From assembly GCA_002069965.1 (NCBI GenBank), contig MWCI01000002.1, positions 1-64,000 on the forward strand: DNA of 64,000 nucleotides, read 5' to 3'. The notes beneath the pieces are model-generated. The model was not told where the DNA came from. It made no database searches and saw only the letters and a program-made list of their open reading frames with translations. Below, one piece after another: positions 1 to 64,000 of this stretch (position 1 is its first letter; the number at the start of each line of letters is the position of its first letter). The position numbers and the translations under genes were made by a program. Source of the stretch: Spirochaetes bacterium ADurb.Bin218 (GTDB lineage: Bacteria > Spirochaetota > UBA4802 > UBA5550).

Positions 1-608
1 CCACTGAATATTGAAACCTTGGAAAACCTTGAAACCCCTGTTAAAAATACAAGCTTCAGGTAAATGTCTGTATCCTTTAGCACTGAATAAAAGTCCTTCA
101 GTATCTCCCTGTTTTCCCTTGCTATTTCTGGCTCCTCTATCCTGTCAAGTATTGGCTTGTCATATTCATCTACCAATACCACTACCTTCTCCTGATATTT
201 CTCATATAGCGTTTTTATTGCCTCCTGAAATTTACCTTTAAAAGTAGGGTATGATAGGGTTATCTGATATTCCTTTTGAATATCTAAAAATATTTCTTCT
301 ATACTTAATTTTAAATCCTCAGGTGTTCTATGAACTCCTTTCCCAAAGCTTATGCTAATCACTGGATATTTTTTGTCCCAATCCCAGTTATCCTGAAGAT
401 ATAGTCCTTCAAAGAGTTCTCTTTTACCTAAAAATGCCTGGCGCAGGGTATCCAGAAATAATGACTTCCCAAACCTCCGTGGTCTGCTTAAAAAAAAGTA
501 TTTCCCTGAATCGGATAGCTTCTTCACAAATGGAGTTTTATCTGTATAGTAATAATTTTCGGTTCGTATCCCTACAAAGCTCTGTATGCCTATTGGTAGT
601 TTTTTCAT
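1..608 (-). CDS. AAA-ATPase-like protein (pfam09820 type), N-terminal part, cut by window edge
   Basis: Reading the minus strand from the ATG at 608 gives 202 codons with no stop before base 1, so the gene is incomplete here. The protein opens MKKLPIGIQSFVGIRTENYY, then YTDKTPFVKKL, an arginine-rich P-loop (SRPRRFGKSLF, about residues 38-48) and a Walker B strand (VVVLVDEYDKP, about residues 150-160). This layout is the AAA-ATPase-like family that usually carries a PD-(D/E)XK nuclease-like DUF1703 domain at its C-terminus. That part would lie outside the window. The family is common, multicopy and often laterally moved; its cellular role is not established. It was read directly, not taken from a complete ORF. 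Confidence 0.85.
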   Translation of the reverse strand, partial: MKKLPIGIQSFVGIRTENYYYTDKTPFVKKLSDSGKYFFLSRPRRFGKSLFLDTLRQAFLGKRELFEGLYLQDNWDWDKKYPVISISFGKGVHRTPEDLKLSIEEIFLDIQKEYQITLSYPTFKGKFQEAIKTLYEKYQEKVVVLVDEYDKPILDRIEEPEIARENREILKDFYSVLKDTDIYLKLVFLTGVSRFSKVSIFS

Positions 609-726
609 TTATCTTTTCCTGCTTTGGTTTTATTTCTAATAACTCTGTTAGTAATATCTCTCAGCTTAGAGCTTTTGTCCAGAATTTTTTATGCTCTTTT
701 TATGGGAAATGTTTTATGGGAATAGT

Positions 727-922
727 TTACCTCTGCAACAATTTTTCTGTCATTTTGTTAGCTTGTTTTGTTATTGCCTCTGGTTTATCCTCCCCGCTTC
801 TTGTATTTAATTACAATGTCCGGTACTTCATCTTTATAGATTATTATAACAGGTATTCTTCTTCTGTGAAGAAGGGCAGCATGTAAAGTCTCCCACAGAT
901 GAGAGTTAATGCTTTCATCATT
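727..922 (-). pseudogene. Frameshifted coding remnant between two minus-strand genes
   Basis: This stretch has no intact ORF with a start, but two adjoining minus-strand frames read like protein. From 922 down to 785 the frame gives NDESINSHLWETLHAALLHR, continues through RIPVIIIYKDEVPDIVIKYK and stops at 785-787. One frame over, the text continues SGEDKPEAITKQANKMTEKL and stops at 727-729. The first frame joins directly to the last codons of the 1025-residue gene upstream (…LLENFYK). It could therefore be the real C-terminus displaced by a one-base indel, or a separate decayed gene. No family was recognised. Confidence 0.4.
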
Positions 923-3900
923 CTTTATAAAAATTCTCCAGCAGTTTATCCGCTATAAATGTTTCACTTCTTTTAGGGTCAACAATAACAATGGCCTCAC
1001 TATATGCTGTTTCAGGATACAGGAGTGAGAGGCCCGCTGTATCGTTCACTTCAATACCGTTAAATCTCCTTTCAAAGGCAAGTATGAGTTCAGCAAAAGA
1101 TGAGTCATTAGAAACAATGCCCCAGGAGTATATCCCTGAGATTACAACTGGTAAACCGCTATCCCTGCATACGATTTCAAGAATTCGCCTGAAGTTAAGA
1201 TAGAGGTATAGCTGCTGTCGCCTTGTCATCTTATGAAGTAATGATGGTATGGGATTAAAGGCAAAACTATGCCAGAAGGGGATCCTTTTTTTTATATAGG
1301 AGGATAACCCCCCATTGGACCTGTACATAAGCATAATTCCCTTAATTTTTTTGTCAGAGTCTGAAGCAAGCCTGAAGACCTGCAGCGCAGGATCTTTTAC
1401 AGCTTCCGGCATTGCAGAGAGGCATATACTTCCCATGTCGCCGTAATATGCGTCAACAATGGACCTTGAAGCGTATATCCTGTAAGGTTCAAAGAATCTT
1501 TTTCCCTGATCATTAAAGGACTCCAGAATCTCCTGCCATTTGGCCCTCTCTGCAGTGAGGCGTGCAAAGCTTGTAATCTTTCGCAGAGCTGCGTCAAGGG
1601 CCTCCATGGTGAGTTTATTTGATTTAATAACAATAAAGTGTGATAGAAGTTCATTCACTTCTTCTTTATGTGAAACAATAGACCCAATGGCATTTGCAAG
1701 ATCTTTATCTGCTGCAAGAGTTCTTCCAAGTGTGTCGATGGTCTCAATAAGCATCTCCAGTTGTCTGAGGTGAATGAGATCAATGGCAACATCGCTCCGC
1801 AAAGCTTCAAGCCTTCCCTGCAATGTTGCGTCAGAAGTGTAGCGTTCAAGTAAGAGGGAGACTATAAAACGTGTAAAATCATCTCCGGTAGAAGCCTCTT
1901 TCCCTGCAACGATGAGTGCTGTTATAGTTTTCTCGTGGCTGTTCATGAAATCAACTTCTCTTAGAAGCGATTCATAGAGCCCTATCTGTGCTTTTATATA
2001 ACCTGCACCTTTTTCAAGGGATTTCAATTGTTTTTCGATCTTTCCCCTTTCGTCATCTTCTGGAAGTGAAGACATAAGTCTTCCTGCTTCAAGAAGCTCA
2101 CCCTCTTTCAGAGCATAGGCATTTTTAAGCCTGGTATATTCCATGTTCAGATAATATGTTACATTATCAGCATGCACGGTCTCCTTATTTTCGATACAGC
2201 TCCATACATTCTTTATCACAATCATATTCACCTGCGAACGGATCTCCGCAGTTTGAAATTTATCAAAGGAAGAAGTTTCATGGACTGGCATTTTGAACTC
2301 GTGGCTGTGCTGGAGTGAGCTTTTTTCTGCCACTTCTCCATACTGAAACATAAGGCCTGCAAAGCTGTTTGATTTATATAAAGCAGATCCGGAAAGACCT
2401 GGTATAACAGAATGCAGCAGTGGCCTGTGCAGCGGTATCCCAAGCTCATCTATCTCTTTCACCCTGTCATTGTTCCAGAGGCGGTCCATTCCGCTTACAA
2501 TCTCGTTTTTGTATCTGTCAATCTCTACTTTACGTTCTGGATAATGCTTAAGATAAGCTGTAATCCATGCGTGATGTGGGATTCTTATTTCACCATTCTC
2601 TCCGGACGTCTGGATGATTGATGAACTTTCGAAATCCTCAATTGTAATACCGAGGGCTTTTAGTTTTTTGTTAAATTCTTTTTCGCTAAGCTGTTCAAGC
2701 CCATTGCCGTTGAAGTATCTATCCATTACAGGGTAAGATGGATCAACTCCACCGTTGGCTTCGATCAAGTCTATATATCCCGCGCGATATTCAGATGGGA
2801 GTGAGAGCATGCGGCGTGTATGCCATATATATATATTCTTGCCTCCATTGTCCTCAATGGCACGAATAAGGCGTTCAAAGAGCTTTGCTGCATCAGGGTC
2901 CTTTAGGGCTGAAAGCCTTGCAGCAAAGTATCCACAGAGGTAAACTCCTGAGCCAGTACCAAGGAGAGCAATAATTATTGAAAGGTAAGCTCTGAGTTCC
3001 ACTACAAAATCGTAGCTGCTGAATCCCTTATTTTTTCTTTCATAAACAGAGCGTGAGATGTCATAGTTATACAAGCTCATCTTAAGGGCTTTCATATCAA
3101 GTTTAAATGACTTCTCAGGAAAGTTTTCCCTGAAACCACTTTCAATGGCAGGCATGCTTTCAATAATGGCCACAAGCTGTATAAGATCTATACGGCCTGA
3201 CATTGTGTACATAAAATGGAGGAGGTTTGTTTTCATAAATAGTATAGTAAATGGATTATCCAGGCTCAGCATTTGCCACGCTTTTCGGTATCTTTCCAGA
3301 AGCCCATCTTTTGCAAGTTCATTGTAAGAGAAACCAGCAAGTGGTCTGCCGATGTATTTAACAAGAACAACGTCCCTTACAAGGCGGCTATCTCCGCTGC
3401 CGATGTGCTCTTTATCAAATGGAGGGACTCCATTCATAGATACAAGCAACTCACCTATTAGCTTCAGTGCATCAATGTGCTTTTCATTCCATCTTCGCCA
3501 GTCATTGTCATCTTCAATACTGGGGAGTATAACATACTGAAGAAAAGCCGCAGGGTCGATCCCATGCTCTGCAATTTCTGTAAGCAGGGCAGTCAACGGA
3601 GAGAGTGCCCTGCTTCTTTCTTTAGCAGAGCATAGAAACTTTTCAAGTATAATGTCGAGTCTGTTTATAAATGGCACAGGGTTCAGCCATGCTTTGCTGC
3701 TGTTACGGCAACATGCCTCAAACAGAGGCTGCAGATTAAGCCTCTCCTCAGGCTGTCTAAGGAGGTCAAGTTCCACATAGGCAAGAAAAGCTGAACACTG
3801 CCCTTCAGACATGCGGGAGTTTTTAGCCAACCTCAGGAGAATAGCCCTGGGTCTGTGCCCCTCGGGGAGTTGTGGAATATTGCTAACGCTAACAGCATCA

Positions 3901-3995
3901 CAGCTTTCAATATTCTCACCAAGCAGTTCCCTGTCATCATCGATATAGTTTATATTTTCTGCAGTGCCAGGCATAATCCTATCAACTTTGAGCAT
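918..3995 (-). CDS. Large protein of unknown function (1025 aa)
   Basis: This is a long intact ORF with no family I recognise. No signal peptide is visible and only one weak hydrophobic stretch (AYLSIIIALLGTGSGVYLCG, about residue 335), so it is probably cytoplasmic. The middle (about residues 620-830) is charged and helical, with heptad-like Leu/Lys/Glu spacing that suggests coiled coil. The last 170 residues (after YYGDMGSICLSAMPEA) alternate strands and helices and vaguely resemble an acyltransferase-like fold; this is a weak impression. Base use differs from the neighbours: bases 3721-3780 are 30/60 G+C, against 15/60 in 6001-6060. Translation may continue past 918 by a frameshift (see the remnant at 727-922). 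The ATG at 3974 is an alternative start. Confidence 0.7.
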   Translation of the reverse strand: MLKVDRIMPGTAENINYIDDDRELLGENIESCDAVSVSNIPQLPEGHRPRAILLRLAKNSRMSEGQCSAFLAYVELDLLRQPEERLNLQPLFEACCRNSSKAWLNPVPFINRLDIILEKFLCSAKERSRALSPLTALLTEIAEHGIDPAAFLQYVILPSIEDDNDWRRWNEKHIDALKLIGELLVSMNGVPPFDKEHIGSGDSRLVRDVVLVKYIGRPLAGFSYNELAKDGLLERYRKAWQMLSLDNPFTILFMKTNLLHFMYTMSGRIDLIQLVAIIESMPAIESGFRENFPEKSFKLDMKALKMSLYNYDISRSVYERKNKGFSSYDFVVELRAYLSIIIALLGTGSGVYLCGYFAARLSALKDPDAAKLFERLIRAIEDNGGKNIYIWHTRRMLSLPSEYRAGYIDLIEANGGVDPSYPVMDRYFNGNGLEQLSEKEFNKKLKALGITIEDFESSSIIQTSGENGEIRIPHHAWITAYLKHYPERKVEIDRYKNEIVSGMDRLWNNDRVKEIDELGIPLHRPLLHSVIPGLSGSALYKSNSFAGLMFQYGEVAEKSSLQHSHEFKMPVHETSSFDKFQTAEIRSQVNMIVIKNVWSCIENKETVHADNVTYYLNMEYTRLKNAYALKEGELLEAGRLMSSLPEDDERGKIEKQLKSLEKGAGYIKAQIGLYESLLREVDFMNSHEKTITALIVAGKEASTGDDFTRFIVSLLLERYTSDATLQGRLEALRSDVAIDLIHLRQLEMLIETIDTLGRTLAADKDLANAIGSIVSHKEEVNELLSHFIVIKSNKLTMEALDAALRKITSFARLTAERAKWQEILESFNDQGKRFFEPYRIYASRSIVDAYYGDMGSICLSAMPEAVKDPALQVFRLASDSDKKIKGIMLMYRSNGGLSSYIKKRIPFWHSFAFNPIPSLLHKMTRRQQLYLYLNFRRILEIVCRDSGLPVVISGIYSWGIVSNDSSFAELILAFERRFNGIEVNDTAGLSLLYPETAYSEAIVIVDPKRSETFIADKLLENFYKE

Positions 3996-4375
3996 TTATT
4001 ATAAATATAAAATTTTCATTGTCAAGAGAAATGCTTTCAGCCTTAAGTAATGTTAAACCTCCTCAAGTCTCCCTGAATATCTTCTTGACTTTATTTCTAA
4101 TTCGGTTTTATTTTAAGACAAACAACAAGTATATTATTTTATTAAAATATATGGAAAACTTATAATGACAGAATCGAGTTATTTTAATCTTCCCATTGTT
4201 AAGAAATTTGTGAGTAGACTTTTTTAAAGCTATTTGCTATTTTAGCATAGAGGAGTTTTCCCTCAGGTTGAATTTCTTCTGGACAATACTTAGGAGAATG
4301 TTCATTGTTTTAAAGTTATTTTTTTACCCCATCAATTGCATTGTCAGATTGAGTTGGTGGTGGATTTAAAATTAT
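3996..4375. other. Divergent intergenic region, 380 bp
   Basis: This AT-rich spacer separates the minus-strand 1025-aa gene from the plus-strand gene at 4376 and must hold promoters for both. No convincing -35/-10 pair, terminator or RNA was identified. A 20-codon ORF (4165-4227) is present but has no ribosome-binding site. Confidence 0.5.
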
Positions 4376-6874
4376 ATGGCTATAATTGAATGTTTTATGA
4401 GTAGAAAGAACAATCCTATAGAAAAACAGGTGAATTCCTTTCTTGATGAGGTTGGGGTCTATTCAAGCGAGCATCTCACCTATCTTGAAAAGCTTAATAG
4501 AGTCCTTGAGGATATGAAAAATTCCTCAAACAGTGCTGAGCGTAAACTCTATCCCTCCTTTAATGAAACAGTCCGCTCTTTTGAAAATTTTCTCAAAGAA
4601 AAAAACATAAAGCTCACCCCACAGGAAAAGGATCGACTCACTGTAATAGCTGCATCAGGTCTTGGCAATATGGCAAAAAAGAGAATGGTTGAGGATTTAA
4701 TTCATTCTGTTCGTGAGAGACATGCTGCTGAGATTGAAATGAAGATTGAGGAGGAAAAACGTAAAAGAGAAATTGAAGGCTTAAAGAAATCTTCAATTTT
4801 TATAATAAACTGGTATAGATTATTTAAATTTGCTCTTTCTTACGGAACTATAACTATTTTTTCTCATAGACTTAGTGGAGATGTTTTTGAAACTTTTAGA
4901 AACAATTTATCCGCCTGGTTTAATGAAGTGAGGGATCCCCTAAAAGACATTCTGGATAAATATTATTTTTATCTCAGCGTATATGAGTATAATGCCATAA
5001 AGAGAATCTTTATGCTTGGAGAGCCAATTTCTTCAATGATGGGAATTAAAAAAATGCTTTCCTATTCAGAAATAGAATTACACGATACTGTTACTACCTT
5101 TGCTCAGCTTTATATATCTATGATTGCCAATCTCAAGTATATAGACAGTGGCTTGCAAAAAATCTACAAGAGCATAACTCCACCTCATGGTTTCTGGGGA
5201 TTTATTGGGTTGCTTACAGATAGGCCAATGTTAAATGGCAAGATAGTTCGTTATGACGAAAGTGATTTTATGAAAAAAAGCATTAAGGGCTTTCTCTTTT
5301 CTTATTATACGGTTTATGCAGGGACCCCTGTCACAACTATGAATCAACTTATATATCTTGTTGGAGATGATGGAAGCCTTGATGGAACTGTTAAGGAGCT
5401 TACAGAGGAGGCTCTTAAGGATATGGAAACAAAGGAGAGTCAGGAGCATAGTGAGGTTGCAAGGATATCTGCAAGGCTTGATGAGATAACTGAACTCCTT
5501 GGTACAGGTAGAGATCTTGGTGTTAAATTATCAAATAGAATTATGAGCCTTGAATCAAAAGGTGCATGGGTAAAGGAATCGCAATCCCGTCCTTTTTTTA
5601 AGATATTTAAGGTTATGGATGGCCTCAAGAAGTATATACTTGAGATATTAAGGGATAGTGAAAATTTTATTTTATCCTATGATGATAAGGATTATGTATC
5701 TTATCTTGAAACAAGATCTGAGCTTTTGAAAGCCATAGATGATTTTATTACTTTTACCAATGAGGTTCAGGGCACAAGGGAAAAGGAAGTCACTGCTTTT
5801 AGATTTGACTCACAGATAGATTCAAGCCTTGAGAGTTTTATAAAAAGGCTTGTGAATAACGAGATTGATCCTCCAAAGATCCCAAATGCTCGCAACATGA
5901 GAGAAACTTTGCGGGATCTTTCAGCTTCAAGTTATAATCTCTGCATGAGGTTTAATGATATAATAAATTTTTATAAAAGGAATAGCAAGCTGCAGTCTTC
6001 AAATTTTATGGACAATTTTGATTTTTTTATAAATGCAAAAATTGTTCATCCCAAATGCCGTAATCTTGAACTCCTTTTGAATAAAAGAGATGTCACACTT
6101 GCAGATGCCATGGAGGGTGGGCGTGGACTTTCTGAATATATTGCAGAATCTCTTTATCATCCTGGCATAGCAGCTTTGTTTAAAGAGATGGACAATTTAA
6201 AAGAGGAGTCAAAAAAATATATCTCCAGTGAACAGGTAGACTCTCTTTCTGAAAAAGATAAATCACAGGATGAAGAAATTGAGCCAATGTATAGAGATAG
6301 CCTTTCCGGTGTAAAGAATTGGGCTTATTTTGAGGATATTATTAGGCCTGCTTATTATAATGATGAATTTAAGTATAAGTATGACACAAAGAGATATGTC
6401 TTTGCTTTGTCCATTGCAAACCTTCAGGATATAAATAGAATATCAGGTAAGACTGAAGGGGATAAAATTTTTAAAAAGTTAGTAGATGTAGCTATTGAGA
6501 AGCTTTCAGTCAGGGGCAAGGGCAATGTTGCATTACGAGACAAAGATGCTGTAATTGTAGGTTTTATTATGGATTGTGAGAGGATAGAGGCTATTGATAT
6601 TCTCTATTCAATCTATAGAAAGGTAATGGCATCAGTGATTGCCGGAGATATTACTGTTAAGCCAGAGCCATTGATCTATGGGGGACTTTACACAGAGAGA
6701 AAGGGAACCAATGTTTACCACAACATAGAGATGGCTAAGAAGATAATGACTCAGGCAGCAGACGGAGAGCATGGTCATGTGGCTTTCCTTAAGAGAGAGG
6801 ATTTAATTATTCAGGAAAAGGATCTTGACAGAAAGGGTCACCTTAAAGAAGGCTTAATCTCTGTGCTAAGGTAA
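4376..6874 (+). CDS. Protein with degenerate C-terminal GGDEF-like domain (832 aa)
   Basis: The first 620 or so residues are helical, charged and of unrecognised family, with no signal peptide. The C-terminal 180 residues follow the order of a diguanylate cyclase: YRDSLSGVKNWAYFE corresponds to the usual RDxLTGLxNRRxFE, and FALSIANLQDINRISGKTEGDKIF to the substrate-binding strand-helix. The catalytic GG(D/E)EF position reads ALRDKDAV, so cyclase activity is unlikely. It may bind a nucleotide or act as a protein module. ATG 4376 is chosen for the GGTGGTGGA sequence upstream; ATG 4397 (MSRKNNPIEK) is a real alternative. The pseudouridine synthase and HD-GYP genes follow closely, suggesting one transcript. 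Confidence 0.6.
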   Translation: MAIIECFMSRKNNPIEKQVNSFLDEVGVYSSEHLTYLEKLNRVLEDMKNSSNSAERKLYPSFNETVRSFENFLKEKNIKLTPQEKDRLTVIAASGLGNMAKKRMVEDLIHSVRERHAAEIEMKIEEEKRKREIEGLKKSSIFIINWYRLFKFALSYGTITIFSHRLSGDVFETFRNNLSAWFNEVRDPLKDILDKYYFYLSVYEYNAIKRIFMLGEPISSMMGIKKMLSYSEIELHDTVTTFAQLYISMIANLKYIDSGLQKIYKSITPPHGFWGFIGLLTDRPMLNGKIVRYDESDFMKKSIKGFLFSYYTVYAGTPVTTMNQLIYLVGDDGSLDGTVKELTEEALKDMETKESQEHSEVARISARLDEITELLGTGRDLGVKLSNRIMSLESKGAWVKESQSRPFFKIFKVMDGLKKYILEILRDSENFILSYDDKDYVSYLETRSELLKAIDDFITFTNEVQGTREKEVTAFRFDSQIDSSLESFIKRLVNNEIDPPKIPNARNMRETLRDLSASSYNLCMRFNDIINFYKRNSKLQSSNFMDNFDFFINAKIVHPKCRNLELLLNKRDVTLADAMEGGRGLSEYIAESLYHPGIAALFKEMDNLKEESKKYISSEQVDSLSEKDKSQDEEIEPMYRDSLSGVKNWAYFEDIIRPAYYNDEFKYKYDTKRYVFALSIANLQDINRISGKTEGDKIFKKLVDVAIEKLSVRGKGNVALRDKDAVIVGFIMDCERIEAIDILYSIYRKVMASVIAGDITVKPEPLIYGGLYTERKGTNVYHNIEMAKKIMTQAADGEHGHVAFLKREDLIIQEKDLDRKGHLKEGLISVLR

Positions 6875-6883
6875 GGTGATGCG

Positions 6884-7834
6884 ATGAGGGAAGATAGAAT
6901 TCTGGAATCATCAGTTCTTGATATATATCATGGTCTTAGAATAGATCAGTATCTTGCAAAGAGGTTTAGTTATTTAAGCAGAAGTGCATGGCAGAAAGAA
7001 ATTGAAGAAGGAAGGGTTTTGCTCAATGGAGCTAAAATTAAAGTTCGCAATAAAAAGGTTTCTCGTGGAGACATTGTATTCTATGTTCCATCATCTCTTA
7101 AGGAGCCAGAGGTTGATTTTAATTTTACAATAATATTTGAAAATGAAAATTATATTGCAGTAAATAAAAGTGGTAATATCCCAGTTCATCCTTCTGGAAT
7201 TTTTTATCGCAATACACTACTCTCTGAGCTTGAAAGCAGATTTGCTACAAAGCTTTATCCTCTTCACAGGCTTGATAGAGAAACTTCAGGAGTTGTTCTC
7301 TTTGGCAAAAATGCTGCTGCTGCATCTGCTGTGCAGAGTGATTTTTCCTCTGTATCAAAGGAATATATAGCAGTTGTAAGGGGCTGCACTCCAGAGGAAT
7401 GGGCAGTGGAGGTGCCCATAGGCAATGCTCGCAATTCGCTCATACAGAAAAAGCGAGAGGCATACCCCGGTGCTTTTGAAGAGGCTCTTACTCATTTTAA
7501 AAGGTTATCTACCAATGGGGAATTTTCCCTTGTGAGAGCAAATCCAGTAACAGGAAGAATGCATCAAATAAGGGTTCATCTTCTCTATAGTGGATATCCA
7601 ATTCTTGGCGATAAAATGTATTCCTTTGATGAAACTATATATATTGATTTTGTAAGGCATGGAAACAGCAATGAGCTTGCACTTCGAGCTGGTTTTACAA
7701 GGTGTGCACTTCATTCTTTGAGGCTTGAGTTTTTTGACCGCTTTAACTCATGCAGCTATAATCTATTGGCTCCTTTAACAGAGGATCTGAAGGAACTTGT
7801 AGAGAATTTAGATCTAAAGTGTGAGTTTTGTTGA
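6884..7834 (+). CDS. RluA-family RNA pseudouridine synthase with S4 domain
   Basis: This enzyme should convert uridine to pseudouridine in rRNA or tRNA. An S4 RNA-binding domain lies at about residues 15-75 (LRIDQYLAKRFSYLSRSAWQ…GRVLLNG). The catalytic domain follows, with the signature LHRLDRETSGVVLFGK, whose Asp131 is the catalytic residue, and the later motif TGRMHQIRVHL. Length (316 aa) fits RluC/RluD-type enzymes. The target uridine cannot be told from sequence. Start ATG 6884 lies 9 bases after the previous gene, and its 3' end overlaps the next gene's possible GTG start, so the three genes are probably cotranscribed. Confidence 0.93.
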   Translation: MREDRILESSVLDIYHGLRIDQYLAKRFSYLSRSAWQKEIEEGRVLLNGAKIKVRNKKVSRGDIVFYVPSSLKEPEVDFNFTIIFENENYIAVNKSGNIPVHPSGIFYRNTLLSELESRFATKLYPLHRLDRETSGVVLFGKNAAAASAVQSDFSSVSKEYIAVVRGCTPEEWAVEVPIGNARNSLIQKKREAYPGAFEEALTHFKRLSTNGEFSLVRANPVTGRMHQIRVHLLYSGYPILGDKMYSFDETIYIDFVRHGNSNELALRAGFTRCALHSLRLEFFDRFNSCSYNLLAPLTEDLKELVENLDLKCEFC

Positions 7835-9707
7835 GATGAAAATATTCAATAGAATAAAGGATTTTTATAGCACAATGAGGATCAGAACAAAGCTTTTATT
7901 GCTTTTTATGATCTTTGGTTTTTTTATAGCTTATCTCACCTTTATTCTTTCGGTTATAACTGCATCAATTGAGTTGAGGTCAGCTGCCTTCTCAACAGTA
8001 GAGAAATTGGTTTCAAGAAATTCTTCCCCTGATGTTATTGAAAGCTTTATAGGGAAAAAATATAACAGAGCTATGATAAGTGCTATTCCATTCCTTGCTC
8101 TTGAGGGTTACCACGAGGGGGATTTACTTAATATTAAATCGATTTCTTTCTATTTATTTGAGCCTTCTAAGGATGCATGGTATATGATCTTTTTTGATAA
8201 AAATGATATTCTCATCAAAGAAGAAGTTACTGACAAAGCAGAACTTTTTGTATTGAATGAGGCACTAAAGAAAAAGACTTCTTTCAAGGATTATCTATAC
8301 TGGGGGAATAATGACAGCTACTCTTTGTGGTTTAATCTCACAGGTTCTGCAGACAGGAATTTTTATTTGCTTTCAATCATAGTTCAAAGAAAAGGCATTG
8401 TAGAGATAGGAGGCATTTTTCTTATAGCTGGATCTTTTATTATATTTATTGCCTCATTTTTATCTGCAAGGATATTTTCTTATTATATGGCTATTCCTAT
8501 TTTGAAGTTAAAGTCTCAGGCTTCAAGTATTGCAAGTGGAAATTTTGATTTGAGGATAGATATAAGGTCCAGAGATGAAATAGGGGAGCTTTCTCTTGCC
8601 ATAAATACTATGGCTGAAGAGATTAAACTCATGATCGATGAGTTAAATTCAAGAATGAATGCAATATCTACTATGAATAAAATAGACAGAGCTGTTTTAT
8701 CCTCCCTATCGAGGTTTTCTCTTGTGGAGAATGTTACAGCTATTGTGTCAGAGCTTTTTACTGATCTGGAAGTTTTTCTGGCAATGGCAGATGAGGATAA
8801 CAAAAGGTATCATGTTCTTGTTGGTAATAATCTTGCAAGAAGATCAGAATCTGTAAATTCATTCTATGTGGATTTTGAAAAATTAGGGGAGGAGATTATT
8901 GCAGGGAATTATTATTTTTATTCCTTAAGCCATGAAGAGAATGAAGATGTTTTGTCTGAGCTTAATTCTCTCTTTGGGACAGAGTATTTTTACATGATGA
9001 ACATTCCTATTTATATAGAAGAAACCTATGTTGCCTCTCTGGTTCTTGGAAGAGAGAAGGATGTCCCTTTTACTGATTTTGAAACAGATACATCCATTGC
9101 TATTGCAGATCAGGTGGGAGTTGCTATGAAGAGCCTTCGTTATATTGAAAGAATAGAAAGTCTGTTTCTTGGTATATTGAAGGCTCTGTCAAAGACAATT
9201 GACGCAAAGTCAAAATGGACCTATGGTCATAGTGAAAGAGTTGCTAAGTATTCCGAAGCCATTGCGAGGGCAATGAATCTCAATGATGAGTTTATTCATA
9301 ATATTACAATCTCTGCAAGTCTTCACGATATAGGCAAGATTGGAGTGTCAGAGAATATACTTGATAAACGAGGAACTTTGACATCAGAGGAGTTTGGAGC
9401 AATAAAGAATCATCCAGTGGAAGGAGCAGAAATCCTTGAGGTTATTCCAGGTTATGAGAAGTTTATATCTGGCATAATTTATCATCACGAGCATTATGAT
9501 GGCAATGGCTATCCCTTTGGCCTTAAAGAAGAAGAGATTCCCTTAATGGGTAGGATAATTGCAGTTGCAGATGTTTTTGATTCCCTTGTATCAGATAGGC
9601 CTTATAGAAAGGGCATGTCTGTAGAGGAGGCTAAGGAGATTTTAAAGCAGGAAAGAGGTAAAAAACTCGATCCAGCTATTGTTGATATAATATTACAGAT
9701 TGTTTAG
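7821..9707 (+). CDS. Membrane HAMP-GAF-HD-GYP protein, probable c-di-GMP phosphodiesterase
   Basis: The order is an N-terminal membrane helix (LLLLFMIFGFFIAYL), an extracytoplasmic sensor segment, a second helix (FLIAGSFIIFIASFLSA), a HAMP linker (about residues 225-285), a GAF-like region (about 285-450) and an HD-GYP domain. The HD pair is His502-Asp503 in SLHDIGKIG, and HHEHYDGNGYPFGL gives the GYP motif, both intact. Known HD-GYP proteins hydrolyse c-di-GMP, so this is likely a signal-dependent phosphodiesterase. Two starts are possible: GTG 7821, overlapping rluA by 14 bp, or ATG 7836 just after the rluA stop. The latter gives MKIFNRIKDF, a more usual beginning. Confidence 0.92.
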   Translation: MSFVEMKIFNRIKDFYSTMRIRTKLLLLFMIFGFFIAYLTFILSVITASIELRSAAFSTVEKLVSRNSSPDVIESFIGKKYNRAMISAIPFLALEGYHEGDLLNIKSISFYLFEPSKDAWYMIFFDKNDILIKEEVTDKAELFVLNEALKKKTSFKDYLYWGNNDSYSLWFNLTGSADRNFYLLSIIVQRKGIVEIGGIFLIAGSFIIFIASFLSARIFSYYMAIPILKLKSQASSIASGNFDLRIDIRSRDEIGELSLAINTMAEEIKLMIDELNSRMNAISTMNKIDRAVLSSLSRFSLVENVTAIVSELFTDLEVFLAMADEDNKRYHVLVGNNLARRSESVNSFYVDFEKLGEEIIAGNYYFYSLSHEENEDVLSELNSLFGTEYFYMMNIPIYIEETYVASLVLGREKDVPFTDFETDTSIAIADQVGVAMKSLRYIERIESLFLGILKALSKTIDAKSKWTYGHSERVAKYSEAIARAMNLNDEFIHNITISASLHDIGKIGVSENILDKRGTLTSEEFGAIKNHPVEGAEILEVIPGYEKFISGIIYHHEHYDGNGYPFGLKEEEIPLMGRIIAVADVFDSLVSDRPYRKGMSVEEAKEILKQERGKKLDPAIVDIILQIV

Positions 9708-9709
9708 TT

Positions 9710-9901
9710 TTATTCAGCAGAATAAATAGGCTCCTTTTTTATAAGGATCTCTTTTATTTTTGAATCCCCTGCAGAAAAATAAACTATATGAGATTCAAGT
9801 ATAGAAAACTCATTTATCCTGGCAAAGAGCTCTTTTTCGAGCTTAGGATCAAGTAAATCTGTTTCACGAAATTTTTTATTTGTTATAAATATTGCTTTCA
9901 T
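9710..9901 (-). CDS. Small hypothetical protein (63 aa)
   Basis: The gene is convergent with the HD-GYP gene, whose stop lies 2 bases away. It begins MKAIFITNKKFRETDLL and is mixed alpha/beta in character, with no membrane segment or cysteine. Support comes from a good ribosome-binding site, AGGA, seven bases before the ATG on the minus strand, and from the absence of any competing gene. No family was recognised. Confidence 0.55.
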   Translation of the reverse strand: MKAIFITNKKFRETDLLDPKLEKELFARINEFSILESHIVYFSAGDSKIKEILIKKEPIYSAE

Positions 9902-10115
9902 TTTTTATCCTGTTAATCTGGCGGAGGTAAATATTCTAAATTCAATATGACAAAATATTTGAAATTTGTCCACTATTTTAAGGACTTTAATTTGATTTTT
10001 TGGTAAAGAGCCCTTGCGGGGGTGGAACTATAGCTTTTACTGCCTTAAAAAATTAAGTAACAAATACTATCCAAAAGTCAAAATTTTCGTTTACATCTTT
10101 ATATTATTTTTAGTA

Positions 10116-10144
10116 TTGACTTTTTATTAAGCTCTATTTTAAAT
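10116..10144 (+). promoter_or_regulatory. Candidate sigma-70 promoter for the lolA-rodZ-rimO operon
   Basis: TTGACT (10116-10121) and TTAAAT (10139-10144) are separated by 17 bases and lie about 45 bases before the lolA-like start. Upstream, 9902-10115 is AT-rich and contains nothing else I can name. Confidence 0.5.
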
Positions 10145-10189
10145 GAAGAGTCTCTTAATAAGATAAATATTTTCCTCTTAGGATATAAT

Positions 10190-10882
10190 ATGAAAAAAAA
10201 GAGTTTTATATTTATAATTTTTACAATTTTTGTAGCCTGCTTTATTGTAGATTCCTTTGCTTATAAATTTGACTTTGTGACAGTGACAGATGTTGTCCGT
10301 AATATAAAGAAGACTTATAATGATCTAAAGTCCTACCAGGCTAATTTTCAGATAGTGTCCGAAAAGGACGGTAAAAAAACAGTCCAAAGTGGTGTTCTGA
10401 GGTTTAAGGCTACAGATAAGCTTTTGATGGAGTTTACTCAGCCTGCAAGGCAGAAGATTGTCTCCAATGGAGAGATGATGTGGATTTATATCCCTTCTCT
10501 CAATGTTGTTGCAGAGCAGGATTTAATGTCAGATTCTGGACTTTTTTCCAGCGGCTCTCAGGCAGGCCTTAATAGACTTTTTTCAAAATACCATTATCGT
10601 TTTGCATCAAAGGAAGAGCCAGAACTTATGAAGGACGGCTCAAAAATGTATACTCTTGTTTTAAAGCAAAAGGAAAGCCGCAGCGGCTATCGAACAATAA
10701 ATCTATGGATCAGAGAGGATTATTTCATAGTAAAGGCTGAGGGCTTTACTTCAAGTGGAAAGAGGGTAGAGATCACTCTCTCTGATATAAAAACAAATGT
10801 AGATCTCCCAAATGGAATTTTTAAATTTGATATCCCAGCATCTGCAAGGGTAATAAAAAATCCTATGATATCCGAGGAGTAG
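10190..10882 (+). CDS. LolA-like periplasmic outer-membrane lipoprotein carrier
   Basis: An N-terminal signal peptide (FIFIIFTIFVACFIVDSFA) is followed by the LolA fold: DVVRNIKKTYNDLKSYQANF, then GVLRFKATDKLLMEFTQP, then VSNGEMMWIYIPSLNVV. This is the usual order of strands (LKSxxAxF, G.L.F..P..L.., S.G..LW.Y.P). LolA-family proteins ferry lipoproteins across the periplasm, so this gene implies an outer membrane. Length (230 aa) is normal. It is the first gene of a tight run, followed by the RodZ-like gene after 5 bases. Confidence 0.88.
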   Translation: MKKKSFIFIIFTIFVACFIVDSFAYKFDFVTVTDVVRNIKKTYNDLKSYQANFQIVSEKDGKKTVQSGVLRFKATDKLLMEFTQPARQKIVSNGEMMWIYIPSLNVVAEQDLMSDSGLFSSGSQAGLNRLFSKYHYRFASKEEPELMKDGSKMYTLVLKQKESRSGYRTINLWIREDYFIVKAEGFTSSGKRVEITLSDIKTNVDLPNGIFKFDIPASARVIKNPMISEE

Positions 10883-10887
10883 TTCAG

Positions 10888-12024
10888 GTGGAAAGTATTG
10901 GTGAAAAACTCAGACAGGCCAGAGAGGCTAAAAAGCTTACATACAAAGATGTTTCTGTGGAGACAAATCTTGCTCCAACATTTATTGAGGCTCTTGAAAA
11001 AGAGGATTTTGAAAAATTTCCAAGCGAGACTTATATTCTTGGTTTTTTGAGAAATTATGCTGAATTTCTAAAGCTTGATCCAGAAGAGATGATCCAGCTA
11101 TATAAGGGCTACAAAATTGGAGAGTCTGCGACTCCTCTTGAGGAATTGACACGACCAACCACATCTCCAGTTATTTTGAAACTGAGAAATTACTATGATT
11201 CATATAAAAACTATCTTTTCTTTGCAGGCATAGCCTTAATTTCTCTTCTGGTTATATGGGGTATCTGGAAGGTTTTTTCAACGGATGTTGTTATAGATCA
11301 ATCAGACTCTGTTAATAAGATAAAAAAGGAATATGAAGAAAATAAAAATGTCAGCATAAAAAATATAAAGAGCCTTCAACTACTAAATGATAAAGGTTTT
11401 GCTTTGATCTATGCAGGAGAAGCTGTGCAGTTTCTTGTTGATAATAAAGAGGTTGTCTTTTTCCTCAAAAGTGTAAGCGGTGATAAAATTGTTATATCTT
11501 TTCTTAATGAGGATAAGGATATAGAACTCCCTCTTGAAAAGCCTGTGACTGTTGTGGCAAAGGATTCACCAAGGGAAATTTTGCTTACACTTAAAGGTCT
11601 CACAGAAAGCAGGGCAAAGGTTATGATAGAGCTGGGCAACCAGATAGCAAAAGAGGCCCCTGCGGAGCAACAGCTTGGCTCTGATGTTAAGCCAGTAGAT
11701 GGAGATAATACTCAGGTTATTGCTCAGAGTAATAAGAGCCTTAAGATAGTTCTGGAAGTAAAGTTTGTGCAAAAGTCCTTTATAGAAGTATATTTAGATG
11801 GCAATAGAAAACAAAGGGGATTTATGCCAGCAGGGACTTTCCAGAGATGGGAGGCTAATGAGAATATTCAGCTCAAGATAGGCAATGCCGGTGGAATTAA
11901 AGCAACGATAAATGGTAAGGAATATGTTTTTGGACGTGAAGGCCAGGTTGCCAATAAGACTATTACATGGAAGAAGGATGTAACAAATCCTAATCTATAT
12001 CATATAGATGTTAAAGACTGGTGA
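10888..12024 (+). CDS. RodZ-like protein: cytoplasmic HTH, one membrane helix, DUF4115 domain
   Basis: Residues 1-75 form the Xre-like helix-turn-helix of RodZ (ESIGEKLRQAREAKKLTYKD … ILGFLRNYAEFLKLD). A single membrane helix follows (LFFAGIALISLLVIWGIW, about residue 110). The periplasmic part ends in a DUF4115-type domain (LEVKFVQKSFIEVYLDG … IQLKIGNAGGIKATING). RodZ links MreB to the membrane and affects cell shape and division. The start is GTG 10888 after a CAGGTG context. The extracytoplasmic part seems to hold two related beta regions (about 155-240 and 285-375). RimO follows after 3 bases. Confidence 0.85.
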   Translation: MESIGEKLRQAREAKKLTYKDVSVETNLAPTFIEALEKEDFEKFPSETYILGFLRNYAEFLKLDPEEMIQLYKGYKIGESATPLEELTRPTTSPVILKLRNYYDSYKNYLFFAGIALISLLVIWGIWKVFSTDVVIDQSDSVNKIKKEYEENKNVSIKNIKSLQLLNDKGFALIYAGEAVQFLVDNKEVVFFLKSVSGDKIVISFLNEDKDIELPLEKPVTVVAKDSPREILLTLKGLTESRAKVMIELGNQIAKEAPAEQQLGSDVKPVDGDNTQVIAQSNKSLKIVLEVKFVQKSFIEVYLDGNRKQRGFMPAGTFQRWEANENIQLKIGNAGGIKATINGKEYVFGREGQVANKTITWKKDVTNPNLYHIDVKDW

Positions 12025-12027
12025 GAT

Positions 12028-13353
12028 GTGTTTGATTCAAGAAAAATTTCGTTTTATATAATTTCCCTTGGTTGCTCCAAGAATCTTGTTGATTCAGAAC
12101 GCATAAATGGAGCTATGATATCGGCAGGATTTAAACCTGCCGATAATTCTGAAGAGGCAGATATTGTAATAATAAACACCTGCGGATTTATTGAGCCTGC
12201 AAAAGAAGAGTCCATTGAGGTAATATTTGATGCCATATCCCTTAAGTCCGAAGAGGGCTTTATCCCACTAAGAGAAGAGGATGAGTTTTCCAGAAAGGTT
12301 GTTGTTTTGGGATGTCTCTCCTCAAGGTATTCAAAAGAAATTGAAAATGATATTCCAGAGATAGATTTTTTATATGGCCTGCCAGATGAAAATTTTGTTC
12401 CATCAATGGCAAAGAGATTTAATATACATATCAGTCAGCCAAAAAACTCAAGAGTAAGATTATATACCCCAACAGCTTATTCATATCTTAAAATATCTGA
12501 GGGTTGTTCAAACGACTGTAGCTATTGTGCTATACCTTTAATCAGGGGAGCCCATAGATCATTTGATCCTGAAATACTACTTAAGGAAGCCGCTGATGCT
12601 GTTGCAAGTGGTGCTCTTGAGTTAAATGTTATAGCTCAGGACATTGCAGTATACAGATGGGGGAATACAAAGCTGCCAGAACTTGTAAACAGAATTTCTG
12701 AAATCTCAGATCTTATGTGGATAAGACTTCTTTATTGTCACCCTGATCATATTACAGATGATATAATAGATCTAATTGCCTCCAATAGCAAGGTTGTTCC
12801 TTATATTGATATTCCTTTTCAACATGTCAGTGAAGAAATTCTTCATGCTATGGGCAGAGAGGGTGATTCTACAAAATACCTTGATCTCATATCAAGACTC
12901 AGGGATAGGATTCCTGGTATAAGCATAAGGTCTACCTTTATGGTAGGCTTTCCTGGCGAAAAGGATAAGCATTTCCACGAACTTCTTGCTTTTTTGCAAA
13001 AGGCTCGCCTTGATAAGGTGGGCTGTTTTACTTATTCCCATGAAGAAGGAACCAGAGCCTTTTTTTTAAAGGATAACGTCTCTGAAAGAGAAAAAGAACG
13101 TAGAATGAATGAGCTTATGGCTCTGCAGGTTGAGATTTCTGAAGAGAAGATGTCTTCCTATGTAGGGACAGAACTGGATGTTTTGATTGAAGAGAAATTG
13201 GATGATAATACATATATTGGCAGAACAAAATATGATGCTCCAGAGGTTGATGGAGTTTTTTACTTGACCTCCAGAGAAAATGTTATTAATAAAATAGTGA
13301 AGTCAAGAGTTACAGATTCTATAGAATATGATCTTTTTGGAGAAATAATTTGA
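12028..13353 (+). CDS. rimO: Ribosomal protein S12 Asp methylthiotransferase
   Basis: This radical-SAM enzyme adds a methylthio group to the conserved Asp of ribosomal protein S12. The N-terminal MTTase domain shows the expected cysteines in SLGCSKNLVDSE, NTCGF and LGCLSS. The radical-SAM cluster motif is EGCSNDCSYCAIPLIRG (CxxxCxxC). The C-terminal 65 residues fit a TRAM domain. YxKIxEGC with SLGCSKNxVDSE is diagnostic of RimO rather than MiaB. The start is GTG 12028: the next ATG in frame lies after the first essential cysteine, so an internal ATG is not possible. Its substrate rpsL is at 54694. Confidence 0.95.
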   Translation: MFDSRKISFYIISLGCSKNLVDSERINGAMISAGFKPADNSEEADIVIINTCGFIEPAKEESIEVIFDAISLKSEEGFIPLREEDEFSRKVVVLGCLSSRYSKEIENDIPEIDFLYGLPDENFVPSMAKRFNIHISQPKNSRVRLYTPTAYSYLKISEGCSNDCSYCAIPLIRGAHRSFDPEILLKEAADAVASGALELNVIAQDIAVYRWGNTKLPELVNRISEISDLMWIRLLYCHPDHITDDIIDLIASNSKVVPYIDIPFQHVSEEILHAMGREGDSTKYLDLISRLRDRIPGISIRSTFMVGFPGEKDKHFHELLAFLQKARLDKVGCFTYSHEEGTRAFFLKDNVSEREKERRMNELMALQVEISEEKMSSYVGTELDVLIEEKLDDNTYIGRTKYDAPEVDGVFYLTSRENVINKIVKSRVTDSIEYDLFGEII

Positions 13354-13952
13354 AGCTCACAGGTGATAAATTTAGTTGGCCTAACATAATATCTTACCTC
13401 AGGATTGTTTTAATTCCTCTTTTTATTTATTTGCTCACAATAAAGACAGCTTCAGCATGGATGTGGGCGCTCATTATTTTCGCTATAGCTTCCCTAACAG
13501 ATTTCATTGATGGCTGGCTTGCCCGTAAATTAAAGCAGGAGTCTGAGTTTGGGAAGTTTATTGATCCACTGGCAGATAAATTTTTAGTAATATCTGCTCT
13601 TATTGCAATTATTGCCATAGACCCTTATTTTGAGCTCTTTGATTCCTGGATGATTCTGATAATTGTAGCCAGAGATGTATTGATAACCTTTATGCGATGG
13701 CTTGCAATAAAAAGAGGCAAACCCTTAAGAACAAGTAGATTTGGTAAGTTCAAAACTGCTTTTCAGATGATGTCCATTGTAATCATAATAATGATATACA
13801 TGGTAAAAAAACTTGGCATACTGGAAACTCATCCGTCAGTGCCTTACTGGATTATGTTTGCAGTGACAATAATGACAGCCCTCTCCGGTGTAAGATATAT
13901 TGTTACAAACTGGCAATTGTTTTTCCCTCAGAAAAAAGTTAAGGAGGATTGA
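13350..13952 (+). CDS. pgsA: CDP-diacylglycerol-glycerol-3-phosphate 3-phosphatidyltransferase
   Basis: This membrane enzyme makes phosphatidylglycerophosphate. The CDP-alcohol phosphotransferase motif is intact: DGWLARKLKQESEFGKFIDP followed by LADK (the DGxxAR…G…D…D pattern, about residues 52-76). Hydrophobic helices lie on both sides. The start is TTG 13350, overlapping the rimO stop by four bases, with GGAG upstream; the first in-frame ATG comes about 37 codons later. pgpA, encoding the next step, abuts the stop codon, so the two PG-synthesis steps are translationally linked. Confidence 0.93.
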   Translation: MKLTGDKFSWPNIISYLRIVLIPLFIYLLTIKTASAWMWALIIFAIASLTDFIDGWLARKLKQESEFGKFIDPLADKFLVISALIAIIAIDPYFELFDSWMILIIVARDVLITFMRWLAIKRGKPLRTSRFGKFKTAFQMMSIVIIIMIYMVKKLGILETHPSVPYWIMFAVTIMTALSGVRYIVTNWQLFFPQKKVKED

Positions 13953-14444
13953 GTGAATATCAGGGAATTTTTATATACAGGCTTTTATTCCGGGTATTCA
14001 CCTGTGGCTCCTGGAACAGCTGGGACTCTTGTTGCAATGGCCATATACATTTTGATAAACTTTTTATTTGAAGGGATAGATCCAGAAATATTTCAGCTTG
14101 GCTATTTTGTCTTTGTAATGGCTGCCATATTTCCATCAGTTCGACTTGGAGATTATGCAGAAAAGAATTGCAAGGTTAAGGATCCTCAGCATGTTGTCAT
14201 TGATGAAATTATTGGCTACTGGATATCTCTTCTCTTTGTTCCATTTTCTATATCGGCAGCGTTACTCGCCTTTGTGCTTTTCCGTATTTTTGATATAGTA
14301 AAGCCTTTTCCTGCTAATCAGCTTCAATCGCTAAGTGGTGGGCTTGGTATAGTTATTGACGATGTTATTGCGGGTTTTTATGCTTGTGTTTTAATGCACA
14401 TAGCTGTATATTTTTTTGATTACTACAATATACTTCTTCCATAA
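13953..14444 (+). CDS. pgpA: Phosphatidylglycerophosphatase A
   Basis: It dephosphorylates the PgsA product to phosphatidylglycerol. Family motifs are present: YSPVAPGTAGTLVAMAIY near the N-terminus, CKVKDPQHVVIDEIIGYW in the middle and FRIFDIVKPFPANQLQSL before the last helix. Length (163 aa) is normal and several membrane helices are visible. The GTG start directly follows the pgsA TGA, and the AAGGAGG site lies inside the end of pgsA. This is strong evidence of translational coupling. Confidence 0.93.
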   Translation: MNIREFLYTGFYSGYSPVAPGTAGTLVAMAIYILINFLFEGIDPEIFQLGYFVFVMAAIFPSVRLGDYAEKNCKVKDPQHVVIDEIIGYWISLLFVPFSISAALLAFVLFRIFDIVKPFPANQLQSLSGGLGIVIDDVIAGFYACVLMHIAVYFFDYYNILLP

Positions 14445-14465
14445 AAGCTTTGTGCGAGGGGTTTG

Positions 14466-14912
14466 ATGAATAAAACAAAATTTTTTATTTTAGTTTTTCT
14501 TTTGTTTTTGCCTTTTTATGCATTTTCTGCCAAAGAGGAAAATCTAAATTTAGCTCAAAAGACCTTTTCGCAAGAGGACATTCAACTCTTTGAAAATAGA
14601 TTTAAAGACATTAAAGGGCATCTTGATTTTTTTAATGACAGAGCTGTGGAGTATAATGAGATACTCAAATTATACACAGAGGCGGATAAACTCTTCCGCG
14701 ATTTTAAAACCTCCCCTGATGTTGGAGATGTTGCCCTTGCAAAGGAACTTCTGGAATCTAAACTCTCTATACTTGAGGAAAAGGTCAGACTAAAGTATGT
14801 ATCCATAAGAAAAATGGAGATATTATACACGACCATGGTATTCTCAGGCCTTGGGATTATTATATTTATGGTAATATACTCTATTTACATGTATCTAAGG
14901 AGAAAAAAATAG
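14466..14912 (+). CDS. Small membrane protein with signal sequence and C-terminal anchor (148 aa)
   Basis: ATG 14466 is chosen over the TTG one codon earlier. The N-terminus is hydrophobic (FFILVFLLFLPFYAFSA), probably a signal peptide. The middle is charged and helical, likely coiled coil (KLYTEADKLFRDFK … LLESKLSILEEKVRLK). The C-terminus has a membrane helix (GLGIIIFMVIYSIYMYL) ending RRKK. The expected topology is a periplasmic coiled coil tethered to the inner membrane. I do not recognise a family. It sits between pgpA and a HIT protein in the same operon. Confidence 0.75.
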   Translation: MNKTKFFILVFLLFLPFYAFSAKEENLNLAQKTFSQEDIQLFENRFKDIKGHLDFFNDRAVEYNEILKLYTEADKLFRDFKTSPDVGDVALAKELLESKLSILEEKVRLKYVSIRKMEILYTTMVFSGLGIIIFMVIYSIYMYLRRKK

Positions 14913-14913
14913 C

Positions 14914-15399
14914 TTGGAAAGAAATTATCTCTTTAATACTGAAAAGATTAAATATGTCAAAGGAGAAAAGCCCTCTGTCCCCTGTATCCTTTGTGCTATC
15001 ATAGAAGATGATCCTGCTGTTAAAAATCTCACTGTTTATAAAGACGATCTTGTCTGTGCAGCATTAAACCTCTTTCCGTTTAATCCCGGTCATCTTATGA
15101 TATTTCCTTTAAGGCATATTACCTCAATAGCAGAGCTTACTGCTCAGGAGGTGTCTCATATGCACAATGTTCTTGTGAGGGCTGTTAATATTCTGGATAA
15201 TGAGTTTGCTCCTTCTGGATATAATGTAGGTTATAATCTGGGAAAAGGTAGTGGTGCAAGTATAGATCATATTCATCAGCATATTGTTCCGCGATATGAA
15301 AACGAAGTCGGTTTTCTTGATGTTCTGGCTGGTGCAAGGGTAATTGTAAGCGATCCTGTGGCAGTTATGGAAAAATTAAAGAAACGATTTGAAGAGTGA
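14914..15399 (+). CDS. HIT-family nucleotide hydrolase or transferase
   Basis: The histidine triad is intact in DHIHQHIVPRYE (HxHxHxx). The N-terminal part has the CILC zinc-site half and the FPFNPGHLMIFPLRHITS strand typical of the AP4A-phosphorylase-like HIT branch (161 aa). These enzymes act on nucleoside phosphates such as Ap4A or AMP conjugates; the exact substrate is open. The start is TTG 14914, supported by AAGGAG about 12 bases upstream. The next in-frame ATG lies far inside the fold. The 3' end overlaps the following kinase gene. Confidence 0.88.
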   Translation: MERNYLFNTEKIKYVKGEKPSVPCILCAIIEDDPAVKNLTVYKDDLVCAALNLFPFNPGHLMIFPLRHITSIAELTAQEVSHMHNVLVRAVNILDNEFAPSGYNVGYNLGKGSGASIDHIHQHIVPRYENEVGFLDVLAGARVIVSDPVAVMEKLKKRFEE

Positions 15400-16451
15400 A
15401 ATTTATGAGCAATTTTTTATCTGCAAAGCTAAAGTCTGATTTTTTTTCTGTAGCAGAAATTCTCAACTTGAATGGATTTGCAGTTGATAAATCTCTTTCT
15501 GTGGTTTACCAGACATCTTTCCTTAAACAATTACTTTGTGATAATAAAAAAGATTCCTTTTTATTGGATGATCCAACTCTTGAAATTTTTAAGGACTTTT
15601 TTGAAAGTGGAAAAAGCTTTTCTTCTGACAGTATATGTATTAAAATAAATAGCAGCCCCATGATTTTTAATGGAACATTGCTTTCTCTTGATAGAGATGG
15701 TGATGAGGTTATATTCTGTGTTTTGCATGATAACATGGGAATAACCATGGAAAAAAAAATGAGAAAGCTAAAGGCCTGCTGTATTTTTTCTGGAGGAGCT
15801 GTTCACGATTTTAATAATGCCCTTACTGCAGTTATGGGAAACATCTCTCTTGCAAAACTTGATGGATCAGGCAATAGAGATTTGCTGGAGCTTCTTAAAG
15901 AAGCTGAAAAGGGATCTTTAAGAATAAGAGAAATAACAGAAAAAATATCTCTCTTTTCAAGAGCAGAAAAGATAGAAAAAGAAACCTGTAGTGTTAAAGA
16001 GATTATTGTAGTTCTCCTTTCGCTGTTTAATATGAAATATGGATATGAGATTAAGGTTGATATTCATGAGGACTATAATATCTCTGGCGATAGAGAAATG
16101 CTCATAGAGGCTTTGTCCGAGATCATCGAAAATGCCTTTGAGGCAACATCAAAGGAAAATAGAGACATAGCTCTATCAGTTGTAAAGATAGATATAAATA
16201 AGGAAAATCCCTTTTGCAGTACAATAGCAGAGGGAGACTATGTGCAAATATCTATAGTTGATAATGGGATTGGCTTTGATAAAAATGACGCTAATAAACT
16301 CTGCGAGCCATTTTATACAACTAAAGAAAATAGAGATGGTTTTGGCCTTGCCTTTGCTTATGCGGTTTTAAAACGCCACAGGGGCTATATTGTTTCTCAA
16401 CAAGGAAAAAGCGGCGGTTCAGTTTTTAATGTCTTTATTCCTCTTTTCTGA
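15396..16451 (+). CDS. Soluble sensor histidine kinase
   Basis: There is no membrane segment. Residues 1-120 are a diverged PAS-like sensor. The H-box is GGAVHDFNNALTAVMGNISL with phospho-accepting His137, the HDFNN type often seen in NtrB-like kinases. The ATPase domain has an N-box (SEIIENAFEA), a G1 box (VDNGIGFD) and a G2 box (DGFGLAFAYAVLKRHRG). Two starts are possible: GTG 15396, overlapping the HIT gene, or ATG 15405. No response regulator is adjacent, so the partner is elsewhere. It closes the lolA-led run. Confidence 0.87.
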   Translation: MKFMSNFLSAKLKSDFFSVAEILNLNGFAVDKSLSVVYQTSFLKQLLCDNKKDSFLLDDPTLEIFKDFFESGKSFSSDSICIKINSSPMIFNGTLLSLDRDGDEVIFCVLHDNMGITMEKKMRKLKACCIFSGGAVHDFNNALTAVMGNISLAKLDGSGNRDLLELLKEAEKGSLRIREITEKISLFSRAEKIEKETCSVKEIIVVLLSLFNMKYGYEIKVDIHEDYNISGDREMLIEALSEIIENAFEATSKENRDIALSVVKIDINKENPFCSTIAEGDYVQISIVDNGIGFDKNDANKLCEPFYTTKENRDGFGLAFAYAVLKRHRGYIVSQQGKSGGSVFNVFIPLF

Positions 16452-16629
16452 TTTTATTCACTATTGATTCCATAATTTTTTCATTCAAAAAATGCTTTTT
16501 ACCCTGCTGAAGATTTATGTTTATTATTATCTTATAATAAAAAGTATTTTTAGGAATTTGCAATTATTGCTGGATTTTATTTAAATCCTGCTTGAAAATC
16601 TCTCAAATACTTTTATTTTTTAATTAAGC

Positions 16630-16658
16630 TTGCACTAAGATCACTGTAAAAGTTATTA
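16630..16658 (+). promoter_or_regulatory. Candidate promoter for glgP
   Basis: TTGCAC (16630-16635) and TTATTA (16653-16658) are 17 bases apart, about 40 bases before the glgP start. The rest of 16452-16698 is AT-rich, with no terminator or gene seen. Both hexamers are imperfect. Confidence 0.35.
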
Positions 16659-16698
16659 CACAGGATATAACAAAATTTAGATTAAATGGGAGTGAGAA

Positions 16699-19257
16699 AT
16701 GAAAAAGATACAGGAATTCAAGGTCGTTCCATATCTTCCAGATAAATTAAAACCTCTTCTTAAGATTGCAGAAAATTTATGGTGGGTATGGAATTTTGAG
16801 GCAATTGATTTATTCAGACGAATTGATGTAGATCTCTGGAGAGAGCTTGGGCATAATCCAATTAACTTCTTAGGCTCTCTTCCACAGAAGGCTCTTGATG
16901 CAGCAGCCGCATCAGAAAGCTTTATATCTCATATGAATAGGGTTGAGGCTGAACTGGATAGGCATCTTTCAAGAATAACATGGTATGAGCAGAATAAGGG
17001 TGATATAGAAAATTTTGTAACTGCATATTTTTCTGCAGAGTTTGGAATTCACGAGTGCATTCCCATTTATTCAGGGGGTCTTGGAATTTTAGCTGGAGAT
17101 CATCTCAAGTCAGCAAGTGAGCTTGGAGTTCCTCTCTATGGTATGGGCCTTCTATATAGGTTAGGCTATTTCCGCCAGTATCTTAATCTTGATGGCTGGC
17201 AGCAGGAGCGATATCCAGAAACTGATTTTTACAATATACCCATAAGCCTTGTAAAGGGCAGCGGTGGTGGTCCTGTGGTAATTGGAGTGGAATACCCGGG
17301 ACGAACTGTTTATGCTCAGATCTGGAAGGTTGTAGTTGGTAAGGTTACTCTCTTTTTGCTTGATACTAATATAGATAAAAATTCTCCAGAGGATCGGGCT
17401 ATTACAGATCAGCTTTATGGAGGAGACTCGGAGATGAGGGTCAAGCAGGAGATCATGCTTGGCATTGGAGGGGTGAGGGCCTTTAGAGCTCTTGGCATAA
17501 ATATAACAGTTTATCATATGAATGAGGGACATGCTGCATTTCTTGCAATTGAGAGAATTAGAAATGAGATGAAAGAACATGGAATGACCTTTGATGAGGC
17601 GCATACATTTGTAACTGCAACAAATATTTTTACAACCCATACCCCTGTGCCTGCAGGGAACGATAGATTTAGCCCTGCGCTTATAGATAAATATTTTTCT
17701 CATTTTTACAGTGAATTTGGAATAGACAGCAAGCGCTTTATGGCTCTTGGAAGGGAGAACCCTTTTGATGAAGAAGAGGACTTTTGCATGACTGTCCTTG
17801 CCATCAAAACAGCCTTTGCATGTAATGGTGTTTCTAAACTTCACGGTGATGTTTCAAGAAAAATGTGGAATAGAATCTGGCCCAAGCTCCCATCCCATGA
17901 GGTGCCAATTGGACATATAACAAATGGTGTGCAGACTCTATCATGGACATCAGATGAGATGATGAGGCTTTTTAATAGGTATTTAGGCCCAGGATGGATT
18001 GATAATCCTGCATCCCGTGATATATGGAAAGGAATTGATAATATTCCAGATTCTGAGTTGTGGAGATGCAGAGAAAGATTACGGGAGAGGTTAGTTAGCT
18101 TTGCAAGGAAAAGACTTCATGCTCAGCTTATTGCTCGAGGGGTTCCTCTTAAACAGGCTTCAGTTGCAAGTTCCGTTTTAGATCCAGAGGCTTTGACAAT
18201 TGGATTTGCAAGGAGATTTGCAACTTATAAAAGGGCAACCTTGCTATTTAAGAATTTAGATAGACTCATGTCTATATTACTTAACACAAAAAAACCTGTG
18301 CAGATTGTGTTCTCAGGTAAGGCTCATCCACGTGATACACAAGGTAAGGAATTTATAAAAGAGATTATACATGTCTCCAGAGATGAAAGACTCAGAAAAA
18401 AAATTGTCTTTCTGGAGGATTACGATATCAACACTGCACGCTACATGATTCAGGGTGTTGACCTCTGGCTTAACACTCCCATAAGGCCAAAAGAGGCCTC
18501 TGGAACAAGTGGTATGAAGGTGGTTGTCAATGGTGGCATTAATGTAAGTGTTCTTGATGGCTGGTGGGATGAGGCTTATAATTCAGCAAATGGATGGGCC
18601 ATAGGAAACGGAGAGGTTTATGAAGATCAGTCCTATCAGGATGAGGTAGAAAGCCTTGCTATTTATAATCTCCTTGAGGAAGAAATTATTCCATTGTTTT
18701 ATTCCAGAGGAGAGGATGGCCTTCCCTATGGCTGGCTTGGAAGAATAAGAGAATCAATGAAGACAATAATCCCTGAGTTCAACACAAATCGTATGGTAAA
18801 GGATTATGCTGAAAAGTATTATTTTACTGCTCATAAAAATTTTATTAACTATCTCAAGGATGATTTTCATATTTCCAGAGAGGTTAGTCATTGGAAGGAA
18901 AGAATTAAAAAGGTATGGTCAGATGCAAAAGTCATTGACATGAACATGGAGGCAAATCAGGAGGTGACTGTTGGAAAAACAATGAAAGTTACTGCAAAAA
19001 TCAATTTAGGCAGACTTGATCCAGCAGATGTCCTTGTTGAGCTTTACTTTGGCTCTGTTAATCAATATGGAGATATTTCCGATGGTGCATCTACACCTAT
19101 GTCTCCAGTCTCTTCAGAGGGAAATGGTATATGGACATATACAGGTCAGATGTTATGTTTACAGTCAGGACGTTTTGGATACAGTGTAAGGATTATTCCA
19201 TTTAATAAAAATGCACCAAGAAAGTTTGATCCTGAGCTTCCTATTACATGGGCATAG
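16699..19257 (+). CDS. glgP: Alpha-glucan (glycogen) phosphorylase, GT35, DUF3417 type
   Basis: It releases glucose-1-phosphate from glycogen or maltodextrin using PLP as cofactor. The N-terminus (LKPLLKIAENLWWVWNFEA) is the DUF3417 extension of the short, bacterial/archaeal GlgP type. The C-terminal half holds the PLP-lysine site in RPKEASGTSGMKVVVNGGIN, then SVLDGWWDEAY. Length (852 aa) fits. GGGAGTGAG upstream supports the ATG. It stands alone between a promoter and a terminator, with no other glycogen gene nearby. The last 100 residues are a beta-rich C-terminal extension that also occurs in this subfamily. Confidence 0.95.
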   Translation: MKKIQEFKVVPYLPDKLKPLLKIAENLWWVWNFEAIDLFRRIDVDLWRELGHNPINFLGSLPQKALDAAAASESFISHMNRVEAELDRHLSRITWYEQNKGDIENFVTAYFSAEFGIHECIPIYSGGLGILAGDHLKSASELGVPLYGMGLLYRLGYFRQYLNLDGWQQERYPETDFYNIPISLVKGSGGGPVVIGVEYPGRTVYAQIWKVVVGKVTLFLLDTNIDKNSPEDRAITDQLYGGDSEMRVKQEIMLGIGGVRAFRALGINITVYHMNEGHAAFLAIERIRNEMKEHGMTFDEAHTFVTATNIFTTHTPVPAGNDRFSPALIDKYFSHFYSEFGIDSKRFMALGRENPFDEEEDFCMTVLAIKTAFACNGVSKLHGDVSRKMWNRIWPKLPSHEVPIGHITNGVQTLSWTSDEMMRLFNRYLGPGWIDNPASRDIWKGIDNIPDSELWRCRERLRERLVSFARKRLHAQLIARGVPLKQASVASSVLDPEALTIGFARRFATYKRATLLFKNLDRLMSILLNTKKPVQIVFSGKAHPRDTQGKEFIKEIIHVSRDERLRKKIVFLEDYDINTARYMIQGVDLWLNTPIRPKEASGTSGMKVVVNGGINVSVLDGWWDEAYNSANGWAIGNGEVYEDQSYQDEVESLAIYNLLEEEIIPLFYSRGEDGLPYGWLGRIRESMKTIIPEFNTNRMVKDYAEKYYFTAHKNFINYLKDDFHISREVSHWKERIKKVWSDAKVIDMNMEANQEVTVGKTMKVTAKINLGRLDPADVLVELYFGSVNQYGDISDGASTPMSPVSSEGNGIWTYTGQMLCLQSGRFGYSVRIIPFNKNAPRKFDPELPITWA

Positions 19258-19326
19258 AGATTTAAAATTGGGAAAAAAATACAGTAATTACTCCTAAATA
19301 TAATTTTTGGTGTAAAATTAAAAAAA

Positions 19327-19375
19327 TATTATCCCGAAGCCTTCTGCGGCGGGGATAATAGAGTATTTTTATTTT
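19327..19375 (+). terminator. Rho-independent terminator after glgP
   Basis: A perfect 9-bp stem, TATTATCCC / GGGATAATA (19327-19335 / 19352-19360), encloses a loop with its own GCC/GGC pairing and is followed by a T-rich run. Confidence 0.7.
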
Positions 19376-19473
19376 AAAAAAAGTTAAGGAATAAATACTG
19401 AAAAAAAATATTTAAATATGTTTGACTTATTTTAAAAAGATTTTATAAATGTTTTTACATTCTTGCCATAAGT

Positions 19474-19504
19474 AACGACAGTTAAGCTGTCGTTTCTTCT
19501 TTTT
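19474..19504 (+). terminator. Second hairpin with T-rich tail
   Basis: The arms AACGACAG and CTGTCGTT (19474-19481 / 19487-19494) form a perfect 8-bp stem with loop TTAAG. TTCTTCTTTTT follows. It is either a back-up terminator for glgP or the end of an untranslated transcript. Confidence 0.55.
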
Positions 19505-19582
19505 GACTCTATAGATATGACTGTTGTTGAATTATAGTTATTTTTAAATTAAAGGGATTGACTTTATTTCTCAGGGTGAATT

Positions 19583-19717
19583 ATGGATCAGAGCTATATA
19601 GAAAAAGAGGATTGCACAAGGAAGTGTGTTGATAAAATCAGAGATTCCCTTCAAAAAAAGAAACTAAGTGAGGGGGACAAAAAAGAAGAAATAGATTTTC
19701 TCCTGAAAAGGTTGTAA
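19583..19717 (+). CDS. Small hypothetical protein (44 aa) with CxxxC
   Basis: The ORF starts with ATG 19583 after AGGGTGA at good spacing. The product begins MDQSYIEKEDCTRKCVDKIR and ends in a charged helix (EEIDFLLKRL). It is short, hydrophilic and helical, with Cys11 and Cys15. It lies convergent to the AAA ATPase gene, 7 bases away. No family was recognised. The ribosome-binding site and charged composition support a real gene. Confidence 0.45.
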   Translation: MDQSYIEKEDCTRKCVDKIRDSLQKKKLSEGDKKEEIDFLLKRL

Positions 19718-19724
19718 TTGTAAA

Positions 19725-20984
19725 CTACTCTTTTTCCTGTTTCTTTTGAGAATTTTTCCACATCTGAAGTGATTGGCGATAGTAATCAAAAGGCGGTGGT
19801 GTTAATTCCATATCCCCAACAAGAACCTTTCTAACCCATCGCCTTTCTGTCTGTTCACATATATCTTTTATATTTCTTCCTGTAAGCCCAGAAGATCTTA
19901 TTCCAAGGTGATTACATTCTTCGTCTGAGAGATGTTTTGCATAGTTAGAAAATATTGATGACCGCTCTTTTTCATCCGGGTAAGGGAATTGAATTATCTG
20001 ATCGAATCTGCTTATAAGTGCTCTGTCTAAGTCCTCCATCCGGTTTGTTGCACCTATAACAATGGTTTTTTCTATGCTGTTAATTCCATCAAGCTTTCTA
20101 AGTAAAACTGACAGAATTCTTCTGGTAGCCTCAAACATATTGTTGTCCCTTGATCCAGCAAGAGAATCTATCTCATCTAAAAATATTATTGCACCACCAA
20201 GCATCTCGCAGAGATCAAATATCTCTGACATATTCTTTGATGATTCGCCATACCATTTTGACATTATAGACTCAACAGGAACATAAACCAGAGGAACATT
20301 GCTTTCATGGGCTATGATCTTTGCAGCTGTTGTCTTACCAACTCCAGGAGGCCCTTCAAATAGCACAGCCTTTGGCAGATTATTTTCATAGGTCTTACGG
20401 GTCAGGTGAGCTATTGATTTATATATCTCTGGATTTTTAAGTGGTAAAATTATGGACTCCTTAATTTTTCTTTTAACCTCATTGTATCCTGCGATGTAGT
20501 TCCAGTCAGGAGTATTGAGGCTTTCAAGTATGGAAGCTCCAAGCTCAAGGAGTCTTTTATCTGGATTGAATGATGAGTCTTTATGGAGGCATTTAAAAAT
20601 TCCTGTTACGGAATTTATTTCTTCCATTGTTAGATCACCCTTTTTGGAAAATTCAACAAAGGGGTTTATTAGAGAAAAAAAATCCACCTTAAAATTGTCA
20701 GTTATATTTTCTGTCTTGAATATATTGCGGTTGAGGCTCTGGAAAGAGTAATGCCCCTTTTCAAAGGAAATTATTCTAAAATTTTCAATATGCCGCTTAA
20801 GAAGTTCCAATGAGTCAAAGAGCATGTAATCTGTAAGAGGGGGAATTGAAAATTTTATTTTTGTGCAGGCCTTTAAAAATTCGATGGAGAGATTAAAAGA
20901 GCTATTTGATCTTTCTATAAATTTATTAATCTCTGATTCTACTATTTCTTTCATCCTCTCAAAGGGGATTAAATTTTCTTCCAT
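19725..20984 (-). CDS. AAA-family ATPase (classic AAA, spastin/VPS4-like core)
   Basis: Residues 1-140 are helical and of unknown fold. The AAA core follows: Walker A FEGPPGVGKTTAAKII, Walker B AIIFLDEIDSLAGSRDN, sensor 1 IVIGATNRMEDLDRAL and an arginine-finger region ISRFDQIIQFP, all intact. No protease, nuclease or membrane segment is attached, so it is probably a remodelling ATPase for an unknown partner. ATG 20984 is chosen because AAGGA lies 6 bases before it; the TTG at 21002 lacks such a site. The lipoprotein gene just upstream (stop at 21006) is probably in the same transcript and may be functionally linked. Confidence 0.88.
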   Translation of the reverse strand: MEENLIPFERMKEIVESEINKFIERSNSSFNLSIEFLKACTKIKFSIPPLTDYMLFDSLELLKRHIENFRIISFEKGHYSFQSLNRNIFKTENITDNFKVDFFSLINPFVEFSKKGDLTMEEINSVTGIFKCLHKDSSFNPDKRLLELGASILESLNTPDWNYIAGYNEVKRKIKESIILPLKNPEIYKSIAHLTRKTYENNLPKAVLFEGPPGVGKTTAAKIIAHESNVPLVYVPVESIMSKWYGESSKNMSEIFDLCEMLGGAIIFLDEIDSLAGSRDNNMFEATRRILSVLLRKLDGINSIEKTIVIGATNRMEDLDRALISRFDQIIQFPYPDEKERSSIFSNYAKHLSDEECNHLGIRSSGLTGRNIKDICEQTERRWVRKVLVGDMELTPPPFDYYRQSLQMWKNSQKKQEKE

Positions 20985-21005
20985 GATTTTTCCTTGAAAC
21001 AAAAA

Positions 21006-21617
21006 TTAAAATATAAACTTTAATCTTAAGAGTTTGCGGTCTTTTTCTCTAATCTGAGTAAAATCCTCATTCCAGTCAAAGGATATTATGACAAGGTAAA
21101 TAAAGTTCTCTTTGAGTTTTGTAATCTCTATTTGTTTATTCCCTGAGTCATAATCTATTAAAAAAGAGATCTCTCTTGTGCATATAGTATAATTTTCAAT
21201 TTTCTCTGTAGTGTTAAAGCTATGATCAGAATCATCTGTATAATACCAGACCTGTGGGGTTTCTGTAGATATATAAAGCGCCTTTGACTTGTTGAATGGT
21301 TCTTCGTCAATTGCTGTCTTTTTAAATCCCCTTAAGGAGTTCACCTGGTGTCCGCTTAGTGCATTGTTAAATGTCTCTGATGAAAGAGAGGCATTTAGCA
21401 TAATACTGCCAGGTTTAGAAAATCTCACCACAATGGAAAAGGGCATTTTCCTCAATTCAACTGTGGACTCTGAAACAGGAAGAAGAAGCCCTTCTTGCTT
21501 AATAAAAATTTCGGGAACAGGAGAAACAGTATTTTTTGTATCAACATCTGTGCTGCTACAGGATATCAGTAAAAATAGATGAATAAAAATATATAAAATC
21601 CAACAAAATCTTTTCAT
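21006..21617 (-). CDS. Lipoprotein of unknown function
   Basis: The signal peptide ends in a lipobox (FLLISCSST), giving Cys20 as the lipidated residue. The rest is beta-rich, with no recognised domain: IFIKQEGLLLPVSESTVELR, then KMPFSIVVRFSKPGSIM, then CTREISFLIDYDSGNKQIEI. The rhythm is that of a periplasmic beta-sandwich. It is first of a pair with the AAA ATPase; only a few bases separate them. Confidence 0.75.
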   Translation of the reverse strand: MKRFCWILYIFIHLFLLISCSSTDVDTKNTVSPVPEIFIKQEGLLLPVSESTVELRKMPFSIVVRFSKPGSIMLNASLSSETFNNALSGHQVNSLRGFKKTAIDEEPFNKSKALYISTETPQVWYYTDDSDHSFNTTEKIENYTICTREISFLIDYDSGNKQIEITKLKENFIYLVIISFDWNEDFTQIREKDRKLLRLKFIF

Positions 21618-21706
21618 TTTAGAGTTTCCCGTTATGTTGCAATTTTAAATTAGTCTATATAAAGCAGAAGAGTTATTATTTTTATTATCATGTCTAATAT
21701 TTTGTG

Positions 21707-22240
21707 TCATCTTCTTTTTATATGTTTCACGGAAAAAATAATTAATTTTTTTACTAAAAGATATATAGTCATAAAAAACACTATCCCCGCAAGACAATAA
21801 ATAATTGATTCATAGCTTAATGAGATTGATGCTGTGAAGTCCTTCCATGTTTCTTTTGCTATTGTTATATCTATATTCTTTATGAATGTCAGAAGTTTAT
21901 TGATGCCTGATGAGTTATGCAGGCTGTTATATGCCTGATTGAGATAGTCAAATCTCTCAAGATTCTCCTCCATGAGCTTACCAGAAGATATAAATTCCTT
22001 TACCCCTGAGTTCAGGTGAAGACTTATATATTCATTAAGGCTTTTGCCGCTTTCCTCTGCTGCCAGCTTATATTTTTTTATAATAAGTCCCAGTTCCTCA
22101 AGATGGCCTCCTAACCTTTGAGTGTATTGAACCATAAAGGAGGGAAGCTGCATAAATACGAGTCCACCTGCAAAAGCAATGACTCTATCCAGAAAAGCCT
22201 CAATAAATCTGGCAGGAGCAATTAGAATCTTTTTTATCAT
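21707..22240 (-). CDS. DUF2937-family membrane protein
   Basis: The N-terminal pattern [22 protein letters not shown], followed by [16 protein letters not shown], matches DUF2937, whose usual members read LPxFxxQYxQRLGGxLDEL. One N-terminal and one C-terminal membrane helix ([18 protein letters not shown]) are seen, with a periplasmic or cytoplasmic helical middle. Its function is unknown. The start overlaps the queF stop by 4 bases, so the pair is cotranscribed. Confidence 0.7.
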
Positions 22241-22647
22241 GGAACTATCCTGTTTTTATTAACGGTTTCTGAATCCATAATACATGTGGCAAGTATGCCA
22301 CCTCTTATATTATAAATAGTTTTTACAGAGAGGAATTCTGGATTTAATAGATTGTGCAGATCTCTGTATATTCTATCAGTTGCCTGTTCCTGATATATGC
22401 CAACATTTCTAAAGGACATAAAATAGTATTTCAATGACTTAAGCTCTACAATTTTTTTATTTGGGATATAGTCTATTTCAACATGAGCAATATCAGGAAG
22501 ACCTGAGAATGGGCATACAGCACTGAACTCGTCAGTTTCGTATTTTATTTTTTGTGGCAATCCTTCATATTCAATGGCTTCAAGAAAATCAGTCCTTATG
22601 GATGATTCATCTTCAAATTCAAAAATTCGCCCTTCAGCAACTGGCAT
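22237..22647 (-). CDS. queF: NADPH-dependent 7-cyano-7-deazaguanine (preQ0) reductase
   Basis: QueF reduces preQ0 to preQ1 in queuosine synthesis. The short (unimodular) form is recognised by [20 protein letters not shown], with the catalytic Cys that forms the thioimide. [20 protein letters not shown] carries the substrate-binding Glu, Ser and Phe pattern. The longer reading frame begins at 22737, but AAGAGG lies correctly before the ATG at 22647 ([11 protein letters not shown]), which is the normal family start. A QueD-type gene sits 5.7 kb away at 27934. Confidence 0.9.
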
Positions 22648-22765
22648 AAAAACCTCTTTAATATTTTTTGTAGATTTAATTACTTGCAAATATTTATTGC
22701 CTTTGTTGATAGTAATTAAGTAGCAAGAAATAGTCAAGTAAATTCAATTTTACAGAGGATAGCCT

Positions 22766-24097
22766 ATGGAACTTGTCAGGGAAGAATTAAAAAAGATTAG
22801 CCATTTTCTTGTAATACTTGCTGGGCTTTACATCGTAAATTTTATTTTTAATATGATGTATGATTGGGGTGGAGTTTCTGTAATTGTCCGGGTGTATATA
22901 ATGGTTCTTTCTTGCTATGTTGTATATAATTTTTCCCAGATAGATGTGGAGCATGAAAAAGAGCTATATCGAGAACAATATGGGACATTGGGAGTAATCT
23001 ATCTTTTTATCCTGGTGAGATTTTTCCCTTTCTTTTTTATTTATATAATGACTTTGATTTTTGCTTTAATTAATTATGCAGGTTCAACAGATTGGCCCTA
23101 TGATACATTGCTTAGATTGCTTGATGGAAGATACTCCAATACAGTCATATATGCTCTTTTTCTTTTTATAATCTTAAGGCTTAAAATACCCCCTGGGATC
23201 TCAATTCCACTTTTTCTTTCTGTTTCCATGCTATATTTTTATACAGATAAGCTTTTGTATAATATATTCGATCCTGGTTTTGGCATATCTGTCATAAAGA
23301 CAGCTAAGTTTATGGTCTTTTTTTGTATACTTATATATGGTTATTCTAAAAACAGGTTACGAACAATTCATGCACTAATGGCTGGCATGATCTCAGGTCT
23401 TGTATCTTTTACTTTTATAGTAGGTATTTTTTTCTCAGTATTTTATTTTAGTGATAAATCTACCAAAAGCTATTCCTTTTCAGCACGGACACTGCTTAAA
23501 TATGGCTTTAGCTCTATCTTTACGGATTATGAGACTTCAGTAAAAAACCACAAGTTTTACAGTGATATTTCTGATCTTATAGTTTTTTCAAAAAAGTTTG
23601 GCTATGAGATAAATATGCCAGATAATCTCTGGATTGATTTTATTTTATATGGCAAAGGGACCTACAGCGAGGATGTTGTTTCTTATCTGTTGGACAGGAA
23701 GATTTTTTTAGACTTTAATCTTGTGGCAGATGTAGTTAGAGGTTTTTCAGAGGAGTCGCCAGAGATTTTATTAAATAGTAAAAAGTTCAAAAGTTATTTT
23801 TCTAATTATTATGATATCCATGAAAACGATTTTTATAGCTTATATAAAAATGGGAATATCCATCTTAAGAAATTCATAATAGATTCACTGGCATACATAA
23901 AAGATTATAGGTCGTTGATATTTCTCATAGACAAGTTAACAGATGTTAATGTAGCATTGGCAGAAAGAGCCTATGACTCTCTTAAAAAAATTACAGGTTA
24001 TAATCCTGCCAGAGAATATGGGAAGCCTTATTATGATGTAGATGTTATAGAAAGCTTTAGATCTTATGCCTCAAAGATTAAGTCTAAAGGCTTTTAG
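22766..24097 (+). CDS. Polytopic membrane protein with C-terminal HEAT-like repeat
   Basis: Residues 10-230 hold about six or seven hydrophobic helices (for example FLVILAGLYIVNFIFNMMY and FFPFFFIYIMTLIFALINY). The soluble C-terminal 210 residues end in a HEAT-like unit (LIFLIDKLTDVNVALAERAY, then DSLKKITGYNPAREYG) of the kind found in PBS/HEAT-repeat proteins. This suggests a membrane-bound scaffold. No family or substrate was recognised. ATG 22766 has AGAGGA upstream. The 3' end overlaps nth on the other strand by 14 bases. Confidence 0.7.
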   Translation: MELVREELKKISHFLVILAGLYIVNFIFNMMYDWGGVSVIVRVYIMVLSCYVVYNFSQIDVEHEKELYREQYGTLGVIYLFILVRFFPFFFIYIMTLIFALINYAGSTDWPYDTLLRLLDGRYSNTVIYALFLFIILRLKIPPGISIPLFLSVSMLYFYTDKLLYNIFDPGFGISVIKTAKFMVFFCILIYGYSKNRLRTIHALMAGMISGLVSFTFIVGIFFSVFYFSDKSTKSYSFSARTLLKYGFSSIFTDYETSVKNHKFYSDISDLIVFSKKFGYEINMPDNLWIDFILYGKGTYSEDVVSYLLDRKIFLDFNLVADVVRGFSEESPEILLNSKKFKSYFSNYYDIHENDFYSLYKNGNIHLKKFIIDSLAYIKDYRSLIFLIDKLTDVNVALAERAYDSLKKITGYNPAREYGKPYYDVDVIESFRSYASKIKSKGF

Positions 24098-24722
24098 AGT
24101 AAGAGCAAAGAGAAGAGACAGGGCATTGCTCGCAAAGAGGCTCCCTTGCTTTGCATAGCACCCTGCCGTGTTTTATAAATAGGAGATGAGTTTTTAGCCA
24201 TTTATCTTTGGGAATTATCTTTTGTAGATCAGACTCTATATGATCTGGTTTTGTATGTTCTGTAAGTCCAAGCCTCTGGGAAATTCTTGACACATGTGTA
24301 TCAACTGCAATTGCAGGGATACCAAAACCAATGGAGAGAATAACATTTGCAGATTTGCGTCCAACTCCAGGTAGCTTTATCAAATCCTCTTCTTTTTCTG
24401 GCAGGAGACAATTATATTTATTCACCACCTCTCTGGCTAAATGAACAATATTTTTTGCCTTTGTGTGATAAAAACCTGTGCTTTTGATAATTTTTTCTAT
24501 GTCAGATATTGAGGCACTGGCAAGTGTTTTAAAGTCAGGAAATTTGCTAAATAGCTCAGGTGTTACAGAATTTACCTGTTTATCAGTGGTTTGAGCAGAA
24601 AGCACCACGGCTATTGATAACTGGTATAGGTTTTCAAAGTGCAGATCTGGGGAAACTTTCCCATAAAACTTTTCTAATTTTGCTAAAATTGAAAGAGCCT
24701 TTTTATCTTTGTTCATTGGCAA
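24084..24722 (-). CDS. nth: Endonuclease III (DNA glycosylase/AP lyase)
   Basis: It removes oxidised pyrimidines and nicks the abasic site. The helix-hairpin-helix with the catalytic Lys is LIKLPGVGRKSANVILSIGF, the catalytic Asp is in IAVDTHVSRISQRLGL, and the 4Fe-4S cysteines are CKAREPLCEQCPVSSLC (Cx6Cx2Cx5C). Length (212 aa) is standard. The start overlaps the end of rdgB by 20 bases; both protect against damaged bases or nucleotides, so the pairing makes sense. Confidence 0.95.
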   Translation of the reverse strand: MPMNKDKKALSILAKLEKFYGKVSPDLHFENLYQLSIAVVLSAQTTDKQVNSVTPELFSKFPDFKTLASASISDIEKIIKSTGFYHTKAKNIVHLAREVVNKYNCLLPEKEEDLIKLPGVGRKSANVILSIGFGIPAIAVDTHVSRISQRLGLTEHTKPDHIESDLQKIIPKDKWLKTHLLFIKHGRVLCKAREPLCEQCPVSSLCSYSKSL

Positions 24723-25308
24723 TTACCCTGAGTATTTCAAGAGCCCTATCAAGAGCCTTACCTCTGTGACTTATCTGATTTTTTTCTTTCATGGTTATCT
24801 CTGCCATTGTCTTATTAAATTGTGGCAGAAAAAATATAGGATCATATCCAAAACCATATTCTCCCGATGGTTCACGGGCAATTGAGCCTTCGCATGTTCC
24901 TTCTACTGTAAAATCTCTTCCATCTGGCAGGGCTATCGCTATGGAGCATACAAATCTGGCTCTTCTCTCATCATCTGGCACTTCCAATAGTTTTTTTAAA
25001 ATAAGCATATTCCTATCATTGTCTGTTGCATCTTTGCCGCCGTATCTTGCAGAAAGGACACCTGGCTCTCCATTAAGTGCATCTATAACAAGACCAGAAT
25101 CATCAGCAAGGGCAGGTAGCTTTGTTAAATCCCTTATAGTCTTTGCTTTTTTAAGAGCGTTGCCAGAGAAGGTATCAGCATCTTCAATAATTTCTGGAAT
25201 ATCAATAAGCTCATGAGCTGGAATTATTTCAAGGTTCTCAACAGAGGAGAATTTTTCTTTAATCTCTGCTATTTTGTTTTTGTTAGATGTGGCAATTACA
25301 AGCTTCAT
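24703..25308 (-). CDS. rdgB: XTP/dITP diphosphatase (HAM1 family)
   Basis: It hydrolyses non-canonical purine nucleotides. Motifs are IATSNKNKIAEIKEKF at the N-terminus, PALADDSGLVIDALNGEPGV with the catalytic acid pair, EYGFGYDPIFFLPQ and ISHRGKALDRAL near the end. All are intact. Length (201 aa) is normal. It is first gene of the rdgB-nth pair. Confidence 0.95.
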   Translation of the reverse strand: MKLVIATSNKNKIAEIKEKFSSVENLEIIPAHELIDIPEIIEDADTFSGNALKKAKTIRDLTKLPALADDSGLVIDALNGEPGVLSARYGGKDATDNDRNMLILKKLLEVPDDERRARFVCSIAIALPDGRDFTVEGTCEGSIAREPSGEYGFGYDPIFFLPQFNKTMAEITMKEKNQISHRGKALDRALEILRVIANEQR

Positions 25309-25475
25309 TTTACCTCTTTAGTGAAAGTATTTGCTTTGTTATTCTCGATGCTGATAGTTTTTTTGAGATAATATTTTTGAAAATAACATTTTATTTTATG
25401 TTGAATTTTTTTTAAAAACTATTAACTTATTAAATATAGATGTTACAAATTTAATATAAATATTATTGTAAAGTT

Positions 25476-27575
25476 ATGGAAAAAGGTAAAATAATCTGGT
25501 CTCGCAATCTTTTATATTGGGCGTGGAAGATATTTATTCCAAACCTAATTCTTGCTATATATATATTATCAATTATATGTTTTAGAGAAGATGTTTCTGG
25601 CTCAAGTTGCCTGCTTATTATTATAGGTATGCTTGTTTATTTTTTTGTAAGGCTTTATTTTTATTATTACAAAATTGGTTTTTTTCTATGGAATAATGTT
25701 CAAAATTTACGGGAAGTAATAAATGAGTTTAAAAAGGGTAGATTTACCGTAAATGAAACCATAAATAACTCTGTCAATATTTCTCCAGTGCTCCAGGATC
25801 TTCTTGGTATTGGCAAGCAGTTTGATCTCTTGCTTTCATCGCAGGATGCAGAGTTGAAAAAATTCCATGAGATCTATAGCAATATTATCAATTCCATGAA
25901 TTCATCCTTCATAGTTCTTGATCGAGAAGAAAAGATAGTATATGCCAATGAAGGTTTTTGCAAAAAGTTTCATGTGGATCAGGAAAGAATAATAGGCAAA
26001 AGTCTGAATTCTGTTTTTTATTTTGTAAACACAAGACTTAAGATGGGAATTTCTCAGATATTGCAGGGCAATAGCAAAGAGGATGTTATCTTAAAAAATG
26101 TCCACCTTATGTCTATTCATAGAAAATCAATAATCTCTGACATAAAGATCTCTTATATGAAGGTGGGTGATGATTTTCAGATAATAGTCATAATAGATGA
26201 TATAACAGACAGATTCAGCAAGGATTATCATGCTTCGATTTTATCTCATCTTTCTGAGACCCTTGGGGATGAAACTGGCATAGAAACTACTTATTATAAC
26301 ATTCTTGTTGGTGTAACCTCTGGCTCTGGCCTTGGATTTAACAGAGCTATGCTCTTTATGGTTGAGGATGATTCCTTAAAAGGAAAAATGGCTGTAGGTC
26401 CAGACTCCTTTGATGAGGCTATTGAGATCTGGAATTCCCTTGGTTCAAGTGATAGTGATTTGCTTATCCAATATCCAATGGAAATTAAAAGGGGTGAGCT
26501 GCTCAGGAGGGTTCTGGATTATAATGTAAAATTATCAGAAGAGAATATATTTACCAATGCTGTTAAAAATAAAGAGAGATGTCACATAAAAAATGCCTGG
26601 AATGACCCAAGAGTTGATGATACCATAAGGCATTTTTTGGAAGTTGATGAGTTTATTGTTATGCCAATGGTCTCTTCTGGTAAGGCAATAGGAATTATTG
26701 TGGCAGACAATAAGTATAACATGACAAGCATTTCTCAGCAAAGCATAGAATTATTGGCCATATTTGCATATCAGGCGGCTTTCCTTGTGGAAAACTATTT
26801 AAATCTTATATCCGTAAAAAGAGAGATGAAAAGGCTTGAAGAGAGGCAGGAGGCAATTGTTGAATCAGAAAAAATGGCTGCTGTTGGTAGAATAGCCTCT
26901 CACATAGCTCACGAAATACGCAATCCCCTTGTGACCATGGGGGGCTATGCCAAGCGAATACTAAAAAATATTGAAGGTGATGAGGTGGACTTAGGTAAAA
27001 TTGAGAAGTCAGCTGATATAATTCTCAAGGAATCTGAGAGGCTTGAAAAGATTCTTTCCAATGTAATGGATTTTACAAAACCTGCTAAATACATAAAAGA
27101 GTTTCATAACATAAATATAATAATCAAGGATACTCACAGGCTTTTAAAGAATTTACTCCTTGAAAAGAATATTCAGGTTGAGCTCAACCTTGATGAGAAT
27201 TTGCCCGAGGTCCAGTGTGATTTCAATCAGATGAAGCAGGTATTGTTGAATCTCTTCCAGAATGCAATTGATGCAACTCCATCTGGAGGTAACATTACAG
27301 TAAGCACTGACTTTGATGAGAAAAACATATACATAAAAGTTGCTGATTCTGGCACAGGTATACAGGCTGAGGATGTTGAGGTAATATTTGAGCCTTTCTT
27401 TACAACAAAGATAACAGGTGTTGGTCTTGGACTTGCAAATGTCAAAAAAATAATTAAGGATCATAGAGGGAAGATCTGGGCAAAAAATAAAGATGAGGGA
27501 GGTGCTGAGTTTTCAATAAGATTGCCTATTCCTTCACTTGAGAATAAAATTAATGAAGCAAAGGAGGTTTTTTGA
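25476..27575 (+). CDS. Membrane sensor histidine kinase (PAS-GAF-HisKA-HATPase)
   Basis: Two N-terminal membrane helices (LILAIYILSIICF, LLIIIGMLVYFFVRLYF) are joined by a very short loop, so signal sensing is probably cytoplasmic. A PAS domain (about residues 130-250, SFIVLDREEKIVYANEGFC), a GAF domain (about 265-445) and the kinase core follow. His479 sits in ASHIAHEIRNPLVTMGGY. The ATPase domain has QVLLNLFQNAIDAT, VADSGTGI and GVGLGLANVKKI. The receiver gene at 27575 overlaps its stop, making a two-component pair. 25309-25475 upstream is very AT-rich and no clear promoter was fixed. Confidence 0.93.
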   Translation: MEKGKIIWSRNLLYWAWKIFIPNLILAIYILSIICFREDVSGSSCLLIIIGMLVYFFVRLYFYYYKIGFFLWNNVQNLREVINEFKKGRFTVNETINNSVNISPVLQDLLGIGKQFDLLLSSQDAELKKFHEIYSNIINSMNSSFIVLDREEKIVYANEGFCKKFHVDQERIIGKSLNSVFYFVNTRLKMGISQILQGNSKEDVILKNVHLMSIHRKSIISDIKISYMKVGDDFQIIVIIDDITDRFSKDYHASILSHLSETLGDETGIETTYYNILVGVTSGSGLGFNRAMLFMVEDDSLKGKMAVGPDSFDEAIEIWNSLGSSDSDLLIQYPMEIKRGELLRRVLDYNVKLSEENIFTNAVKNKERCHIKNAWNDPRVDDTIRHFLEVDEFIVMPMVSSGKAIGIIVADNKYNMTSISQQSIELLAIFAYQAAFLVENYLNLISVKREMKRLEERQEAIVESEKMAAVGRIASHIAHEIRNPLVTMGGYAKRILKNIEGDEVDLGKIEKSADIILKESERLEKILSNVMDFTKPAKYIKEFHNINIIIKDTHRLLKNLLLEKNIQVELNLDENLPEVQCDFNQMKQVLLNLFQNAIDATPSGGNITVSTDFDEKNIYIKVADSGTGIQAEDVEVIFEPFFTTKITGVGLGLANVKKIIKDHRGKIWAKNKDEGGAEFSIRLPIPSLENKINEAKEVF

Positions 27576-27946
27576 TGGCAAGAATACTGATAGTAGAAGA
27601 TGAAGAAAATTTGAGGGAGCTTTATGCAGAGGAATTAGCTGAGTCAGGTTATGAGGTTGAAAAAGCTCATAATGGAAAGGATGCTCTTAATCTCATAAAC
27701 AAGAAGGATTTTGATATTGTTCTCATGGATATAAGGATGCCAGAGATGGACGGCATAGAGACTCTCGGCAAGATAATTACCATGGAAAAGAAAATACCTG
27801 TTATAATCTATACAGCCTATTCAAATTATAAGAGCAATTTTATGACATGGACAGCGGATGCCTATCTGACAAAGTCGTCGAATCTTGATGAGCTTAAGGC
27901 AAAAATTGAGGAGTTGCTTGCAGCAAAAAAGTCTCAAGGAAGATAG
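27575..27946 (+). CDS. Single-domain response regulator
   Basis: This is a stand-alone receiver (123 aa) with no output domain. The acidic pocket is VEDEEN, the phospho-acceptor is Asp52 in VLMDIRMPEMDG, then come the Thr (IIYTAYS) and the Lys (AYLTKSSN). AAGGAGG lies before ATG 27575, whose A is the last base of the kinase stop. With no DNA-binding domain it must act by protein contact or phosphorelay. The 3' end overlaps queD on the other strand by 13 bases. Confidence 0.93.
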   Translation: MARILIVEDEENLRELYAEELAESGYEVEKAHNGKDALNLINKKDFDIVLMDIRMPEMDGIETLGKIITMEKKIPVIIYTAYSNYKSNFMTWTADAYLTKSSNLDELKAKIEELLAAKKSQGR

Positions 27947-28308
27947 GTGCACCTGGATGTGTCTGATTCCCAGACTGTTACAGATTGAACCCTGAGGCCC
28001 TCTCTAAGATTGTTGAGTTTTGTCTGAGCTTCTGTTGCGATGAATTTTGCTATATTTTCGGAGCTGGGGTTTTCTTTATCAAAGGGCGCTATATCATTTA
28101 GATTTTTATGATCAAGATAGGTAGTTATTTCTTTGAGTGTTTTTTTTAGATCCTGAAAGTCTATAAGCAGACCAATATCATCAAGGGTATTGCCTTCAAC
28201 ACTTAAAACTACTCTCCAGTTATGACCATGGATATTTTCACATTTGCCTCTATATCCCCGTAATTGATGAGCAGAGGCAAAGGTATCTTCAATTGTAAGT
28301 ATAAACAT
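27934..28308 (-). CDS. queD: 6-carboxytetrahydropterin synthase-type enzyme (PTPS family)
   Basis: QueD makes the pterin precursor of the queuosine base. Zinc ligands are His14 in FASAHQLRGYRGKCENIHGH plus the HGH pair, and the catalytic Cys is in KCENIHGH. LIDFQDLK and YLDHKNLND are the other family motifs. Length (124 aa) is normal. The start lies 8 bases after the DegT-like gene, so the two are probably cotranscribed. Together with QueF it suggests preQ1 synthesis; the other steps are not in the window. Confidence 0.9.
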   Translation of the reverse strand: MFILTIEDTFASAHQLRGYRGKCENIHGHNWRVVLSVEGNTLDDIGLLIDFQDLKKTLKEITTYLDHKNLNDIAPFDKENPSSENIAKFIATEAQTKLNNLREGLRVQSVTVWESDTSRCTYLP

Positions 28309-28316
28309 ATATCCTC

Positions 28317-29351
28317 CTAAATGAATGCAGCCAGTGTTTTTGTTATTCTTTCAATCTCTTTTTTTGAGAGAGAAGGGTATATTGGAATAGAATAAAGTTT
28401 TTTAGAAAGCCTATCGGAATTTGGATAATCAAATCCCTTAAGGCCAAGCATCTCGTGATTTGGCCTGGCAATGAGTTTTTCTATTTCTATAGCATTTTTT
28501 TTCCAGTATTTTTCTACCCTGTCAGAGGGTGCATCGAATATGACAGGAAAAGATTGATATGCAGCAGTCTCACTATAGGGCATAAATGGCTTGTGAGTCG
28601 TGATCCTTATGGCTTCATAATATTTAAGCGCTATTTCTCTTCTTCGCTTTATGAAATCTTTTAGCTTAAGGATCTGGGATATTCCCATGGCAGCCTGTAG
28701 ATCTGTAAGAGTAAAATCAAAGTTAATATTGTCCGTTGAATTGCCCCGGAGATCTCTCATTGTAGAAAAATACCTTGAGTTATTTGTCCAGATAGCTCCT
28801 CCATTGCCTGTGGTTATTATCATTGATGGCGCAAAGGAAGCTACTGCAAAGGTAAAATGAGAGCCCGCAGGCTTTTCATTATACTCTGTCCCAATTGAGT
28901 GAGATATATCAGCAATAATAGGAATATTGATATCCTTGAATTCCTCACTGTCAATATGAAAGCCAGCAATATCTCCAAGGACTATTGCCTTTGTCTTTTC
29001 GGAAATTCTTTCTTTAATTTTTGCTGCTGATGGAAATATTGAGTTTTCTTCAGTGTCGATAATAATGGGCTTCCCTCCTGTTAGTGTTAGTGCACTTACA
29101 GGGGCGTGGTCAAAAAATGATGGTATTATTATTTCATCCTCCTCTTGAATCTCAAGGGCCTTAAAAATGAGTATGTAGCATGAGACAAGAGAATTTAGCG
29201 CAAGGGAATATTTTATTGAAGTTATTTCGCTGAGCATTGCTTCAAAGCTTTTAACAGTGCTTCCTGTTGCAAGTTCATCATGGATCATACAGTCAAGAAC
29301 ACTTTCGAGCTCTTTTCTGGTTATGGTTGGTTTGCTTGATACAATCTTCAT
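28317..29351 (-). CDS. DegT/DnrJ/EryC1/StrS-fold protein lacking the PLP lysine
   Basis: The overall fold of sugar aminotransferases is clear: EEDEIIIPSFFDHAPVSALT, then PIIADISHSIGTEYNEKPAG (holding the PLP-ring Asp), then FAVASFAPSMIITTGNGGAIW, then FTLTDLQAAMGISQILKLKD. In family members the segment before ITTGEGG reads HPxK, whose Lys forms the Schiff base. Here it reads APSM, so the Lys is Met. The phosphate-binding loop is also unusual (ALNSLVSC). The protein is probably not a normal transaminase; it may be a binding or regulatory relative or a lysine-free enzyme. The neighbour queD is 8 bases downstream. Length (344 aa) is slightly short. Confidence 0.8.
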   Translation of the reverse strand: MKIVSSKPTITRKELESVLDCMIHDELATGSTVKSFEAMLSEITSIKYSLALNSLVSCYILIFKALEIQEEDEIIIPSFFDHAPVSALTLTGGKPIIIDTEENSIFPSAAKIKERISEKTKAIVLGDIAGFHIDSEEFKDINIPIIADISHSIGTEYNEKPAGSHFTFAVASFAPSMIITTGNGGAIWTNNSRYFSTMRDLRGNSTDNINFDFTLTDLQAAMGISQILKLKDFIKRRREIALKYYEAIRITTHKPFMPYSETAAYQSFPVIFDAPSDRVEKYWKKNAIEIEKLIARPNHEMLGLKGFDYPNSDRLSKKLYSIPIYPSLSKKEIERITKTLAAFI

Positions 29352-29505
29352 TAGTGCCTCAGACTTTGAGAATTTATCTTCTGTAAATTACGAAAAATTA
29401 CTCTGATAGGTCAAGGATTTTTGTGACATAAAAAAATAAAGATAAAGCAAAAAGATAAATATTCCGATATAATAAACAGGTGTTTGTATATTCGGAGGTT
29501 TGAAA

Positions 29506-30459
29506 ATGAGAAAGATGTTCAAGGGCATAACTATTCCTGTTATTTTTGCAATTATTGCAGTGATTCTTTCTGGATGCACACCAGGTAAGGCGCAAACCAA
29601 GGGTAATGACTATAAGGGGAGTTTTGAAACTGAGGAATTCGAGGCTTTTGACAATGGAGAGGATGAAATCCCATCATATAACAAAAAGGTTTCTTCCACA
29701 GAAAAATCTCCTGCAAGAAAAGATTATGACAACAATATCGCAAAGATAAAAAGAGACTATGACAGGGAAGATTCTTATTCTGATTATGAAAATGAAAGAG
29801 GGCGTGGAAAGTCTTCAAATGATTCTTATGGCATTTCTGAAAACTTTTATCAGAAGGGGATGGCTTCCTGGTATGGAAGGGAATTCCACGGTAAGGTAAC
29901 AGCCTCTGGCGAAACCTTTGATATGTATGATATGACAGCAGCTCATAAAACTCTACCCTTTGGATCTATAGTTGAAGTAAAAAATCTTGAAAATGGGAAA
30001 ACAGTGAGACTCAAGATAAATGATAGAGGCCCTTACAGAGGCAATAGGATCATAGATGTTTCTTATGGCGCTGCAAAAAAATTGGATATGGTAAATGCTG
30101 GCGAGGCAGCTGTTGGAATTAATGTCATTAAGATGGGAAGCAATGAAGCTCAGGTGAGATCAAAATATGTTGAACCTGTCTCAGAGGAGGAATATCCAGA
30201 GAGAAGAGTAAAAAGCTCTGACTATTCAGATAACTATTCAAGTGGTGATTACAAACTTCAGGCCGGAGCCTTCTATTCTCGAAATAATGCAGAAAGTCTT
30301 AAAAAGAGAATAGAGTCAATTACAGATAGGCCTGTGCGCATAGTTCAGGATGGAGATTTCTATAAAGTCAGAGTTGAGGGCATAAGAAATAAATCTGAAA
30401 TGAATAGAATCAAAGACTCCTTAAGCAGTGAAAATATTTCTTCTTTTACTGTTGAATGA
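29506..30459 (+). CDS. rlpA: RlpA-like lipoprotein: double-psi beta-barrel plus SPOR domain
   Basis: The signal peptide ends in a lipobox (ILSGCTPG). After a long Asp/Ser/Tyr-rich linker comes the RlpA barrel (GMASWYGREFHGKVTASGET … VRLKINDRGPYRGNRIIDVS), with the catalytic-type His and Asp. A C-terminal SPOR domain (about residues 245-317, YKLQAGAFYSRNNAESLKKR) binds peptidoglycan lacking stem peptides. RlpA homologues are lytic transglycosylases or septal cell-wall proteins. GGAGG lies 7 bases before ATG 29506. A strong hairpin terminator follows. Confidence 0.93.
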   Translation: MRKMFKGITIPVIFAIIAVILSGCTPGKAQTKGNDYKGSFETEEFEAFDNGEDEIPSYNKKVSSTEKSPARKDYDNNIAKIKRDYDREDSYSDYENERGRGKSSNDSYGISENFYQKGMASWYGREFHGKVTASGETFDMYDMTAAHKTLPFGSIVEVKNLENGKTVRLKINDRGPYRGNRIIDVSYGAAKKLDMVNAGEAAVGINVIKMGSNEAQVRSKYVEPVSEEEYPERRVKSSDYSDNYSSGDYKLQAGAFYSRNNAESLKKRIESITDRPVRIVQDGDFYKVRVEGIRNKSEMNRIKDSLSSENISSFTVE

Positions 30460-30484
30460 TTGATTGAAGATAGATTTTAAATTT

Positions 30485-30518
30485 AAAAAATCCTCCCTGA
30501 TTTAGGAGGATTTTTTTC
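30485..30518 (+). terminator. Rho-independent terminator after rlpA
   Basis: A perfect 12-bp stem (AAAAAATCCTCC / GGAGGATTTTTT) with an 8-base loop runs into seven T's. It is close to symmetric and could also work on the minus strand. Confidence 0.88.
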
Positions 30519-30610
30519 TCTACATTTGACCTTTGTAAAAATTTTTTATATATTAAAAGTGAACATAAATTTTAAATTATTCAAAAACAATATTATTTTT
30601 GGGAGGTTTT

Positions 30611-31069
30611 ATGAAAAATTTTTTTGTAAAATGGGGAGCTTTTTTATTGTTTTGTGCACTGTTTTTTTCAATGGTTGAGCTTTCTGCCGCCTCAAAGGAT
30701 GAAGTAAAGGCTATGGTGAAAAAGGTTGAAGCTTATTATAAAGCTAATGGTAGAGAAAAGACTTTTGCTGAAGTCCAAAAGGATAAGGGGCAGTTTGAGA
30801 AAGGAGAATTGTATGTCTATATCTTTGACATGAATGCCACAGTGCTTGCTCACCCTAAGTTGCCCAGTTGGGTTGGTAAGAGCTTTATAAATTTAAAAGA
30901 TGCAGATGGTAAATTTTTTATAAAGGAAGCACTGGATAAGCTTAAAACCCAAAAGGAATGCTGGATTGACTATAAATGGAATAATCCTGAGACAAAAAAA
31001 ATAGGCCTCAAGCATGGATATTTTTTGAAGGTCGATGATTTTGTCTTAAGCTGTGGTATCTGGGAATAA
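30611..31069 (+). CDS. Secreted single-Cache-domain sensor protein
   Basis: ATG 30611 follows GGGAGG. The signal peptide is WGAFLLFCALFFSMVELSAA. The rest is one small Cache_2-type domain: VKAMVKKVEAYYKANGREKT, then ELYVYIFDMNATVLAHPKLP, then the FINLKDADGKFFIKEALDKL and WIDYKWNNPETKKIGLKHGY strands. There is no membrane anchor after cleavage, so it is a free periplasmic ligand-binding protein. The chemoreceptor gene 47 bases downstream has its own non-Cache sensor; the pair may act together. The closest known analogues are periplasmic Cache proteins next to chemoreceptors or kinases. Confidence 0.82.
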   Translation: MKNFFVKWGAFLLFCALFFSMVELSAASKDEVKAMVKKVEAYYKANGREKTFAEVQKDKGQFEKGELYVYIFDMNATVLAHPKLPSWVGKSFINLKDADGKFFIKEALDKLKTQKECWIDYKWNNPETKKIGLKHGYFLKVDDFVLSCGIWE

Positions 31070-31116
31070 AATTTTTAGGCATTCTATCAGAGAATAACAA
31101 AGGGGAGAGTTAGTAG

Positions 31117-32859
31117 ATGTTTGTATTTTTCAAAAATAAGATTAAAAATCTGCCAATAAAATACAAGGTTATGATTTTACCGGCAATTGCCATTATATGT
31201 ATTCTGTTGTCTGGAATAATAATAACCAGTGGCGTAATAAAACAGAACAATATCTCAAACGAAATTTTTTCTGATAGAATGCCTCTTGTTCAAGAAAGTG
31301 GTTATATTGTAAATTCAGTTAATACAGTAAATGCCAATATCTATAGATATTTTATGATGCGTCTTGCAAACTATGACTCAAAGTCTGCAGAAGAAAAGCT
31401 ACCTGAGCAATGGACTATTTTAGATAAATGTCTTTCTTCTCTTGAAAATATGGGGAAATTAAAAGAACTTTCTCCAGAGGAAAAAAAAATAATAGAAGAG
31501 TCTTTTTCCAGCATGAAGGAATACAAAGAAAAGGCCTATGAATCTGTGACAACTGCTGGTTATGATATAAATACAGGTATGGTTTTGATGCAGATTTGTG
31601 ATGATCAATATAAAGTTTTAAGCGATAACTTAACTAAGCTTTCAGAACTTCAGAATTCAAGAATAGACTCCAAAATTAAAGAAGCTAAAAGTGGTATGCT
31701 TTTTTTGTCTGCTCTTACTGTAATACTCATTGTAAGTTCGCTGGTAATAACAGCAATTTTTTCTATGATTATCTCTGGTTTTATTGTTTTTCCTATAAAG
31801 AGATTAGCCAAAATTTTAAAAGAGGTGTCTCAAGGAGATGGAGATCTGACAGTTCGCATAGAGGTTAGAAGTAACGATGAAGTTGGAATGATGTCGAAGT
31901 ATTTTAATATTTTTGTGGAAAAAATGCATGAGATTATAAAAGATGTAAAAGAGTCGGCAAATTTAGTCTCCGCTTCTTCCTCTGAGATTTCATCAACAAT
32001 CACGCATTTCTCTGACAATGCACAATCTCAGGCAGCTTTTGCTGAGGAAATCTCTGCATCAGTTGAAGAGATATCAGCAAGCGTAAGTTTAATTGCAGAG
32101 CGTTCTGATCAGCAATATGAGAGTATGAAAAGTCTTTTTTCAAAACTTATGGATCTTGGGAAAGTTATTGATGAGATGGGGATTAAACTCTCTGATACAT
32201 TTGAACTTTCAAAAAGAATGTATAATGAGGCTAACGCAGAGTGGAGCACAATAAAAGTAATGTCTCAGAGCATGGAAAAGATAAGTCAGAGTTCAAAGGA
32301 GATGATAAATATAGTAAACATAATAAATGAAATTTCAGAGAAGATAAATCTTCTTTCTTTAAATGCTGCTATAGAAGCAGCAAGGGCTGGCGAGGCTGGT
32401 CGTGGATTTGCTGTTGTTGCAGATGAAATTTCAAAACTGGCAGATCAAACAGCCTCAAGTCTTAATGATATAACACGACTTATTCGTAGCAGTGAGGAGG
32501 AGGTTACCTCAGGGCTCAGCAATGCTGAGATTACGATGAAAACTATAGGTTCATTGCTTGAGGGAGTGACATCAATCTCATCTATGATAACAACTTTGAA
32601 TGACTATATGACACAGCAAAAGGAAAGTAATGGAGAGGTTAATAGAGAAATTCATACCTTGAGGGACAGAACAGAGGAGGTAAAAATTTCTCTTGCAGAA
32701 CAAAATGAAGCCATGAAAGAAATTCTTCAATCAATAACAAGTATTAGTTCTATAAATCAGGATACCGCATCAGGGGCAGAGGAAATGGCTGCAAGTTCAG
32801 AAAGCTTAGCAGAACTTGCAGCTAAGCTAAAGAGTAAGGTTGATTTCTTTAAGGTATAA
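31117..32859 (+). CDS. Methyl-accepting chemotaxis protein
   Basis: One membrane helix at about residues 18-38, a helical periplasmic sensor (four-helix-bundle style, about 40-190), a second helix ([20 protein letters not shown]), a HAMP domain ([20 protein letters not shown]) and the cytoplasmic signalling bundle are seen. The hairpin tip [20 protein letters not shown], then [15 protein letters not shown], is intact for CheA/CheW contact. The GGGGAGAG site precedes ATG 31117. It is preceded by the Cache protein and converges on tyrA with 5 bases between the stops. The ligand is unknown. Confidence 0.95.
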
Positions 32860-32864
32860 CTTCT

Positions 32865-33641
32865 TTAGCTTTTGATGTTTTCCCTGAGTTTTCTCAAAAA
32901 TTTTACCATCTCATCATAGTCTCTGTCTTTTATAATATGAGTTAGATATGAGAGCTGTTGATTTATGCTCTCAATTTGTTTTAAGGTATAGGGATTGAAA
33001 AGAATCTCAGATACTAAGTAGTCATCTTCAGAGAGAAGTCCCTTTGCAATTTCCATATGCTTTCTAAAGGTTGTTCCAGGTGCATCAATTTTTTTCATGC
33101 AGGCTGCAAATACAAGGGATGAGGCAAAGGGAGTGCTTAGAGAATAAGCAGTTATCTGATCATGCTCCTGGAATGTATATTCATAAATGTTGAGTTTAAC
33201 TCGATTGAAGAGATCATGGAAGAATTGTTTCCCCTCAGGATCTGATTCAGATATTATTATGGCATTTTCTTTGCTAAGATCTCTCACATTGCCAAAGGTA
33301 GGGCCAAACATTGGGTGAGTAGAGGCAAACCTTTTTCCGGATTTTTTGTAATAATCTGCAAGGCCATTTTTAACTGAGGCAATATCCGAGATTATACAAT
33401 TGTCGGATATATAGGGCATTATCTCATCAAAGGCCTCTTCTGTCTTTTGAAGGTTTACACAGTTTATAACCATATCTGGATTAAAATCCTTAGCCTCTTC
33501 GATCTTCATGAAGCGCTTTATATTTATAAAGTGCTTCAGGTTTCTTGGATTTATATCAAATACAGCAACATCATGATCAAAGCATAACTCCTCAGTAAGC
33601 CAGCTTCCCATCTTCCCTGCGCCAAGTATTAATATTTTCAT
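32865..33641 (-). CDS. tyrA: Prephenate dehydrogenase (TyrA), no ACT domain
   Basis: It oxidises prephenate to 4-hydroxyphenylpyruvate for tyrosine. An N-terminal Rossmann motif (ILILGAGKMGSWLTEEL) is followed by SDIASVKNGLADYYKKSG, then STHPMFGPTFGNVRDLS, which carries the catalytic His, then EHDQITAYSLSTPFASSLVF. Length (258 aa) means no regulatory ACT domain is attached. It is the last of eight genes; its start overlaps the pheA stop by one base. No terminator was found before the converging chemoreceptor. Confidence 0.92.
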   Translation of the reverse strand: MKILILGAGKMGSWLTEELCFDHDVAVFDINPRNLKHFINIKRFMKIEEAKDFNPDMVINCVNLQKTEEAFDEIMPYISDNCIISDIASVKNGLADYYKKSGKRFASTHPMFGPTFGNVRDLSKENAIIISESDPEGKQFFHDLFNRVKLNIYEYTFQEHDQITAYSLSTPFASSLVFAACMKKIDAPGTTFRKHMEIAKGLLSEDDYLVSEILFNPYTLKQIESINQQLSYLTHIIKDRDYDEMVKFLRKLRENIKS

Positions 33642-34720
33642 TATAGTTCTCCTTTCATCATATCTTCAGTTACAAAAATTTCATTATAACAGCCCAGTAG
33701 CTTTAGCCCCGATGTTACACCCTCTGCCTGTTTGAGAGCATCAATGACTACAGGGTCAGAATCAGAACCGTCAAAGTCCAGAAGGAATGAATATTGCCCT
33801 GGCTCTGTGGGTATTGATTCAATCCTTGTGAGATTTATTCCAGCCCGTGCAAAGATCTCGAGAGTATTAAATAGAGTTCCAGATTTATGCTCTGTGGTGA
33901 ATGTTATGGAGCATTTATTCCCATGATCAAATTTTCTTTCTTTTGCAAGAATTATAAATCTTGTTCTGTTTATATTTGAGTCTTCAATATTCTCTTTTAG
34001 TATCTCAAGGCTATAAAGCTCAGCTGCCAGTTTACTTGCAATACAGGCTGCCTGACGTGGTTTCATTTCTGTAAGCATTCTTGCGGCACCTGCTGTGTCA
34101 TAAAAAGGAACAGGGACAAGATTGTTTCTGGATATAAACCTTCTGCACTGAGAGAGGGCTTGTGTATGAGAATATACCTCTCTTATCTCTCTGTGATCTG
34201 CCCCTGGGAGCATCATGAGATTGTGGTGTATAGGCATATCAACGGCACCAACAACAACAAGTTCAGTGTTGATCAGCAATTCATTTACAGGACCAACAAT
34301 TCCACCTAAGGTATTTTCAACAGGGACAATGCCATAATCAAACATACCGGAGGTTACTCCTTCAAAAACCCCATTAAAAGTGGTGCATGGTATAGTGAGC
34401 AGTTCTCTATTCCATCTTCTTGCAGCCTCTTCGCTATAGGCGCCATGTTCTCCCTGAAATCCAACAACTTGATAATTCCTTCCCTGAAGCTCTTTGCTCC
34501 ATGAGATAATTAGCTTATAAAGAGGCTCTGTAAAAGATGGCTCCAGCAGGAGGTTGGGAGTGTGTTTTATCTTTTCCAGAATTTCCTTTTCTCTTGCTGT
34601 ATCCTCAATGGCCTTTTTAAATTTATTTGCAAGGAGTGCCTGCTCCATTCTCTCATTTAAGAGTTTGAGTATTTTGGAATCAATCTGATCAATTATGTTT
34701 CTGATCTCTTCTAATTTCAT
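33641..34720 (-). CDS. pheA: Bifunctional chorismate mutase / prephenate dehydratase
   Basis: Residues 1-85 are an AroQ-type mutase (LEEIRNIIDQIDSKILKLLN). Residues 95-270 are the dehydratase (GFQGEHGAYSEEAA, and NINRTRFIILAKE with the catalytic Thr-Arg-Phe). The last 75 residues form an ACT domain (GTLFNTLEIFARAGINLTRI). In known dehydratases the ACT motif is ESRP, which binds phenylalanine; here it is ESIP, so feedback inhibition may be weak. It lies directly after aroC (one base gap) and overlaps tyrA. Confidence 0.95.
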   Translation of the reverse strand: MKLEEIRNIIDQIDSKILKLLNERMEQALLANKFKKAIEDTAREKEILEKIKHTPNLLLEPSFTEPLYKLIISWSKELQGRNYQVVGFQGEHGAYSEEAARRWNRELLTIPCTTFNGVFEGVTSGMFDYGIVPVENTLGGIVGPVNELLINTELVVVGAVDMPIHHNLMMLPGADHREIREVYSHTQALSQCRRFISRNNLVPVPFYDTAGAARMLTEMKPRQAACIASKLAAELYSLEILKENIEDSNINRTRFIILAKERKFDHGNKCSITFTTEHKSGTLFNTLEIFARAGINLTRIESIPTEPGQYSFLLDFDGSDSDPVVIDALKQAEGVTSGLKLLGCYNEIFVTEDMMKGEL

Positions 34721-34721
34721 A

Positions 34722-35714
34722 TTATCTCTCCGTATTATATGATTTATATATTAAATACATATCAGCTGCAACAATTGCAGCGCATGCTTCAAATATGACA
34801 GGGGTGCGTAGCACTATTGCTGAGTCGTGCCTGCCTTTTATGGTAAACTCTTCAATCTGCCCTGTTTTCAGGTTCAATGACTTTTGGCTTTTTGCAATGC
34901 TTGCAGTAGGTTTGATAGCAACTCTGAAAAGGAGATCATTGCCATTGGTTATCCCTCCATTTATGCCACCTGAGTTATTGCTTAGAGTCTTGCCATCACC
35001 TGAAATTATTGGATCATTGTGAATGCTGCCCTTCATGGTAGCAGATTTAAAACCTGAGCCAAATTCTATGGCCTTAACAGCTGGCACAGAAAAAACAAGG
35101 TGGCTCAAGAGAGACTCAAAGGAATCAAAGAACGGCTCACCAAGTCCACATGGGAGATTGGAAACCTTTACCTCTACAATTCCACCAAGGGATTCACCTT
35201 CTTCAATTGCCTCATTGAGAATAGACTCATAATCCTTAGAGCCTCCAATCTCAAGAATTTCTGATTGAAACAAAACATCATGGGGAAGTATTTTTTTTGC
35301 AATGCAACCAGCTGCAACTATTGCAAGGGTAAGTCTTCCAGAAAAATGACCCCCACCTCGTGGATCTGCAAAGCCCTTGAATTTTTTTAATGCAACAAAG
35401 TCAGCATGTCCTGGCCTTGGTATATTTTTCAGTGACTCATAGTCACCAGACCTTGTATTTTTATTTTTAAAAAATATAGTCAGAGGTGATCCTGTTGTTT
35501 TACCATTATAGACTCCACTTAAAATTTCTGGATTGTCATCTTCAATCCGTGGAGTAGTCCCCCTGGCTCCACTTTTTCTTCTGCTTAGATCTGTTGTGAG
35601 ATCTTCCAAGGGGAAAGGTATGCCAGGAGGGCAGCCATCAATTACAACTCCTATCCCCTCTCCATGGGATTCTCCAAATATGGAGATCCTGAATATTCTC
35701 CCAAAGCTATTCAT
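34722..35714 (-). CDS. aroC: Chorismate synthase
   Basis: It makes chorismate from EPSP using reduced FMN. Motifs are FGESHGEGIGVVIDGCPPGI at the N-terminus, SRRKSGARGTTPRIEDD, RPGHADFVALKKF and DPRGGGHFSGRLTLAIVAAG. The C-terminal NNSGGINGGITNG loop is also present. Length (330 aa) is at the short end of the family. Its start overlaps the aroA stop by 4 bases. Confidence 0.96.
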   Translation of the reverse strand: MNSFGRIFRISIFGESHGEGIGVVIDGCPPGIPFPLEDLTTDLSRRKSGARGTTPRIEDDNPEILSGVYNGKTTGSPLTIFFKNKNTRSGDYESLKNIPRPGHADFVALKKFKGFADPRGGGHFSGRLTLAIVAAGCIAKKILPHDVLFQSEILEIGGSKDYESILNEAIEEGESLGGIVEVKVSNLPCGLGEPFFDSFESLLSHLVFSVPAVKAIEFGSGFKSATMKGSIHNDPIISGDGKTLSNNSGGINGGITNGNDLLFRVAIKPTASIAKSQKSLNLKTGQIEEFTIKGRHDSAIVLRTPVIFEACAAIVAADMYLIYKSYNTER

Positions 35715-36958
35715 CTAACCTGACCTCCTATGAGCTTTAGATCTTCAAAAAACTCGCTATATGATTTGCTCACGCACTCCGCATTATTTATAACCACGGG
35801 AGAAGTTGCTCCCAGTGCAGCAATAGCACATGCCATGGCAATTCTGTGATCCCCATGGGAATCAACCTCTCCGCCGGAGATCTCTGAGGATTCTATTATC
35901 ATAGAATCTCCAAAAAGTCTTACCCTTGCCCCTAACTTTTCCAGCTCACTTTTGATGGTCATTGCTCTGTTGCTTTCCTTGTGTGTTAAGCGATCTGTTC
36001 CATGTAAAATAGTCTCTCCTTTGCAATAAAGGGCAAGAGCTGCAAGAGGAGGAAAAAGGTCAGGGCAATCTGATGCGTCAAATTCAAAACCCTTTAGCTC
36101 GCTTCTTGATACATGAATGCAGTCTCCATTTATATGGAGATTGGCTCTTGCCTTTTTAAGGGCTGTGATTATTGCTCTGTCTGGCTGAGTTGATTCCTCT
36201 GCTATTCCATGAACTGTAATCTCTCCAGCAATGGCGCCAGCACATAGCAAAAATGCAGCACCACTCCAGTCTCCTTCAATATTGATTATTCCAGGGACAA
36301 ATTCTTGATTGCCCTTTATTGTGAATTTTTCATGATTTTCCTTTTCTATTAGAACACCAAAGTTTTTTAAAATCTCAATGGTGAGGTCAACGTATTGAGC
36401 GCTTTTAAGATTTTTAACATAGAGGGTTGAATCCTCACTGCACTTTGGCAAAGCCATGAGAAGTCCTGTTATGAACTGAGAGCTTATGCTGCCATCTACA
36501 GTAACTGTTCCACCTTTTAATGTCCCCCATACTTCAATTGGCAGCTTGCTGTTGTTAGATTTGATGTTAGCGCCCAATGCTTTGATTGATTCTTCAATGG
36601 AAGATACTGGTCTTTCCATTAGAGATCTTTCTCCTGTGAGGATAAGCCTTTTGCCTGTGAGAGCAGCAATGGGAGTGAACATTCTGATACAAAGACCTGA
36701 TTCTCCGCAGTTTAATATTTCCTCCTGAGGATTGAGCCCTCCATAGATTGAGACGTAATCAGATTTTTTTGTTATCTTTGCCCCAAGCCCCTGAGCTACT
36801 CTCATAGCAGAGATGGAATCGTCACAAAAGGTAGGGTTTGTAATAAGGGATTCCCCTTTGCTAAGTAAGGCTGCCGCAATGGCTCTTTGCATTGCACTTT
36901 TTGAAGCAGGAGCTTTGAGGCTTCCTTTAATTTTAGAGGGAGAGACGAATTTCTTCAT
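35711..36958 (-). CDS. aroA: 3-Phosphoshikimate 1-carboxyvinyltransferase (EPSP synthase)
   Basis: It adds enolpyruvyl from PEP to shikimate-3-phosphate. The N-terminal KGSLKAPASKSAMQRAIAAA segment carries the binding Lys and Ser. The segment CGESGLCIRMFTPIAALTGK corresponds to the usual LGNAGTAxRP loop but reads CGESGLCIRMF, a variant seen in class II-like enzymes. The C-terminal TDRLTHKESNRA and DSHGDHRIAMACAIAAL motifs are intact. Its start overlaps the end of the aroE-aroK fusion by 26 bases. Confidence 0.94.
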   Translation of the reverse strand: MKKFVSPSKIKGSLKAPASKSAMQRAIAAALLSKGESLITNPTFCDDSISAMRVAQGLGAKITKKSDYVSIYGGLNPQEEILNCGESGLCIRMFTPIAALTGKRLILTGERSLMERPVSSIEESIKALGANIKSNNSKLPIEVWGTLKGGTVTVDGSISSQFITGLLMALPKCSEDSTLYVKNLKSAQYVDLTIEILKNFGVLIEKENHEKFTIKGNQEFVPGIINIEGDWSGAAFLLCAGAIAGEITVHGIAEESTQPDRAIITALKKARANLHINGDCIHVSRSELKGFEFDASDCPDLFPPLAALALYCKGETILHGTDRLTHKESNRAMTIKSELEKLGARVRLFGDSMIIESSEISGGEVDSHGDHRIAMACAIAALGATSPVVINNAECVSKSYSEFFEDLKLIGGQVR

Positions 36959-38228
36959 ATATTAACTCCGCAGTTTTTGTAGGATCCTCTGTTGAGACAA
37001 TGAGCGTCCCGTAAAGAGAGGCGTATAAATTTTTTCTTCTTTCAAACATAACATTAAGTTCCTCTGACGAGGATATGTTTTTTAGAAGAGGTCGTGAGTC
37101 ATCATTTACTCTTTTTAATGTTTCTTCCATGGAGGTATATAGCCAGAAGGGGATTGTTTTTTCCTTTAGAAATTTTCGATTTTCCTCCCTAAGGATAATT
37201 CCTCCTCCGCAAGAGAGGACAAGATTTTTTCTATCAGATAGTTCAAGGAGCACTGAGCTTTCGATCTCTCTGAATTTTTCTTCACCAAATTTTTCAAAGA
37301 TTTCTCTTATGGTCATATTCATCTTATTTTCAATTATAGCGTCTGTATCTACAAAATCAAAATTGAGTCTTTGTGCAAGTGCAACTCCAGTGGAGCTTTT
37401 CCCTGAGGCCATAAATCCAACGAGAGATATTATGGAAGGATTTTCTTTTTGCTGATTAAGAGCATTCTCAAGCAATTGCCTTTCTGGGCAGAAGTTCAAA
37501 AAATGTCTGCAGGCATGAATCCCCTGGTGAATGAGCCATTCCTCTCCTCCAATAAAAGAAAATTGAAGCCCTTCAGCAAGATTACGGTAGTGAGATTTTT
37601 TGTAAGTGGCATCGAAAAATATGGCACCTTTTTTAATATTGGAAATATCAAGGCTGCCTGCCTCATAGGGGATTGTGTTTATAACTACATCTGCATCTTT
37701 AATCAAAGATGAAAGCATATATAGATTTGCAAAGCGAGAGTCTGTTTTTTTTGCTGCACCTTGCCCTTCCTCCTGAAATTTATTAAGAATAATAACATCA
37801 GCCCCATTTTGCCTTAAGCCGTATGCTGCAGCAATTCCAGCACCTCCAGCACCAAGGACAAGGCAATTTTTGCCTTTGAGAGATTTTAATCGCAATAGCA
37901 GAGGTTCTGTCACACCAAAAATATCAGTATTTTCTCCACGGAGAGCCTCATTGTCAGCAATAACAGTGTTTACACTGCCAAGAGCCTTTGCATCATTGGA
38001 TGGGAAATTTATATGGTGGAATATCTTTTCTTTAAATGGAGCAGTGATATTCATTCCATTAAATTTGAGCTCCCTGAAAATCCTTGCAATCTCTTCAGCA
38101 TTTTTTGCACAGAGTCTGATATAACTACCCTTTAGTTTTAAAGTTTTAAAAATTGCCTCAAACATCAAAGGGCTCTTGCTGTGCAAAACAGGGAGGCCAG
38201 CTACACCAAGGAGAATCTCATTTTCCAT
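36933..38228 (-). CDS. aroE-aroK: Fused shikimate dehydrogenase - shikimate kinase
   Basis: Residues 1-258 are AroE: HSKSPLMFEAIFK binds shikimate, Lys66 is in NITAPFKEK, Asp102 is in GENTDIFGV, and the NADP fold is VLGAGGAGIAAAYGL. Residues 264-431 are AroK: P-loop GFMASGKSS (from 271), then DFVDTDAIIENKMNMTIREI, then the CGGGI motif and RPL lid. Both halves keep their catalytic residues, so one chain should do the two sequential steps dehydroshikimate to shikimate-3-phosphate. No frameshift links them. Its start overlaps the aroD end by 11 bases. Confidence 0.95.
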   Translation of the reverse strand: MENEILLGVAGLPVLHSKSPLMFEAIFKTLKLKGSYIRLCAKNAEEIARIFRELKFNGMNITAPFKEKIFHHINFPSNDAKALGSVNTVIADNEALRGENTDIFGVTEPLLLRLKSLKGKNCLVLGAGGAGIAAAYGLRQNGADVIILNKFQEEGQGAAKKTDSRFANLYMLSSLIKDADVVINTIPYEAGSLDISNIKKGAIFFDATYKKSHYRNLAEGLQFSFIGGEEWLIHQGIHACRHFLNFCPERQLLENALNQQKENPSIISLVGFMASGKSSTGVALAQRLNFDFVDTDAIIENKMNMTIREIFEKFGEEKFREIESSVLLELSDRKNLVLSCGGGIILREENRKFLKEKTIPFWLYTSMEETLKRVNDDSRPLLKNISSSEELNVMFERRKNLYASLYGTLIVSTEDPTKTAELIYEEIRLSL

Positions 38229-38865
38229 TGGAACCTCTTATGAGATCAATTATTTTTGTGAGAGTGACTGAATCAATCTGTCCAGGAGCAGTGCCTTTTC
38301 CTTCATCAATAGAGGCGTATGTAAAGGGAGCACCAAGAAGTATTGCAGCAACCCTTGTTATTTTTCCAGCCTCTCCCATTCCTATGGAAATTATTGGTCT
38401 ATCAAAGGAATAGAGCGATAGAATCCTTGCAGCATCACAGTAAGATGAATTGAAACATGCAATTTTAGCAATGTCAGCACCACTATCAAAGCACCAGTTT
38501 ATGAGCAATTCAAGCTCTCTCATAGAAGGGGTCTTTTCATAATCGTGATAGGATACTATCGTTTTGCATTTATGAGTGGAGGCGCAATCCTTTATGTATT
38601 TTTTGAAGGAGTCGCTATTTTCTACTTCAACGTCTACATAAGTTGCGCCGCATTCAATGGCCCTGGCAAGTGTTTTCATTCTGAGCTCATCATCTGCCTT
38701 TTTACAGGGCCTGAAAGTTGCTACTGTGTTTCCACAGCCAAATAGCTCTGGAAGATGACTCTCTTCAAAGTTTAATCTATCAAGGCGTATTTCACAGATC
38801 TCGGCTCTGGAAGCAATGTTACAGGCCTCTTCAATAGATACATCAGCTATGCTTACACAAATCAT
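38218..38865 (-). CDS. aroD: Type I 3-dehydroquinate dehydratase
   Basis: This class I aldolase uses a Schiff-base lysine. ICEIRLDRLNF carries the substrate Glu/Arg pair, TIVSYHDYEKTPSM the catalytic His, and GADIAKIACFNS the catalytic Lys. SIGMGEAGKITRVAAILLGA, FTYASIDEGKGTAPGQI complete the fold. Length (215 aa) is slightly shorter than E. coli AroD. It overlaps aroB by 4 bases. Confidence 0.93.
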   Translation of the reverse strand: MICVSIADVSIEEACNIASRAEICEIRLDRLNFEESHLPELFGCGNTVATFRPCKKADDELRMKTLARAIECGATYVDVEVENSDSFKKYIKDCASTHKCKTIVSYHDYEKTPSMRELELLINWCFDSGADIAKIACFNSSYCDAARILSLYSFDRPIISIGMGEAGKITRVAAILLGAPFTYASIDEGKGTAPGQIDSVTLTKIIDLIRGSNGK

Positions 38866-39923
38866 AGATGGCCACCTTTTAGTTCATTTTTTAGCAATTT
38901 CTCAAAATCTACAAAGTCAATCCCTTTAATCTCTGGTCTCCCAGGCTCATTAAGTAGAATAAAACTAACGCTGGAGCTATGACCTTTTTTATCTGCCTGC
39001 ACAGCCTCCATAATTAAAGGTATATCTTCTTTGGATATTGCAGATTTCAGGTCAACAGGGAGATTAAAGAATTTTAAAAGAGCTATTATCTCCTTTGCGC
39101 AAGTAGCATTCATTCCTGCAAGGTGTAAAGAAAGAGAAATGCTAAAGCTTATTCCAAGGGAAACAGCTAATCCGTGTTTAATTCCCTTTACTTTTTCTAT
39201 GGCATGACCAAGTGTATGACCAAGGTTTAGAATTCTTCTTAAGTCAGTTTCCCTTTCATCCAGCTCAACAATTTTAGCTTTAAATAGAATAGATTTATAA
39301 ATAGCCTCAGATATGGTTTCCATATCCATGGATTTTATTTTTTCTTTACAGGAGGTAATAAAGGAGTAAAAATCTCCTCCTTCAAGTAAAGCACTCTTAA
39401 CAAGCTCAGCCAGACCATTGACGTATTCTTCCTTGGGAAGAGTTGCAAGCATAGAGTGATCGCATATAACAAATTCAGGCTGAGCAAATACCCCTGCCAT
39501 GTTTTTTGTCATGTCAATATTGACTCCGTTTTTACCGCCAACGCTTGCATCCACCTGCGATAGAAGAGAGGTAGACACAAAGCCAAAGGGGATGCCCCTC
39601 ATAAAAATTGAGGCAGAAAATCCAGCAATATCAGATACAATTCCACCACCAATTCCAATCAAAGTAGTTTTGCGAGTGCAGTGCAGTTCTATCATTTTTT
39701 TTAGAATATATTCCACAGTGGAAAGATTTTTAATTTCCTCCCCAGTGCCAAGGATAATCACAGGGTATGATGAAAATTTATCTCCATAGTATCTATAGAT
39801 ATTTGTATCAGTTACAATCACGCTTTTAGAGGGATGAGCAAAGTCAACAATAGATGACAGGCTACCACCGCAAAAAACTCTTGATACCTTATTTTCAAGA
39901 GTAATTTTAATTTCCCTTTGCAT
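38862..39923 (-). CDS. aroB: 3-Dehydroquinate synthase
   Basis: It forms the first ring from DAHP using NAD and a metal ion. NAD-binding GIGGGIVSDIAGFSASIFMR, then PFGFVSTSLLSQVDASVGGK, then metal-site NGLAELVKSALL and NLGHTLGHAIEKVKGIKHG are all present. Length (353 aa) is normal. It overlaps the DAHP synthase stop by one base and aroD by four, so expression is coupled. Confidence 0.95.
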   Translation of the reverse strand: MQREIKITLENKVSRVFCGGSLSSIVDFAHPSKSVIVTDTNIYRYYGDKFSSYPVIILGTGEEIKNLSTVEYILKKMIELHCTRKTTLIGIGGGIVSDIAGFSASIFMRGIPFGFVSTSLLSQVDASVGGKNGVNIDMTKNMAGVFAQPEFVICDHSMLATLPKEEYVNGLAELVKSALLEGGDFYSFITSCKEKIKSMDMETISEAIYKSILFKAKIVELDERETDLRRILNLGHTLGHAIEKVKGIKHGLAVSLGISFSISLSLHLAGMNATCAKEIIALLKFFNLPVDLKSAISKEDIPLIMEAVQADKKGHSSSVSFILLNEPGRPEIKGIDFVDFEKLLKNELKGGHL

Positions 39924-40759
39924 CAGGCCTCCTTGCTCTCCTGATTAATAGAAGTGTTCATAAATTCCTTAAGCTTGAGGACCTTTGCAGTGAGTTTTGA
40001 AAACTGCTCAGGGGTTAACTGTTGTTCTGCATCACTTAGAGCCTCCTGGGGATTTATGTGCACCTCAATTAAAAGTCCATCTGCACCTGCTGCAACTGCT
40101 GCAAGGCTCATGGGTTCAATGAGGCTAATTTTGCCTGTCCCATGGGATGGATCAACCATGATAGGAAGATGAGTTAGCTCTTTAATCGCAGGAACAATGC
40201 TCAGATCAAGTGTATTCCTTGTGTAGGTTTCAAAGGTTCTGATCCCTCTTTCACAAAGTATTACATTTGGATTGCCCTCGGCCAGAATATACTCGGCACA
40301 ATTAAGCCATTCTCTTAAAGTTGAGTACATGCCCCGTTTAAGAAGCACAGGTTTGCTTGATTTGCCAACTTCTTTTAGAAGGGAAAAGTTTTGCATGTTC
40401 CTTGCGCCAATTTGCAGAATATCTGCATATTCACAGACCCATGAAACGTCTCTTGGATCTATTACCTCTGTTATAATGGGAAGCCCTGTCTTTTGTTTTG
40501 CCTTTTCCAGAATCTTTAATCCTTTAAGTCCAAGCCCCTGAAAGTCATAAGGAGAGGTCCGTGGTTTAAAAGCCCCACCTCTAAGCATATTACCCCCAGC
40601 CTTTTTTACAGCAATGGCAGTTTGAATGGTTTGTTCTTCACTTTCAACACTGCAGGGCCCTCCTACAATTATAAAATCCTTCCCAACTTCGCAATTTCCT
40701 ACTTTAAAAGTACTTCTTTTGCCTGATTCATCAGATTTAACAAGTTTCAGGTTTTTCAT
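39923..40759 (-). CDS. aroF: DAHP synthase, class I-beta (KDO8P-synthase-like), no regulatory domain
   Basis: It joins PEP and erythrose-4-phosphate, the committed step. Signature segments are [72 protein letters not shown] and VDPSHGTGK. At 278 aa it matches the bare catalytic barrel and lacks the roughly 70-residue N-terminal ferredoxin-like domain that gives feedback control in enzymes such as that of Thermotoga. It is the first structural gene of the operon. AAGGAG lies 8 bases before the ATG, just downstream of the attenuator. Confidence 0.95.
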
Positions 40760-40796
40760 CTCTTTAACTCCTTAGTGATATGAGCCTTTTGACCCT

Positions 40797-40859
40797 AAAA
40801 AAAAAGACCCTTCGAGTTTTATCGAAGGGTCTTTCTGTATATAATACCGATAAAACTCG
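40797..40859 (-). promoter_or_regulatory. Phe/Tyr attenuator: terminator with mutually exclusive antiterminator
   Basis: On the minus strand, AAAGACCCTTCGA and TCGAAGGGTCTTT (plus positions 40822-40834 and 40803-40815) form a 13-bp stem with loop TAAAAC, followed by a run of T's: an intrinsic terminator 38 bases before the first enzyme gene. Immediately upstream, CGAGTTTTATCG (40848-40859) is perfectly complementary over 12 bases to CGATAAAACTCG (40813-40824), which covers the terminator loop and inner stem. Only one structure can form. The upstream arm starts two bases after the leader-peptide stop, so a ribosome that reaches the stop would hide it. Confidence 0.93.
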
Positions 40860-40861
40860 TG

Positions 40862-40978
40862 CTACGCCGATATGTAATATCCGTAAAAATAAAAATAGAA
40901 ATAGCAAAAGCCAAAGGAAAATGCCTTTGGCTGGGCAAGCACGAAGGAATTTCTGGTATGTTTTGTAATATTCTTCAT
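40862..40978 (-). CDS. Phe/Tyr-rich leader peptide of the aromatic operon (38 aa)
   Basis: ATG at 40978 and TAG at 40862-40864 enclose 38 codons. The product begins MKNITKHTRNSFVLAQPKA and continues FSFGFCYFYFYFYGYYIS, ending A. Residues 20-35 contain 6 Phe and 6 Tyr in 16; there is no Trp. The ribosome-binding site is weak (AGAG about 9 bases upstream). A 9-bp hairpin (AGCCAAAGG / CCTTTGGCT, plus positions 40909-40932) lies in the mRNA just before and into the aromatic run and could pause polymerase. Low charged tRNA-Phe or tRNA-Tyr would stall the ribosome in the run, freeing the antiterminator arm. Confidence 0.93.
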   Translation of the reverse strand: MKNITKHTRNSFVLAQPKAFSFGFCYFYFYFYGYYISA

Positions 40979-41002
40979 GGGTCTTTACTCTAATGAAGAG
41001 AG

Positions 41003-41031
41003 CTAATACTTCCGACTTCAAAGTCTGTCAA
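41003..41031 (-). promoter_or_regulatory. Promoter of the aromatic operon
   Basis: On the minus strand, TTGACA (41026-41031) and TATTAG (41003-41008) are 17 bases apart, placing the start of transcription near 40996, about 18 bases before the leader ATG. The spacer contains the inverted repeat GACTTTGAAGTC, which might be an operator. Confidence 0.75.
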
Positions 41032-41066
41032 ACATTTTTTTTAAAATAAAGAAAAAAATTATTTTT

Positions 41067-42758
41067 TTAAAGTTCCTCTGTCTTAAAGTATTTAATTTGT
41101 TTCACTAAAATGCTTGCCTGAGAAGAAATAGCCTCTGCAGCTTCCTGTATGGATTCAACTGAATAACTGTTATCCTGTGATATCTGGTTGATAGATTGAA
41201 TAGAGGAGGCAATTACTTCCACAGACTTTTTGTGTTCTTCCATGAGATCCTTAATTTGCTTCATTATATCCTTCATGCTTTCTGTCTCATCTGTTACATC
41301 TCTATCTTGCAGCGACTGTTCCTTCATTTTAGTGAAGAAATCATCCAGCATGTTAGATATGTGATCTACATCATAGATTATTTTTGTAAACAATTCAACC
41401 ATGAATGTCACTTTTTGAGTGCCTTCATTTATAAGAAGAGAGTTTGATTTTATAATTCTGTCTATATCCTTTACGTTTAATGCTGTCTTGTCAGCAAGTT
41501 TTGATATTTCTTCTGCAACAACTGCAAAACCTCTCCCAGCATCTCCAGCTCTTGCTGATTCAATTGATGCATTTAGTGACAAGAGGTTTATTTGATCTGA
41601 AATATCATTAATAAGTGAGGCAATGCCAGTGAGTTCTTCTGAGCTTTTACCTATATTTTCCATAATATTTTTTGCAGCCTCAAGGGAGTTTTTACCTTCA
41701 GAGATATTCCCAGCAACAGCGTTGAGTAGTTCTCTGGCATGTTCAGATTCTTTTGTAAGTTCAGAGATAGATTGCGAAAGTTCCCTTAGCCTGTTGGAAA
41801 GAAGAATAAAGGCCTTTGATTGAATATCTGCATTGATGCCAAGCATTTCTACGCTTTCATTAACTTTTCTGCTTTGCAAATTTGCCTCATTTTCAAGGTC
41901 TGTCTGCTTGTTTAGGTTGTGCATAAGTGATGAAATTGCACCTTGTATGTTTTCTGTTGAACTGTTTAAATTTTTAGCTATTTCCAGTATGACTCTTATT
42001 ACATTTTTTAGTTTTTCCACAAATCTATTAAACTCCAGAGCGCTTTGACCCAGTTCATCCCTGGACTCGACTTTTAGCTTTCTGCTAAGATCTCCACCGC
42101 CATCTGCCATATCTTTAAGGCTTGTCATGAGTTTTTTAAGAGGCCTGCTTAGCATTCTGCTTATGCTGAAGGAAAGTAATATAGAAGAAATGAGAGCAAA
42201 GATATATATAGCTATATAAGTTTTAAAGGTCTTTTCTAAAATAGCTGCTGCATTTTTATCAGAGATATCAAGGCCTAAAAGCCCTAAGAATTTTCCATCC
42301 TCAATCAAAGGGGCATATCCAGAGATTATGTTATGTTTGCTTTCTTCGTCAAAGACAAAGTCCCTTTCGACGCAGTTTATCTGCTCGCTGGCTGCTTTTG
42401 ATATGTAGGCATAGAGAATTAAATCAGGCTGAGCATCCCGTATTTTGTTAAGGTCTTCACATATTTTTAAATACTCAGTGGAATTTTCTATAGCAGCGAT
42501 TTTTTCTTCGTCAATGGCAAAATCCCCTTCTACTGAAATCTTTGAAAAATCTAAATCTGGCAATAAAAGAGCAACAAGGGGCTGTAGATCTTTATTATTT
42601 ATTATAAATGCACCTGTGTATGATATATTTTTCAGTCTTTCTTTTAACTCTCCAAAGAGTTCAGTTTTTACCACTTTGTATGAGTATGCTGAAATCAGGA
42701 AATAAATAACAGAGGTGAAGACAAAAATGGCTATGGATATTTTTGTCTTAAGCATCAT
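41067..42758 (-). CDS. Methyl-accepting chemotaxis protein
   Basis: An N-terminal helix (ISIAIFVFTSVIYFLISAY), a periplasmic sensor of about 150 residues without a clear known fold, a second helix (IAIYIFALISSILLSFSIS), a HAMP domain (RPLKKLMTSLKDMADGGGDL) and the signalling bundle are visible. The tip [20 protein letters not shown], then GFAVVAEEISKLADK, is intact. The start may be the ATG at 42758 or the one at 42755; no strong ribosome-binding site. It is a single-gene unit upstream of the aromatic operon, on the same strand but outside its promoter. The ligand is unknown. Confidence 0.94.
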   Translation of the reverse strand: MMLKTKISIAIFVFTSVIYFLISAYSYKVVKTELFGELKERLKNISYTGAFIINNKDLQPLVALLLPDLDFSKISVEGDFAIDEEKIAAIENSTEYLKICEDLNKIRDAQPDLILYAYISKAASEQINCVERDFVFDEESKHNIISGYAPLIEDGKFLGLLGLDISDKNAAAILEKTFKTYIAIYIFALISSILLSFSISRMLSRPLKKLMTSLKDMADGGGDLSRKLKVESRDELGQSALEFNRFVEKLKNVIRVILEIAKNLNSSTENIQGAISSLMHNLNKQTDLENEANLQSRKVNESVEMLGINADIQSKAFILLSNRLRELSQSISELTKESEHARELLNAVAGNISEGKNSLEAAKNIMENIGKSSEELTGIASLINDISDQINLLSLNASIESARAGDAGRGFAVVAEEISKLADKTALNVKDIDRIIKSNSLLINEGTQKVTFMVELFTKIIYDVDHISNMLDDFFTKMKEQSLQDRDVTDETESMKDIMKQIKDLMEEHKKSVEVIASSIQSINQISQDNSYSVESIQEAAEAISSQASILVKQIKYFKTEEL

Positions 42759-43043
42759 GGACTTTTTTTTTGATTAGTTGATTCATAATTTCTCTTTTTA
42801 AGTTTTATAACATGCTATACTTTACACTAAAAAAAGCGCCGGGAATTTCTACTAATAAAAATGCAGAAATAACTATCAAAGACAAGAGTGACATATAAAA
42901 AATACAAAAAATCATGGATTTTACTGCTGCTATTTGAAGACTCATCTTTATTTTCATCTTTACCATTGAGGGTGAAATTGTGATAATCCTTCCTGTTGGA
43001 ATGCACATTTTTCTGGCAATTTCTTTAACTTTTAAATTAATTC

Positions 43044-43071
43044 TTGACATAGGATAGGCTATTTTTATGAT
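43044..43071 (+). promoter_or_regulatory. Promoter for tRNA-Thr - rpmG - secE - nusG
   Basis: TTGACA (43044-43049) and TATGAT (43066-43071) are 16 bases apart, about 30 bases before the tRNA. The adjoining 42759-43043 is AT-rich with nothing else supported. Confidence 0.75.
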
Positions 43072-43101
43072 TTCAACCTGTTTTTCGTGGCTATGGCAAG
43101 T

Positions 43102-43174
43102 GCCCACGTAGCTCAGTCGGCAGAGCATTTGCATGGTAAGCAAAAGGTCACCAGTTCGATTCTGGTCGTGGGCT
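43102..43174 (+). tRNA. tRNA-Thr (anticodon GGT)
   Basis: The acceptor stem GCCCACG / CGTGGGC, a D arm with GCTC/GAGC, the anticodon stem TTTGC / GCAAA with loop ATGGTAA (anticodon GGT at 43135-43137), and a T arm with GTTCGAT all fold. The discriminator is T and CCA is not encoded. A threonine or tryptophan tRNA before rpmG-secE-nusG is a common bacterial arrangement. Confidence 0.96.
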
Positions 43175-43283
43175 ATTTATGTAAACATTTCAAAAATTTT
43201 ATCATAAAAATGCTTGACTGAAAAGGGGCAGCTATTAGCTTGCTTTTTAATTACTATATTTACTATAAAAGTGTGGGGTTAGT

Positions 43284-43436
43284 ATGAGAGATGTTGTTTT
43301 ACTGATATGTCAGGAGTGTAAGAATAAAAATTATTCTTTTACAAAGAACAAAAAGGGTCAAACAGGAAAGCTTGAGATTAAAAAATACTGCAAGCATGAT
43401 AGAAAGCATACTATACATAAAGAAACCAAAGCGTGA
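43284..43436 (+). CDS. rpmG: 50S ribosomal protein L33
   Basis: The 50-aa product (MRDVVLLICQECKNKNYSFT, then the K-rich stretch ending HTIHKETKA) is L33 of the large subunit. The first half of the zinc site, CQEC (residues 9-12), is present. The second half usually reads YCxxCRKHT; here it is YCKHDRKHT, with Asp in place of the last Cys. It lies between the tRNA-Thr and secE, the standard place. GGGG precedes the ATG. Confidence 0.95.
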   Translation: MRDVVLLICQECKNKNYSFTKNKKGQTGKLEIKKYCKHDRKHTIHKETKA

Positions 43437-43445
43437 GTTAATCAA

Positions 43446-43640
43446 TTGGTAGCGAAAGTTAGGGAATTAATACAGTTTTTTAAAGACTCAAGGGAAGAGT
43501 TGCGCAAGGTTACCTGGCCAGACAGGGACGAGGTCACAAGTTTTACAGTTGTGGTTGTTGTTTCTCTGGTTGTTTTTTCTTTGTTTTTGTGGCTGGTTGA
43601 CTCTGGTCTTATGGCAATAATAAAGGCAGTGATGAAATAA
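43446..43640 (+). CDS. secE: Preprotein translocase subunit SecE
   Basis: SecE clamps the SecY channel. The single-helix form is seen: an amphipathic segment (ELIQFFKDSREELRKVTWPD) and one membrane helix (VVVVVSLVVFSLFLWLVDSG). The KVTWP motif is diagnostic. Length (64 aa) is normal for the short form. The start is TTG 43446, since no ATG precedes the KVTWP motif. Confidence 0.94.
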   Translation: MVAKVRELIQFFKDSREELRKVTWPDRDEVTSFTVVVVVSLVVFSLFLWLVDSGLMAIIKAVMK

Positions 43641-43642
43641 TT

Positions 43643-44188
43643 ATGACAAAGCGATGGTATATAATCCATACTTACTCTGGTCATGAAAATAAGGTAAAGG
43701 CCACCCTTGAGAAAAAGGTAGAAAATCTTGGGCTTTCTGATCTTATAGTTGATGTTAAAATCCCCACAGTGGAGTATCAGGAAGTTAAAGATGGGCAGAA
43801 GAAGACTAAGTCAAGGAAGGTTTTTCCTGGCTATGTGCTTGTTCGCATGGAACTTAATGATCATACCTGGAGCGTTGTCAAGGGTGTTCCTGGTGTAACT
43901 AACTTTGTTGGAGCCTATGGCTCTAATAAGCCAAAGCCTCTTACTGATAGTGAAGCGGCTTCCCTTTTTGAATCCCTTGGGGGAGAGAGTAAAGCTGGCG
44001 AAAAGACTGCAACAAATATTGAATTTTCTGTTGGTGAGCCAGTTAGGGTTATTGATGGACCATTTAATAACTTTACTGGGGTTGTAGAAGAGGTTTACCC
44101 TGAAAAGGGAAGGCTTAAGGTTCGTGTTGAAATTTTTGGCAGAGGAACTCCTGTGGATCTTGATTTTATGCAGGTTGGGAAGCTTTGA
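43643..44188 (+). CDS. nusG: Transcription termination/antitermination factor NusG
   Basis: The NGN domain (WYIIHTYSGHENKVKATLEK … RKVFPGYVLVRMELNDHTWS) and the C-terminal KOW domain (EFSVGEPVRVIDGPFNNFTG) are complete. NusG binds RNA polymerase and couples it to ribosomes or Rho. Length (181 aa) is standard. The ATG lies 2 bases after the secE stop. Confidence 0.97.
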   Translation: MTKRWYIIHTYSGHENKVKATLEKKVENLGLSDLIVDVKIPTVEYQEVKDGQKKTKSRKVFPGYVLVRMELNDHTWSVVKGVPGVTNFVGAYGSNKPKPLTDSEAASLFESLGGESKAGEKTATNIEFSVGEPVRVIDGPFNNFTGVVEEVYPEKGRLKVRVEIFGRGTPVDLDFMQVGKL

Positions 44189-44250
44189 TTTTGGAAATTT
44201 TTCTTAAATATTATTTTAAGTAAGAATATAAAGGAATATAGGATAGAGAG

Positions 44251-44685
44251 ATGGCACCTAAGAAGAAAAAAATAACTAAGATTATCAAATTGCAGATAAC
44301 AGGTGGACAGGCAAATCCTGCACCTCCAGTAGGTCCTGCTCTTGGACAGGCTGGTGTTAATATAATGGATTTCTGCAAGAATTTTAATGAAAGAACAAAA
44401 GATCAAATGGGGACTATCATTCCTGTTATAATAACAGTGTATGAAGATAAGTCTTATACTTTTATAACAAAAACTCCTCCTGCGTCAGTTCTCATCAAAA
44501 AGTATCTGAAGCTTGATAAAGGCTCAAGTGAGCCAAATAAGACAAAGGCTGGAAAAATCACAAGAAAACAGCTTGAGGAAATAGCTCAGATAAAAATGCC
44601 AGATTTGAACGCCAATGATTTGAATGCTGCTGTAAATATTGTAGCAGGAACTGCGAGATCTATGGGAGTTGAGGTAGTTGACTGA
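44251..44685 (+). CDS. rplK: 50S ribosomal protein L11
   Basis: The N-terminal [20 protein letters not shown] and C-terminal [20 protein letters not shown] segments are diagnostic. L11 forms the GTPase-associated centre with L10 and L12. Length (144 aa) is normal. First gene of the rplKAJL-rpoBC set. Confidence 0.98.
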
Positions 44686-44718
44686 TAATTGTCAGTAGAT
44701 ATATTAGAGGTAGAAGGA

Positions 44719-45402
44719 ATGAAAAGAGGAAAAAAGATAAGGAATGCCCGTGCACAGGTTGACAAGACTAATCTCTATAGCGTTGAAGAGGCTATAAAGC
44801 TCATGAAGGAAACAAAGTGGGCAAATTTTGATGAGTCTGTTGATATGTCAATCAAGGTTGTGCACAAGAGTATGCAGAATATCCGAGGTTCCGCTGTACT
44901 ACCTGCAGGGACTGGTAAAACCAAAAAGGTCCTTGTTATTTGCAAAGGTGACAAGCAAAAAGAGGCTCTTGAGGCAGGAGCTGATTATGTTGGAGCAGAG
45001 GATGTAATCGAAAAGATTAAAGAAGGCTGGATTGATTTTCAGGCTGTTGTTGCCACTCCTGATATGATGAAAGAGGTTGGTAAACTGGGTGCTGTTTTAG
45101 GTCGCAAGGGGCTCATGCCAAAGCCAAAGGCTGGAACAGTTACTGATAATGTTAAGGAGATTGTTAAAGAGCTTAAGGGCGGTCGTGTTGAATATCGTGC
45201 GGATAAGACTGGCGTAATTCACATGCTCATAGGTAAGGTTTCTTTTTCTGATGAGGCAATTGCTTCTAACATTAAGGCTTTTTACAACCAGATTCTCAAA
45301 GATAAGCCTTCGGATGCCAAGGGTAACTATATAAAATCAGTTCATATAAGCTCAACAATGGGTCCTGGCATAAAAATTAATCATAAGGGGATCGAAAGAT
45401 AA
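44719..45402 (+). CDS. rplA: 50S ribosomal protein L1
   Basis: L1 of the ribosomal stalk near the E site. GRKGLMPKPKAGTVTDNV and GRVEYRADKTGVIHMLIG are diagnostic. The frame opens at TTG 44689, but ATG 44719 gives the usual MKRGKKIRNAR start and is preceded by GAGGT at good spacing, so it is chosen (227 aa). The stop overlaps the rplJ start. Confidence 0.96.
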   Translation: MKRGKKIRNARAQVDKTNLYSVEEAIKLMKETKWANFDESVDMSIKVVHKSMQNIRGSAVLPAGTGKTKKVLVICKGDKQKEALEAGADYVGAEDVIEKIKEGWIDFQAVVATPDMMKEVGKLGAVLGRKGLMPKPKAGTVTDNVKEIVKELKGGRVEYRADKTGVIHMLIGKVSFSDEAIASNIKAFYNQILKDKPSDAKGNYIKSVHISSTMGPGIKINHKGIER

Positions 45403-45920
45403 TGGTTAAGCAATATAAAATAGACGAGGTCGAAGAACTTAAGGCCAGATTAAAAGAAAAGGGAAATGTAATACTCACAGATTTCTCTGGTGTCAAGGTA
45501 AATGAGATTTCCCTTTTACGAAGGCAATTGGCAGAAAAGGGTGCAAAATATAAAGTTGTAAAAAATACTCTTTTCAGAAGAGCTCTTGAAGAGAGTGGCT
45601 ATGTGAATATAGATGAGCACCTTAAGGGACCTATAGGCGTAGCCTTTGCAGGTGAGCAGGTAGGTGAGGTTGCAAAGATATTAAAAGAATTTGCAGCAAA
45701 GAATGAAAAGTTTACATACTTTGCAGGAATTCTTGAAAATGTAGTTTATGGAAAAGAGCAGATTAAAAAGGTAGCAGATCTTCCTTCAAAAGAAGTTCTC
45801 CTATCTCAGACTATGTCTCTTATCAATGGTCCAGCACAGCATATCGCTTCTGGTATGAATCAGATTATGGCATCATTGGCAAGGGGTATAAAGGCTGTTG
45901 CAGAGGCAAAAAATAATTAA
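45402..45920 (+). CDS. rplJ: 50S ribosomal protein L10
   Basis: L10 anchors L7/L12 dimers. Recognised by VILTDFSGVKVNEISLLRRQ, KYKVVKNTLFRRALEESGY and GPIGVAFAG; the C-terminal helix binds L12. ATG 45402 overlaps the rplA stop by one base. The following 45921-46069 holds a small TGTGG/CCACA hairpin but no gene. Confidence 0.97.
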   Translation: MVKQYKIDEVEELKARLKEKGNVILTDFSGVKVNEISLLRRQLAEKGAKYKVVKNTLFRRALEESGYVNIDEHLKGPIGVAFAGEQVGEVAKILKEFAAKNEKFTYFAGILENVVYGKEQIKKVADLPSKEVLLSQTMSLINGPAQHIASGMNQIMASLARGIKAVAEAKNN

Positions 45921-46069
45921 TTTTTATTAATTATTGAAATATAAGTGGTTTAGGTTAGTTCCATATATAAGCGAGAGCGTATTAGGGATGAATGCCTGAC
46001 CCTTTATAGGTTTTTGTGGCAGTGACCACATTAACTTGAAGTAATTCACTAAGTATAAAGGAGTAAAAA

Positions 46070-46450
46070 ATGGCAAAATTAAGTATTGAAGAATTGCTTG
46101 ATGCAATTGGCAGTCTCACTCTTTTAGAGGCAGCTGAGCTTGTAAAAGCAATGGAGGACAAATTCGGAATTTCAGCTGCTGCACCTGTTGCTGTTGCTGC
46201 TGGTCCTGTTGCTGCAGCTGCTGCTGAAGTTGAGGAGCAGACAGAATTTGACGTTATCCTTACAGGTTTTGGCGATCAGAAAGTTAACGTTATTAAGGTC
46301 GTTAGAGAGATCACAGGACTTGGTCTTAAAGAGGCAAAAGAGCTTGTTGAGGCTGGCGGAAAGGCAGTTAAAGAAAAGGTTTCTAAAGCTGAGGCTGAAG
46401 CGATTAAAAAGCAACTCGTTGATGCTGGCGCTACAGTTGAGATAAAGTAA
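46070..46450 (+). CDS. rplL: 50S ribosomal protein L7/L12
   Basis: The N-terminal dimerisation domain ([20 protein letters not shown]), an Ala-rich hinge and the C-terminal factor-binding domain ([20 protein letters not shown]) are complete. Length is 126 aa. AAGGAG lies before the ATG. The longer gap from rplJ allows extra expression for a multicopy protein. Confidence 0.98.
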
Positions 46451-46534
46451 TTTATTGCACTATAGATTAATTTTGGAAACAGAAAACTGTCCTTCGATTT
46501 TATGTTTTTGTTTTTTGTCGTTTGAAAAAAATAT

Positions 46535-46568
46535 CAATAGGTTTGATCTGTCTGGGTCAAACCTATTG
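46535..46568 (+). other. Perfect 12-bp hairpin in the rplL-rpoB spacer
   Basis: CAATAGGTTTGA (46535-46546) pairs with TCAAACCTATTG (46557-46568) around a 10-base loop. No T-run follows, so it is not a standard terminator. The place matches the RNase III and attenuation region between rplL and rpoB in E. coli; a similar role is an inference. Confidence 0.7.
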
Positions 46569-46700
46569 GTGTTAGAAGTGCTCAATTTTTTACTCAAAGA
46601 GATTCAATTTATTAAAAATTTTGTTTTTAAAAGTCCACAATGTTGCTATTTTCTATGAAAGTTATATCCTTAAAATTAAATAAAGGCTAAGGTTATATAG

Positions 46701-49700
46701 ATGCAAGAGTCAAAAAAAGTCGTAAATTTCGGTAGAATTAAATCAAAGATACCCCTGCCAAATCTTATTGAGCTTCAGTTGACATCCTATGAATGGTTTC
46801 TTCAGCCAAAGACTACAAAGAGGAAATCGCAGGGGTTGCAGGCTGTTTTTGAGGAGATTTTCCCAATAGAGAGTCCTCATGATGATGTAGTTCTTGAATT
46901 TGTTAATTATGAGATTGGTGAGCCAAAATATTCAGAGTATGAGTGTAAGGAAAGAGATGTAACCTATGCTGCTCCATTAAAAGCTACAATAAGGCTCATT
47001 CGCAAAGACAGCATGGAAGTAAGGGAGCAGTCTGTTTACATGGGGGATATTCCCCTTATGACAGAAAGGGGTACTTTTATCATAAATGGAGCTGAAAGGG
47101 TAGTTGTTAACCAGTTGCATAGATCCCCTGGAATTTTCTTTTTCTATGAAGAAGAGGAGAGGGCCTACAATGTCCGCGTTATCCCAGATAGAGGCTCCTG
47201 GCTTGAATTTGAAATGGATCCAAAGGGATATCTTGTTGGGAGAATTGACCGCAAGAAAAAATTTCCTGTTACATTGCTAATTAAGGCCCTTGGTATTGAA
47301 AGCAACGAAGAAATAGTTCGCATGTTTTATAATACCTCAAAGATTAAGCTTAAAAGCGAAGAGGATTATGAATCTCTCAATGGCCGCAGAGTCGCTTCAG
47401 ATGTCTTTAGCAAATCAAGTGGAGAAATCATCATAGAGGCCTCTGAGAGGATAAATATAGATGTTATAGACAGGCTTAAAGAAGAAAAGGTTTCTGAGGT
47501 TGAGTTAATTGATTTCCCAAATAACAAGGAAGATGCATATCTTTGCACAACTTTTCAAAGTGAAGGGGAGTTCATCAAAAAAAGCCTTAAGTTAGATCCT
47601 TCTCATGATTACAGTGTTTCTGAGATTGCTCTTCTGGCAATTCATTCAGTAGTTAGACCAGGTGAGCCAACAAATCTTGAGAATGCCAGGGCTGAGTTTG
47701 AAAGGCTTTTCTTCAGTATCAAAACATATAGCTTGAGTTCTGTTGGCCGTTATAAAGTTAACAGCAAATTTGGATTTGATTTTGATACAGAAACTCTTAC
47801 AAAAGAAGATATATTACATTCCATAAGGTATATGCTATACCTCATTGCTGAGGCAGATGGATATGAATATGAATACACCTCCAGAAGTGGTGAAAAAGAA
47901 ACTAAATATGTCTATACTGTTGTTGATGATATAGACCATTTAGGAAATAGGCGCGTTCGTTCTGTTGGTGAACTCATAATGAATCAAATCAAGGTGGGCT
48001 TCCAGAGGATGGAAAGAGTTATAAAAGAGAGAATGACCATTCAGGATCTCGATGTAATAACTCCACAGGCTCTCATCAGCATCAAACCAATAACAGCTGT
48101 AATCAATGAGTTCTTTGGCTCAAGTCAGTTGTCGCAGTTTATGGATCAGACAAATCCACTGGCAGAGCTCACTCATAAAAGAAGGCTCAATGCCCTTGGA
48201 CCAGGAGGTCTTTCCAGAGATAGAGCTGGATTTGAAGTCAGGGACGTTCATCACTCTCACTATGGAAGGATGTGTCCTATTGAAACTCCTGAGGGACCAA
48301 ATATTGGACTTATAGTCTCCCTCAGTACTTATGCACGAATAAATGAATATGGATTCCTTGAGACTCCCTATAGATATATTGATAGTGGTCGTTTAACTGA
48401 TAGAATCGATTATCTCACAGCGAATATGGAAGACAACTACTCCATTGCTCAGGCAAATGCTGAGATCGATGAAAACGGCAACTTTGTTGGTAACCTTATA
48501 GCATGTAGGCACAGGGGGAATTTCCCATACAAAAAGCCAAAGGAGATCAAATACATGGATATATCTCCTGAACAGGTATTTTCTGTATCCACAGGACTCA
48601 TTCCTTTCCTTGAGCATGATGATGCTAACCGTGCCCTCATGGGCTCAAATATGCAACGACAGGCAGTTCCTCTTTTGACTGAGGAGGCTCCTTTAGTTGG
48701 AACAGGTCTTGAGCCTGCTGCTGCCTATGACTCTGGCGTTTTAATTATAGCCAAAAGAGGTGGAGAGGTGTCCTATGTGGATGCAAGCGTTATCAAGATA
48801 AAAGCTTCTAATGGGGAGGTTGATACATACAAACTTCAGAAGTTTAAGAGAACAAATCAGGGCACATGTTTTAATCAAAAGCCAATAGTCCGCACAGGTC
48901 AGAAAATTAAGGCTGGAGATATTCTGGCAGATGGACCAGCAACTGACAGAGGAAGGCTTGCTCTGGGCAAGAATGTTTTGGTGGCATTTATGCCATGGAT
49001 GGGGTACAACTTCGAGGATTCAATTTTGATCTCAGAGCGACTCATAATGGATGATGTTTATACCTCTATTCATATAGAACAGTTTGAGATTGAAGCAAGA
49101 GAGACAAAGCTTGGGCCAGAGACTATAACGAGAGATATCCCAAATCTTAATGATAAGGCTTTCAGGGATCTTGATGCTGATGGAATAGTGAGAGTTGGTG
49201 CCTATGTTCAGCCTGATGATATTTTGGTTGGCAAGGTAACTCCAAAGGGTGAGCAGGATCTCACTCCTGAGTATAAACTCCTATATTCCATATTTGGTGA
49301 AAAGGCCAGAGAGGTAAGGGATACTTCTCTTAGAGTGCCCAATGGTGTAGAAGGTATAGTTGTTGATGTTAAGAGATTTTCAAGGGAAAATGGCGATGAG
49401 CTTGCTCCAGGGGTAGAGGAACTTGTAAAGGTATACATTGCAGATAAACGTAAAATCTCTGTTGGTGATAAAATGGCAGGACGTCATGGGAACAAAGGTG
49501 TTATATCAAAGATATGTCCTGCTTATGATATGCCATATCTGCCAGATGGGACTCCTGTTGATATAGTTTTAAATCCTCTTGGTGTGCCTTCACGTATGAA
49601 CCTTGGACAGCTTTTTGAGACAGAGCTGGGATGGGCTGCTCATGAGCTTGATGTTTTGATGGAAACACCTATTTTTGACGGTGCAACAGAGGAGGATATT

Positions 49701-50240
49701 AAAGAGGCTCTAAGAAAGGCAGGGCTTCCAGAGACATCGAAGAGCATCCTCTATGATGGGCGGTCAGGGGAGGCCTTTGAAAATGAAGTAATGGTGGGCT
49801 ATATGTATATGCTTAAGCTTGCCCATATGGTTGATGATAAGATTCACGCAAGATCAACAGGTCCATACTCTCTTGTTACTCAGCAGCCACTGGGAGGTAA
49901 GGCACAGTTTGGTGGCCAAAGACTTGGAGAGATGGAGGTCTGGGCTCTTGAGGCCTATGGAGCTGCTTATACTCTTCAGGAGTTGCTCACTGTAAAATCT
50001 GATGACATGCTTGGAAGAGCAAGGATTTATGAAGCTATAGTCAAGGGACACAATACTACTTCGCCTGGTATTCCTGAGTCTTTTAATGTTTTAATACAGG
50101 AACTTAGAGGACTTGCCCTTGATGTTAGAATATATGACGATAATGGTAATGAAATAAGCCTTTCTGAGTGGAGTGAGGGCTTCTCTAAACCAAAGAGAAA
50201 GATTCACTTTGAAACTTTAGAAAATGAAGATTATGATTAA
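46701..50240 (+). CDS. rpoB: RNA polymerase beta subunit
   Basis: Full-length beta (1179 aa). The rifampicin region reads [20 protein letters not shown], then [20 protein letters not shown]. The residue matching E. coli Ser531 is Asn497 (AAT, 48189-48191). The C-terminal [26 protein letters not shown] block, part of the active-site surface, is intact. No large lineage insertion is obvious. It is followed by rpoC after 61 bases, in which a short hairpin overlaps the rpoC leader. Confidence 0.98.
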
Positions 50241-50301
50241 AAGGAGCGTCCGCTTGCGGGCCTTTATTGAGATATTAAATTTTTAATGCTAAGGATGAAT
50301 C

Positions 50302-53300
50302 ATGAGGGACTTTAACGATTTTAGTTCTATTCAGATTAAACTTGCATCACCTGATATGATCAGAGAGTGGTCGTATGGCGAGGTTAAAAAACCAGAGACA
50401 ATAAATTACAGAACTCTTAAGCCCGAAAGAGATGGCCTCTTCTGTGAGAGAATTTTCGGTACAACAAAAGAGTGGGAATGTTATTGTGGTAAGTTTAAGT
50501 CTGTCCGATATAAGGGTGTTGTTTGTGATAGATGTGGTGTTGAGGTTACTCACTATAAGGTGAGGCGTGAACGAGGTGGCCATATAGAGCTGGCTGCTCC
50601 TGTAGCTCATATATGGTACTACAGATCTGTTCCATCAAGAATGGGGCTTATCCTCGATATGTCAGTTAATAACCTCAAATCTATACTTTACTATGAAAAG
50701 TATGTAGTTCTTGATCCAGGTGAGGCTGAGGCAGATGATATAAAAAGGGGTGACATCATTGATGAAGATACCTACTATGATCTTTATGAAAGATATGGAG
50801 ACACCTTTGTTGCATCTATGGGCGCTGAGGCTATCAAGGAGATGCTTGCAGCTATAGATCTGGACGAGGAATCCCGCGCACTCCGTGCAGAGATTGACAT
50901 GAAATCTGCAAAGGATGCCAAGATCGACAAAAAGCTTATTAAGCGACTTGAGATAATCGAGGCCTTCAAAGAATCAGGAAACAGACCTGAGTGGATGATT
51001 CTTGACGTTATCCCTGTAATTCCTCCAGAACTTCGTCCTATGGTTCAGCTGGATGGAGGTCGCTTTGCAACATCAGATCTAAATGATCTTTATAGAAGGG
51101 TTATAAACAGAAATAACAGATTGAGAAGGCTTTTATCCCTTAGAGCTCCAGAGATTATTGTCCGCAATGAGAAGAGGATGCTCCAGGAAGCAGTGGATGC
51201 TCTCTTTGATAACAGTAGAAGAAAGAGAGCTGTAAAGGGTAAGGGGAACAGACCGCTAAAGTCAATAAGCGATATGCTCAAAGGGAAACAGGGAAGGTTC
51301 AGGCAGAATCTCCTTGGCAAGAGGGTAGACTATTCTGGTCGTTCTGTTATCGTGGTTGGTCCTGAGCTTAAGCTGCACCAATGCGGTCTTCCAAAGAAAA
51401 TGGCTATTGAGCTTTTTAAGCCATTCATAATGAAGAGACTTGTGGACAAGGATTTTGTCCAGAATATAAAGTCAGCCAAAAAGATGGTTGAAAATGAGAG
51501 AGATGAGGTTTGGGAAGTTCTTGAGGAGGTTATAAGAGAACACCCTGTGTTACTCAATCGTGCCCCGACGCTTCACAGACTTGGCATCCAGGCCTTTGAG
51601 CCAGTTCTTGTTGAGGGTAAGGCTATTAAGCTCCATCCATTAGTTTGTCATGCCTATAATGCAGACTTTGATGGGGACCAGATGGCTGTGCACGTTCCTC
51701 TTTCACCAAGGGCACAGCTTGAATGCTGGACATTGATGCTTTCCACTAATAATTTGCTTTCGCCAGCAAATGGACATCCTACAACAACTCCATCTCAGGA
51801 TATAGTCCTTGGTATATATTATCTGACTGATCTTGTGGCAGGTAGTCCAGGAGAGGGTAAGTATTTTGATGACTTTGACGATGTCATGAGAGCAGTTGAT
51901 TATAAGCAGATTAGATACAGATCAAAAATAAATTATCTTATGGGGGATGAATTTATAGAAACAACTCCAGGAAGGCTTGTTTTTAATAGGCTTTTACCAG
52001 AGGGTTATCCCTTTGTAAATACAGTTGTAACTGATAAACTTCTCTCAAAGATTATAGCAGATGTTTTTAGAAGCTATGGTCCAAATGTTACTGTTAAGAT
52101 GCTTGATGACATAAAGGATGCAGGGTATAAGTATGCTACAATTTTTGGGCCTACTATATCTATCTCTGACATTATTATACCAGAGAGCAAAAAGGAAATC
52201 ATAGAAAAAGAAAACAAAAAAGTAGAAAGCATAGAAAATGAATACCGAAATGGTTATATGACCAATGAGGAGAGGTATAATAAGGTTATTAACATCTGGA
52301 CAGAGGCCAATGACAGAATTGCCAATGAGCTTTTTAAAGAACTGGAAACTCACATGGATGGTCACAACCCAATATGGATCATGGCTAAATCTGGTGCAAG
52401 GGGAAGCAGACAGCAGATAAGGCAGCTTGCAGGTATGAGGGGTCTTATGGCCAAGCCAAGTGGGGAGATCATTGAGGTTCCAATCAGGGCTTCTTTTAAA
52501 GAAGGTTTGGATGTTCTGGAATATTTTATCTCTACAAATGGTGCCCGCAAGGGTCTTGCAGATACAGCTCTTAAGACTGCTGACGCAGGGTATTTAACAA
52601 GAAGGCTTGTTGATATTGCCCAGGATGTTGTCATTACAAGTGAGGATTGCGGAACAACTGTTGGAATAGACATATACCCAATAAAAGAGGGTGACTCTGT
52701 GATCGAGTCTCTCGGCACAAGGGTTTTGGGGAGAACGCTTCTGTATGATCTTATAAATCCCGTTACAGGTGATATCATAGCTAAGGCTGATGATATTATA
52801 GATGAGAACATCGCAGCGACTATTGATAAAATAGAGATCGACTCAATAGAGATACGCTCTGTATTGACATGTGAGTCAAAGCATGGGGTCTGTGCAAAGT
52901 GCTATGGACGGAATCTTGCCACATCTCGCCCTGTTGAAATTGGCGAGGCTGTTGGAATCATTGCAGCTCAATCAATAGGACAGCCTGGAACTCAGCTTAC
53001 AATGAGGACTTTCCATATAGGAGGTGTTGCATCTCGTTCTGTTGAGGAGAGTGAAATAAAATTTAACTATCCTGTTTTTGTCAAGGATATAACCTCAAGA
53101 ATGATTAAGACAGAAGAGGATAAGATAATCACAGTCAGACGAGGATATGTTGTTGTCCAGAGGATTGTTTCTGAGGTAGAAACCAGGGCAAAAACAGAAT
53201 TTTTACTCAATGATGGAGAGAAGGTTTATACAGGAAAAGTTTTTGCAAAAGATGGAGATGAGGAATTAAGGGCATCCAATACAGGATTTCTTAAAATTGA

Positions 53301-54573
53301 CAAGAAGAAGGTTTATATACTTGGAGAGCCTCACTCTGTGCCAATAAATGTGGGAACCGAGGTCTTTGTAGAGCTTGACTTTGATAAAAAGAATGGAATT
53401 TTCAAGGTTGTTCCAAAGCCCTATAAAGCCAATGAGATATTAGCAGCCTTTGATCCATGGTTTGAACCAATTCTTACAGAGATCTCAGGACGTGTTGAGT
53501 TCGTGGACATAGAACTCAACAAAAGTATGGTTGAGGAAGTAGATCCAACCTCTAATGCAAAGAAGAGAATTATTGTTGAATATAAGACAGAGAGGCTTCA
53601 ACCAAGAATTAATGTCTATGGTTCTGGAATTGAGCCAAGCACTTATCTTCTTCCAAAGGGTGCTAATCTTATGGTAGAAAATGGTGCTGTTGTTGCTGCA
53701 GGAACAGTTCTTGCTAAGATTCCAAGAGGGGCTGAAAAGGTTAAGGATATCACAGGTGGTTTACCAAGGGTTGCAGATCTCTTTGAGGCAAGGACTCCAA
53801 AGGATGCAGCTACATTAACTGCTGTAGATGGTGTAGTTACAATAGGCGATACTGTAAAGAATAAGCGTAAGATAATAATCACTGCTGAAGACGGAGCTCA
53901 AAAGGAGTATTCAATACCAGTTTCCAAGTTCCTCAGGGTTCAGGATAAGGATTGGATTGCAAAGGGTGAAAAAATAGATGATGGTCCTGTAGATCCCCAT
54001 GAAATATTGAGGATTAAGGGTCCAAGGGAGCTGCAGAAATTCCTTGTCAATGAGATACAGGAGGTATATAGGCTTCAGGGTGTATCAATAAATGACAAGC
54101 ATATTGAAATCATTGTTCGTCAGATGCTTAGAAAGGTCAAGGTTACAGATCAGGGAGATTCAAATTTTGTAATTGAGCAGATCGTAGATAAGTTTGACTT
54201 TATTGAAGAAAACGATAGGGTTCTTAGAGAGGGTGGAAAGCCTGCGACAGCAGTTCCTGTTTTAATGGGGATCACAAAAGCAGCCTTAAATACTGAGTCC
54301 TTTATATCAGCAGCATCCTTCCAGGAGACAACAAGGGTTCTTACTGATGCTGCAATAAAGGGTAAGGTAGATCATCTGAGAGGATTAAAAGAGAATGTTA
54401 TCATTGGACACTTAATTCCTGCTGGAACTGGTGTCAGGATGTATGATAATATAGAGGTATATCAAAATGAGCCGGGTGACCTGGATGGAGTTGCGCCTGA
54501 TGTGATAGAATCTGAGGCTATGCAGGAAAATCCGGATTTGGCATCTGCTGACTATGATGGTGCTGAAAAATAG
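50302..54573 (+). CDS. rpoC: RNA polymerase beta' subunit
   Basis: Full-length beta' (1423 aa). The N-terminal zinc finger is [19 protein letters not shown], the catalytic Mg loop is [13 protein letters not shown], and the trigger-loop region shows [12 protein letters not shown] after MRTFHIGG. The second zinc site has [14 protein letters not shown]. The start follows rpoB in the usual order. Confidence 0.98.
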
Positions 54574-54602
54574 TCAGTTCTTTATTAATTTCTTGACAAA
54601 GT

Positions 54603-54637
54603 AAGCCTGCAATTGAGCATATCAAAAATGCAGGCTT
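54603..54637 (+). other. Hairpin in the rpoC-rpsL spacer
   Basis: AAGCCTGCA (54603-54611) pairs perfectly with TGCAGGCTT (54629-54637) around a 17-base loop. AAGC follows, not a T-run. It could be a processing site or weak attenuator between the RNA polymerase and str genes. Confidence 0.55.
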
Positions 54638-54693
54638 AAGCAAAGAAATTATAGTTAAAATAAAAGAATTCTAAGAGATTTACAGGAGTAGAA

Positions 54694-55068
54694 ATGCCAA
54701 CAATTAACCAGTTAATAAGGAAAGGCAGAGAACAGAAAGTTAAAAAATCTAAATCTCCGGCACTGACATCATGTCCTCAGAAGAGGGGTGTGTGCACAAG
54801 GGTAATGACTTTCACACCAAAAAAGCCAAACTCAGCCTTGCGTAAAGTAGCAAGGGTAAGGCTTACAAATGGGATCGAGGTAACTGCTTATATTCCCGGA
54901 ATAGGTCATAATTTACAGGAGCACTCAGCTGTCCTTATAAGAGGTGGAAGGGTAAAGGATCTTCCTGGTGTAAGGTATCATATCATAAGGGGAACACTTG
55001 ATTCTCTTGGTGTAAATGACAGGAGAAAAGGTCGTTCTAAATATGGAACAAAGAGGCCAAAGGCTTAA
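54694..55068 (+). CDS. rpsL: 30S ribosomal protein S12
   Basis: S12 of the decoding centre. [20 protein letters not shown] and [19 protein letters not shown] are wild type at the lysines where streptomycin-resistance changes occur. The conserved Asp of [10 protein letters not shown] is the RimO target, and rimO is at 12028. Length (124 aa) is normal; GGAG-type site precedes the ATG. Confidence 0.98.
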
Positions 55069-55098
55069 TCAGGAAATATGGATAATTTAAGAGGATAA

Positions 55099-55569
<471 letters not shown>

Positions 55570-55594
55570 TTTTAGTTTTTATTTTGCTTTATTT

Positions 55595-55627
55595 CAAATA
55601 CCAGGAAATCCTGGTATTTGTTGTTTT
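55595..55627 (+). terminator. Hairpin with T-rich tail between rpsG and fusA
   Basis: A perfect 11-bp stem (CAAATACCAGG / CCTGGTATTTG, loop AAAT) is followed by TTGTTTT. It lies only 33 bases before the fusA start, so it may act as an attenuator that separates rpsLG from fusA. Confidence 0.72.
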
Positions 55628-55659
55628 ATAGATTAAAAAAATTTTTGGACAGGTTAGGA

Positions 55660-57744
55660 ATGGCTCGAAAATTACCTATAAGCAGAACTCGTAATATAGG
55701 AATAATGGCACATATAGACGCAGGAAAAACTACTCTTACAGAGAGGATACTTTTTTATACAGGTAAGACCCATAAAATGGGTGAGGTTCACGAGGGCACT
55801 GCAGAAATGGATTGGATGCAGCAGGAGAAAGAAAGAGGCATTACCATCACTGCTGCCTCTACCACCTGTATGTGGAAAAACACAATGATTAATATAATAG
55901 ATACTCCAGGTCATGTTGATTTTACAATAGAGGTTGAGCGAAGCCTGAGAGTTCTTGACTCTGCAATTGCTGTTTTTGACGGAGTTGCAGGGGTTGAGCC
56001 TCAGAGTGAGACTGTGTGGAGGCAGGCTGACAGATATAGGGTGCCAAGGCTTTGCTTTGTCAACAAACTCGATCGTGTGGGTGCCGATTATGATATGTGT
56101 ATCAGAATGATAAAGGAAAAGCTTTATGCAGAGCCTCTGCCTGTGCAACTACCAGTTGGAGTCGAGTCATCCTTTGTGGGAGTTGTAGATTTAATTACAA
56201 TGAAAATGCTCATATGGGAGGACTCTACAGGTAAAGATTATATCGAAAAGGAAATTTCTTCGGATCTGCTTCCTATGGCCTCAAAGAGAAGGGAAGAGCT
56301 CATTGAGAAGCTGGCAGATCATGATGATAATATTATGGAGCTTTTTCTTGCAGGTGAGGATATCCCTGAGGGAGAGATAAAGCAGGCAATAAGACGGCTT
56401 ACAATTGCAGGTAAGCTTTTCCCTGTTTTTTGTGGAGCAGCTCTTAAGAATAAAGGGGTGCAGCCACTTCTGGATGCAGTTGTGGATTATCTCCCTTCGC
56501 CAAAGGATATTCCAGCTGTTACAGGGCATGATGTTTCGGATCATGACATTATACTTTCTCGTGAGGCTGATGACAAGGAGCCCTTTTGTGGTCTTGTCTT
56601 TAAGATAATGTCAGATCCCCATGTTGGAAAACTTTCTTATATAAGAGTTTACTCCGGTGTGGTAAAAAGCGGGGAGCAGATTCTCAATGTTTCATTAAAT
56701 AAAAAGGAAAGAGTAAGCCGTTTTCTTAGAATGCATGCCAATCATAGAGAAGAAATAGAGGAGGCCTGCACCGGTGATATAGTTGCTGCTGTTGGACTTA
56801 AGACAGTGCGCACAGGGGACACGATTACTCTTCCGGATAATCCAATATTACTTGAAAAAATGATATTTCCTGATCCTGTTATATCCATAGCCATTGAGTT
56901 GAAATCAAAGGCGGATCAAGAAAAACTCAACATGGCTCTATCCCGCCTGGAAGAGGAGGATCCTACCTTTCGCTATAGCATAAACGAAGACACAGGGCAG
57001 ATGCTTATATCTGGCATGGGAGAGCTTCATCTTGAGATTATAGTAGATAGGCTTTTGCGGGAGTTTAATGTGCCAGCAAATGTTGGGAAGCCTCAGGTTA
57101 CATACAAAGAAACTGTTATCTCCACTGCAGTGGAAGAGCATATCTATGATCGCCAGATTGCAGGGAAGGATAACTTTGGTCATGTGAAGATTGAAATATC
57201 GCCAGCAGAAAGAGGTAAGGGCTTTATTTTTCATAATAATGTCTCCCCTGAGTCAATACCCGCAATCTTTATAAAGGATATAGAAGCAGGGCTCAGGGAT
57301 GGCCTTGAGGGTGGGGTTATTGCAGGATACAGGCTTGATGATCTGGAAATTACACTACTTGAGGCAAAATATAACGAATTAAAATCTACTTCTATGGCTT
57401 ATAGAATTGCAGCTAATATGGCTTTAAAGGATGGAGCAAGAAGGGCTAAACCCTTTTTGATGGAGCCAATAATGAAGCTGGAGGTTGTTTCTCCAGAGGA
57501 ATATACTGGGGAGATAATAAATGATATAAATCAGAGAAGAGGAAAAATTGAGAATATAGATTACAGAGGAGAGCTAAAGGTAATAGATGCAAGAGTTCCA
57601 CTGTCAGAGACCTTTGGTTATGCCACAGCTGTTCGCTCCTTGAGTCAGGGTAGAGCCTCACATACTCTGCAGTATTCTCATTATGATCTTGTGCCAGAAT
57701 CTGTGATGAACAGAATTTTGGGAAGAATTAGCGGATTATTTTAA
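55660..57744 (+). CDS. fusA: Elongation factor G
   Basis: This GTPase drives translocation. G1 [10 protein letters not shown]2 in GITITAA, G3 DTPGH and G4 NKLD are intact, followed by the EF-G domains II-V. The C-terminus ends [16 protein letters not shown]. The frame opens earlier at TTG 55618, inside the rpsG terminator, but ATG 55660 ([20 protein letters not shown]) is the normal start and has AGG upstream. Length is 694 aa. Confidence 0.96.
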
Positions 57745-58055
57745 AAAAAATAATTTTTTGTTTTACAAAAATTATATTGTTTAAGAAAGTGTCTTGGCGG
57801 TGATTTTGAATATTTTTTAGGAAAATTTTAAATTTTTTTAGGTTGGTATCTCTGTTTTTTATCTATTTTTTTTGATATTTGCGAATTTTTGCTTATTTTT
57901 GTTGACAGAATATCGACTTTTTTTTTTATTTCAAAAGCTCACGCTTGATTTTGAGTAGTGGTATAATTGTGTAGTTGCATGGCGATAGTATCTGTTCCAT
58001 GTTAATTAAAAATAAAGAAATAATGTGAAAATTAAATAATTTAAGGAGGATTTAA
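57745..58055 (+). promoter_or_regulatory. Intergenic region with likely tuf promoter
   Basis: This 311-bp stretch is dominated by A and T runs. The best promoter is an extended -10, TGG-TATAAT at 57959-57967, with no good -35. A TTGACA at 57902 lacks a matching -10. tuf seems separately promoted from fusA. No gene seen. Confidence 0.5.
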
Positions 58056-59270
58056 ATGGCTAAGGAAAAATTTACCAGAACGAAGCCGCATGTTAACGTA
58101 GGTACAATAGGACATATTGACCATGGTAAAACAACTTTGACATCAGCTATAACTAAGGTATTACATGTTGCGTATGGTACAGGTAAACCTGTTGATTTCG
58201 CAGAAATAGACAATGCGCCAGAGGAAAGACAGAGAGGTGTTACTATTGCTACTTCTCACCAGGAGTATGAAACTCCAAAGAGACATTATGCGCACGTAGA
58301 CTGTCCGGGTCACGCTGACTATATTAAAAACATGATTACAGGTGCTGCTCAGATGGATGCTGCTATCCTTGTTGTTGCAGCTACAGATGGAGCTATGCCT
58401 CAGACAAGAGAACACGTTCTTCTTGCTCACCAGGTAAACGTTCCTTATATAGTTGTTTTCCTTAATAAGGTTGATATGATTGATCCTGCTGACAGAGCAG
58501 AGATGGTTGAGCTTGTTGAAATGGAGATAAGAGATCTTCTTTCTAAGAATGACTTCCCTGGAGATGAGGTTCCTGTAATTCCAGGATCTGCATTGAGAGC
58601 TCTTGAGGCAGCTGAAGCTGGCAAAAAAGATGACGAGTGGTTCCAGTCTGTAATTAAGCTTGCAGAGGCTCTTGATAATTATGTTCCAGAGCCAGTGAGA
58701 GCAGTTGATAAGCCATTCCTTATGCCTATAGAGGATGTTTTCTCTATTACAGGTCGTGGAACAGTTGTAACTGGAAGGATTGAAAGAGGTGTTATCAAGA
58801 CTGGGGATGAAGTTGAAATCGTAGGATTTGTTGAAACAAGGAAGACTGTATGTACTGGCGTTGAGATGTTTAGAAAGATTCTTGACGAAGGTATGGCTGG
58901 TGATAACGTTGGATGTCTCCTTAGAGGTGTTGCAAAAGAGGAAGTTGAAAGGGGACAGGTTCTTGCTAAACCAGGTTCAATTAAGCCTCACAAGAAGTTC
59001 CAGGGCAGGGTTTATGTATTGAAGAAAGAAGAGGGTGGAAGACATACTCCTTTCTTTGCAAACTATAGACCACAGTTCTATTTTAGAACTACAGACGTAA
59101 CAGGAACAATTCAGCTTCCACAGGGAGTTGAAATGGTAATGCCTGGCGATGACATTGATATTACTGTTGAGCTTATCACTCCTATAGCAATGGAAGAAGA
59201 GCTCAGGTTTGCAATCCGTGAAGGCGGTAGAACTGTAGGTGCAGGTGTTGTTGTAAAGATTCTTGAATAA
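58056..59270 (+). CDS. tuf: Elongation factor Tu
   Basis: It delivers aminoacyl-tRNA. G1 [17 protein letters not shown], and NKVD are intact, with the catalytic His in CPGH. Length (404 aa) fits. The segment [20 protein letters not shown], with TSHQEYET, resembles spirochaetal EF-Tu as I recall Leptospira. AAGGAGG lies 6-7 bases before the ATG. It is one copy in this window. Confidence 0.98.
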
Positions 59271-59287
59271 AAGATTTTAATATATAA

Positions 59288-59322
59288 AAGATCGTCAGGC
59301 CCTGTCTGACGATCTTGTTCTC
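59288..59322 (+). terminator. Hairpin between tuf and rpsJ
   Basis: AAGATCGTCAG (59288-59298) pairs perfectly with CTGACGATCTT (59306-59316), loop GCCCTGT, followed by GTTCTCTT. The tail is only moderately T-rich, so it may terminate partly. Confidence 0.6.
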
Positions 59323-59355
59323 TTAAGAAGATTAGTAGAATTAAGGTGAAAGAAA

Positions 59356-59673
59356 GTGGCTAAATTAACAGGTCAGCGAATAAGGGTAAAGCTTAGATCA
59401 TATGATGCAAAGCTTCTCGATCAATCAGCAGAGAAGATAGTTTCTACTACTCATAGAAGTGGTGCAAAGGTTGCAGGTCCAATACCTCTGCCAACAAAAG
59501 TTGAAAAGTTTTGTGTATTGCGTTCCCCTCATGTAAACAAGAAGTCAAGGGAACAGTTTGAGATAAGGACACATAAGAGATTGATAGATATTATTGATCC
59601 TAATTCTGATACGGTTGAGGCATTGATGAAGCTTGAACTTCCTGCTGGCGTATCTGTAGACATTAAGTCCTGA
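59356..59673 (+). CDS. rpsJ: 30S ribosomal protein S10
   Basis: First gene of the S10 operon. The product (105 aa) reads [20 protein letters not shown], then [20 protein letters not shown], then [15 protein letters not shown]; diagnostic of S10/NusE. The start is GTG 59356. Bases 59674-59766 after it hold a short CCGTT/AACGG hairpin with a T-rich tail. Confidence 0.97.
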
Positions 59674-59766
59674 GTAAATTCAAAAAGCCTGCAATTTTGA
59701 TTTACCGTTAATAACGGGTTTATCTTTTGTTATAATTATTAATTTAATGAAGTATAGGTTAATGCG

Positions 59767-60384
59767 ATGAGAAAGGCACTATTCGGAAAAAAGATTGGTA
59801 TGACTCAGTATGTGAAAGAAGACGGGACAGTTGTGCCTGTAACAGCATGTGAATTAGGGCCATGTGTTGTTGTTCAAAAGAAGACAATTGAAAAAGATGG
59901 TTATGAGGCTTTAAAGCTTGGCTTTGGAGATCAAAAAATACAGAGGCTTACAAAGCCTATCGCAGAGGATCTCAAAAAGAATAATATAGCTCCAAAGCGA
60001 TATTTTGGTGAGATTGAAGCCTTTGATCCGTCACTTGAAGTTGGTAGCGAGATTAGATGCACAATTTTCCAGGAGAATGATACAGTTGATGTAACTGGTT
60101 TTTCAAAAGGTAAGGGCTTTGCTGGTGTAATGAAAAGGCATGGCTTTGGTGGTGGTCGTAAGACCCATGGTTCCAATTTCCATAGAGCACCTGGTTCAAT
60201 AGGAGCGTACACTTTCCCAGCAGAGGTATGGAAAGGAAAAAGAATGCCAGGAAGATTTGGTGGCGAGAAGGTTACTGTAAAAAATTTAAAAATAGTGAAG
60301 ATTCTTGAGGATAAAAACATCGTATTGATTTCAGGTGCAATACCAGGCAGAAGAAATTCTTTGATAAAAGTTACAGTTAAATAG
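59767..60384 (+). CDS. rplC: 50S ribosomal protein L3
   Basis: L3 (205 aa) is recognised by FGKKIGMTQYVKEDGTVVPV and by GVMKRHGFGGGRKTHGSNFH, then RAPGSIG, near the peptidyl transferase centre. Second gene of the S10 operon. Confidence 0.98.
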   Translation: MRKALFGKKIGMTQYVKEDGTVVPVTACELGPCVVVQKKTIEKDGYEALKLGFGDQKIQRLTKPIAEDLKKNNIAPKRYFGEIEAFDPSLEVGSEIRCTIFQENDTVDVTGFSKGKGFAGVMKRHGFGGGRKTHGSNFHRAPGSIGAYTFPAEVWKGKRMPGRFGGEKVTVKNLKIVKILEDKNIVLISGAIPGRRNSLIKVTVK

Positions 60385-60393
60385 GCGGGAAAT

Positions 60394-61026
60394 ATGAAGG
60401 TAGACAAATATTCGATCGACGGTAAGGTTGTAGGTCAGGTTGAGCTGTCAGATGCCGTTTTTGGTGCTGAAGTTAACGATGTTTTAGTATATGAATATAT
60501 AAAGGCAGCAAATGCTAACCTCAGACAGGGAACTCACTCTGCTAAGGAGAGAGCTGAAGTAAGAGGTGGTGGAGCTAAGCCATGGAGGCAGAAAGGAACA
60601 GGCCGTGCAAGAGCTGGTTCCTCCAGATCGCCAATATGGAGAGGTGGTGGTACAATATTTGCACCAACTCCAAGGGATTATTCCATAAAGCTTCCAAAGA
60701 AAATAAAGAGAGCTGCTTTTGTTTCTATATTTTCTCTGAAGGCAAAATCAGGATCCATCAAGGTGGTAGAGGATTTTCAGGTTGGAGGCAAAACAAAGGA
60801 AGTTGCCAATATTGGAAAGGCTCTGGCTGTTACAAAGGGTCTTCTAATATCAGGTCGCAAAGACGGAGAGGATTCACTCCTTAAGAGGGCAATAAGAAAT
60901 ATCCCCTGGTTTAAGTATAATAATGTGGAAAGGTTGTCCGGGCGAGATATTTTTTATTCCAGGGAAGTAATTCTCACTGAAAGTGCAGTTAAAGAGATTA
61001 ATGAAAAATTTTCTGGGGCGAATTAA
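60394..61026 (+). CDS. rplD: 50S ribosomal protein L4
   Basis: L4 (210 aa), with the tunnel loop GGGAKPWRQKGTGRARAGSS followed by RSPIWRGGG. In E. coli L4 represses its own operon; whether it does so here is not shown. It lies 9 bases after rplC. Confidence 0.97.
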   Translation: MKVDKYSIDGKVVGQVELSDAVFGAEVNDVLVYEYIKAANANLRQGTHSAKERAEVRGGGAKPWRQKGTGRARAGSSRSPIWRGGGTIFAPTPRDYSIKLPKKIKRAAFVSIFSLKAKSGSIKVVEDFQVGGKTKEVANIGKALAVTKGLLISGRKDGEDSLLKRAIRNIPWFKYNNVERLSGRDIFYSREVILTESAVKEINEKFSGAN

Positions 61027-61027
61027 A

Positions 61028-61312
61028 ATGAATCCGAATGACATCATAATAAGACCTGTAATTTCTGAGAAATCAACCTTAATGATGGAAGATAATAAAT
61101 ATGTCTTCAAGGTTGCAACAAATGCAAATAAGCATACAGTCAAGATGGCAATAAAAGAAATTTTCGGAGTTGTTCCGGAAAAAGTAAATATTATAAATGT
61201 CCGTGGAAAAAATAGAAGGTTGCGATACAGAGTAGGTAAAAAGGCAGCCTGGAAAAAAGCTATTGTTACATTGAAGGCTGGAGACAAGATTCAGATCTTT
61301 GAAGGTCAATAA
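61028..61312 (+). CDS. rplW: 50S ribosomal protein L23
   Basis: L23 (94 aa) at the tunnel exit: IIIRPVISEKSTLMMEDNKY, then FKVATNANKHTVKMAIKEIF. The frame is open from 60983 but ATG 61028 gives the normal MNPNDIII start. One base separates it from the rplD stop. Confidence 0.96.
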   Translation: MNPNDIIIRPVISEKSTLMMEDNKYVFKVATNANKHTVKMAIKEIFGVVPEKVNIINVRGKNRRLRYRVGKKAAWKKAIVTLKAGDKIQIFEGQ

Positions 61313-61340
61313 CGAGTAAGGTAACTAAAAGGAACTTAGT

Positions 61341-62168
61341 ATGGGAATCAAAAAATTTAGACCAATAACTCCAACTCTGCGATATAAGACAGTTTTGGAT
61401 AAAGAGGAAATTACAGAGGAAAAGCCTTACAAACCCCTTACAAAAGGTAAAACAGGGGATTCAGGACGCGGCTTTAAGGGTCAGGTAACAGTCAGGCGTC
61501 GCGGCGGTGGTCATAAAAGAAAACTTAGACTTATAGATTTTAAAAGAAACAAATATGGTATTCCAGGAAAGGTTGTTTCAATTGAGTATGATCCAAACCG
61601 TACAGCCTATATTGCTCTTATCTCTTATGCTGATGGTGAGAAGAGATATATTATTGCTCCAGAAGGGCTCAAGGTTGGTGATAAGGTTGAATCTGGAGAA
61701 AATGCAGAGATTAAGCCAGGTAATAATTTACCACTTAAAAAGATTCCATTGGGCGCTAATATCTATAATATAGAATTGCACAGAGGTAAAGGCGGCCAGT
61801 TAGTTCGTTCTGCTGGAACAACAGCTATTCTTGCTGCAAGGGAAGAGGACTATTGCTTGATCAAGCTGCCCTCTGGAGAGATTAGAAAGGTCCATAGCGA
61901 GTGCTATTCCACAATAGGTTCTGTTGGTAATAAGGATCATATAAATGTAACAATTGGTAAGGCAGGACGTTCAAGATGGCTAAACAAAAGGCCAAAGGTT
62001 CGTGGAGTTGCAATGAACCCTGTTGATCACCCACTTGGTGGTGGTGAAGGTAAATCTTCAGGTGGTAGGCATCCAGTTTCACCAACAGGTATGCCAACCA
62101 AGGGTTACAAGACAAGAAAGAAGAAAAAATATAGTGATAAGTATATAATTAAGAGAAGGAAGGGCTGA
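61341..62168 (+). CDS. rplB: 50S ribosomal protein L2
   Basis: L2 (275 aa) with the C-terminal [20 protein letters not shown] segment essential for peptidyl transfer, and the N-terminal [18 protein letters not shown]. Complete. Confidence 0.98.
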
Positions 62169-62169
62169 T

Positions 62170-62457
62170 ATGGCAAGATCTGTAAAAAAGGGACCATATG
62201 TAGATCCAAAGCTCTTCAAAAAGATTGAAGAGATGAACTCGACCAATAACAAGAAGGCTATCAAAACATGGTCAAGGAGATCAACCATATTCCCAGAGAT
62301 GATTGGTCATACACTTATGGTTCATAACGGAAAGACTTTTATACCAGTTTATGTTACTGAGAATATGATTGGTCATAAGCTGGGAGAGTTTTCGCCCACA
62401 AGGACATATAGGGGTCATACAAGTAAAGACGATAAAGTGGCTAAGAAGAAAAAGTAA
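62170..62457 (+). CDS. rpsS: 30S ribosomal protein S19
   Basis: S19 (95 aa): [20 protein letters not shown] at the N-terminus and [16 protein letters not shown] at the C-terminus. Starts one base after the rplB stop. Confidence 0.98.
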
Positions 62458-62469
62458 AGAGGATTAAAA

Positions 62470-62808
62470 ATGGAATCATCTGCAAAATCAAAACTCAACA
62501 GAATATCTGCCTCCAAAATGAGGCTTGTGGCAAATGAGGTTAAGGGTTTCTCATTGCCAGAAGCAGTAGATATTTTGAAGAATATGCCTCAGAAAGGCGC
62601 AAAGATTGTTCTCAAGACCCTTTATTCTGCAGGTGCCAATGCTAAGTATAAGAATCCTGATATAATAGAAGACGCTCTTTATATTAAAAAGATTGCTGTT
62701 GATGAGGGGCCTACTATGAAAAGGTTCCAGGCAAGGGCACGAGGAAGAGCAGGGAGAATCAGGAAGAGAACCAGTCATTTGACAATTATTTTATCTGATG
62801 AAAACTAA
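62470..62808 (+). CDS. rplV: 50S ribosomal protein L22
   Basis: L22 (112 aa): SASKMRLVANEVKGFSLPEA and the tunnel-lining hairpin MKRFQARARGRAGRIRKRTS. Complete. GAGGA precedes the ATG. Confidence 0.97.
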   Translation: MESSAKSKLNRISASKMRLVANEVKGFSLPEAVDILKNMPQKGAKIVLKTLYSAGANAKYKNPDIIEDALYIKKIAVDEGPTMKRFQARARGRAGRIRKRTSHLTIILSDEN

Positions 62809-62826
62809 TGCATAAGGAATAAAAAG

Positions 62827-63507
62827 ATGGGTCAGAAGGTAAATCCAATAGGAATAAGAGTAGGGATCAATAGAACCTGGGATTCGATCTGGTATGAGGA
62901 CAAAAAAGAATATGCCAAAAATCTCCATGAGGATCTAAGGATAAAGAGATTCATAGAGAAGGAAAAGAAGAGTGCTGGCATAGCAAAGGTTATAATTGAA
63001 AGATTTCCAGATAGAGTTAATGTAAACATACATGCTTCAAGGCCTGGAGTTCTTATAGGAAAAAAAGGTGCAGATATTGAGGATCTAAAAGGACAGCTTC
63101 AAAAGCTTGCCTCAAAGACTGTTTATATAAACATAATTGAAGTGAAAAAGCCTGAAAAAAATGCGAAGCTGATTGCAGAGCAAATTGCAACTCAGATTGA
63201 AGGACGTTTTCCTTACAGAAGAGCTGTAAAGCAGGGTATGACTAATGCTCTGAGAAGCGGTGCTCTTGGGATAAAAGTCATGGTATCAGGCAGGCTTAAT
63301 AATGCAGAGATGGCTCGAACAGAGGCTTATAAAGAAGGAAGAATTCCTCTGCATACTCTAAGGGCAGATATAGATTATGGTTTTGCTGAGGCTCTTACAG
63401 CTTTTGGTCTCATAGGGGTAAAGGTCTGGTTGTATAACGGAGATGTTCTTTCCAAGGATGCAGAAGAGGAAGACGATAAATATTCAGTTAAAAGAAAAAC
63501 CAGATAA
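62827..63507 (+). CDS. rpsC: 30S ribosomal protein S3
   Basis: S3 (226 aa) with the KH domain (SRPGVLIGKKGADIEDLKGQ) and C-terminal part containing GIKVMVSGRLNNAEMARTEA and GRIPLHTLRADIDYGFAEA. Complete. Confidence 0.98.
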   Translation: MGQKVNPIGIRVGINRTWDSIWYEDKKEYAKNLHEDLRIKRFIEKEKKSAGIAKVIIERFPDRVNVNIHASRPGVLIGKKGADIEDLKGQLQKLASKTVYINIIEVKKPEKNAKLIAEQIATQIEGRFPYRRAVKQGMTNALRSGALGIKVMVSGRLNNAEMARTEAYKEGRIPLHTLRADIDYGFAEALTAFGLIGVKVWLYNGDVLSKDAEEEDDKYSVKRKTR

Positions 63508-63531
63508 TGTGCTAAGGAAAGGTGAATTCTT

Positions 63532-63945
63532 ATGTTAATGCCAAAAAGAGTTAAACACAGAAAAGTAATGCGTGGCCGTATGACAGGCACGGCCTATAGG
63601 GGTTCAACAATTGCTTTTGGTGAATACGGACTTAAAGCTCTTGAGTCTGGAAAGATAACAAGCAGACAGATAGAAGCAGCAAGGGTTGCCATAAACAGAA
63701 AGGTAAAAAGAGGTGGAAAGCTCTGGATCAGAATCTTCCCGGATTTTCCCTTTACAAAGAAGCCTGCTGAAACTCGTATGGGTAAAGGTAAAGGAAATCC
63801 AGAGGGATTTGTGGCAAGAGTTCTTCCAGGTCGAATTCTTTTTGAGATTGCTGGCATAGATGAGGCTCTTGCACGTGAGGCACTGGAGCATGCAGCTTCT
63901 AAGCTTCCACTTAAAACAAAATTTGTATCAATTGATAAATTCTAA
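63532..63945 (+). CDS. rplP: 50S ribosomal protein L16
   Basis: L16 (137 aa): [20 protein letters not shown] and [20 protein letters not shown]. The ATG at 63538 (MPKRVKHRK) is an equally plausible start, and closer to the usual one. Complete. Confidence 0.97.
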
Positions 63946-63974
63946 CGTGAAGTTGTTGAAATAGAGGCATAGAA

Positions 63975-64000
63975 ATGAAAGGTAAACTTGAAGAGATGAC
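63975..64000 (+). CDS. rpmC: 50S ribosomal protein L29, first codons only
   Basis: ATG 63975 opens MKGKLEEM before the window ends. Its place after rplP, and the charged start, fit rpmC in the S10 operon. A weak AGAGG site lies upstream. Confidence 0.75.

Follow-up and report, generated by a model that had tools for sequence, protein, structure and literature searches.

A Phe/Tyr-rich leader peptide and alternative RNA stems indicate ribosome-mediated attenuation of an eight-gene aromatic amino acid operon in a spirochaete

We analyzed a window of 64,000 nucleotides (contig MWCI01000002.1, positions 1 to 64,000, Spirochaetes bacterium ADurb.Bin218) and, from comparison with related genomes, hold with strong confidence that a leader element on its minus strand is a ribosome-mediated transcription attenuator. 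The element would very probably turn its operon on when charged tRNA for Phe/Tyr runs low, reporting charged tRNA-Phe and probably charged tRNA-Tyr as well. For Spirochaetota, this indicates that an entire shikimate-to-Phe/Tyr operon is under ribosome-mediated attenuation. The nearest genomes, those of the Spirochaetia bacteria UBA5550 and UBA5763, agree with an earlier assignment of this DNA to a probable spirochaete. The features of the locus are as follows.

41003..41031, minus strand: candidate sigma-70-type promoter, TTGACA-17-TATTAG (from sequence)
40862..40978, minus strand: leader peptide ORF, 38 codons plus TAG, MKNITKHTRNSFVLAQPKAFSFGFCYFYFYFYGYYISA (from sequence; homologous leaders in L003-L008)
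40909..40932, minus strand: hairpin within the ORF, AGCCAAAGG-cattTT-CCTTTGGCT, then U-rich Phe/Tyr codons (similar stems in relatives)
40874..40921, minus strand: control codons 20-35, with 6 Phe and 6 Tyr (from sequence)
40848..40859, minus strand: antiterminator 5' arm (arm 1), CGAGTTTTATCG, 2 nt past the stop codon
40813..40824, minus strand: antiterminator 3' arm (arm 3), CGATAAAACTCG, equal to the terminator loop plus the three innermost pairs; pairs with 40848-40859
40797..40834, minus strand: intrinsic terminator, 13-bp stem, 6-nt loop, T9 (from sequence; covariation in seven species)
40791..40795, minus strand: GGGTC immediately past the T-run, the complement of GACCC (40983-40979), which directly precedes the leader ATG
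39923..40759, minus strand: aroF, DAHP synthase (Pfam, DAHP_synth_1), first gene of the operon
32865..39923, minus strand: aroB, aroD (type I), aroE-aroK fusion, aroA, aroC, chorismate mutase-prephenate dehydratase-ACT, prephenate dehydrogenase (Pfam)

Pfam assigned the first four products of the operon as DAHP synthase, 3-dehydroquinate synthase, type I dehydroquinase, and a shikimate dehydrogenase-shikimate kinase fusion, and the last four as EPSP synthase, chorismate synthase, chorismate mutase-prephenate dehydratase-ACT, and prephenate dehydrogenase. This agrees with the eight genes from DAHP synthase on that had been mentioned in a preliminary description made from the letters alone. Each of the eight adjoins or overlaps its neighbor, and by its gene content the operon reaches the last steps before Phe and Tyr, past prephenate. 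No trp gene is among its members.

The −35 element TTGACA (41031-41026) and the −10 element TATTAG (41008-41003) are separated by a 17-nt spacer on the minus strand. The −10 element matches the consensus at only four of six bases and lacks the final T, which is why a promoter scan of the region did not list TTGACA-17-TATTAG. In six of six relatives the −35 TTGACA is identical, with a −10 that is weak and variable. The spacer contains GACTTTGAAGTC (41014-41025, minus strand), and GAC-N6-GTC occurs at the same place in L003, L004, and L006; this motif is a possible operator. In the predicted translation of the leader, 12 of the 16 codons at residues 20-35 specify Phe or Tyr, and 2 nt separate the stop codon (TAG, 40864-40862) from CGAGTTTTATCG. 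No strong Shine-Dalgarno sequence was found upstream of the leader ATG, either in the window or in the relatives. Runs of six F/Y codons matched 64 times in the same genome versus 71 times in a reversed control. An F/Y run alone therefore proves little, since such runs (TWY codons) are common in an AT-rich genome; we judged the leader real because its elements occur in combination and are conserved in relatives.

The leader RNA folds better than dinucleotide shuffles of itself (z = −8.3, with 0 of 200 shuffles as good). CGAGTTTTATCG (40859-40848) and CGATAAAACTCG (40824-40813) are perfectly complementary over 12 bp, and the terminator, AAAGACCCTTCGA-TAAAAC-TCGAAGGGTCTTT (40834-40803) with T9 at 40805-40797, is located between the leader ORF and aroF, the first structural gene. 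Most of these parts had been proposed in the preliminary description: the promoter (with the reservation that its −10 is weak), the 38-codon leader (6 Phe and 6 Tyr among residues 20-35), the stop two bases before the antiterminator arm, and the perfect 12-bp antiterminator are all present where it had placed them. It had also called the 13-bp terminator exclusive of the antiterminator. The stem and T-run stand, whereas exclusiveness has to be qualified: the antiterminator 3' arm overlaps only the terminator loop and three innermost base pairs, and exclusion is therefore steric or kinetic; the 5' arm is not captured as a whole.

Two further pairings involve the leader. The hairpin within the ORF has counterparts at the same place in L003 and L005 (CCGAAG/CTTTGG) and in L008 (CTGAAG/CTTCAG), and we regard it as a candidate RNA polymerase pause hairpin. 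The GACCC/GGGTC pairing encloses the whole leader; complementarity was greater within than between species (10 of 720 permutations were as good), although it was weak in L005. This pairing is a candidate long-range closing stem of the read-through RNA, in which it could shut leader translation. A protector (1:2) stem, which hides arm 1 after ribosome release, is typical of trp-type attenuators and not required of all; no conserved stem of this kind was found in the seven species compared. Folding predicted a stem that competes with the antiterminator in L005 only, and elsewhere among the seven the antiterminator forms in untranslated RNA.

From the parts, their conservation, covariation, and geometry, we infer stalling, a kinetic switch, and sensing of both amino acids, as follows. 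Transcription would start near 40996, with the ribosome trailing the polymerase along the leader ORF, and the in-ORF hairpin would probably pause the polymerase while the ribosome loads. With Phe and Tyr plentiful, the ribosome would get to the stop codon and cover most of the 12-nt arm 1, so that the terminator would form and transcription would end at the T-run. The leading edge of a ribosome lies about 14 nt ahead; stalled at any of codons 20-35, the ribosome would thus have its edge short of arm 1 and leave that arm free. Free arm 1 would then pair with CGATAAAACTCG once this is made, before the terminator 3' arm exists, and polymerase would read through into the eight genes. RNA folding, a check proposed along with the preliminary description, gave one structure or the other according to ribosome position: the terminator with a ribosome at the stop codon (7/7 species), and the antiterminator with one stalled in the Phe/Tyr run and RNA up to the end of arm 3 (7/7 species). 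Because the terminator is the more stable structure at equilibrium in folding, the switch would have to be kinetic.

Six other species (L003-L008) have the same leader before the same gene, making seven species with the window. Across all species pairs, the 179 pairs of aligned Phe/Tyr codons showed no first-position changes, 37 second-position changes (all between Phe and Tyr), and 64 third-position changes (all between T and C). Transversions, which at the third position of a Phe or Tyr codon would give Leu or stop, were absent, and every change at these codons was either synonymous or a Phe/Tyr swap. The antiterminator arm lies directly past the stop codon in seven of seven species. Stem pairing was counted from a hand alignment; a MAFFT alignment misplaced the arms of L006 and L008. 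By this count, 89 of 91 terminator cells are paired in seven species, with double changes at three pairs, and 65 of 72 antiterminator cells are paired (12 positions, six species; slid control, 24-33 of 68), with double changes at two positions. The antiterminator of L008 has its own register, in which 10 pairs are kept and a changed base of the terminator loop is matched by a change in the partner arm. Base C40824 belongs to both stems: arm 1, arm 3, and arm 4 carry G/C/G in the window and A/T/A in L005, L006, and L007, whereas L003 and L004 have lost the antiterminator pair at this base, and that one only. These patterns suggest that both alternative structures are under selection, and the double covariation at base 40824 is the strongest sequence evidence for it. 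The attenuator reading thus survived the comparison with relatives that had been proposed for it at the outset, with the codons and both stems kept in all six.

The same comparisons bear on other explanations of the locus. TWY codon runs are frequent enough in this genome that the leader could have been a chance ORF in AT-rich DNA next to the upstream chemotaxis gene's terminator. Conservation, covariation, and a constant geometry across the seven species argue against this, as does the enrichment of F/Y ORFs upstream of DAHP synthase (see below); we give a chance ORF practically no weight and consider it ruled out by the comparative data. A tRNA-sensing T-box or a metabolite riboswitch was also considered, and T-boxes are known to control aromatic genes in Firmicutes. 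However, the conserved part of the leader is coding sequence, and Rfam found no family at its gathering score: none came near that score in the window, and among the related leaders tried only an unrelated tRNA reached it. This reading is largely refuted, and we regard it as exceedingly improbable.

Two other explanations accept the leader and differ in how it would act. Control might be exerted mainly on aroF translation, or on coupling between the leader and aroF, with the terminator minor or constitutive. The covarying long-range pairing that links the region of the leader start with the stretch past the T-run is in keeping with such a role, but aroF is separated from the leader by a covarying 13-bp terminator with T9, and its Shine-Dalgarno sequence is positioned outside the switching stems; we consider translational control very unlikely. 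Alternatively, the leader could be an arrest peptide, as in TnaC: the ribosome would be stalled by its nascent chain or by a free ligand, and not by slow decoding of hungry codons. The peptide is conserved across its 36 to 38 residues in six of the seven species and K-S-F-x-F-G is fixed before the run, as might be expected of such a peptide. However, the run tolerates free exchange of Phe and Tyr, the C terminus past the run is variable, and distant relatives retain the aromatic codons only. The K-S-F-x-F-G segment and the in-ORF hairpin occupy the same stretch, so that the conservation of this segment is explained at the level of RNA. We consider an arrest peptide very unlikely and retain ribosome-mediated attenuation as the preferred reading.

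Other aromatic genes were also inspected. In the same genome, trpE is preceded by a leader (L225, G000:C62) encoding a WWW peptide, MRNMILNKFWWWQALYF, with terminator-like hairpins after it, and WWW leaders also precede trpE in the relatives L221, L223, L224, L226, L228, L229, and L230. A Trp leader on trp in the same genome fits the lack of Trp codons in the aro leader. Such a division of labor, with a Phe/Tyr leader on the aro-phe-tyr operon and a Trp leader on trp, supports the attenuator reading and suggests that these spirochaetes regulate aromatic amino acid synthesis largely by attenuation. The pheST genes were considered as a further attenuated operon and dropped, since the upstream regions of pheS in 12 genomes contained no convincing F/Y leader. 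A palindrome, ATGTTTCTATATATAGAAACAT, and close variants of it are conserved just upstream of the trp leader or the trpE start in L225, L222, L226, and L227; from its sequence it looks like a repressor operator.

The enterobacterial pheL/pheA, pheST, and trp attenuators, like the window leader, combine a leader peptide rich in product codons with a choice between antiterminator and terminator. Each of them senses one amino acid, whereas the window leader has codons for both Phe and Tyr. The textbook antiterminator takes the 5' arm of the terminator and the textbook layout includes a competing 1:2 stem; the window antiterminator takes the loop and three pairs, and the seven species yielded no conserved 1:2 stem. 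Multivalent attenuators are represented in Escherichia coli by ilvGMEDA (Ile/Val/Leu) and thrABC (Thr/Ile). In these too, a single leader carries codons for more than one end product of a branched pathway, but the pathways and organisms differ from those of the Phe/Tyr leader of the window and the Phe/Tyr/Trp leaders of several relatives. The Rfam model of the enterobacterial pheA leader (RF01859, Phe_leader) scored 18.5 bits on the window against a gathering score of 55.

Closer in content is AroR of Corynebacterium glutamicum, a Phe-Tyr-Phe leader before an aroF (DAHP synthase) operon, where a stalled ribosome relieves attenuation (PMC4046766; PMC11802643 and PMC7356990, citing Neshat et al. 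2014). AroR resembles the window leader by description: in both, a DAHP synthase operon is preceded by a small ORF that contains Phe and Tyr codons. Homology is not implied. AroR has Phe-Tyr-Phe only and belongs to an actinobacterium, whereas the spirochaete leader has 12 of 16 such codons and precedes an operon that, unlike that of AroR, consists of eight genes down to prephenate dehydratase and dehydrogenase. According to a review, AroR responds to Phe limitation and shows no response to Tyr limitation (PMC11802643). Tyr codons therefore need not mean Tyr sensing, and the dense Phe/Tyr alternation in the window lets one ask whether a single leader integrates two tRNAs, given that AroR reportedly follows Phe only. 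The uORFC-13-1 motif of Acholeplasma is a Phe-coding uORF followed by a terminator before aroF (PMC8632094) and shares these features with the window leader. It is confined to Acholeplasma and environmental sequences and has at least one Phe codon, with no Phe/Tyr run described (PMC8632094). The earlier suggestion that the window element may be undescribed goes too far as regards the concept, which AroR (PMC4046766; PMC11802643, citing Neshat et al. 2014) and the Acholeplasma motif (PMC8632094) precede. Both the principle and the combination of a Phe/Tyr leader with DAHP synthase are already known, and the window element is a well-supported new example. A 2010 survey placed leader-peptide systems in Proteobacteria, Actinobacteria, and, newly, Firmicutes only (PMC2965389). 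Among the papers searched, we found no published amino acid leader-peptide attenuator in Spirochaetota; a search of the searchable literature, with subscription papers outside it, likewise found none on leader-peptide attenuation in spirochaetes or archaea. The broad distribution of aromatic DAHP synthase leaders is apparently unreported.

That distribution was examined in regions upstream of DAHP synthase genes. Of 101 such regions, 27 contained a short ORF in which 7 or more of 12 residues were F/Y, versus 0.55 in shuffles; by the same threshold, the reversed sequences of these regions gave 6 and the reverse complements 2. Among the residue sets tried, the excess over shuffles was strongest for F/Y, with other pairs far smaller. 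Within Spirochaetota, 32 of 106 DAHP synthase loci, in about ten of 32 sampled families (11 counted), passed a combined count-plus-shuffle test, with two hits doubtful (L205 in family f9 and L155 in f35). A terminator follows closely behind the leader in 20 of the 32 passing loci versus 6 of the remaining 74. Approximately half of the spirochaete positives also contain Trp (e.g., YFYFWYFYFY). Leaders with Phe, Tyr, and Trp were seen in other spirochaete families (L094, L097-L102, L106, L163, L172, L182, L188, and L189; YFYFWYFYFYK and AYFYYYWYYFF), and from these sequences a single leader may cover all three end products. DAHP synthase leaders in Desulfobacterota (L030, L044, L063, L072, and L073) have a conserved FRSVHP ending. 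This conservation is accounted for at the RNA level, since the codons concerned make up the antiterminator arm, opposite CGGGTGGA in the terminator.

In Micrarchaeota/DPANN, too, a conserved aromatic ORF (consensus ..FF.FFSFSY..; e.g., MTIARSRWQNFFYYFSFSYRYQENHK and MAFAREKKAWNGFFYFFSFSYA) stands before a related DAHP synthase operon.

L233-L253, also L022, L024, L025, L033, L036, L040, L043, L071, and L076: Micrarchaeota/DPANN DAHP synthase loci with such an ORF

We tentatively propose, at somewhat less than even probability, that the window element is one case of a large unrecognized set of Phe/Tyr(/Trp) leader-peptide switches spanning about ten spirochaete families, Desulfobacterota, others, and Micrarchaeota, with the version in Micrarchaeota either transferred or independently evolved. 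The archaeal element could be a leader-peptide switch in Archaea, with contamination a possible source of these sequences. If this is true, the Micrarchaeota version, in which a hairpin with a U-rich loop replaces the bacterial terminator, would be a ribosome-read leader-peptide switch in an archaeon, and this look-alike would open leader-peptide control in Archaea to direct testing. The archaeal leaders showed no bacterial terminator. As to archaeal origin, archaeal L24e was present in 9 of 10 genomes tested, and an archaeal-type DRG GTPase is encoded close to one of the DAHP synthase operons. In 18 archaeal leaders, the end of the ORF pairs with a downstream arm around the U-rich loop; the stem covaries, and pairing within species exceeds that with shuffled partners (p ~5e-5).
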